IMG/VR virus record: IMGVR_UViG_3300031989_000029
Coordinates: 1 to 25,413 of that record
Strand: one strand, 5' to 3'
Source: a virus
DNA length: 25,413 bases
Shown: piece after piece, positions 1-25,413 of the stretch
Layout of the letters: each line of letters starts with the position of its first letter
How positions within the stretch are numbered: the stretch's first letter is position 1
The notes under the pieces: model-generated
The model's input: only the letters and a program-made list of their open reading frames with translations
Database searches by the model: none
Told to the model about the DNA's origin: nothing
Program-made: the position numbers and the translations under genes

Positions 1-1
1 G

Positions 2-925
2 ATGACCACAGGCATCAGACTTGGCCTCGCCTCGGCCCTCGCCCTGGGCAAAAAAACCAAGAAGCCTCTGGTTTTTTCGCGGCCGACCCGTGAGCGTCGG
101 GCGGATCCAACTCGCACCATGTCGTTGACCCGTGACTGGGAGCGGGAGTTTATTCGTCGGTGGGACAAGGTTATTAAGGAAGTTCTTCGAGAGGTTCGAG
201 ACCAAGACGGGTTCGGGTTGAAAACTAACGCGGGTCGGTTTCAGTTTGGCTCTAACCCCCAGCGAGTGCTGGCATTCAGTTCCTGGTTGTCCGCACAGAT
301 GGATCGCTACCTTTTTGGCGGAACCTTGTCGCAGTCTTATGACGAAGCCTCGGATCGGTTCTGGGGAAACTCGTGGGCGAATACAGCCTATCGTCGCGGA
401 CTGCTGAACGCCGCTGGCCAAATCCGCAGAGCTGGCGGAACGGTGGATCGTGAATATGTTGAGCGGGCAGTTGCCAGAGGTCGGCACTATGACGCGATCA
501 GACAGGTTCACTCTAGAGCCTTTGAAAAGTTGAGGGGCATCACAGAAGAGGTCGCAACCCAGATCGGGGACGCCATCGCGACCCAGCTAGGTCTGGGCGG
601 GGGTGCCAACGAGATTGTGAAATCTATCGTGGATCGCATTGATAAGATTGGCAAGACTCGCGCAAGACTTATCGCCAGAACCGAGGTCATCAGCGCATAC
701 AACGAGGCTGAACTCAATGTCTACGACGACGCAGCTCTTCACGGAGTGGTGCTTATCCCGGAATGGGTGACAGCGGGCGACAGCCGGGTCTGCGAACGGT
801 GCAAGTCTGCGGCCGAAAGGAAGTGGACCATCGAGACCGCAAGGGGGGCACTCCCTCTCCATCCTCGGTGCCGATGCGCGTGGGCGCCGATCATCGAAAA
901 GGGTAAGGAGCTGAAGCTGCTATGA
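2..925 (+). CDS. Phage head morphogenesis protein, Mu gpF / SPP1 gp7-like
   Basis: This 307-residue protein is a minor head protein of the Mu F-like family, which in other phages associates with the portal and is needed to build or package the head. The recognisable part is the C-terminus: an ARTEV segment near residue 225, then a Cys-x2-Cys pair (CERC, about residues 264-267) and a closing HPRCRC motif near residue 290, typical of the family. The N-terminus is basic and poorly conserved. The ATG at base 2 overlaps a TGA (bases 3-5) that could end an upstream gene in the ATGA style used throughout this genome, so it may be the true start, but an upstream extension cannot be excluded because the window begins here. 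It overlaps the next gene by four bases. Portal and terminase genes are expected immediately upstream. Confidence 0.8.
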   Translation: MTTGIRLGLASALALGKKTKKPLVFSRPTRERRADPTRTMSLTRDWEREFIRRWDKVIKEVLREVRDQDGFGLKTNAGRFQFGSNPQRVLAFSSWLSAQMDRYLFGGTLSQSYDEASDRFWGNSWANTAYRRGLLNAAGQIRRAGGTVDREYVERAVARGRHYDAIRQVHSRAFEKLRGITEEVATQIGDAIATQLGLGGGANEIVKSIVDRIDKIGKTRARLIARTEVISAYNEAELNVYDDAALHGVVLIPEWVTAGDSRVCERCKSAAERKWTIETARGALPLHPRCRCAWAPIIEKGKELKLL

Positions 926-2160
926 CGTGTGCCTGCATCGACTTCAAGCCGAGTCAGCGAATCCATGTGAAGGCGAATTTCACTGCCACGAAACGGATCG
1001 AAATGTTCCGGGGTCGTCGCCACCTTGTCGTTCCGGTGGTCATGCTCAAGGAGACGGTGGTCAACGGAGCATTGGTCAAGGCCGACGCACTCGTTGCGGA
1101 GGCCTGGAACGGCGTCCCCGTGACAGTTTCCCATCCGACCGACAAGGGGCAGGCGGTGTCGGCGAATAGCCCGAAGACACTTGAGAAGTGGCAAGTTGGT
1201 ACGATTTTCAACGCGAAGGTCGAAGAAGGCAAGCTAAAGGCCGAAGCGTGGGTGGACATCGATCTCGCAGATTCGCTGGCCCCCGGTCTGGTGAAAGCGC
1301 TCCGGAGCGGAGCCGCAATGGACGTTTCCACCGGATACTTCACGACCGCGCAGAAGAACGCGGGCGAATACGAGGGCAGGCCCTACACCGAGGTTCATTC
1401 GGAGCTGAAGCCCGATCATCTGGCCCTTCTTCCAGACGAGGAGGGTGCCTGTTCCTGGAAGGACGGGTGCGGAGTCCGAGCCAATCACAAGAGGAAAACG
1501 CCGATGGCGAATGTGACGCTGAAAAAGATCCTTGTCGCTCTGGCCGGGGACAAGAAAACGAAGACTATCGAGGAAGACAAGGTCGCGGCGCACGACGCGA
1601 TGGTCGACACCCTAATCGAGGACAGCAATACCCCGTTCGAGGAGGCCGATCGCGAGACGCTGACCGCCCTGCCCGACGTGGCTCTGGAGGCGATCGCCGA
1701 AAAGATGCTGGGGGAAGAGGGTGAATCTGAGGTGAACTCCGAGGGCGACAAGGAGAAGGACGTGGATTCGAACAAGAACAGGCAGAAGACCGTGGCGAAC
1801 ATGACCGCCGACGATCTGACCAAACTGATCGCGAATGTTTCGTCCGATGCCGCGAAGAAAGCGGTCACCGAGGCTCTGGCGCTCAACGAGCGACAAGAGC
1901 TGGAAGCCAAGATCTTGGCGAACAAGTCGCTGGGCCTGGACGCCGAGGATCTGAAGAGTCTGCCGATCAAAACCATGAAGAAGCTGGCGGCGAAGATGGG
2001 CTCCTCCTTCCGCGTCAATGGTGACATCACGACCAAAACGAACTTTGGCGGTCGCTGCATCCAGACGCAGAGCGAATCGGGTTCGGAGAAGAAGTTCCCC
2101 GGCCTGTCCGTCGCCAGCGTTCGCGCTCCGGTGGCCGACAAGGACAAAAAAACTGCCTGA
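922..2160 (+). CDS. DUF2213-type prohead protease fused to a scaffold-like tail
   Basis: The 412-residue product has two parts. Residues 1 to about 190 match the DUF2213 pattern of phage head maturation proteins: a VSHPTDKG stretch near residue 70, DVSTGYF near 137, and KPDHLALLPDEEGACSW near 165-180. From about residue 195 it becomes charged and mostly helical, rich in Lys, Glu and Asp, as expected for a scaffolding domain removed or degraded during capsid maturation. Protease followed by scaffold, just before the decoration and capsid genes, is the usual head-gene order. The ATG overlaps the previous stop as ATGA and has AAGGAG upstream. The protease assignment follows from the family and position; I cannot identify the catalytic triad with certainty. 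An in-frame internal start may make the scaffold separately (see 1504). Confidence 0.75.
   Translation: MTCACIDFKPSQRIHVKANFTATKRIEMFRGRRHLVVPVVMLKETVVNGALVKADALVAEAWNGVPVTVSHPTDKGQAVSANSPKTLEKWQVGTIFNAKVEEGKLKAEAWVDIDLADSLAPGLVKALRSGAAMDVSTGYFTTAQKNAGEYEGRPYTEVHSELKPDHLALLPDEEGACSWKDGCGVRANHKRKTPMANVTLKKILVALAGDKKTKTIEEDKVAAHDAMVDTLIEDSNTPFEEADRETLTALPDVALEAIAEKMLGEEGESEVNSEGDKEKDVDSNKNRQKTVANMTADDLTKLIANVSSDAAKKAVTEALALNERQELEAKILANKSLGLDAEDLKSLPIKTMKKLAAKMGSSFRVNGDITTKTNFGGRCIQTQSESGSEKKFPGLSVASVRAPVADKDKKTA
1504..2160 (+). CDS. Possible nested scaffold protein from an internal start
   Basis: Within the protease-scaffold gene there is an in-frame ATG at 1504 preceded by AAGAGG at 1489-1494, nine bases away, a good ribosome binding site. 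It lies exactly at the border between the DUF2213 region and the charged helical tail. Starting here would give a 218-residue scaffold without the protease. Lambda C/Nu3 and other phages are known to make a nested scaffold this way. The start signal and its placement are visible in the sequence; independent translation is inference. Confidence 0.45.
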   Translation: MANVTLKKILVALAGDKKTKTIEEDKVAAHDAMVDTLIEDSNTPFEEADRETLTALPDVALEAIAEKMLGEEGESEVNSEGDKEKDVDSNKNRQKTVANMTADDLTKLIANVSSDAAKKAVTEALALNERQELEAKILANKSLGLDAEDLKSLPIKTMKKLAAKMGSSFRVNGDITTKTNFGGRCIQTQSESGSEKKFPGLSVASVRAPVADKDKKTA

Positions 2161-2185
2161 CAGCGACCTAACGTCCTGACATAAC

Positions 2186-2201
2186 GGGGGAAGCCCCCCT
2201 T
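2186..2201 (+). terminator. GC hairpin in the scaffold-decoration gap
   Basis: A five-base G run (2186-2190) and a C run (2194-2199) are separated by AAG and followed by two T. The element sits in the 58-base gap between the scaffold stop and the decoration gene. It could be a weak attenuator, or a 5' stabilising hairpin for the decoration-capsid message. The stem is short and the loop tight. Confidence 0.3.
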
Positions 2202-2218
2202 CACTAGAGGACTATCAC

Positions 2219-2701
2219 ATGAGCGATCTGACTCCCAAGACCATCCTTCTGCGCGGCGATCCGCTCTACGGCGAAGCCCGCGCAACGGCCGAGATTCGGC
2301 CGGGGATGGTGATTACCACGTCCGGCGGTGTCCGGACGATGCGCAATGACCCGACTTGCGCTCCCGCGACGGCGGGTGCCGTGGCGCCCATCGTCGCTCG
2401 CGAGAACGACATCGTGGGCAAGCGGATCGACGACAACTATGCTGTTGGCGACAACGTGTTGTTCATACACTTGCGTCGCGGCGATCAGGTCTACGCTCTG
2501 TTGGCGAACGGGGTCAACGTCGCGGTGGGCGGCGGACTGTCGGTCGGCCCGGGGGGCCTTCTGGTTCTGCCGACGGCGGGATCCGCCACGGGCTCACCGG
2601 TGACAGCTGTCACCTTTCCGACGGCGATCGTCTTCCGGGCGCTGACGGGGCTCAACAACACGACGGGCTCGCCCGCTCGCATCAAGGTGGAGGTCGTTTG
2701 A
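2219..2701 (+). CDS. Capsid decoration (cement) protein-like
   Basis: The 160-residue protein is placed where phages encode head decoration or cement proteins, just before the major capsid gene. It begins with a segment typical of this group, in which a rewarding Gly-Met-Val (PGMVITTSGG, about 27-36) is followed by a small beta-rich domain (GKRIDDNYAVGDNVLFIHLRRGD, about 67-90). A glycine-rich stretch (GGGLSVGPGGLLVLP) follows and then beta strands to the end. Such proteins bind the outside of the shell and stabilise it against DNA pressure. AGAGGA lies upstream of the ATG at a suitable distance. The gene ends two bases before the capsid ATG, so the two are probably translated together in large amounts. 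Assignment is by position and composition. Confidence 0.65.
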   Translation: MSDLTPKTILLRGDPLYGEARATAEIRPGMVITTSGGVRTMRNDPTCAPATAGAVAPIVARENDIVGKRIDDNYAVGDNVLFIHLRRGDQVYALLANGVNVAVGGGLSVGPGGLLVLPTAGSATGSPVTAVTFPTAIVFRALTGLNNTTGSPARIKVEVV

Positions 2702-2703
2702 CC

Positions 2704-3780
2704 ATGAAGAACGATGAATTCGCACATATCAGCGGCGGAAGCGGCATCCCCCTCCTGATCGGAGCCGACGGGCGCATCAATGTCAATTTGATGCGCCCGT
2801 TCATCGACGACGAGGGTCAGGCCCGGATCGTCACGAACGCCGAGGGCGACAGCCTCGTGGTGAACAACGGGCTGCTCCAGTTCCAGGAATGGCTGGACAT
2901 CGACCGGACTGTCATCCAGGCGATGGAGCTGCGGCTGTCTGGGATCACCGATCTCCGTGCGGCGGGCTTGGTCCACAACCTTGGGAGCATCGGCCAGACT
3001 GTCACGATGTGGCAGACGGTTTCTGAGATGTCAGAGGCGAACGTGTCGATGGACGGCGTCGCTGCCGGTGAAGAGGACACGATCCAGTTCGGCACGGCCC
3101 AGGTTCCGGTTCCGATCATCCACAAAGACTGGCGCCTGAACATGCGCCGCCTCCAGGCGAGCCGGATGTTCGGTGAGTCGCTGGACGTGACGGCGGCTTC
3201 GGTCGCCGGCTCGCTGGTGGCTCAAGCCTCGGAGCGGATGCTCTTTGGGGGCGCTCCCATCCGCGTGGACGCTTCGACGATCTACGGGTATCGCACCTTC
3301 CCGGCTCGCGAACAGGTGGATTTGACGGCGGATTGGCTCACGGCGACTCCGACGGAGATCAAGGCCGACGTCCAGACGATGTTGGCGCGTCTGCGGGCGA
3401 ACCGCTTCTATGGCCCGTTCACCCTGTATATCCCGGGCGACTGGGAGGGAGTGCTGGACGAGTTCTTCGTGCTTGAGGGGAGCGATGGGTCCGACGGGAT
3501 CGCAGTTCCGGGCCGGACGATCCGCGATGGGCTGCTGTCGCTGTCGGGGCTGAACTCGATCAAGGTCGCCGACATGCTGAATGGCGAGAATGAAGCTGTG
3601 ATGGTGGCTCTGGACCGCCGGACTGTGGACCTCGCAATCGCGCAGGACGTGACGACCATCTCGTGGCAGGCGATGGGGGGAATGCAGGAACGGTTCAAGA
3701 CGATGGCTGTCTGGGTCCCCCGTCTGAAGGCCGACTTCCGGGGTCGCTCTGGGATCGCTCACCTGCGCACGAACCCCTGA
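2704..3780 (+). CDS. Major capsid protein, HK97 fold, encapsulin-like family
   Basis: This 358-residue protein forms the phage head shell. It resembles the encapsulin-like branch of HK97-fold capsid proteins (DUF6260-type). Visible hallmarks are an N-terminal segment with LLQFQEWLDIDRTVIQA (about 58-75), a central IHKDWRLNMRRLQASR helix region (about 139-155), an ASERMLFGG motif near 178, and a C-terminal domain with TLYIPGDWEG and the closing PRLKADFRGRSGIAHL. It lacks the long N-terminal coiled-coil delta domain, which fits a separate scaffold upstream. The ATG at 2704 is preferred because GGAGG lies nine bases upstream and an earlier start in this frame would cover the whole decoration gene. 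The gene is followed by a strong terminator. Confidence 0.88.
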   Translation: MKNDEFAHISGGSGIPLLIGADGRINVNLMRPFIDDEGQARIVTNAEGDSLVVNNGLLQFQEWLDIDRTVIQAMELRLSGITDLRAAGLVHNLGSIGQTVTMWQTVSEMSEANVSMDGVAAGEEDTIQFGTAQVPVPIIHKDWRLNMRRLQASRMFGESLDVTAASVAGSLVAQASERMLFGGAPIRVDASTIYGYRTFPAREQVDLTADWLTATPTEIKADVQTMLARLRANRFYGPFTLYIPGDWEGVLDEFFVLEGSDGSDGIAVPGRTIRDGLLSLSGLNSIKVADMLNGENEAVMVALDRRTVDLAIAQDVTTISWQAMGGMQERFKTMAVWVPRLKADFRGRSGIAHLRTNP

Positions 3781-3803
3781 CGGGGGTCGGATGACAGTAT
3801 TTA

Positions 3804-3830
3804 GAACCCCCCGAATTCGGGGGGTTCTTC
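3804..3830 (+). terminator. Rho-independent terminator after the major capsid gene
   Basis: A perfect nine-base-pair stem (GAACCCCCC at 3804-3812 with GGGGGGTTC at 3819-3827) with a GAATTC loop is followed by TTC. It lies 24 bases after the capsid stop. The T tract is short, so it may be leaky and lower expression of the neck and tail genes relative to capsid. Confidence 0.7.
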
Positions 3831-3845
3831 ACACAGGGGGGAAAG

Positions 3846-4145
3846 ATGCCCAAGTTTAAGATTCTCGGCGGCTCGTGGACCCGTGGCACGGGACGCGGCC
3901 GGAAGACTTTTGGCAAAGGTGACGTCGTGGAGTGCTCGGAAGAGTCCGCCAAGGTGTTCGGCCAACAACTTCTGGAGCGGCTGCCCCCGGAGCCCGCAAA
4001 GCCCGCTTCTGAAGCTCTTGGCGCTGCCCCCGCTAGCGCCCCTACCCCTGCGCCCGCCAAGGCGTCAGAGGTCCCAACCAAAGCGTCAGAACCGACGACC
4101 AAGCCCGCCCCGGCGCCCATGGCCCCCAAGCCCACCAAGAAGTAG
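3846..4145 (+). CDS. Small neck-region protein with Ala/Pro/Lys-rich tail
   Basis: This 99-residue protein has a short folded-looking N-terminus (residues 1-50, with KTFGKGDVVECSEESAKVFG) and a low-complexity C-terminus of Ala, Pro, Lys and Ser ending in KPTKK. The GKGDVVE..SEE..A pattern is common in small phage proteins encoded right after the major capsid protein, whose role is not well known. GGGGGAAAG upstream of the ATG serves as the ribosome site. It is the first gene after the capsid terminator. The repeated PAPA/KASE units look like a flexible linker. Function not recognised. Confidence 0.65.
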   Translation: MPKFKILGGSWTRGTGRGRKTFGKGDVVECSEESAKVFGQQLLERLPPEPAKPASEALGAAPASAPTPAPAKASEVPTKASEPTTKPAPAPMAPKPTKK

Positions 4146-4152
4146 GTGACCC

Positions 4153-4515
4153 ATGCTTCCGATCACTGCGGCCGAGGTCCAGGCTCTTCTCAATACCCCC
4201 TTCTCTGAGCCTGACCTCTTGTCGTCAATCGAGGAGGCGGCACTCCTTCTCGGGGACTGTGGTAATCAGTATGACGACAGCCGACGCCGAGTGATCATCA
4301 AGTGGCTCGCTGGACACCTCCTGACCAGCCGCCTGTCCGCTGCTCGTGGCAACCTGAAATCCGAGTCAATTGACGGGATTTCTTACACGACAAATACGGC
4401 CCAAGTCGGGATGGGCCTGAAAGGGACGGCACTCGGGCAAATGGCCTTGTCGTTCGACAAGAACGGATGCCTCCAAGATTTGGATCGCCCGGCTGTCGTG
4501 TTCATGGCGATCTGA
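4153..4515 (+). CDS. Head-tail connector (adaptor)-like protein
   Basis: The 120-residue product sits where the first head-tail connector is encoded. Its first 75 residues look like two or three helices (LSSIEEAALLLGDCG, then DSRRRVIIKWLAGHLLTSRL), followed by a segment rich in Ser, Thr and Gly (ESIDGISYTTNTAQVGMGLKGTALGQMAL) and a short hydrophobic end. An N-terminal helical bundle followed by a hinge reading like SIDGVSYT is typical of phage adaptors that bind the portal (gp6/gp15-like). Its stop shares one base with the next start (TGATG). The role is inferred from position and pattern. Confidence 0.6.
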   Translation: MLPITAAEVQALLNTPFSEPDLLSSIEEAALLLGDCGNQYDDSRRRVIIKWLAGHLLTSRLSAARGNLKSESIDGISYTTNTAQVGMGLKGTALGQMALSFDKNGCLQDLDRPAVVFMAI

Positions 4516-5213
4516 TGCTTCCCCATTCTTTCCACCTGAATCAGACAATGACAAGATGGCCCCGAGTCGGGATGACGTTCGGGAGCCCGATCTTGTTCTC
4601 CCAGAACTCGCCGACGGGTGGCGTCAGGTGGATGCCAATTCGAAAGAACAAGTTCACGAGTGAAGAGGAGCGGATGTCCGCGCCGACGATGAGCGTGATC
4701 CTCGGGACGGCGGTCGCTGTCGGGGATGTCGTCGCGCGGGGGGCCTTTGTGGGGAATCCGTGGACTGCAGCCGAGCCCTACGAGGTAACCGAATATCGGG
4801 AAACGGACTCACTGATAGGAAGCGGAACCGTCAAGCGGGCGACATGCGCTCCGCTGTTCGGAGTCCTTCACCAAACAATCCTGGTCTATCGGATGGTTCG
4901 CACCGACACTGTTCGGTCGTTTACGGTCGCCCGTCACCCGACTGTGGCCTATAACGGACCTGCGTCCGTCCGAGTGCTGAACGCGAATCAAGTGTCCTCG
5001 GTGGGCTCCATGGTTCTTCAGCACGATTGCGTCGTGACAATCCCGATGGTCAATGGGCTGCTGTTCGCCGCCGAAGCATATGAGATAGACTGGAACGGCC
5101 CATATGGTCAGATGACTATCGAAACTTTGGGGCCGACCTATAGCGATCAGCAGTCCCCTTTCTGGCAGACTATCGCCGGAAAGATCCGGCGTCCGGCAGT
5201 GGGTTCGACGTGA
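4515..5213 (+). CDS. Putative head closure (stopper) protein with extra C-terminal domain
   Basis: The ATG at 4515 overlaps the previous TGA (TGATG) and gives 232 residues; an alternative in-frame start at 4467 would overlap the adaptor gene. Residues 30-75 (GGVRWMPIRKNKFTSEEERMSAPTMSVILGTAVAVGDVV) look like a small beta-barrel as in head closure proteins. The remaining 150 residues are an additional, mainly beta domain (VARHPTVAYNGPASVRVLNANQ and onward) that I do not recognise, so the protein is longer than the usual stopper of about 110-130 residues. It lies between the adaptor and the gp10-like neck protein, the standard place for a stopper. Confidence is moderate for the role and high for coding. 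Confidence 0.55.
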   Translation: MLPHSFHLNQTMTRWPRVGMTFGSPILFSQNSPTGGVRWMPIRKNKFTSEEERMSAPTMSVILGTAVAVGDVVARGAFVGNPWTAAEPYEVTEYRETDSLIGSGTVKRATCAPLFGVLHQTILVYRMVRTDTVRSFTVARHPTVAYNGPASVRVLNANQVSSVGSMVLQHDCVVTIPMVNGLLFAAEAYEIDWNGPYGQMTIETLGPTYSDQQSPFWQTIAGKIRRPAVGST

Positions 5214-5620
5214 GGCAGGTTCGCTTTGTCACAAGGCTGCCGGAAGTTAATGATACGATCAAGAAGGAGCTGATCAGTAGGCTTTTCGCTGCGACGCTTG
5301 TCTGGCGAGGCGCGGTTGTCCGTAAGATGCAAGGTCCGAAGTCTGGGAAGTTCTATCGGGTTCCAACAACCGGAGTCATGTATCAAGCGTCTGCTCCCGG
5401 CGAATCCCCCGCTATCCGCGAAGGTCTTCTTCGCGTCAGCTATGGCACCGACGTTGACAAGGAAGAACTGATCGGATTCATGGGCACCGATCTGGATTAC
5501 GGGCTTTACCTGGAGCGTGGAACCGTTCACATGGAACCCCGTCCGGTTATCGAGCCTGCATTCATGGACGTCAAAGACCAGATTACCGATCTGATGAAGG
5601 GGCCGATCCGTGGAAACTGA
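5210..5620 (+). CDS. HK97 gp10-like neck / minor tail protein
   Basis: This 136-residue protein starts at a GTG overlapping the previous stop (GTGA). It has an N-terminal helix (DTIKKELISRLFAATLVW), then GKFYRVPTTG and SAPGESPAIREGLLRVSYG, and a C-terminal segment with YGLYLERGTVHMEPRPVIEPAFMD. The pattern of a YxxYLExGT motif followed by RPxIxPAF is diagnostic of the HK97 gp10 / neck family, which joins the connector to the tail. Its place before the tail completion gene fits. The next gene starts 11 bases before its stop. Confidence 0.75.
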   Translation: MRQVRFVTRLPEVNDTIKKELISRLFAATLVWRGAVVRKMQGPKSGKFYRVPTTGVMYQASAPGESPAIREGLLRVSYGTDVDKEELIGFMGTDLDYGLYLERGTVHMEPRPVIEPAFMDVKDQITDLMKGPIRGN

Positions 5621-6008
5621 GTTCGCGACAGCCCTTGCGCTTCACCTGACCGCTGAGTTGGCCCCCCTGAAGCCTTTGGAGCGGTCTGCGGTGTATGCTC
5701 GCGGGGGGCCTGTCAACGGTCAGGTGACCTACGCGATCTCTTACGGAACGACCGGAGTTGTCAAAAGCAGGGTGATCTCCGTGACGGTGGATGTCGACAT
5801 CTGGCATCAAGGTCCCGACTCTTCGCAGGCCGAGGATCTTGCGAGTCTTGTCGAACAATCCCTGATCGGCTGGTCCGTTAAGACTGTTCGGCAGGGGTCG
5901 GTTCGAATTAGCGGGTTTTCCAGGGCCTATATCAACGATCTGGAACCCAAGTTGTCTCACATCACAATGCGCTTCGATGGGCGCGCTTTCAGGAGGCTGG
6001 AACAGTGA
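5610..6008 (+). CDS. Tail completion / tail terminator-like protein
   Basis: The 132-residue product starts at GTG (5610) with AAGGGG upstream and overlaps both neighbours. It has an N-terminal helix (ATALALHLTAELAPLKPL) and then beta strands including VISVTVDVDIWHQGPDSSQAEDLASLVEQSLIGW, the alternating sheet-helix pattern of tail terminators (lambda gpU/HK97 gp10-neighbour, DUF3168-like). Such proteins cap the tail tube and join it to the head. It lies directly before the tail tube gene, as expected. No catalytic features are seen. Assignment rests on pattern and order. Confidence 0.6.
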   Translation: METEFATALALHLTAELAPLKPLERSAVYARGGPVNGQVTYAISYGTTGVVKSRVISVTVDVDIWHQGPDSSQAEDLASLVEQSLIGWSVKTVRQGSVRISGFSRAYINDLEPKLSHITMRFDGRAFRRLEQ

Positions 6009-6823
6009 GCGGAATCACGAACAGGACGTGGGAAAGTATGATCGTGGACGCAGGCGTCGTCTATGTCAACTTCGGTGAACCCGACGAAGCGATTCTCGGT
6101 GCGACGAACGGTGGTGTCACCTTCGGGTGGGAAGCCATGAACATCCGGACCCCTGAAATCGATGGCTTGAAGGGCCGACTCAAGGGTGCCAGCCGGATCA
6201 CCGAAGCGAGCCCTCAGATGGTCGTCAACCTTGTGGAGTGGCACGAGGAAGCGATCCTTGCGGCTTTTCCTGGAGTCGCGGTGCAGACGATCAGTGGCCG
6301 GAGGCACATCACCCGCACCACGAGGGTTATCGCCCCCACAGATTACCCGGTCAACATCGCGATGGTCGGGAAGCTGTCGTCTGGTGAAGACGTGATCGTC
6401 ATTCTGAAGAACCCGATGGTGGTCAGCGGGGCCGAGATCCCGACGGCCGACGACACCGAGGCGACCACGTCGCTGACGTTTGTCGGGCACTATGACCCGG
6501 ACGACATCGAGGAAGAGCCGTGGGAGATTATCATTCCGGGCAACACCACGGTCACGCTCCAGCGGCTGCGGATCCCGGCTTCTGCGACCATTGCCAGTGG
6601 CGCAGCTTCGACGACCGTTGTGGCCGCGATCTCCGGCATCACGTCCGGTTCCACGGTCTCTTCGTTGGATGGTCGGTTCGAAGTGTTTTCGGGCAACTTG
6701 CGCCGGACGGCTTCGGGGTCGCTGTCGGCGGGCGTCGTCAACGTCGTTTTGGTTGAAGTGTTGGCCGGAGCCACGAACACTCCGAAAGCGTCGCAGGTCT
6801 CTGTGACGGTCACAGCCCCGTAA
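6005..6823 (+). CDS. Major tail tube protein
   Basis: This 272-residue protein forms the tail tube by stacking in rings. It begins with GTG at 6005 in a GTGA overlap, with AGGAGG (5991-5996) upstream, the strongest ribosome site in the area. Residues 1-170 contain a tube-like domain that includes LVEWHEEAILAAFPG and ends in TSLTFVGHYDPDD; the strong phrase of Thr-rich strands before a GHYDP tail is typical of phage tube proteins. Residues 185-272 form a Ser/Thr/Val-rich segment (TASATIASGAAS... and VNVVLVEVLAGATNTPKASQ) resembling a surface Ig-like add-on seen on many tail tubes. It is followed by the tail assembly chaperones. Confidence 0.75.
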   Translation: MSGITNRTWESMIVDAGVVYVNFGEPDEAILGATNGGVTFGWEAMNIRTPEIDGLKGRLKGASRITEASPQMVVNLVEWHEEAILAAFPGVAVQTISGRRHITRTTRVIAPTDYPVNIAMVGKLSSGEDVIVILKNPMVVSGAEIPTADDTEATTSLTFVGHYDPDDIEEEPWEIIIPGNTTVTLQRLRIPASATIASGAASTTVVAAISGITSGSTVSSLDGRFEVFSGNLRRTASGSLSAGVVNVVLVEVLAGATNTPKASQVSVTVTAP

Positions 6824-6838
6824 CGATCAGGAGCCGCT

Positions 6839-7186
6839 ATGATCAGGACCCGTAAACTAACCGGAAAGGACGTCCGCTTCTTGGCGCGCGTCCTTTCCAA
6901 GAGCATCGGCACGTCGCTGGAGAAGCTCAGAGACTCGCCGCCAACTGTCGACAAGACGCAAATCGGCATCCATTTGTTCGCAGCGGTTCTCGCCGACAAC
7001 GTCGATGTCATCTGGGAGTGGCTCGCGTCTGTCGCCCTCATGTCACCGGAAGAGCTGGATGAGGCGCCTCCGGTGACGCCGATCCATATCATCAAGTCCT
7101 TGGAGGGGGATGAAGGGGTCATGGATTTTTTCGCCTCTGTCTCGGAGCTTCTTCCGGCGAAGCCCGAAAAACTGCCCGGTCTTTGA
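6839..7186 (+). CDS. Tail assembly chaperone, lambda gpG analogue
   Basis: The 115-residue acidic, helical protein follows the tail tube gene and precedes the tape measure gene, the place of the chaperone pair that coats the tape measure protein during tail assembly. AGGAG lies six bases before the ATG. The segment IGIHLFAAVLADNVDVIWEWLASVALMSPEEL is typical of small chaperones. Near its end, at 7126-7132, is the slippery heptamer T TTT TTC in the correct phase. A -1 slip there would join 98 residues of this protein to 124 residues in the next frame, giving a 222-residue long form like lambda gpGT. Family membership is inferred from order and the frameshift signal. Confidence 0.7.
   Translation: MIRTRKLTGKDVRFLARVLSKSIGTSLEKLRDSPPTVDKTQIGIHLFAAVLADNVDVIWEWLASVALMSPEELDEAPPVTPIHIIKSLEGDEGVMDFFASVSELLPAKPEKLPGL
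7126..7132 (+). other. Predicted -1 programmed frameshift site T_TTT_TTC
   Basis: The heptamer matches the X_XXY_YYZ rule: in the reading frame of the upstream chaperone the codons are TTT (7127-7129) and TTC (7130-7132), preceded by T. After a -1 slip both tRNAs pair with TTT. The target frame is open from 7114 to the end of the downstream chaperone at 7506. A modest five-base-pair hairpin (GCTTC 7147-7151 with GAAGC 7159-7163) lies 14 bases downstream and could stimulate slipping. Confidence 0.7.
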
Positions 7187-7506
7187 CGAAGATCTGGGAC
7201 CGGGTGGCATTCAGATACGGAGTGCCGCCGACACTCGTTGACGACATGACCCCTGCCCAAATCATCACTGCGCTGGAGGGGCATGAAGAGGATGAACGCC
7301 ACCAATTCATCCTCGCAGCGTTCCCGGTCTGGCTGGAGTCGGGCAAGAAAGGCGAGTCCTTCCCGACTTTCGTTTCCAAGCTAGGGCTCGGCGATAAGAA
7401 GAATCCCCCCCACAGCCGAGGGGGGCGCATGACGAAGGCTCAGCTGAATGAGCTTTACGGCAAGGCGGCTGCGATCAAGCGGACGTATCTGGAGACCCGC
7501 AAATGA
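7183..7506 (+). CDS. Tail assembly chaperone, downstream (T-like) part
   Basis: This frame of 107 codons lies in the -1 phase relative to the upstream chaperone. A TTG at 7183 overlapping the previous stop (TTGA) could start it, but no good ribosome site is seen, and expression by -1 frameshifting at 7126-7132 is more likely. Its sequence (ATPAQIITAL-like segment DDMTPAQIITALEGHEED, then GRMTKAQLNELYGKAAAIKRTYLETRK) is charged and helical, like the T part of gpGT that contacts the tape measure protein. It overlaps the tape measure start as ATGA. Independent synthesis from TTG cannot be excluded. Confidence 0.65.
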   Translation: MTKIWDRVAFRYGVPPTLVDDMTPAQIITALEGHEEDERHQFILAAFPVWLESGKKGESFPTFVSKLGLGDKKNPPHSRGGRMTKAQLNELYGKAAAIKRTYLETRK

Positions 7507-9395
7507 GCATGAGACTCTTCACCGCTTTCGGGGAAGTGGCGTTCCGTGGAATGGACACGGTAGCTCGCGGACTTCGCCAATTCGAAGCGGTGGGGAGGCA
7601 GGTCCAAGAAAGTCTAGATCGAATCGGATCGTCAGCTGAATATGCGGGCAGGACGTTGTCGGGCAGCATCACAGCCCCGATCCTCGCAGCGGCTACGGCG
7701 GCCAGTGCTCTGTCGCTCCGGACGATTGGCCTTGTTCGTGATCTGAGGAACACGGCTCGGGCGCTGAACCTCACTGCGTCTGAGCTTCAGCGGCTCAGGC
7801 TCGGCCTTCGGGGGGTTTTGGACGAGGCTCAGGTGGATGGCTTGTTCGGAAACCTGAACAGGGGTATCAACGAATTCGTAGCGACCGGCGCTGGTCAGTT
7901 CGCGGATTTCTTTGAAAATATCGGTCGTCGGTATGGTATCACTGCCGAGCGGATGGCGAGAGCCACCCCGACGGAGCAGCTTGAGACCATGTTTCGTGCT
8001 GTTATGCGAAGCAGCCGTTCATTTGAACACTTCAGAGCTCAGCTCCAGGCTCTCGGCCCTGAATATGCTGCGATGGCTCAGGAATACTGGGACCACGGAA
8101 ACGAGATGTTTGACCGAGTTGAGGCTCGGGCTGCGGAGCATCCGGCTGCGGTCTCGGAAAATTTGATCCAGCTTTCGGAGGAGTGGGATCGTCGGTGGGG
8201 CCAAATGGCGGGCGTCGCAACCGGCTGGTCAAACCGGATCTCTGAAACCACGATCCCGGTGATGATCACTCTTTTGGATTTGTTTGAACAGCGAGGTATC
8301 CCTGTCATTGAAAAACTGATCGGCTACGTCGAGCAGATGTCCGAATGGTTCTTGTCTATGGACTCCGAGACGCAGGCGTGGACGATCTCCGTCGTTGGGC
8401 TGGTCGCCGTGGTCGGACCGCTGCTCGTGATTCTTGGTGGCCTCATAAGCGTCATCGGAATCGCAGTTGGAGCTCTTGTGAAGATTGGCAGCGGCTTCCT
8501 GAGGCTCGGGGGGGTATTCGTCGCAGCGGCCGGATACCTCAGGCCTCTTGTCGTGGCGATTGCCTCTGGGATGGGAACCATCGCCGGTCTGGTTGCGCGG
8601 GCAGTTCTGACGGTGACATCGTTGGTCCTGTCTGTCGGTTCGGTGTTCGCCAGAGCGATTCCATTCGTGGTGTCGTTCATCGCCAGATTCACACCCATCG
8701 GAGCGGCTTTCGCGGCTGGATACGCGGCTGGCCTCCTCCTCGTGGAAGCCGTGAGGAGGTTGATTGACATCGGCCTCCAAGTTGGGCCGGCGATCATTGG
8801 GGCTGGGCAATCGGTTCTGTCTTTTTTCTCCAAAATGGCGTCAGAGATCGGGTCGTTGGTCAGTGGATGGGCATCCTCTGCCATGGTGGGTGCGACTCAG
8901 ATGGCCCGGTCCATCTGGAACGCGGTCAGTGGTCTTCCGTCTCAGTTCCTGGCTCTTGGGGCGAGAGTCGGGCAGGCGATGATTGACGGGCTCTCGATTC
9001 TACCTTCTGTGGTAATGGGTATTATCAGCCACATGGCAGAAAGCGTCACGGCCCGAGTTCGGCAACTGGCATCCGACATCGGATCGACCCTCCAGCGCCT
9101 CTATGATCGTGTTGTCGGCAACTCTATCATCCCAGACATGGCGTCCGAGGTGGTGGACGAGATTGGGTCCATGGCCGATGGCTCCATTCGAGAAACGCGC
9201 CGGATGAGATCCGGCATGATCCAACAGATGCCTGAAAGACCCGACTTCAGACCCCCCGCGTCCAGTGCCAGTGGGGGGCAACCGGCTGGGGGCTCTGTGG
9301 TCTTCGATCTTCGGCACGCGATTTTTCGAGACGACAGAGACATGGTCAATCGCGCAAGGCTTTCGGGCGCGCTCCCGACAGGGGTGTTCGGATGA
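7503..9395 (+). CDS. Tape measure protein
   Basis: The 630-residue protein sets tail length and helps DNA pass into the cell. It shows the usual features: an N-terminal helical part starting FRGMDTVARGLRQFEAVGRQVQESLDRIG, long helices with few breaks, a hydrophobic centre with several membrane-like segments between about residues 285 and 425 (for example VVGLVAVVGPLLVILGG and FIARFTPIGAAFAAGYAAG), and a Pro/Gly-rich C-terminus. It follows the chaperones and precedes the hub gene. At the usual 1.5 angstrom per residue, 630 residues would suggest a tail near 95 nm (inference). It is the longest late gene in the window. No lytic peptidase motif was recognised. Confidence 0.85.
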   Translation: MSMRLFTAFGEVAFRGMDTVARGLRQFEAVGRQVQESLDRIGSSAEYAGRTLSGSITAPILAAATAASALSLRTIGLVRDLRNTARALNLTASELQRLRLGLRGVLDEAQVDGLFGNLNRGINEFVATGAGQFADFFENIGRRYGITAERMARATPTEQLETMFRAVMRSSRSFEHFRAQLQALGPEYAAMAQEYWDHGNEMFDRVEARAAEHPAAVSENLIQLSEEWDRRWGQMAGVATGWSNRISETTIPVMITLLDLFEQRGIPVIEKLIGYVEQMSEWFLSMDSETQAWTISVVGLVAVVGPLLVILGGLISVIGIAVGALVKIGSGFLRLGGVFVAAAGYLRPLVVAIASGMGTIAGLVARAVLTVTSLVLSVGSVFARAIPFVVSFIARFTPIGAAFAAGYAAGLLLVEAVRRLIDIGLQVGPAIIGAGQSVLSFFSKMASEIGSLVSGWASSAMVGATQMARSIWNAVSGLPSQFLALGARVGQAMIDGLSILPSVVMGIISHMAESVTARVRQLASDIGSTLQRLYDRVVGNSIIPDMASEVVDEIGSMADGSIRETRRMRSGMIQQMPERPDFRPPASSASGGQPAGGSVVFDLRHAIFRDDRDMVNRARLSGALPTGVFG

Positions 9396-10924
9396 CTTTG
9401 GCGCATGTAAGCCAGACCTGCACCATTGCCGGAAGAGCCTATCGAGTCCACGGATCTAGTGTTGAATATTCCCTGAATTCTGTGCCCCGAATCCAGTTCG
9501 CTGTTGATGCCGATGCGAACACCCTGGAGCCTATTCCCCGATTCGGAGAAGAAGTGGTTCTGACTCAAATCGGCGACGGGGCGCAAGTGTTTCGCGGAAC
9601 GATCGTCGATCTGGCTCCTATCCGGGGCTCAAACTTCACTCAGTATTTGGTGGGGGCTGAGGGCCTAACGGGCCTTGCGGCGTATCGTCGGTTCCTGGAC
9701 ATCGTTCCAGCCGGTTCGGCGTCTTCAGTGATTTCGGCTATCTGGAATCTCTACGGACCCCCTACCGTCAATTTCCTATATGACCCATCCACTGACGATC
9801 TGGGCCTAGGAGAGTATGCCAGCACCTACGGATCAGTCTCCGACTTTCTAAACTTTGTCACGAACTCTACGGCCCTCGCGTGGCGAGACGAGGGGAATGT
9901 GATCAGAGTGTTGGACCCGGAGTCGCAACCCCTCGGAGCCGAGATTACTCAGCGAGACTTTGCCAAAGGGTCTCTACGGGCGAACTATTCTGGTGCCAGC
10001 GTCTTTAATCTGGCGCGGACTCAGGCATGGGAGTTCACAACCGTCCAGTTCAACAACCCGATGATGCCGGAGGACGTTCGCCGGAGAGCTTGGGACACAG
10101 TTCAGGTCCTATACTGCGCGACGAGGTTCAAAGGACCTCCGACGATTGCCGGGTTGTCGTATGATCAGTGGGAGTTTGTGAATGGCCGAGTCGTTCGAGG
10201 CAGGGTGGCGGAGTCCAATACTCCGCTAAGTCAGATTGAAGTGTCGTTTGACGAGGGTGAAAAAGCCGTCACGACAAGCCTCGGCCTTCTGGCTTCTCCG
10301 GGCGAAGGGGTTATCGGATTCACTTCCAGTGTCCTCGTGGAAGGCATCTTCCGGCGTCCAGTCTGGGTGGAAGCGGGTCGCCAGGATTCCATCACTCGAT
10401 ACGGTCTCAGAGAATCTCCAGTTTTGCCTAACGGCGGGGACATGGACGTCTCGCAGGCGTTGGATCATCTGGAAAACTTCCTTAACCTTGTTTCGCATCC
10501 TCCACTGGAGGTGTCGGGGGAGTATCTTCGGACCGACATTCGTCCTGGGGAGCGTCGGCGGCTGGACCTCCCAGATCTGGGGGTGTCTGGGACGTTTGTC
10601 GTAGAGCGAGTCCGTAGAACGCATGGCGGGAACATGCTCCAGGTGGAAGCGGTGTTCCGAGAGCTGGTAGCGATCGCCGGGGGCCGAGAAGTTCGGCCCC
10701 TGTCTTCGAAGCCCGACCCTCTACCAGAGGTCCTGAAGCGGCTGGAACGCTTGGAGGGAACTAGGCTAGACGTCACCTCCCACCTCGGAACGGTCTGGCT
10801 CCCCGGAGGCGAGCAGGGGGGTCCGATTGGTTCTCTGGCCAGGTTCGAAGGGGGAGTCGGCTGGTCTGGTGAGTTTGAAGCTGAAATGATTGTCGGCAGC
10901 CTGCTGCTCAGGGAGGACTTCTAA
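9392..10924 (+). CDS. Baseplate hub / minor tail protein (gpD-like)
   Basis: The 510-residue protein follows the tape measure gene with an ATGA overlap and is the largest tail-tip protein here. Its first 120 residues (FAVDADANTLEPIPRFGEEVVLTQIGDGAQVFRGTIVDL) look like the first beta-barrel of a hub of the late control gene D type, and residues about 120-190 (DIVPAGSASSVISAIWNLYG, then GSVSDFLNFVTNSTALAWRDEGNVIRV) give the second, with the alternating pattern of YAG..V...L.....A.W. The remainder is beta-rich with PGERRRLDLPDLGVSGTFVVERVRRTHGGN before a short coiled region (LKRLERLEG). Such hubs cap the tube and carry fibres. Family assignment is moderate. Confidence 0.65.
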   Translation: MTLAHVSQTCTIAGRAYRVHGSSVEYSLNSVPRIQFAVDADANTLEPIPRFGEEVVLTQIGDGAQVFRGTIVDLAPIRGSNFTQYLVGAEGLTGLAAYRRFLDIVPAGSASSVISAIWNLYGPPTVNFLYDPSTDDLGLGEYASTYGSVSDFLNFVTNSTALAWRDEGNVIRVLDPESQPLGAEITQRDFAKGSLRANYSGASVFNLARTQAWEFTTVQFNNPMMPEDVRRRAWDTVQVLYCATRFKGPPTIAGLSYDQWEFVNGRVVRGRVAESNTPLSQIEVSFDEGEKAVTTSLGLLASPGEGVIGFTSSVLVEGIFRRPVWVEAGRQDSITRYGLRESPVLPNGGDMDVSQALDHLENFLNLVSHPPLEVSGEYLRTDIRPGERRRLDLPDLGVSGTFVVERVRRTHGGNMLQVEAVFRELVAIAGGREVRPLSSKPDPLPEVLKRLERLEGTRLDVTSHLGTVWLPGGEQGGPIGSLARFEGGVGWSGEFEAEMIVGSLLLREDF

Positions 10925-11322
10925 TGGCCAAGATGATCACTCGCGGAACATGGATTTCAGAAGGCCCTCAGAAGAGAAGGTTCAAAAATCAGCTTCAGCA
11001 AGCGGCTTTCGACATGATTGGGTCATTTTTCGTGAATTCCCAAGGTCCGCGCCCGACGGTCATTGGTTTGGCTGATTCTACGGGCGAGATCTTCGTGTTT
11101 CGGCAAGCCTCATTCTCGTTCGAACCCCCCAGGACCGGGGTCGGAGTCACCATCACTGGAGTGGCGGCTTTCGGCGCGAACGAAGTCACTGAGGACGTTC
11201 ATTTTTTAATTCTCGGAGACAATGAGGGGAACGTCCTCGCGGAAACCCCTGTTGTTCCTCCGTTTCCGGCAAGCCGGGGCCTCAGGGTCACCAGAACCGA
11301 CTTCTTCGAAGAGGTCCCTTGA
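10924..11322 (+). CDS. Tail-tip associated protein, function unknown
   Basis: The 132-residue product starts at an ATG overlapping the previous TAA (TAATG), with GGAGGA upstream. It has a basic N-terminus (RGTWISEGPQKRRFKNQLQQAAFDMIGSFF) and then a beta-rich domain (PTVIGLADSTGEIFVFRQASFSFEPPRTGVGVTITGVAAFG) that may form a small sandwich. It lies between the hub and the fibre genes, so a baseplate or fibre-attachment role is likely by position only. I do not recognise the family. Confidence 0.6.
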   Translation: MAKMITRGTWISEGPQKRRFKNQLQQAAFDMIGSFFVNSQGPRPTVIGLADSTGEIFVFRQASFSFEPPRTGVGVTITGVAAFGANEVTEDVHFLILGDNEGNVLAETPVVPPFPASRGLRVTRTDFFEEVP

Positions 11323-11597
11323 TGGCTTTCTTCCCGATCTTCAATTATCCACCGATAATCCTATGCTCCAACCGGAACATCAGGATCCGGCTTCCAAATG
11401 GGGAGCCAGCTGAGATCCCGGAGTCAGAGTTCGGGACGGGGTCATCTGGCAACGAAACGTGGACAGAAGTCAGCCGAGTCACTTCTGTCGTCACCACTGA
11501 CGCGGGTGAGGTCGAACGCATCGACCGACTGGTGATGCAAAAGAGCGGCGGGGGGCAAGTGACCCTCGTTTTCCGGAACACCTCCAGCTCTGAATAG
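11322..11597 (+). CDS. Small tail-region protein, function unknown
   Basis: The ATG at 11322 overlaps the previous TGA (TGATG) and gives 91 residues; a TTG one codon earlier is also in frame. The protein begins with a hydrophobic segment (MAFFPIFNYPPIILC) and continues as Ser/Thr/Glu-rich strands (VSRVTSVVTTDAGEVERIDRLVMQKSGGGQVTLVFRN), a typical short beta-structured tail protein. It ends with a TAG. Its place in the baseplate/fibre block suggests a structural role. Family not recognised. Confidence 0.6.
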   Translation: MAFFPIFNYPPIILCSNRNIRIRLPNGEPAEIPESEFGTGSSGNETWTEVSRVTSVVTTDAGEVERIDRLVMQKSGGGQVTLVFRNTSSSE

Positions 11598-11605
11598 AGG
11601 GTTAT

Positions 11606-12631
11606 ATGTCCACTTCTTTCCAGCTTCATCAAATCGTCGCGGTTAGCCCGGAGACGGGCGGACCCGTGAGCGGGGCTGAGTTGAGTATTTTCGTTGACGA
11701 CGGATCAGGTGGTAGAGGAGCCTTGGTCGGAAGCGTGTTCGGAGTCGGCGGCGAGAGTGTGCCTCAACCCATCACAAGCGGGGCTGACGGGATTATCCGG
11801 TTCCGCCTTCCGGCCGGAACCTATTTCTTGGAGCTTGAGCATGGTTCGAATCTGACCACTCGCCCAGGATTCATGAGTGGCAATGCCTCCGCTCGGGACA
11901 CTGGGACTGGATCGAGCCAGCTTCCGCTTCCGGAAAACCTTCCGGCTGCACTCCTCGGTCGTGTGGCAGCGGGCTCGGACGCGCGGAGGTTCTTCGCATT
12001 CAACTCTTCTGCGGCATATGTCCTCTCGTCCCTGTTCGATGTGACCCCCGTCACCGACCGAACCGCTGCAAAAGTCCTCGCTGTGGACGGAGCGGCTTCC
12101 GGCCTAGAGTGGGTGACGTTGCCGACTGGCAATCTTCCGCCACTAACCGGCCAGGAAGGTAGAGTCCTGCGAGTCGATAATGTGGGAGAGGATGTTGAGT
12201 GGGTTAGCGCCTTGGACCTAGTCTTCCCGTCGTTCACGGGTCAGGGGGGGCGAGTCCTGAGAGTTGGTAGTAGGGAAAAGGACGTCGAGTGGGTGACTGC
12301 AAACCCTCCCTACATCATCAATCTTTTGACGACTACGGGCGATCGAACCGTAGTCGCCGGTGATCACAATACGATCCTGGAGGCTTCGCAAACAGGGCCA
12401 ATCAACTACGTTCTGGCTCTTGACAGCGTAGAATCGGTTCCCGTTGGGACTTTGCTCACTGTGGTCAATGTCGGAACCGGCGAAGTGTCAGTCAGCGCTG
12501 CGACAGGGGTCACACTAAATGGGGTTGATGGCCTGAGGGTTTCCATGAACAATCGGTGGGATGCGGCCACTCTTTACAAGAGGTCCGCCGACGAATGGGT
12601 GATCAGCGGCAAGTTTGGGACTCCTCCATGA
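11606..12631 (+). CDS. Tail fibre protein with a 30-residue repeat
   Basis: This 341-residue protein looks like a tail fibre. Residues 1-80 form an SpaA/Ig-like domain (SGAELSIFVDDGSGG, then SGADGIIRFRLPAGTYFLELEHG). Three units of exactly 30-residue spacing follow, each ending in LEWV or VEWV: 151-170, 181-200 and 211-230, the last two beginning TGQEGRVLRV and TGQGGRVLRV. This GKVLRV..DVEWV pattern is widespread in phage fibres and forms a trimeric stalk. The C-terminus (NNRWDAATLYKRSADEWVISGKFG) matches the usual fibre end. AGAGGG precedes the ATG. It probably contacts the host surface; the target is unknown. Confidence 0.75.
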   Translation: MSTSFQLHQIVAVSPETGGPVSGAELSIFVDDGSGGRGALVGSVFGVGGESVPQPITSGADGIIRFRLPAGTYFLELEHGSNLTTRPGFMSGNASARDTGTGSSQLPLPENLPAALLGRVAAGSDARRFFAFNSSAAYVLSSLFDVTPVTDRTAAKVLAVDGAASGLEWVTLPTGNLPPLTGQEGRVLRVDNVGEDVEWVSALDLVFPSFTGQGGRVLRVGSREKDVEWVTANPPYIINLLTTTGDRTVVAGDHNTILEASQTGPINYVLALDSVESVPVGTLLTVVNVGTGEVSVSAATGVTLNGVDGLRVSMNNRWDAATLYKRSADEWVISGKFGTPP

Positions 12632-13182
12632 GCTGGAGAATCGTTGACCCTATTCAGCGAGCTCGTGGCAGCCGGTTCCTAGTTGCGACCTATGAGTTTC
12701 GGCGGACAACCTCATTCCGGACCATTTATCAGTTCCCTGTCTATCCGAACTTCTCTGGGTGGCCTCGTCCTTTTCCAATTTACAGCCGATGGGCTTTCCG
12801 AGCGGTGGGGGTTGCGGGGACTTCCGCACCTACCCAAGCTCAGCTTGAGTCGGCGGCTGGAAATGAGATGGTGCAGATGCGACACTGGTTCACTCGGCCT
12901 GATCCGCAAAGACCCAATGAGATTCCGACAGCTCCCCCCAGCTTGGAGTTTTTCGTCGGCTATGGGCCTCTGACAGCCTCCGTCTATGGGACGGCTCTGA
13001 CTAGAACGTTCGTGACTTTCCCGGCCTCAGAGGGAGCAGCGGCTTGGGTGAACTATGTTCCAGCTCCCCACAGAATGGCGCGAGTCAATGCTCATACCGG
13101 GCTTTCCCTGAACATTTCCTTCGCTCCCGTGGAGGTGTTCATTGACAATGCCTTCTCACTGATCAGCGTGGAACCCGGGTGA
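12628..13182 (+). CDS. Tail/fibre-region protein, function unknown
   Basis: The ATG at 12628 overlaps the fibre stop (ATGA), giving 184 residues; a longer frame from 12556 would overlap the fibre gene by 75 bases and is less likely. The protein is rich in aromatic residues and Pro (FRTIYQFPVYPNFSGWPRPFPIYSRW), with a beta-rich second half (LEFFVGYGPLTASVYGTALTRTFVTF). It is likely a fibre or baseplate component from its place between fibre genes. I do not recognise the family. Confidence 0.6.
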   Translation: MSWRIVDPIQRARGSRFLVATYEFRRTTSFRTIYQFPVYPNFSGWPRPFPIYSRWAFRAVGVAGTSAPTQAQLESAAGNEMVQMRHWFTRPDPQRPNEIPTAPPSLEFFVGYGPLTASVYGTALTRTFVTFPASEGAAAWVNYVPAPHRMARVNAHTGLSLNISFAPVEVFIDNAFSLISVEPG

Positions 13183-13877
13183 TGTCCTTAATCCTTGGTC
13201 GAATCGGATGGGACTTGGCGGGCGCAGCTTCTATGCCCCCTGCGGATCCCCACACATGGTATAATGCCCTATCTCTGACACTGGACCTCGGAGATCCGGC
13301 GCCGATCAACAACCAAACCCTTCGGATGCGGTTCTCCACGCCCCCCCTTCAAGGACCGGCTGGCGACCATGTTCGCATTCGGTTGCGAGGGTCGAATGTT
13401 GCCCTTAGTGTGACCAGGGTCAATGAGGCGTGGATCGGCAAAGTTGCCAAGGCGACTTCCGGCACACCGATGAACGACGGTGTCCGACTCACGTTCAATA
13501 ACGGAAGCGCGGAAGTTGTCATTGGAACTAACGGCGAGGAGTTCAGCGACGCCGAACCGTTTGTGTTCAACCCCGAAACTCACGACCTGATTGTCAGCCT
13601 ATTCATTCAATCAGGGACGAACTATGCTCCCGATCTGAATCCGGCACCGACCGGGGTGACTGGTATCAACGTGAGTGGAAATAGCGCGTCTTCGTCTTTG
13701 TCTCTTGGGGCTGGGACTACAGTCGCCTGGATAGTAGACTTGATTCAGGGGAATGCCGAGTATGTGCCCCCCGAAGTTCCGTATTCGCCCCCGGCGGGTG
13801 ACAATGTCACCCTCAACTTCACTGGAACGTATTCGCCCCCGGCTGGCGATAATGTCACCCTCAACTTTGATAATTGA
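13182..13877 (+). CDS. Tail protein with C-terminal YSPPAGDNVTLNF repeats
   Basis: The ATG at 13182 overlaps the previous TGA; a GTG one codon earlier (13179) is also in frame. The first 190 residues are a beta-rich domain (DHVRIRLRGSNVALSVTRVNEAWIGKVAKA and ATGVTGINVSGNSASSSLSLGAGTTVAWIVDLIQG). The last 31 residues are two tandem copies of a 16-residue unit, YSPPAGDNVTLNF plus linker, preceded by a degenerate copy starting YVPPEVP. The copies have a 48-base period and share long identical stretches of DNA, so they are recent or under recombination. Such repeats appear in phage fibre proteins and often vary in number. Target is unknown. Confidence 0.65.
   Translation: MSLILGRIGWDLAGAASMPPADPHTWYNALSLTLDLGDPAPINNQTLRMRFSTPPLQGPAGDHVRIRLRGSNVALSVTRVNEAWIGKVAKATSGTPMNDGVRLTFNNGSAEVVIGTNGEEFSDAEPFVFNPETHDLIVSLFIQSGTNYAPDLNPAPTGVTGINVSGNSASSSLSLGAGTTVAWIVDLIQGNAEYVPPEVPYSPPAGDNVTLNFTGTYSPPAGDNVTLNFDN
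13782..13877 (+). repeat. Two tandem 48-base repeats encoding a 16-residue unit
   Basis: Copies begin at 13782 and 13830. Both encode YSPPAGDNVTLNF; the first is followed by TGT and the second ends the gene with DN and a stop. Near-identical bases suggest slippage or recombination. A degenerate third unit may lie just upstream at about 13761. Confidence 0.8.
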
Positions 13878-13886
13878 GAGGCTACA

Positions 13887-14771
13887 ATGGCGCAGTGGAC
13901 AAAGCTCTTCCCGTCAAGGTTCGGCTCGGTGGGCACCACCATCCCAGCGTTAGCGTCAGGGTTTTCCGACATAACAGCCGGATCAGCCATCACCGGATGG
14001 CGCCCATGGTATGAGATCCCGGGCGGATTTGCTCGGGAGGGCGGCGGAGGTTTCGTGGGGTCTCTTAGGATCACTGCGAACAACTCCGCAACTCAGGCTC
14101 ACGAAATCATGGCTGTTCTTCCCGGGCCGGTTGTCAACCAAAACGCGGGAGTCATGCTGCGTTCGCCCGCTTCGTGGAACTCTTCTCCGAATGGGCATGT
14201 CCGGGCTTACCTCTGGGGGGACGGGCGCTTTTACGTTGATCGGCGATCCACTACCAGCGGAAATGCCATAGTGGGGAGTATTGATCTTGTGACCCTTGGG
14301 CGATCAACACGTCCGATCCTTTGCCGAGTTCGAGTGGACGGGATTGCCACCGCCACACAGGTTCAGGCGAAAGCGTGGTCTTTCCAGCAACCCGAGCCCG
14401 ATTCCTGGGACATTGACACGACACTGAGCATCGCTCTAAACAATGACGGCCATCCCATCCTTTACCGAGACGGAACCGGGTTCCTGGGATTCTTTGGAAT
14501 GGCCTTCAGCATCGGGACGAACGGCGATTCGGCCCCCAGCTTCGTTGGAGTTATCTCCGGGCAGGTCCGCGCCAACGGAATTCCCCAAAGCGGGCGAGCG
14601 GTTCGAATAGTCGCCCGAGAAGATCCCGGATACCACTGGGACGCGGTTAGTGACGGATCGGGCAACTATTCCGTCAGGGTGATCAGGGGATTCACATATT
14701 CCGTCTTCGCCCTCGACCTCCTTGTGGGCGACTTCAATGCGCCGATTGCGGACAAAGTCGTCCCAGCCTAG
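13887..14771 (+). CDS. Tail spike/fibre-tip protein with lectin-like and regulatory-like domains
   Basis: The 294-residue protein has two parts. Residues 1-215 form a beta-rich domain reminiscent of jelly-roll, concanavalin-like modules (GGGGFVGSLRITANNSATQAHEIMAVLPG, NQNAGVMLRSPASW, GHVRAYLWGDGRFYVDRRS, GFLGFFGMAFSIG), which often bind sugars. Residues about 217-294 look like a carboxypeptidase regulatory-like, Ig-type domain (VSGQVRANGIPQSGRAVRIVARED, then VSDGSGNYSVRVIRGFTYSVFALD). Such two-domain proteins sit at fibre tips. AGAGG precedes the ATG. It is the last structural gene before the lysis cassette and a good candidate receptor-binding protein. Binding specificity is not known. Confidence 0.65.
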   Translation: MAQWTKLFPSRFGSVGTTIPALASGFSDITAGSAITGWRPWYEIPGGFAREGGGGFVGSLRITANNSATQAHEIMAVLPGPVVNQNAGVMLRSPASWNSSPNGHVRAYLWGDGRFYVDRRSTTSGNAIVGSIDLVTLGRSTRPILCRVRVDGIATATQVQAKAWSFQQPEPDSWDIDTTLSIALNNDGHPILYRDGTGFLGFFGMAFSIGTNGDSAPSFVGVISGQVRANGIPQSGRAVRIVAREDPGYHWDAVSDGSGNYSVRVIRGFTYSVFALDLLVGDFNAPIADKVVPA

Positions 14772-14781
14772 GAGAACTAGT

Positions 14782-15231
14782 GTGGTTCGTGGAACGATCC
14801 AGCATCACCTCCAGGATTGGTTCAGCCTGCTATTGACGGGCCTTGGGGTCAGCTTCTCAGCCAATGTCTACATCGGGGGGACCATCCTAGCCCTCGCTGG
14901 GGCGTCGGTGGCGATGCGATCGGATCCGCAACACGATGATCGGGAACTGTGGCTCGTTTTCCTTTCGGCCTTCCTCGTGGCGCATGTTGCAGCGGTGATC
15001 GGCCATTGGTTTCAACCCAACTTCCCACCTCAGATCGTTATGTTCACGGCGGGGTTTCTGAGCCGCAAGATCGTCAGGCTGGCCATGCGGGTCGCCAGCT
15101 TGATGGAGGCGCGGGGGGACTCCATCGCCAACCGAATCGTTGACCGGGTCCTCCCTCCCCGAGGTCAGCGACAGTCGGCGGAGGATGTTCCCCCCGTTGT
15201 CTCCTCTAACCCACAAAAAGAAGAGCAGTGA
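14782..15231 (+). CDS. Holin-like membrane protein
   Basis: The GTG at 14782 with AGGAG (14770-14774) seven bases upstream gives 149 residues; the longer frame from 14722 overlaps the spike gene and is unlikely. Three hydrophobic segments are seen: about 13-45 (FSLLLTGLGVSFSANVYIGG and ILALAGASVA), about 55-76 (LWLVFLSAFLVAHVAAVIGHW) and a shorter one about 82-97 (QIVMFTAGFLSRKIVRLAM). A charged tail ends in KEEQ. Directly before the endolysin, it most likely makes the membrane holes that release it. Holins have little sequence conservation, so the call rests on topology and position. Confidence 0.65.
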   Translation: MVRGTIQHHLQDWFSLLLTGLGVSFSANVYIGGTILALAGASVAMRSDPQHDDRELWLVFLSAFLVAHVAAVIGHWFQPNFPPQIVMFTAGFLSRKIVRLAMRVASLMEARGDSIANRIVDRVLPPRGQRQSAEDVPPVVSSNPQKEEQ

Positions 15232-15232
15232 C

Positions 15233-15844
15233 ATGGATCGCGTTCGTCTTAGGCTTTCTGGTATATCCAGCCCCGAGGCTGATTCTCGGGCTGCTCGCCG
15301 TAAGATTCTTGAGGACCTTGCCTCCGAGCTGAAGTTTCCTGGATGCCGGATCGACGGTATCGTCATCCACTGGTCGGCGGGGGCCTACGGCCTCAATTCC
15401 CAGGAGGAGGGGGCCTACCACTTCGTCGTTCAGCCCGATGGTCGTGTCCAGCGGGGGCAGTTCACTCTTGCTCAGCAGACTCCACCACTGGTGTTCAACC
15501 CTCGGAGCTATGCGGCTCATACGAAAGGGTTCAATAGCTATCGGGCGGGAGTCTCCATGGACGCAATGGGTGGAGCCGTGGAGCGACCGTTCAACCCCGG
15601 CCGATGGCCAGTCACTGAAGAGCAAGTGTCCCGAACCTGCGAGCTCTGTGCCGCGATTCTGAAGTTCTATGGCCTGGAGCTGAGCCGAAACACAGTCAAC
15701 ACTCACGCCGAAGTTCCAATCGTCCACGGTCGGCCGCAACCGGGCAAATGGGACGTCAACTGGCTCCCCGGGATGCGAGCCCCCGTCGCGCCTCTGGTGG
15801 CTGGAGATATCCTGCGGGAGCAAATCAAGGAGTTCATGAGTTGA
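15233..15844 (+). CDS. Endolysin, N-acetylmuramoyl-L-alanine amidase (Amidase_2)
   Basis: This 203-residue enzyme cleaves the bond between muramic acid and the peptide stem. It matches the zinc amidase_2/PGRP family: IVIHWSAG (His46), YHFVVQPDGRVQRGQF (63-77), AAHTKGFNSYRAGVSMDA (95-111), and VNTHAEV...GKWD (His158 and Asp174). His46, His158 and Asp174 are the expected zinc ligands. The ATG at 15233 follows the holin stop by one base; the longer frame from 15140 overlaps the holin gene. No signal peptide is seen, so release depends on the holin. It overlaps the i-spanin gene at its end. Confidence 0.9.
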   Translation: MDRVRLRLSGISSPEADSRAARRKILEDLASELKFPGCRIDGIVIHWSAGAYGLNSQEEGAYHFVVQPDGRVQRGQFTLAQQTPPLVFNPRSYAAHTKGFNSYRAGVSMDAMGGAVERPFNPGRWPVTEEQVSRTCELCAAILKFYGLELSRNTVNTHAEVPIVHGRPQPGKWDVNWLPGMRAPVAPLVAGDILREQIKEFMS

Positions 15845-16206
15845 CACATTCACGGTTGTGGCTGGTCCTCTGCTTTCTGACTGTTCTAGGTGGAGCTACG
15901 GCGACCGCTTGGTATTACAGGGGGGCATACCTCAGCGCCGCCTCGAGGGCTCTACAGGCGGAGTCCGAGGTCGCCAGTTATCGGGATGCCCAGCGTATTC
16001 TGGACCAGCATTTGCGCCAAGCTCAGGTTGACCGTGATCGGTGGGAACAAACCGTTCGAGAGTTGGAGACCGTCGATGGTGTGGATGAACCGCTCAGCCC
16101 TTATCTTCGCGGGGTTCTTGATCGGGTGCGGACCCCGAGTAGAGGTCCAGTCCGTCGTCCCCGAGAGCCTCACCGAACCCGTCATCGTAGAGTGCCCGAT
16201 GGGTGA
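15841..16206 (+). CDS. i-spanin (Rz-like)
   Basis: The frame starts at TTG 15841, overlapping the endolysin stop (TTGA), and gives 121 residues. It has one N-terminal membrane segment (LWLVLCFLTVLGGATATAWYY, about 6-26) and then a helical coiled region (LQAESEVASYRDAQRILDQHLRQAQVDRDRWEQTVRELETVDG), exactly the layout of an inner membrane spanin that spans the periplasm. The last third is Arg-rich because it shares bases with the o-spanin frame. The TTG start is weak, but no better start is in frame after the endolysin. It acts with the o-spanin to fuse inner and outer membranes. This implies a Gram-negative host. Confidence 0.75.
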   Translation: MTHSRLWLVLCFLTVLGGATATAWYYRGAYLSAASRALQAESEVASYRDAQRILDQHLRQAQVDRDRWEQTVRELETVDGVDEPLSPYLRGVLDRVRTPSRGPVRRPREPHRTRHRRVPDG

Positions 16207-16309
16207 GACCGCTCGGGTCTTCGGCAACTGTGTGATACGGCTGAGGGCGGGCCTGGACGAATCGAATAGTCGGCTTGAAGCCATCCGCCAAATGTTGACC
16301 CCTCGGTGA
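16085..16309 (+). CDS. o-spanin lipoprotein (Rz1-like), overlapping in +1 frame
   Basis: The 74-residue product starts at ATG 16085, inside the i-spanin gene but in another frame, and overlaps it by 122 bases. It has a short signal sequence (MNRSALIFAGFLIGC) with an excellent lipobox, Leu-Ile-Gly-Cys, so it should be processed to a lipoprotein starting at Cys15 and anchored in the outer membrane. The mature part is 60 residues and unusually lacks a long Pro-rich stretch. An ATG three codons earlier (16076) is also possible. The nested Rz/Rz1 arrangement is well known in lambda and confirms a Gram-negative host. Confidence 0.8.
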   Translation: MNRSALIFAGFLIGCGPRVEVQSVVPESLTEPVIVECPMGETARVFGNCVIRLRAGLDESNSRLEAIRQMLTPR

Positions 16310-16318
16310 TGCCGGGGG
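16300..16318. terminator. Possible stem-loop at the end of the late operon
   Basis: CCCTCGG (16300-16306) can pair with CCGGGGG (16312-16318), with one G-U pair and a five-base loop that covers the o-spanin stop. No T tract follows, so terminator activity is uncertain. It lies where plus and minus transcription meet. Confidence 0.3.
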
Positions 16319-16328
16319 CCTTGAAGTC

Positions 16329-16538
16329 TTACGACCCCAGCTTGGCGGATTGGCGAACCTTCGAACCTGTGAACCCGCTTGTGAGGGTGGAGAGGCTGAT
16401 AGTTCCTTTGACGTTCCAGACAGCCTTGATTACCAGAGGCTTGTGAGCCGGGACCTTTTCTTCGGCCACAGTGGCTTCTGGTTCGAGGCGGAAGGTGTTC
16501 TCGCCAGCGGCGGGGATCTAGTCGAAGCTGAGGGCCAT
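16329..16538 (-). pseudogene. Small gene interrupted by an in-frame amber codon
   Basis: Read leftwards from ATG 16538, with GAAAGAG upstream, the frame runs MALSFD, then TAG (16520-16518), then continues for 62 codons without another stop to TAA at 16329. The part after the amber codon (IPAAGENTFRLEPEATV, then AHKPLVIKAVWNVKG and onward) has the look of a real beta-rich protein. TAG ends several other genes here, so recoding is unlikely. It may be a nonsense mutation, a decayed gene, a sequencing error or a readthrough. A different frame just upstream (from GTG 16642) also looks coding for about 30 residues. No family is recognised. Confidence 0.4.
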
Positions 16539-16642
16539 GGCGGCAGCTCTTTCGGGTGTGGTGTGAAGTCCGGGCTGTGGGCCAGCGGTTGTCGCTGGCC
16601 CATGAGCTCAATGTAGGCCACGAATGCGAGGATTGCAATCAC
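16430..16642 (-). CDS. Possible small membrane protein or 5' part of a frameshifted gene
   Basis: From GTG 16642 the first 31 residues (VIAILAFVAYIELMGQRQPL and on to TPHPKE) look coding, with one short hydrophobic segment. After that the frame becomes a Ser/Pro/Arg-rich shadow of the frame ending at 16329. The simplest reading is that this is the start of the same gene, lost by a frameshift before 16538, but a small separate gene cannot be excluded. No clear ribosome site is seen. Confidence 0.25.
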   Translation of the reverse strand: MIAILAFVAYIELMGQRQPLAHSPDFTPHPKELPPWPSASTRSPPLARTPSASNQKPLWPKKRSRLTSLW

Positions 16643-16656
16643 TGATATTCTGGAGA

Positions 16657-16691
16657 CCCCCGCCGCCCTGGACGGTCAAAGCGGGCGGGGG
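16657..16691. terminator. GC-rich inverted repeat after the Lar-like gene
   Basis: CCCCCGCC (16657-16664) pairs perfectly with GGCGGGGG (16684-16691) around a 19-base loop. It lies 18 bases past the end of the minus-strand Lar-like gene and could end transcription or protect the 3' end. No T tract follows in either direction. Confidence 0.35.
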
Positions 16692-16708
16692 CACTATCGT
16701 GGCCGCAG

Positions 16709-16921
16709 TCAGAGCAGTTTCATAGCCTGCTCGGCTTCTGAGACAACTTCTTGCCAATGGCGGAAGGCATCCTCCGGACTGCCGCCCCCCGCCCGGACGC
16801 AGCACCTGATCGTCATCGTACCGACGGAGTATGTTTCACGGGGTTCGGTATAGAGAACCTCCGGGGCATTCCCGCAGATAGGGCAAGCTCTGGCCTCGTG
16901 GGGGTGTTTAGTCTCAACCAT
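16709..16921 (-). CDS. Lar-like restriction alleviation / zinc-ribbon small protein
   Basis: The 70-residue protein carries the Lar pattern: ACPICGNAP with Cys13 and Cys16, a strand (YSVGTMTIRCC, Cys40-Cys41), GGGSPEDAFRHW near residues 45-56, and a helical end. In Lar-family proteins a CPxCG pair, V.C..C and a final ..eeAi..WN motif make a zinc-binding fold; E. coli Rac Lar lessens type I restriction, but most phage members are untested. Here the final N of WN is Q. Its ATG overlaps the previous gene's stop (TGATG on the minus strand). It is the last clear gene of the minus-strand operon. Confidence 0.65.
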   Translation of the reverse strand: MVETKHPHEARACPICGNAPEVLYTEPRETYSVGTMTIRCCVRAGGGSPEDAFRHWQEVVSEAEQAMKLL

Positions 16922-17208
16922 CAGAGCATGTCCCTAGTGATCGCCAGTCCCCCCGGGAGCTGCTCCGGGGGGCAGTTTTCACACGGCGGACCCTTGTCCC
17001 TCGCCTTTTCTCGGTGATCCTCGACCCGCCTCATCACCCTCAGATCCAAACGCTTGGCGAGGAACGCTTCTGCTTCGTGAGATTGCAGCTCCCTGACACG
17101 GCGGAGCTTGACCGGCTGGCAGTTCTGATTGGTCATCGGAGGCCCGTCCGTCACCTGAGAACACCAGCTCCCCGTGACGATGAGTCGTTCACTGTAATAG
17201 AGCGTCAT
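16921..17208 (-). CDS. Small hydrophilic protein, function unknown
   Basis: The 95-residue product starts at ATG 17208, overlapping the helicase stop (ATGA). It is charged and helical in the middle (LRRVRELQSHEAEAFLAKRL, then DLRVMRRVEDHREKARDKG) and has a CENC pair near residue 78, possibly a metal site with other Cys (Cys16, Cys30). No family is recognised. Its tight coupling to the helicase and to the Lar-like gene suggests an accessory role in the DNA-handling operon. A GC hairpin with a T run on the plus strand lies inside it (16949-16979). Confidence 0.55.
   Translation of the reverse strand: MTLYYSERLIVTGSWCSQVTDGPPMTNQNCQPVKLRRVRELQSHEAEAFLAKRLDLRVMRRVEDHREKARDKGPPCENCPPEQLPGGLAITRDML
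16949..16979 (+). terminator. Possible plus-strand terminator inside a minus-strand gene
   Basis: CCCCCCGG (16949-16956) and CCGGGGGG (16965-16972) form an eight-base-pair stem with an eight-base loop, followed on the plus strand by CAGTTTT. It could stop late transcription that reads past the lysis genes. It also lies within coding sequence (CPPEQLPGG), so it may be coincidental. Confidence 0.3.
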
Positions 17209-18917
17209 TCGTCTTCCTCCAGTTTGAGAGTGTCCTTGAGAAGGTGTTCGGGAACCCAGACGTGGTCAGCGATCGTCCGCTTGGTCCGAAGGGCCTCGGC
17301 GATGACTTCGTCCAAAGAATTCGGCACGACGAGGTCGACATAGGTGCAGCGGTTCTTCTGGCCGATCCGGTGGATCCGATCTTCCGACTGCCACCGAACA
17401 GCCGCGTTGAACGTGTTGGAGTAGTAGACAGCGAGGCTCCACCATGGCATGTCCAGGCCAGTGGAGGCGGACTCGTTGGCGACAAGCCAGTCTACTTGAC
17501 TGCGCTCCGTGATCCGTTGCCGCTCTTCAGCGCTGGTGGCGCCGACATGGACCCCGACCCGATACCCGGCTTCTCTGAGGGCCTTCTCCACGAGGCGGAT
17601 CTCGGGTAGATACCGACACCAGACGATTCCGCCTCCGGGGTTTTGCTCCGAGATATTCAACAGAGCCTTGATTTTGTTTGACGGAACGGGGTGCGCGATC
17701 TTCTCGTTGTCGAAGACAAACCCCCCGAGGATCTGCTGGAGCTTTGTCATCTTGGAGATGGCGAGGGGGGCTGTGATTTCAACCCCAGACGACAGCTCTG
17801 CCGCCATTGCGCGCTTCATCTCCCGATAAATTCGCAGTTGTTCCTTGTCCCATTCCACTTGGACGATAGAATACACCTTCTCTGGGAGGTCCAGGCACTC
17901 GTCCTTTGTCACACGAAAGCTGACCCCTTCCAGCATGTCAGACAGCCGCTTCAGGTTCTGATAGCCTCTGATCCGCATAGCCCCCCTCGGGGCTCCGTAG
18001 ATCTGCTCCAGTTGGCAGAACTCTCGGTTGAAACTGGTCTGGCTCCGGTGCCCGAAGATCGTTGGCGACAAGATCTTGATCTGTGAGAACAGGTTCTCGA
18101 TACCATCAGTTATCGGCGACCCCGTCAAGATCCGGCGATAGGCGCACGACGGAGCGATCGCATGGACGAATTCGCTTCGCTTGGACTTCGCGTTTGCATA
18201 CTGGTGCGACTCGTCGACGATTAGGATGGCTCTCTTGCCGAACATTGCAACGAGATCGGCCAGTAATTCTTGGGCGCTGGCCGATGACAGGCTTTCGGTC
18301 GCGAACGCGAACACCCGGAGCCCGGCTTTGAATCTCGTGACTTCGTCCAGCCGCGTCTTGTCCCTGGCCCGCATTGACGACCGATGGGCAAACCCCCTCC
18401 ATTCCACCTCGCTGGTCATGTGTTGAGGAATCGCTTGCTCTACCCATTGCCGATGGACACCATTCGGTGCGAGGATGAACATCGTGTCCACATGGCCCTG
18501 GATAGCTAGGCTCCCTGTGACATCCACTGCCAACTTAGACTTTCCGGTTCCCATTTCCATGAAGTAGGCGAAGAACTCAGAGTTCCGGCTGATGGCGAAG
18601 GCCTTTCGCTGGTGATGGAAGGGCTGCGTCTTGAACGGGAAGGCGGAAGCCTCTGGGGGCAATTCAGAAGCCTTCTGAAGACGGACTGCTTGCCCGGCTT
18701 GCCGTGCCCCAAGGTAATCGTCAATCGCTGGCAAACCGAGCTCTGAAGCAGTCGGAAACGTCTCTAGGATGGCTTGGATGTTGGCGCCTGTGGCGTCCAC
18801 GAACAGTTTCCCATCCTTCCACCGACGCTTCCCGGGTAGCCTCCCGGAAAGATCGATGACTGCCGGGGTTGCGCGGTCAAAGATCAGAGTTGTCACACCC
18901 CGCTGGATTAGTGCCAC
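17205..18917 (-). CDS. SNF2/DEAH-like superfamily 2 helicase
   Basis: The 570-residue enzyme uses ATP to move along DNA. Domain 1 shows a Q-like PFHHQRKAF (99-107), Walker A MGTGKS (122-127), DESH as Walker B (235-238) and LTGSPI motif III (264-269). Domain 2 has VWCRYLPEIRLVEKAL, GATSAEERQ and the closing SEDRIHRIGQKNRC, the SNF2 motif VI. Phage members are thought to help replication, recombination or repair. Its start is GTG 18917, with GGAGGA upstream in the end of the polymerase gene, three bases after the polymerase stop. It probably works with the polymerase; the exact role is inferred. Confidence 0.85.
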   Translation of the reverse strand: MALIQRGVTTLIFDRATPAVIDLSGRLPGKRRWKDGKLFVDATGANIQAILETFPTASELGLPAIDDYLGARQAGQAVRLQKASELPPEASAFPFKTQPFHHQRKAFAISRNSEFFAYFMEMGTGKSKLAVDVTGSLAIQGHVDTMFILAPNGVHRQWVEQAIPQHMTSEVEWRGFAHRSSMRARDKTRLDEVTRFKAGLRVFAFATESLSSASAQELLADLVAMFGKRAILIVDESHQYANAKSKRSEFVHAIAPSCAYRRILTGSPITDGIENLFSQIKILSPTIFGHRSQTSFNREFCQLEQIYGAPRGAMRIRGYQNLKRLSDMLEGVSFRVTKDECLDLPEKVYSIVQVEWDKEQLRIYREMKRAMAAELSSGVEITAPLAISKMTKLQQILGGFVFDNEKIAHPVPSNKIKALLNISEQNPGGGIVWCRYLPEIRLVEKALREAGYRVGVHVGATSAEERQRITERSQVDWLVANESASTGLDMPWWSLAVYYSNTFNAAVRWQSEDRIHRIGQKNRCTYVDLVVPNSLDEVIAEALRTKRTIADHVWVPEHLLKDTLKLEEDE

Positions 18918-18920
18918 TTG

Positions 18921-20873
18921 TCAGTCCTCCATTCCCCAGTCAGCAAGGCTGTCCTCCGTCCAGAACTCACCCTCCTCGCCCCTCAGCATGGAATCTCCCC
19001 AGCTAGTGCCGAGCTCAACGTCACAGACAACTGGAACAGCCAGTTCTGTCGCGGAAGACATGATCTGGGCGATCTGCTCCGCTTGCCCCCTGTCGGAGAC
19101 AGAGAACCCGAGCTCGTCGTGGACCGACACGAGGGGTGTGAATCCTGCCCGATGGCAATTGATCATCGCCACTTTCGTCATATCGGCGGCCGATCCTTGG
19201 ATGACACGGTTCAGAGCCTTGTGCGTAAACCAGATCTGTCCGTTTGCCTGGCGAGGGAAATAGGCCCGTCGGCCAAGGAGTGTCTTCACATACCCCCGAC
19301 GCTTGGCGGCTGTCTGAGCAGCTTCGGCGAGGGCCTTGTCCATAGGGGCAGCGGAGTGAAACCGTTCTAGGAGCTCTTCACCTTCCGGGCCTGCGACCAT
19401 GATTTCCTTGCCCTTCCAGAACTTAGTCGTAAAGGGAAGCCCGAGGCTTGCGCAAAGTGTCCCGCCCCCCATGCCGTAAAGAATTCCGAGTTTGATCGTC
19501 TTTGCGTCTTTTCGCTTCAGCCCACAGAGCTCGGCCGTCTGAAGATAGGCGTCGGCGCGCGGGTTTTCGTTCCAGACACGATACATTACCTCGGAGCCCG
19601 GAATGTTCGCCTTGACTCCGAAATGGGTTGCCAGTCGAGGCTCTTGGGACGAGTAGTCGATGGATGCCCACTGATCACCCTCCTCCGGCTCAAACGCCGA
19701 CCGGACAAGGGGGCCGAGCTCGGGGTCTCTGGCTGGGACAACCTGGAGCGAAGGATTGGACCCCGAGAGCCTTCCCGAGACAGTTCCGCCATCGTCACCA
19801 CGCAGAGCCCTGAGCTCGCCGTGAATTCGGCCGTTCACAAGGTGGCCCATGATCATACCCTCCACAAAGGTTGACCGGGCTTTGTTATACCGACGAAGAG
19901 TGAGAACTTGCTTCGCGATGTGTCCGGCTGTGTTGTCGCTCTTGGACAAGCCCTTAAGGAACACGTTGTCCACCGACTTTTCGCGCTTCTTCGGTGTCAG
20001 CGGGAAGTCCCCCTCTGAGACTCCATGTTCCATCAGGGAGTCGATAATCGGGGTTGCGGCCCAGGGGTCGATCGTTCTGCCGCTCAGCGCTCTGAGCTTT
20101 TCGGCGGCAGTGTTCTCCAACCTGAGGAAATGTTCCCGCATGGCCTGGACGCGTTGCTCGTTGATCCTGACTCCCCGCTTCCGCATGGCATAGAGAACCG
20201 GCACGAGATCGCGCTCCACCCGTGCCACGACCTCCAAATCGCTGTCCCTGATGTCGAATCGCTGGAACAGATAGAGCCAGAGGGTCCGAGCGGCGTCGTC
20301 GCGAGCATACTCTTCTACGAACGCCGCCGGAAGTTTCCACAGTTGTTCTTTGACGTTCTTCAAGCCGAACTGTTCGGCGGCTTGGCGGAGCCTAGCCTCG
20401 CTCTTGGCGAGTCCTAGCCTGTCCCTGAGGAGGCTGTCCAACGAGTAGGAGCGTCGAGCATCATCCAACAGGGGGGCCTGAATCTGAACGTCATCCAGAT
20501 CACACTCCCACTGGAAACCGTCCCATCTCGTCCAGCCATAGTCGTAGATAATGTTCGCGCCGATAGCTGTTCTGCTCTTGTCTAGTAGCAGCGGTTGGAC
20601 GATGGGCCGAACTTGGTCCATCGGAAAATTCCCCCCACCTTCGTGACGGACGGGGAGGTACACGGACTGGAACCGGGGCTCGATCTCGTGGTTCAGTAGA
20701 TCTTTTCGAGTCAGCGACTCCACGTCTCCGTCAAACCACGCAAGGGCATAGCCGACAGGATAGCCTGAGTCGTTGAATGCCCAGCCGGGGCCGAGCGTCT
20801 TGAGGTTCGTGTCCTTGGTCTCCAGGTCGTAGCCGAACAAGGGGCCTGTGATGGGCGATGGAAGGCGGATCAT
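18921..20873 (-). CDS. polA: DNA polymerase, family A, with 3'-5' exonuclease
   Basis: The 650-residue replicative polymerase has an N-terminal proofreading domain with DLE (16-18, ExoI), NIIYD (107-111, ExoII) and YARDD (189-193, ExoIII), so all metal ligands are present. The polymerase domain shows motif A DYSSQEPR (406-413), motif B RKDAKTIKLGILYG (454-467) and motif C VHDE (584-587). There is no 5'-3' exonuclease domain, as in other phage enzymes. The residue matching E. coli Phe762 is Leu462. It starts at ATG 20873, overlapping the previous stop (ATGA), and is followed closely by the helicase. In a hypermodifying phage it must accept hmdUTP or thymine derivatives as substrates. Confidence 0.95.
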   Translation of the reverse strand: MIRLPSPITGPLFGYDLETKDTNLKTLGPGWAFNDSGYPVGYALAWFDGDVESLTRKDLLNHEIEPRFQSVYLPVRHEGGGNFPMDQVRPIVQPLLLDKSRTAIGANIIYDYGWTRWDGFQWECDLDDVQIQAPLLDDARRSYSLDSLLRDRLGLAKSEARLRQAAEQFGLKNVKEQLWKLPAAFVEEYARDDAARTLWLYLFQRFDIRDSDLEVVARVERDLVPVLYAMRKRGVRINEQRVQAMREHFLRLENTAAEKLRALSGRTIDPWAATPIIDSLMEHGVSEGDFPLTPKKREKSVDNVFLKGLSKSDNTAGHIAKQVLTLRRYNKARSTFVEGMIMGHLVNGRIHGELRALRGDDGGTVSGRLSGSNPSLQVVPARDPELGPLVRSAFEPEEGDQWASIDYSSQEPRLATHFGVKANIPGSEVMYRVWNENPRADAYLQTAELCGLKRKDAKTIKLGILYGMGGGTLCASLGLPFTTKFWKGKEIMVAGPEGEELLERFHSAAPMDKALAEAAQTAAKRRGYVKTLLGRRAYFPRQANGQIWFTHKALNRVIQGSAADMTKVAMINCHRAGFTPLVSVHDELGFSVSDRGQAEQIAQIMSSATELAVPVVCDVELGTSWGDSMLRGEEGEFWTEDSLADWGMED

Positions 20874-21217
20874 CGGATAGCTTTCGACGCGCTGATCTTC
20901 ATGTCGCCCTCCGCGACGCGGCGCCGATGCTCGGCTCTGATCAGAAGAAGGTAGCCGATCAGGTCGTCCAGGTCGTCACCAATGTCTCCATCGTTGGATT
21001 CCTGGGCGGCGAAGATGTCGTATCCCTGGCGGGCGGTGATGGACTCGATGCGATCCCACTTGCGGCACATCATCATGAACGCGCCGACTCCGCCCCGCTT
21101 CTGCCACGACCCCTCATAGTGCCGCTCCTTTTCCATGAGTGTTTCCACGATATTCTTGGCCACTTCTGAAAGGAAGCCAAGCCACGGGAACCGGGTGATG
21201 AGTTCTTCGTTGTCCAT
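20870..21217 (-). CDS. MazG/Nmad-like small protein (nucleotide modification associated)
   Basis: The 115-residue protein has a helical fold with ETLMEKERHYEGSWQKRGGVGAFMMMCRKWDRIE (25-58) and DDLDDLIGYLLLIRAEHRRR (81-100). The second part resembles the EExxD helix of MazG-type nucleotide pyrophosphohydrolases, and the whole is like phage Nmad/DUF1599-type proteins often found near genes for modified nucleotides. It may cleave or sense dNTPs to shift the pool. It lies between the HD nucleotidase and the polymerase, overlapping the latter. Metal-binding acids cannot be assigned with certainty, so function is tentative. Confidence 0.6.
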   Translation of the reverse strand: MDNEELITRFPWLGFLSEVAKNIVETLMEKERHYEGSWQKRGGVGAFMMMCRKWDRIESITARQGYDIFAAQESNDGDIGDDLDDLIGYLLLIRAEHRRRVAEGDMKISASKAIR

Positions 21218-21218
21218 G

Positions 21219-21749
21219 TCAGGGGTCCTTGCTCTGTAGGAAGATGGAACTGGAGAAGTGAGCGGGCATCGGAGACGTGGTGAACGACCGGGGGGCTCTG
21301 GCCAGCATCTTCTTCATCGGCTCTTCACAGCCCTTCCACCGCTCCAGATAGATCATCACTCCGAGCCTCTGAACCTGATATCGACACCAGAGAGCCGCTT
21401 CCAGAAGATCAGCCCAGCGGAGCCACCAGAGCTCCTCCTCGGTGAGTTTCCGTGTGGACAAAATGCCCATCTGATCCTCGGCGAGCTCGGTGGCGCTATC
21501 CATTGCCGATACCAGTTGAGGAAATCGACGTTTGGCCTGGAACGATAGATCGGAGGTCAGATGTTCTGGTAGATCGTGCTCCAGAGCCGCGCGCAGGAGG
21601 CTGATTGACGGGTTCGGGTGAAACTCTCCAATGATCCAGGCGACCCCCCAGCTATGCGCCGCGATTGTCTGAGGATAGGGGCCGGGCTCCTCGTGATACC
21701 GAGTCACCTGCGAGATCTGAATCACTCGGTCGTTGAACTTGTAGAACAT
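21219..21749 (-). CDS. HD-domain 5'-nucleotidase, YfbR-like
   Basis: The 176-residue protein shows the YfbR pattern: AAHSWGVAWI (His32), LEHDLPEHLTSD (His58-Asp59, Glu62) and a later RWADLLEA (Asp114), all metal ligands of HD phosphohydrolases. E. coli YfbR removes phosphate from dNMPs; related phage enzymes such as DatZ hydrolyse dATP. Here, next to a thymidylate synthase homologue and modification enzymes, it could remove dTMP or another unwanted nucleotide so that the modified base enters DNA. AGAAAGGA lies seven bases before the ATG. The C-terminal third is low-complexity Ser/Pro/Phe. Substrate is not known. Confidence 0.8.
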   Translation of the reverse strand: MFYKFNDRVIQISQVTRYHEEPGPYPQTIAAHSWGVAWIIGEFHPNPSISLLRAALEHDLPEHLTSDLSFQAKRRFPQLVSAMDSATELAEDQMGILSTRKLTEEELWWLRWADLLEAALWCRYQVQRLGVMIYLERWKGCEEPMKKMLARAPRSFTTSPMPAHFSSSIFLQSKDP

Positions 21750-21788
21750 GATTAATTCCTTTCTGGGTGGGGGCAGGGTAGCGGGGCG

Positions 21789-22808
21789 CTAGGATGGAGG
21801 CAAGAGAGGTTCACCCCGTGCAATCCGAATCCTGTCGATCCACTCCCGACACGCTTTTTCCCATGCCCGATCACGGAGACAATTGAGGTTATCACACATC
21901 TCATTGACGTCTCCGCTTTTGAATGCGCGGTGGATCCGCGCCATGTGCTTCCCAACATAATCATAGAACGGTGTCAGAGGGTCCCATCGCCTTGCCGTCG
22001 GGTCTTCGATCATGCGCTGGAGGTCACTGTGAAGCTCCCAAGGTTCTGACTCTTCCAGCAAACGGGGGCCGAGTGCCATTCCGGGATCTAGACCGTAATG
22101 ATTGACCGGGTTGGCCCCGGCCATGTTCCACATCTTCTCGGCGACAGGGATTCCCGGATACAGATGCAGATCGTCGCTAACCTGCCGATAGACGCCGACA
22201 GAGACATTCAGGGCTCCGGCCATGTATTCCTGGAGATAGCTGAAATGGACGACGTTCGCCCCATAGGCCCCCCAGATCATGTCGTTGGAGCGGTTCAGGA
22301 CTGTCATATCCAATCCCCCACCGCGTATTTTGAACATGACCTGAGTATTGCAGGGCAGGTCTTTGGAGAACTGATTTTTGAGGTCCGCCCACGGGTCCCA
22401 GATGCCAACCACGGCTCGGCGGCTGCTCGGGTCATTCTTCAAGAGCTGTATGACCTCGCCGAGCTGATCGTAGCCAAAGTGGAACCTCCAGCGGTGTCCG
22501 TAGGCCCCGTTCAAAGTCTTGCCGTCGTCCGAGAACTGGTCCATGTTTTTGGCGAATTGTAGGAGGAACTCAACCTCTCCGGAGCCCGACAGCATCCAAA
22601 GGCTCTCGAAGAAGTGAAGGAACGGATTGCAGTTCCTCGTCGAATCAAAGATGACCCGCTCCAGCGGACGCTCGTAGATCGTCGTGACGGGCTCCCGGAA
22701 CCGATACACGGTTCCGTTGCGGGATTGGGCCTCTTCGTGGTCGAGCTTGAGCCGCAGGAGGGCGGTGAACAACGCATCTTCAGCGTTGCGGGCACGGATC
22801 GTGATCAT
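21789..22808 (-). CDS. Thymidylate synthase homologue, probable dUMP hydroxymethylase
   Basis: This 339-residue protein belongs to the thymidylate synthase fold. Cys153 in LPCNTQ is the nucleophile; RSND (173-176) and the following GAYGAN with Asn185 match the dUMP-binding region, though His of the usual PCH is Asn and the GAYGAN loop is one residue longer than in canonical enzymes. Phages with hydroxymethyl-dU DNA use such enzymes to add a hydroxymethyl group to dUMP. The next two genes in the operon are hmdU-specific, so dUMP hydroxymethylation is more likely than dTMP synthesis. The ATG at 22808 has GGGAGGAAG upstream and overlaps the pyrophosphorylase stop (ATGA). Longer in-frame starts overlap that gene. 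Confidence 0.85.
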   Translation of the reverse strand: MITIRARNAEDALFTALLRLKLDHEEAQSRNGTVYRFREPVTTIYERPLERVIFDSTRNCNPFLHFFESLWMLSGSGEVEFLLQFAKNMDQFSDDGKTLNGAYGHRWRFHFGYDQLGEVIQLLKNDPSSRRAVVGIWDPWADLKNQFSKDLPCNTQVMFKIRGGGLDMTVLNRSNDMIWGAYGANVVHFSYLQEYMAGALNVSVGVYRQVSDDLHLYPGIPVAEKMWNMAGANPVNHYGLDPGMALGPRLLEESEPWELHSDLQRMIEDPTARRWDPLTPFYDYVGKHMARIHRAFKSGDVNEMCDNLNCLRDRAWEKACREWIDRIRIARGEPLLPPS

Positions 22809-23656
22809 GGAAACTTCCTCCCTGTGTGTCCGCCCTGTTGGATCCGGACATATTTGAACGTCTCGCAGTTCACGTTGCTCGCGACATCGTGAAGTGTGAG
22901 CTTGCGATCTGCGACGAGGTCCTCGGGCAGGGCTTCGAGCTGAGCTCTGCCGACCCGAAGATACTCCTCTTCTGACATGCGGGCCTCGGTGTCGCGACCA
23001 AGGGTCAGGTTCATACCACGGACAGCTCCCGGTCCGAAGGGTGCCCATGTGAGGTGATCAGTAGCATCACGGAGGACGTGAGTATAGGCCAAGTCGGCCG
23101 CGATCTGTCCGGCCATGAAGTCTTTGTATCCGACCTCTTTCCTGAGTGTTTTGACGTATTCCTCTCGACTCTTGGCCACCCGTGGAAACGTCGTGCGATG
23201 GATGATGGAGCAGACATACGCCACTTTCCCCGGGAAGATGAACGGCTCCACAAGCTGGCCGGGGGGAGCTCCGACAAGATACGCCGAGTTGAAGGATCCA
23301 ACCCCCCGGTTCATCCGGCCCTGACAGATTCGGTAGACAAGCTCCAGGTTGACGGAGGTCTCGGTGATGGCCCCTGCTGACACGAGGTCGTGGAGAACGC
23401 TCGGAAGGTTAAAGAACCGGGCGACTGCCAGCGCTCGGCCCAGCTCAGCCGGATCTGCACCAGCCTCGTCCATAGGATCTCGGACCAGTTCCTTGACGAC
23501 TCGAGTGACGGCATCGTCTTCCCGGGACACGTTGCAAAACCGATGTTTCTGAATGATGGGGTCCGATGTCCATGGGGGCGTAAGACCTGCTTCGCGATTG
23601 CGGCGAGCCTCCTCTCGGTGGATGGACCAGTGTAGGAACGACCAGTTCTGGATCAT
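22805..23656 (-). CDS. Alpha-glutamyl/putrescinyl thymine pyrophosphorylase-clade enzyme
   Basis: The 283-residue product carries the hallmark segment of this clade, SDPIIQKHRFCNVSREDDAV (residues 31-50), preceded by the usual N-terminus REEARRNREAGLTPPWT. The clade has a DNA-glycosylase-like helical fold and acts on DNA containing pyrophosphorylated 5-hydroxymethyl-dU, replacing the pyrophosphate with an amino acid or amine. The rest (LARALAVARFFNLPS, then PGKVAYVCSIIHRTTFPRV and LRDATDHLTWAPFGPGAVRG) is also typical. It starts at ATG 23656 (ATGA overlap with the kinase stop) and overlaps the synthase start. What group is added cannot be told from this gene. It is a strong sign of hypermodified thymine. 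Confidence 0.88.
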   Translation of the reverse strand: MIQNWSFLHWSIHREEARRNREAGLTPPWTSDPIIQKHRFCNVSREDDAVTRVVKELVRDPMDEAGADPAELGRALAVARFFNLPSVLHDLVSAGAITETSVNLELVYRICQGRMNRGVGSFNSAYLVGAPPGQLVEPFIFPGKVAYVCSIIHRTTFPRVAKSREEYVKTLRKEVGYKDFMAGQIAADLAYTHVLRDATDHLTWAPFGPGAVRGMNLTLGRDTEARMSEEEYLRVGRAQLEALPEDLVADRKLTLHDVASNVNCETFKYVRIQQGGHTGRKFP

Positions 23657-24276
23657 GTGTTCTCCTCTATGAGCTCTCGGACGAGGGCTTCGGCCTGTTC
23701 GGAAGACCCACTCCAGTAGAGGCGGATCCCGGGCACGTTGTCCAGCAAGAGCTTCTGGTGAACGCGGCAAACAGAGTGCCACTTGTCGGTGACAGTCTCG
23801 CGAATCTTGTCGGTTGCCCCCCGGCCGGAGCGGGCTGCGACTCGTCGGACACACTCTTCCACGTCAGGCATCACGAACACCTTGTGGGTCGTGCGACCGG
23901 TCTTCTTGTAGAGGTCGGCAGCGAGATCACGATATCGAACGTGGATCCCAGAGATCGTGACGCCCTCGAAGAGGACGACTGGTCGGTCAGAGTGAGCTCC
24001 GGTAACGATTGCGTCACAAATGGCGTCATGCGCCCCTTTCCAAGAGAACTCGTCTGCCCCCCCGCAGGTTGCCCGGTATTCTCCGAGAGCGATAACCCTA
24101 CCCCCTTGCCCGACCGCCCCGACCAGCTCTCGGCGTTGGAGCCTCTGTGGGTCGGCCCGGGTCGGCTTCTCCACATGGGTGACCGCCATTACTTCGTGAG
24201 CGATGATCTCGCCCAGAACGTTCCGAACGATCGTGGACTTGCCCGACCCGAACGTTCCTCTGATGTTGATGAGCAC
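23653..24276 (-). CDS. 5-hydroxymethyl-dU DNA kinase (P-loop)
   Basis: The 207-residue P-loop enzyme has Walker A GTFGSGKST (7-15) and LGEYRATCGGADEFSW (64-79), then FEGVTISG (103-110) and a C-terminal LID-like region with VRRVAARSGRG. This pattern is that of phage kinases that phosphorylate the hydroxymethyl group of hmdU in DNA, the step before amine transfer. Being next to the pyrophosphorylase gene supports this over a deoxynucleoside kinase. The GTG at 24276 has AGGAAGGA upstream (24283-24291), a strong site, so it is the likely start. It leads the three-gene coupled cluster. Confidence 0.85.
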   Translation of the reverse strand: MLINIRGTFGSGKSTIVRNVLGEIIAHEVMAVTHVEKPTRADPQRLQRRELVGAVGQGGRVIALGEYRATCGGADEFSWKGAHDAICDAIVTGAHSDRPVVLFEGVTISGIHVRYRDLAADLYKKTGRTTHKVFVMPDVEECVRRVAARSGRGATDKIRETVTDKWHSVCRVHQKLLLDNVPGIRLYWSGSSEQAEALVRELIEENT

Positions 24277-24372
24277 GAGTGGTTCCTTCCTGGGTAAGTT
24301 TTTGCCACCTGAAACATCCCGAATCTGACGACGGTTGCGGTAAGCCGCCGGACTGTTGCCTTTTGGGCTAGG
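24277..24372 (-). other. Intergenic gap upstream of the modification cluster
   Basis: These 96 bases between the peptidase-like gene and the kinase start hold the kinase ribosome site at 24283-24291, a short direct repeat (GGCTAGGCTAGG near 24367), and a small CCGGCGG/CCGC inverted pattern. A promoter may lie here, but no clear -35/-10 pair is seen. Confidence 0.3.
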
Positions 24373-24852
24373 CTAGGCCACAAGCGTCTGATTCCTACCC
24401 AAGACGAAGGTGACGAGATCGGCCTTCAGGCTGCGCCCGGCGCTCCAGTCGTGAACTTCGCCGTCCTTGACAGCGAGGACGTGGCCACACGTCCAGAGGA
24501 GGCAGGGGGGTAGTCCGCTCCAGGCTTGCGGGAACCGGATGACTTGTCTGGGGGTGACGAAGGTTTTGGACTGCTTCGCCCTTGGATACCGAAGTTTGAC
24601 AAACTCCTCAGAACTCATGTTAACCGGGCTGAGATCCAGCTCCTTGAGGGCCTCTATCATCATGTGGCGGTAGACCCCCCGATCTGGGCGGTATCCGTGA
24701 CGGAAGAGGAGGGTTCTGGAATCGTCGTAAGACAGGCTGGCCACGACGCTTAGGGCGACGACCCCGCAATCCTTGGTGTCTTCGCAATTGATGAATCTCC
24801 GACGCTCACAGATGGCTGCGAAGAGTCCGGTTGTGGGAGTAGACTTTCTCAT
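24373..24852 (-). CDS. Cysteine-peptidase-like (papain/C39 fold) phage protein
   Basis: The 159-residue protein matches a group of small phage proteins with a papain-like layout: a DCGVVALSVVASLSYDD segment (Cys29), then GVYRHMMIEALKEL, and GHVLAVKDGEVHDW with His124 and Asp135. Cys29, His124 and Asp135 would form the catalytic triad. What it cleaves or transfers is unknown; such genes are often next to nucleotide metabolism genes. AAAGGA lies seven bases before the ATG. It ends in TAG. It is separated from the next gene by 96 bases and from the upstream gene by a strong hairpin. Confidence 0.65.
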   Translation of the reverse strand: MRKSTPTTGLFAAICERRRFINCEDTKDCGVVALSVVASLSYDDSRTLLFRHGYRPDRGVYRHMMIEALKELDLSPVNMSSEEFVKLRYPRAKQSKTFVTPRQVIRFPQAWSGLPPCLLWTCGHVLAVKDGEVHDWSAGRSLKADLVTFVLGRNQTLVA

Positions 24853-24894
24853 GGGCAGATCCTTTCAGGTGAAGAGGCACGGTGGCAATGGTGC

Positions 24895-24926
24895 AGGCAA
24901 GGGCAAGTCAACACTTGCCCTTGCCT
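24895..24926 (-). terminator. Perfect 14-bp hairpin terminator
   Basis: AGGCAAGGGCAAGT (24895-24908) and its exact complement (24913-24926) flank a four-base loop. The element lies 11 bases after the stop of the gene ending at 24938 and about 40 bases before the next ATG. No T tract follows on the minus strand, so it may also act as a transcript-end protector. Confidence 0.55.
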
Positions 24927-24937
24927 AGGCCTCATAG

Positions 24938-25413
24938 TCAGGCATCGACGACTTCGGCTTCGACCTCGCCCTCGACCTCTTCCTTCTTGGCGCGGGGCGA
25001 CGGGGCGGTGCCGGAGCGGAGGACCGTCAGGGCGTTTGCCGCGATCAAGGTCGACAGGTAGCCCCGAAGATAGGCCTCGGGATCTTCCAGAAACGACCTT
25101 GACTTCAGCGAGCCCTTCAGCGCCTCGACCGCGAACGGAATGGCCACCTGAACCTGGACGCCCTCTTCTCCTTCTGGGGCGTCGAACGCGTCGATGATGG
25201 CTTTCAGCTTCGGGCGGGTGATCAGTGTCGAGTCGGGGCCGATCGCCAGGACGGTGTCGGCGTAGACGCGGGTGATGGGAGACTTGGCCGGAGCCACCTG
25301 ATCTTCGGTGGCGGGAGTCAGATCCTCAGTGACGTTCTCGGTGGCTGGAGCTTCGCCCTCGGTCTCCAGAGTGGCGGCGGGGGTCAGATCCTCGGTGGCG
25401 GGGGTCAGATCCT
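24938..25413 (-). CDS. Acidic protein with N-terminal EDLTPAT repeats (partial)
   Basis: The frame is open to the right edge, so the start lies beyond 25413. At the left of the protein are repeats of seven residues, EDLTPAT and variants, at least three copies joined by Glu/Ala/Pro-rich linkers. Then comes a compact region (RVYADTVLAIGPDSTLITRPKLKAIIDAFD, then VQVQVAIPFAVEALKGSLKSRSFLEDPEAYLRGYLSTLIAANALTVLRSG) and a basic-acidic end (PRAKKEEVEGEVEAEVVDA). The repeats are probably a flexible linker or interaction segment. A GTG at 25297 could be an internal start. No family is recognised; phage-encoded acidic proteins of this sort often bind other proteins or DNA. Confidence 0.6.
   Translation of the reverse strand, partial: DLTPATEDLTPAATLETEGEAPATENVTEDLTPATEDQVAPAKSPITRVYADTVLAIGPDSTLITRPKLKAIIDAFDAPEGEEGVQVQVAIPFAVEALKGSLKSRSFLEDPEAYLRGYLSTLIAANALTVLRSGTAPSPRAKKEEVEGEVEAEVVDA
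25372..25413 (-). repeat. Tandem 21-base repeats encoding EDLTPA(T/A)
   Basis: Two adjacent 21-base units (25372-25392 and 25393-25413) differ at few bases, and a third related copy lies at 25307-25327. They encode a seven-residue unit. The array may continue beyond the window edge. Confidence 0.75.

Follow-up and report, generated by a model that had tools for sequence, protein, structure and literature searches.

ORF1 (positions 6839-7186) of the analysed window, a stretch of 25,413 bases that is an entire IMG/VR record of an uncultivated phage, most probably encodes a G-like tail assembly chaperone, and a ribosomal -1 slip at 7126-7132 would make a minority product, a G-T fusion of 222 amino acids; on the sequence evidence this reading is given a probability of about 0.92. 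Most ribosomes would terminate at 7184-7186 and release the 115 aa G-like protein. The minority would shift by -1 on U_UUU_UUC (7126-7132) with UUU in the P site and UUC in the A site, the slipped tRNAs re-pairing on UUU UUU, and would continue to 7506 to complete the fusion. If lambda is taken as the model, many G and few G-T proteins would coat the tape measure protein, the T part would recruit the tail tube protein, and both G and G-T would depart before the tail is completed. That the slipping machine is the ribosome and not the RNA polymerase, the ratio of the two products and the chaperone function are inferred.

Layout of the overlap in the window

The window has a GC content of 59%, and all its features given here are on the plus strand. 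The major tail (tube) protein gene (6005-6823; phrog_885, E=4.5e-43) is located upstream of ORF1 and the tape measure protein gene (7503-9395; phrog_2854, E=3e-20) downstream, which agrees with the position between tube and tape measure genes proposed in the first-pass annotation; annotated relatives have the identical gene order around the pair. ORF1 is preceded by a Shine-Dalgarno sequence, AGGAG (6829-6833), five bases ahead of its ATG, and near its 3' end it reads GGG GTC ATG GAT TTT TTC GCC. The heptamer T_TTT_TTC (7126-7132) spans the codons GAT TTT TTC in the phase needed for a tandem slip, as had been claimed, and is the sole in-phase X_XXY_YYZ site of the overlap between ORF1 and the -1 frame.

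The -1 frame is open from 7114, again in accordance with the earlier claim, and extends to 7506 with its stop at 7504-7506. The putative T-like domain, recognised by the open frame and by the homologous -1 ORF of relatives, consists of 124 codons after the slip followed by the stop (7132-7506). The 98 residues up to the second Phe and the 124 codons from 7132 to 7503 add up to 222 aa, the fusion length given in the first-pass annotation. The predicted junction peptide of the fusion is SLEGDEGVMDFFR, while the 0-frame product continues there as ...MDFFASVSELLPAKPEK. The fusion frame ends in the sequence ATGA, in which its stop codon and the ATG of the tape measure gene overlap. A second in-phase T_TTT_TTC is found within the tape measure gene itself, at 8822-8828, where the -1 frame is open for 54 codons; it is probably due to chance.

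T6C as such is common enough: the window has 3 copies against an expectation of 2.3. When the codons of ORF1 were replaced by synonymous ones drawn from the codon usage of the window, an in-phase T_TTT_TTN fell within the open overlap in 3.6% of the trials, and any in-phase X_XXY_YYZ in 17%. With the residues D-F-F given, a T in the wobble position followed by TTT is expected by chance in 8 to 10%. Judged from the window sequence alone the heptamer is thus suggestive, and it is convincing because it is conserved in relatives.

Conservation of the probable slip site

Relatives were collected from phage records, IMG/VR and genome loci, first with the major tail protein and afterwards with ORF1 as the query. 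Single-protein scans of IMG/VR gave only one near-identical contig; the closest contig, IMGVR_UViG_3300032103_000069, is identical to the window in this region and uninformative on conservation. The diverged relatives were reached via small alignments of diverged pairs. One of the search patterns was a conserved C-terminal protein motif, which acts at the protein level and does not fix the codons. The resulting ORF1 profile finds ORF1 in 136 loci, which form 66 clusters at 80% identity.

A -1 ORF overlaps the 3' end of ORF1 in all 66 clusters. It extends at least 80 codons past the ORF1 stop in 64 of the 65 complete clusters, compared with 32% of control ORFs from the same loci; the length of the -1 ORF alone is not specific, as the downstream gene often uses that frame in any case. 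According to the first-pass annotation, relatives with intact tails that had lost the heptamer would speak against the slip, and this was checked: T_TTT_TTN is present in phase in 62 of the 66 clusters and 130 of the 136 loci, with no mixed clusters. By sequence comparison, dozens of phages that are only distantly related share the conserved slip site.

It would in principle be conceivable that the overlap is accidental, or that it stems from a sequencing error or a mutation in a once continuous gene, with the heptamer present by chance. The 3.6% of resampling trials is in line with this, as is the in-phase T_TTT_TTC at 8822. The explanation is given next to no probability and is refuted because the arrangement is conserved, being found in 66 of 66 clusters, which come from various phages and assemblies, and a separate contig (L002) carries the identical sequence.

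The conservation is of the bases. The codon ahead of the site has T as its last base throughout, although it encodes different residues (D in 41 clusters, N in 7, S in 5, G in 3 and A, T and V in 2 each), and the last base of the heptamer is C in 37, T in 13, A in 9 and G in 3, so that Phe or Leu follows as the second residue. Of 425 comparable F-(F/L) pairs elsewhere in these loci, only 62 are written as U_UUU_UUN. Synonymous differences at the three codons of the site were found in 0 of 462 within-cluster comparisons against a background of 35%; these are non-independent pairs of heptamer-bearing members only, mostly from a few large clusters. The codons +4 to +6 are likewise frozen, as expected for a stretch that is read in two frames. 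Because the six Ts are fixed while the encoded residues change, the pattern indicates selection on the bases of the slip site and not on the protein alone.

Slippage of the RNA polymerase on T6, adding one U or dropping two in a minority of the mRNAs, would also join the two frames, and a homopolymer run is the feature that the sites have in common. The runs are mostly of exactly six bases and nearly always in the phase of the tandem slip (50 of 64 runs have length 6 and phase 2), a phase that transcriptional slippage has no need to conserve. The T runs on which it occurs are longer than 8 according to the literature summarised in PMC3711429. Slippage of this kind is therefore considered improbable, even if it would tolerate the T6 run of SpaA1 (L008), which is in another phase.

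SpaA1 is one of four lineages that lack T_TTT_TTN and have kept the -1 ORF, the others being Lactococcus phage 1358, L120 and L138 (sites at L008:4503-4536, L007:5633-5669, L120:1601-1625 and L138:4740-4770). Their sites contain GTT_TTC, CTT_TTC or CTT_TTT: GTT_TTC in Lactococcus phage 1358, CTT_TTT_TCC in SpaA1, CTT_TTC in L120 and CTT_TTT in L138. All four retain the shorter slip sequence U_UUY, which could permit slipping by one tRNA alone, the one in the P site. It is tentatively proposed, with less than even confidence, that the Phe tRNA in the P site does so in these lineages and that the family thus alternates naturally between two mechanisms of slipping at a homologous site. With its last-base variants and these four departures, the set of 66 lineages is a broad natural alignment of one -1 slip site and provides material for measuring the needs of a minimal U-run slip site.

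Start codons and RNA signals around the probable slip site

In the window the only -1-frame start ahead of the conserved core is a TTG at 7183-7185, which overlaps the ORF1 stop (7184-7186) as TTGA, has no Shine-Dalgarno sequence and lies partly in a predicted stem. A GTG at 7204 is also in the -1 frame, and starting there would truncate the conserved core.

Termination at TTGA followed by reinitiation at TTG 7183, with ORF2 translated separately and no fusion formed, would make use of a start placed right where the conserved core begins. This TTG is devoid of a Shine-Dalgarno sequence and situated within a predicted stem, and in relatives an interval beginning 27 bases ahead of the ORF1 stop and ending 24 bases past it was scanned for ATG, GTG and TTG in the ORF2 frame. 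No such start codon was found there in 56 of the 66 clusters, the window's being one of the ten that have one, and a Shine-Dalgarno sequence at starts in this interval was found in 0 of 66. Reinitiation also leaves the conserved heptamer unexplained, and it is regarded as very improbable. In annotated relatives the start of ORF2 has been placed about 35 residues late, inside conserved sequence.

The stem belongs to a predicted hairpin at 7172-7207 that covers the TTG and the ORF1 stop (-33.2 kcal/mol for a 75-nt segment, z=-3.7). It starts 40 nt past the heptamer, beyond the canonical distance of a stimulator, and a comparable stability is absent from the six relatives folded. Possibly it could block the TTG. 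A weak hairpin is predicted at 7142-7167, in stimulator position about 9 nt past the heptamer (-12.3 kcal/mol, z=-0.05), and is no better than shuffled sequence. A conserved downstream RNA stimulator was not found by folding of the window and six relatives; the lambda-type event is not known to require a strong stimulatory structure.

A Shine-Dalgarno-like sequence is located 7-18 nt ahead of the slip in 20 of 62 relatives, against a background of 9%. AGGAGG or GAGG is found about 10 nt ahead of the heptamer (for example L010:4462-4487 and L011:4442-4467), a distance also known from the dnaX stimulator. The excess may simply come from the codons of acidic residues (GAG GAA). The window is without a Shine-Dalgarno-like sequence at that spacing, its GGAGG being 19 nt upstream of the slip.

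Known chaperone pairs and protein families

The finding of a probable frameshifted chaperone pair in the window is correct and of an ordinary kind. Its position, product layout and predicted helical structures fit a tail assembly chaperone pair. Lambda gpG/gpGT would be a functional analogue by position and expression, and to this extent the lambda-type likeness noted in the first-pass annotation stands; a sequence relation between ORF1 and gpG was not detectable (hhalign probability 0.1% in profile comparison). The slip heptamer of lambda is GGGAAAG and differs from T_TTT_TTC. In TP901-1 the heptamer is also GGGAAAG, mutants without G or T give capsids lacking tails, and a forced fusion gives non-infectious particles (PMC4493119). 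In two HK97-like chaperone genes the slip was measured at 6 to 7% (PMC3711429), and -1 slipping in the tail chaperone gene pair is widely conserved among long-tailed phages (PMC5009743).

A close description is that of SPP1 gp17.5/gp17.5*, with a UUUUUUC slip site, a -1 shift and tail chaperones beside the tape measure gene (gp18), as in the window; the likeness refers to the published description, the SPP1 event being itself a prediction (PMC6316719). By site, direction and position the window pair can be classed as SPP1-like. The analysis adds a survey of one slip site across 66 lineages, and it points to a probable misnaming of the T half in PHROGs.

ORF1 by itself matches phrog_1021 (E=9.6e-5), and ORF1 of all 23 aligned members matches as well; this family, the G half, has no function name in PHROGs. 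The Pfam Phage_TAC families gave no match to ORF1 of the window at the curated cut-off, and two relatives match Phage_TAC_7 weakly (best E=0.0019), not above that cut-off. AlphaFold models, built from the window and from loci of the collection, are all-helical for ORF1 (pLDDT 83) and helical for the T-like domain (pLDDT 86.8). A fold search of PDB gave no match for either half. Because of this, and of the undetected relation to lambda gpG, the chaperone function of the pair is assigned by analogy. The fold search of BFVD gave weak matches only. These include the phage 1358 homologue and a protein of a Bacillus phage named 'Tail assembly chaperone', as well as, for the ORF1 model, 'Pre-tape measure frameshift protein G' from Xylella phage Sano. 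A PDB sequence match to calbindin covered about 37 residues and was taken as a chance helix match.

The T half, the core of ORF2, corresponds to phrog_1294, which is labelled 'peptide methionine sulfoxide reductase' by PHROGs and by records that took the label over; ORF2 of the window gave no match reaching the PHROG profiles of its relatives. The name is probably wrong, because no Pfam model of a methionine sulfoxide reductase matches any of 23 T domains. Examples of a misnamed T half with a late start are L006:5059-5331 and L027:3522-3746. The profile phrog_33128 (246 columns) covers both halves of the SpaA1 pair as one protein, so databases already contain a fused form. Annotators could accordingly join two genes that are usually recorded as a hypothetical protein and a misnamed, late-started 'peptide methionine sulfoxide reductase'.

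Follow-up and report, generated by a model that had tools for sequence, protein, structure and literature searches.

A kinase, HMUDK_hel and hydroxymethylase gene cluster in a phage genome record as a possible minimal thymine-modification cassette

We analysed a window of 25,413 nucleotides (positions 1 to 25,413 of the IMG/VR virus record IMGVR_UViG_3300031989_000029). Its minus strand carries three genes in a row, encoding a P-loop kinase, a middle, helical protein and a thymidylate synthase (TS)-like protein, which overlap as ATGA at each of the two junctions, just as a preliminary description of the sequence had reported (Table 1). Blind profiles, built exclusively from named phages with the window left out (6 sequences for the kinase, 6 for the middle protein, 5 for the TS-like protein and 4 for the adjoining HD-domain gene), each retrieved a single window ORF at E ≤ 1, with E-values of 2e-26, 1.5e-47, 7.4e-102 and 9.7e-18, respectively. 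Judged by these matches, the three-gene cluster is real and beyond chance. The limits first drawn around it (21789–24276) hold for the core, but the module runs on to the HD gene, the gene for the 115-aa protein and probably the Family A DNA polymerase (PolA). Several genes of function not assigned also sit inside the operon.

Table 1. Genes of the module and its downstream neighbours in the window.
Feature	Position	Strand	Details
P-loop kinase, predicted 5-hmdU DNA kinase	24276-23653	-	GTG start, 207 aa
Middle HMUDK_hel protein (PF18723, aGPT-Pplase1)	23656-22805	-	ATG start, 283 aa
TS-like gene, predicted dUMP hydroxymethylase of M6/PaMx11 type	22808-21789	-	ATG start, 339 aa
HD-domain YfbR-like nucleotidase/phosphohydrolase, adjoining conserved gene	21219..21749	-	PF12917 3.9e-5
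115-aa protein, relative of Pam3_54 ('nucleotide modification')	20870..21217	-	53% over 57 aa, 2.8e-14
Family A DNA polymerase	18921..20873	-	PF00476 8.9e-47
SNF2-type helicase, operon's downstream end	17205..18917	-	PF00176 4e-17

The HD gene scored 23.8 bits against PF12917 (cut-off 25.9) and matched gp52 of phage PaMx11 in tblastn searches (9e-11); its product may serve in nucleotide pool trimming. Because it also matches the dATP triphosphohydrolase family phrog_7076, we considered a Z-genome (2-aminoadenine) phage, an idea that we rejected as the PurZ-like adenylosuccinate synthetase (PF00709) was found in none of three records. Pfam returned nothing for the 115-aa protein at E ≤ 1. The polymerase's top ten named relatives all come from PaMx11-like Pseudomonas phages (37–38%).

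The TS-like protein does have PCN instead of PCH, within a DLPCN motif, and shares over its full length 42% identity with gp51 of PaMx11, 44% with gp58 of M6 and 40% with Pam3_52, which bears out its initial reading as a TS/dUMP hydroxymethylase homologue; it also matches phrog_5131 at 7.9e-107. The TS domain PF00303 covers residues 66–218 only (1.2e-21), whereas the match with the M6 hydroxymethylase continues past residue 218, so that the relationship with the M6-type enzymes includes the non-TS C-terminal part. Six NCBIfam TS models were listed for it, and it fell short of every cut-off (best score, 93.3 bits vs. a cut-off of 174.55). In the alignment, an N stands at the position that is D in the cytidine enzyme MilA. 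These features point to an enzyme that would make 5-hydroxymethyl-dUMP.

The middle protein belongs to PF18723 (3.1e-28, 99.4 bits vs. a cut-off of 25, profile positions 7–275 of 281) and contains the HRFCNVSREDDAV motif that had suggested the 'thymine pyrophosphorylase' clade. The family assignment stands but the pyrophosphorylase identity finds no support: we saw nothing in favour of such an activity apart from the old name aGPT-Pplase1, and the predicted model (pLDDT 94.3) is nearest to a glycinyltransferase acting on 5-phosphomethyl-dU (5-PmdU), according to the PDB title, and to base-flipping glycosylases. The top VIA-align rows were 8z2n (Z 11.3; 219 residues aligned, rmsd 4.0) and 8z2m (Z 9.5), followed by DNA glycosylases, although helical models can reach such Z values without kinship. 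Its arrangement may resemble that in HhH DNA glycosylases and in the 5-PmdU glycinyltransferase of PaMx11; the latter likeness, to the amino acid:DNA transferase (ADDT, PF18724), is only suggestive because the Foldseek match with the PmdU transferase was not significant (E 1.8) and the sequence profiles were unconnected. Pfam at E ≤ 1 reported PF18723 alone, with no PF18724 match, and hhalign gave a probability of 7.6; accordingly, we did not accept the fold search as proof of ADDT homology. Against the PDB, phmmer found nothing at E ≤ 1 and an alignment profile only cytoglobin (E 1.3). We predict that the middle protein binds hmdU-containing DNA and flips the base.

The first gene had been described as encoding an hmdU DNA kinase. 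Its product scored 22 bits against PF18748, under the 27-bit Pfam gathering cut-off. The PaMx11 kinase gp49 likewise fails this cut-off (18.1). The wider phage 5-hmdU DNA kinase family does accommodate the window protein, given the E-value of the blind named-phage profile and a P-loop kinase fold: its predicted model (pLDDT 92.6) best matches 4mde, a DNA-acting polynucleotide kinase from bacteria (150 residues aligned with rmsd 2.8, Z 14.7). Tblastn matches in named phages were two only, both weak, and phmmer against the PDB returned just chance-like rows (best E 0.028, a lactate dehydrogenase). The protein also distantly resembles thymidylate kinases. We predict that it phosphorylates hmdU in DNA.

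The original assignment of the cluster to thymine hypermodification agrees with its gene order, which matches those of PaMx11, M6 and Pam3 and identifies the core of an M6/PaMx11-type pathway. The PaMx11 cluster (gp46–gp55), which we take to be the Nalpha-GlyT/5-NmdU pathway from the product names in a paper title, has in the same order the kinase (gp49), helical protein (gp50), hydroxymethylase (gp51), HD protein (gp52), small genes and PolA (gp55). PaMx11 differs in having an ADDT (gp46), an FAD oxidoreductase (gp47) and an acetyltransferase (gp48), for which we detected no counterpart here. Pseudomonas phage M6 (gp51–gp62), which makes 5-NedU, shares the kinase (gp54), helical protein (gp55), hydroxymethylase (gp58), HD protein (gp59) and PolA (gp62), and has in addition an ADDT (gp51) and gp52, gp53 and gp56, corresponding to the PLP, radical SAM and Nmad5 proteins of SN1. 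Pseudanabaena phage Pam3 shares the kinase, aGPT-Pplase1, TS, nucleotidase, 'nucleotide modification' and PolA genes; its extras are aGPT-Pplase2 (the ADDT), Nmad5 and genes annotated as threonine dehydratase and DNA repair photolyase. The Nmad5-type gene lies between the helical and hydroxymethylase genes in M6 and Pam3, unlike in PaMx11 and the window.

The tailoring genes had been described as missing from the window, with the advice to inspect the rest of the genome, which we did on a sibling contig (G001) of 38.5 kb that is 99.7% identical to the window. G001 has exact 55-bp terminal repeats, the relatives of its junction genes adjoin each other in a sister genome (G004), and it is apparently complete. 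The absence from the window was confirmed, but the known tailoring families were undetected in G001 too: PF18724 matched neither record at E ≤ 1, an enlarged home-made ADDT profile with all filters off found nothing in G001, and tblastn at E ≤ 1 with the ADDT, PLP, radical SAM, FAD, acetyltransferase and Nmad5 proteins of PaMx11, M6 and Pam3 retrieved none there. TAGT glycosyltransferase and radical SAM genes were likewise not detected in G001. Upstream of its cluster, G001 genes match the families of Pam3 gp32, gp33 and gp34. G004 (IMGVR_UViG_3300027268_000001, 55 kb, 127-bp terminal repeat) shares the kinase, helical (54%), hydroxymethylase, HD and PolA (67%) genes and has no ADDT at E ≤ 0.001. 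It differs by its larger genome, the lack of any PF18748 match and the lack of a listed ORF resembling the 159-aa protease-like gene between the kinase and the next conserved gene.

The helical protein occurred with the kinase in 27 of 63 representative loci and with TAGT in 16 (Pfam confirmed TAGT in both of two loci tested), and no representative had both a kinase and a TAGT within 10 kb. The TAGT loci have the helical protein and hydroxymethylase as in the window, with no kinase detected within 10 kb; PF18723 goes with the hydroxymethylase rather than the kinase in these 63 loci. This exclusion, the ~49 kb separating the kinase and helical genes of ViI and the lack of a fused kinase-helical ORF among 80 loci (stop-to-stop frames ≤434 aa) weaken the idea that the helical protein is a private domain of the kinase. 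ADDT accompanied 15 of the 27 kinase representatives (13 by profile within ±10 kb, plus L038 and L052 by whole-record Pfam); tree counts with the corrected ADDT calls are 9 and 6. Whole-record Pfam overlooked two ADDT-like genes (L056 and L083 records), both caught by the custom profile. Nine records have the kinase and no ADDT, five of them, G001 included, with terminal repeats. Chosen for having the hydroxymethylase, helical protein and kinase, they share nothing else throughout (HD gene in 8/9, helicase in 8/9, polymerase in 6/9), and blastp at 1e-5 revealed no common extra tailoring gene. We also checked 17 named phages, drawn from ViI and the 92 named records that matched PF18723. PF18724 was present in 16 (15 over the cut-off), the sole exception, Neferthena, having an annotated glycosyltransferase; no named isolate among the 17 carries the same ADDT-less kinase cassette.

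We tentatively favour, as plausible though short of probable, a minimal cassette with 5-PmdU as its final base. The hydroxymethylase would convert dUMP into 5-hydroxymethyl-dUMP, which would be further phosphorylated and, once built into phage DNA, stand in for thymidine wholly or in part. This DNA would be bound by the PF18723 protein, which would flip hydroxymethyluracil out, and the P-loop kinase would phosphorylate it to 5-PmdU. In PaMx11 the ADDT then swaps out the phosphate, as by analogy in M6, ViI and phiW-14. As ADDT and the known later enzymes were undetected in the apparently complete sibling, 5-PmdU would most likely be the end of the chain, and probably just a subset of sites would carry it. 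To our knowledge, this anionic base has so far been known solely as an intermediate. All four examined phages of known final base (M6, ViI, phiW-14 and PaMx11) carry the transferase, an observation that speaks against a 5-PmdU endpoint. Moreover, one study (PMC6457204) reports that E. coli RNA polymerase in vitro transcribed phosphorylated hmU templates at 37% of the level of plain DNA, and 5-PmdU throughout the genome could therefore come at a cost.

Uncharacterised operon genes or the helical protein itself may also be a new transferase. In this alternative, which we consider unlikely but serious, the helical protein, as a relative of ADDT, or another uncharacterised operon gene would add a nucleophile to the kinase-made 5-PmdU, yielding some further hypermodified thymine. 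The operon does hold genes without known function, the middle model matches the PmdU glycinyltransferase best and, in our reading, it has two motifs, GPFMA..DL and LCE..K, that look like GPWI..ADM and LCKW of ADDT and are collinear with them. However, besides the poor hhalign and Foldseek values, M6, PaMx11, Pam3 and others have both a middle-type protein and an ADDT, so the former does not replace the latter in them; PF18723 also occurs beside TAGT with no kinase detected within 10 kb, where no PmdU would be expected, and blastp at 1e-5 showed nothing beyond the core that is common to the nine transferase-less records. Less likely still, the final base may be simple 5-hmdU, or 5-PmdU may be short-lived and consumed by free amines or enzymes of the host, with another role, for instance in DNA marking or regulation, for the kinase and helical protein. 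The reduced transcription from hmU templates treated with 5-HMUDK (same study) would fit such a role, and another article (PMC6449724) indicates that M6, ViI and phiW-14 DNA may also hold plain T and 5hmdU; against it, none of the three genes is disrupted and their starts overlap, and the core recurs in 9/9 kinase-bearing, ADDT-less records, which were selected for having it. It is improbable that a transferase too diverged for profiles completes the usual aminoacyl-thymine route: Pfam did overlook the L056 and L083 genes, yet the enlarged custom profile, filters off, gave nothing credible in the nine records, where its top hit was a 61-aa ORF at E 0.59 (some small ORFs were unscanned). An ordinary nucleotide-metabolism cluster of a thymidylate synthase and a dNMP kinase with unmodified DNA, to which the PF00303 domain and the distant thymidylate kinase likeness might point, is hardly credible given the failed TS models, the hydroxymethylase match beyond the TS profile, the polynucleotide kinase-like fold and the PF18723 partner gene.

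A broader version of the 5-PmdU reading, which we regard as doubtful in its entirety, would make PF18723 a general 5-hydroxymethyluracil base-flipping platform with an interchangeable second-step enzyme, kinase or TAGT, the kinase step being the last in this and several other genomes, whose virion DNA would contain 5-PmdU. If the cassette does end at 5-PmdU, the base would give the phage DNA an additional negative charge, with likely effects on restriction, packaging and transcription. The names given to PF18723, kinase helical domain and earlier pyrophosphorylase, rest on little direct evidence that we could find, and the way in which kinase and TAGT change places while the helical protein is conserved points to a role for this family that can be tested. 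Gene content alone would then predict which uncultivated phages have simple, glycosylated or aminoacylated thymines.

The three minus-strand genes of the proposed thymine-modification cluster were present where the preliminary description had placed them, overlapping as ATGA at both junctions. As the Pfam family PF18748 matched the kinase weakly (22 bits, below the cut-off of 27), we built profiles from named phages alone. Each reported a single window ORF (E ≤ 1), namely the kinase (2e-26), the middle gene (1.5e-47), the hydroxymethylase (7.4e-102) and an HD gene (9.7e-18). The suggested profile searches thus placed the middle protein in PF18723 and the TS-like protein with the phage hydroxymethylases, and the hmdU DNA kinase assignment is backed by the named-phage profile while remaining under the Pfam threshold. 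The hydroxymethylase, with full-length identities of 42% to PaMx11, 44% to M6 and 40% to Pam3, scored below threshold for each of the six listed NCBIfam thymidylate synthase models, and its asparagine aligns with the aspartate of the cytidine enzyme MilA. N or D at this residue distinguishes uracil from cytosine enzymes.

Features located in the window
Feature	Position	Strand	Evidence or remark
P-loop kinase, predicted 5-hmdU DNA kinase	23653-24276	-	profile and fold
Middle gene, PF18723 (HMUDK_hel)	22805-23656	-	Pfam 3.1e-28
TS-like gene, hydroxymethylase	21789-22808	-	PF00303 over residues 66-218 only
159-aa gene upstream of the kinase	24373-24852	-	C39-peptidase similarity very weak (E 0.19)
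Protein of unknown function	13179-13877	+	short repeated peptide at the C-terminus (SPPAGDNVTLNF)

In PaMx11 the order is ADDT (amino acid:DNA transferase) gp46, FAD enzyme gp47, acetyltransferase gp48, kinase gp49, PF18723 gp50, hydroxymethylase gp51, HD gp52, small genes and PolA gp55. M6 and Pam3 are arranged similarly, with one additional gene, named Nmad5 in Pam3, separating PF18723 from the hydroxymethylase; its counterpart in SN1, an M6-like phage, is Nmad5 (PMC9476957). The window contains the second half of such a cluster (kinase, PF18723, hydroxymethylase, HD, a 115-aa gene, PolA and helicase). Judging from the terminase of its sibling contig, 53% identical to that of Brevundimonas phage Polewnik, and from kinase tblastn, which matched only two named records, both weakly, this is a phage without a close named relative.

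That sibling, the IMG/VR contig G001 (38,494 bp), is 99.7% identical to the window over bases 1-25,397 of 25,413. Its two ends share an exact direct repeat of 55 bp and, in the 55,028-bp sister genome G004 (127-bp terminal repeat; helical PF18723 protein 54% and PolA 67% identical), relatives of the genes from its two ends adjoin each other, such that G001 is apparently a complete genome. PF18724, the ADDT family, was not found in the window and G001 (E ≤ 1) or in G004 (E ≤ 0.001). PaMx11, M6 and Pam3 queries for ADDT, PLP, radical SAM, FAD, acetyltransferase and Nmad5 proteins had no tblastn match (E ≤ 1) in the window, G001, G004 and the record G002, where helical, hydroxymethylase, HD and Pam3_54 queries did match. 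The glycosyltransferase TAGT and radical SAM enzymes were not found in six records (the window, G001, G004, G032, G061 and G073), nor the Z-genome marker PurZ in the three searched. PLP and FAD enzymes were covered by tblastn and single-protein Pfam scans only, the latter comprising 42 protein entries from the window and G001, with one gene entered twice and neither the major capsid gene nor some of the small ORFs among them. An ORF like the 159-aa gene was not listed at the matching place in G004.

We examined the best 80 of at least 482 confirmed PF18723 records, those nearest to the window-led alignment. PF18724 occurred anywhere in the record in 13 of the 80 at E ≤ 0.001 (8/50 and 5/30), and a home-made ADDT profile added two loci, L056 and L083. 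Grouping at a 90% identity threshold reduced the set to 63 representatives. A kinase lies within 10 kb in 27, of which 15 carry ADDT by either search and 12 do not. Not all of the 12 are complete: L040 and L053 are fragments shorter than 7 kb, and terminal repeats are absent or undemonstrated in some of the rest. ADDT without kinase was not seen among the 63 (Fisher 1.4e-7, kinship ignored). Exact terminal repeats are present in five of nine whole records with kinase and without ADDT (G001 55, G004 127, G032 127, G061 123 and G073 47 bases). By blastp (1e-5), all nine encode hydroxymethylase, helical protein and kinase, eight the HD protein, eight a helicase and six PolA, no other gene being common to more than five. 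PF18724 was present in 16 of 17 named phages checked (15 above cut-off), which were hand-picked and not random. The thymine-hypermodification reading was right in outline, and the final chemistry it left open is now sharper: from sequence, the known tailoring genes go undetected in an apparently complete sibling, and this state recurs elsewhere.

The helical protein looks like a shared hmdU-DNA factor and not part of the kinase. Within 10 kb or the contig end, it is accompanied by the hydroxymethylase in 46 of the 63 representatives, by the kinase in 27 and by TAGT in 16 (Pfam-confirmed in both loci tested, otherwise called with a three-sequence profile). Kinase and TAGT were never found together there (under independence, no overlap would have a probability of 2e-5), and a quick tree with many weak forks needs no fewer than nine switches from one state to the other; this exclusion and repeated switching support a shared factor. 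Against a simple scheme, PF18748 had no match in phiW-14, SH-Ab 15599, Neferthena or G004, although in G004 a custom profile detected a kinase. In 20 representatives (e.g., L020-L023, L030, L032, L034-L036, L044) neither kinase nor TAGT was detected within 10 kb, and in 13 of these the hydroxymethylase was not detected either. In locus L072, where kinase and TAGT were undetected within 10 kb, a methyltransferase gene (9135-9974) immediately precedes the helical gene and hydroxymethylase and possibly provides a third second-step chemistry. The sibling genome also has a small, weakly Pyr_excise-like phrog_624 protein; ORFs that look similar by eye immediately precede the helical gene in TAGT loci. 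Proteins of this kind were noted at L002:1397-1891 and L027:9484-9963 (no Pfam match for the latter), and in L045 and L067.

The AlphaFold model of the helical protein (mean pLDDT 94.3) had as top VIA-align match the PaMx11 5-PmdU glycinyltransferase 8z2n (Z 11.3, 219 aligned, rmsd 4.0, 10% identity; 8z2m Z 9.5), a Z that helical models can reach by chance; DNA glycosylases followed (Z 8.8 and lower). Foldseek gave E 1.8, and hhalign of PF18723 against PF18724 a probability of 7.6. For the kinase (pLDDT 92.6; best Foldseek E 2.4e-5), a single bacterial polynucleotide kinase filled the first five places among the fold matches (4mde, with DNA: Z 14.7, 150 aligned, rmsd 2.8); next came tRNA-, gluconate-, uridine- and adenylate-kinases (Z 12.9 and lower), a ranking that fits a DNA substrate without proving it. 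Kinase-position genes are labelled 'terminase small subunit' in M6 (gp054), PaMx11 (gp49), Bhz59_00040 and PHROG phrog_800. This label looks wrong, as M6 gp054 matches PF18748 (7.7e-18) and the window kinase matches phrog_800 (2.8e-15).

In the proposed pathway, the hydroxymethylase would convert dUMP to hmdUMP, which additional kinases would phosphorylate further for incorporation by the phage polymerase, with the HD enzyme probably removing competing nucleotides. The helical protein, by inference from its model, would flip the base for the kinase to phosphorylate, yielding 5-phosphomethyl-dU (5-PmdU), at which a cassette without ADDT would stop. A PDB title gives 5-PmdU as the transferase substrate, and PMC6449724 sets out a pathway by way of 5hmdU and a DNA kinase, citing a TG preference as unpublished. 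Against a 5-PmdU endpoint, phosphorylated hmU templates supported 37% of plain-DNA transcription in vitro (PMC6457204), so full replacement would be costly; site preference would soften this cost. A figure legend in PMC13092281 (2026; predicted bacterial immune systems) shows TS, dNMP kinase, 5-hmdU DNA kinase and NMAD domains; going by that legend, relatives of the three-gene set may also be found in host defence. The gene families themselves are already known from phages such as PaMx11 and M6, and it is the terminal base that is the point to test.
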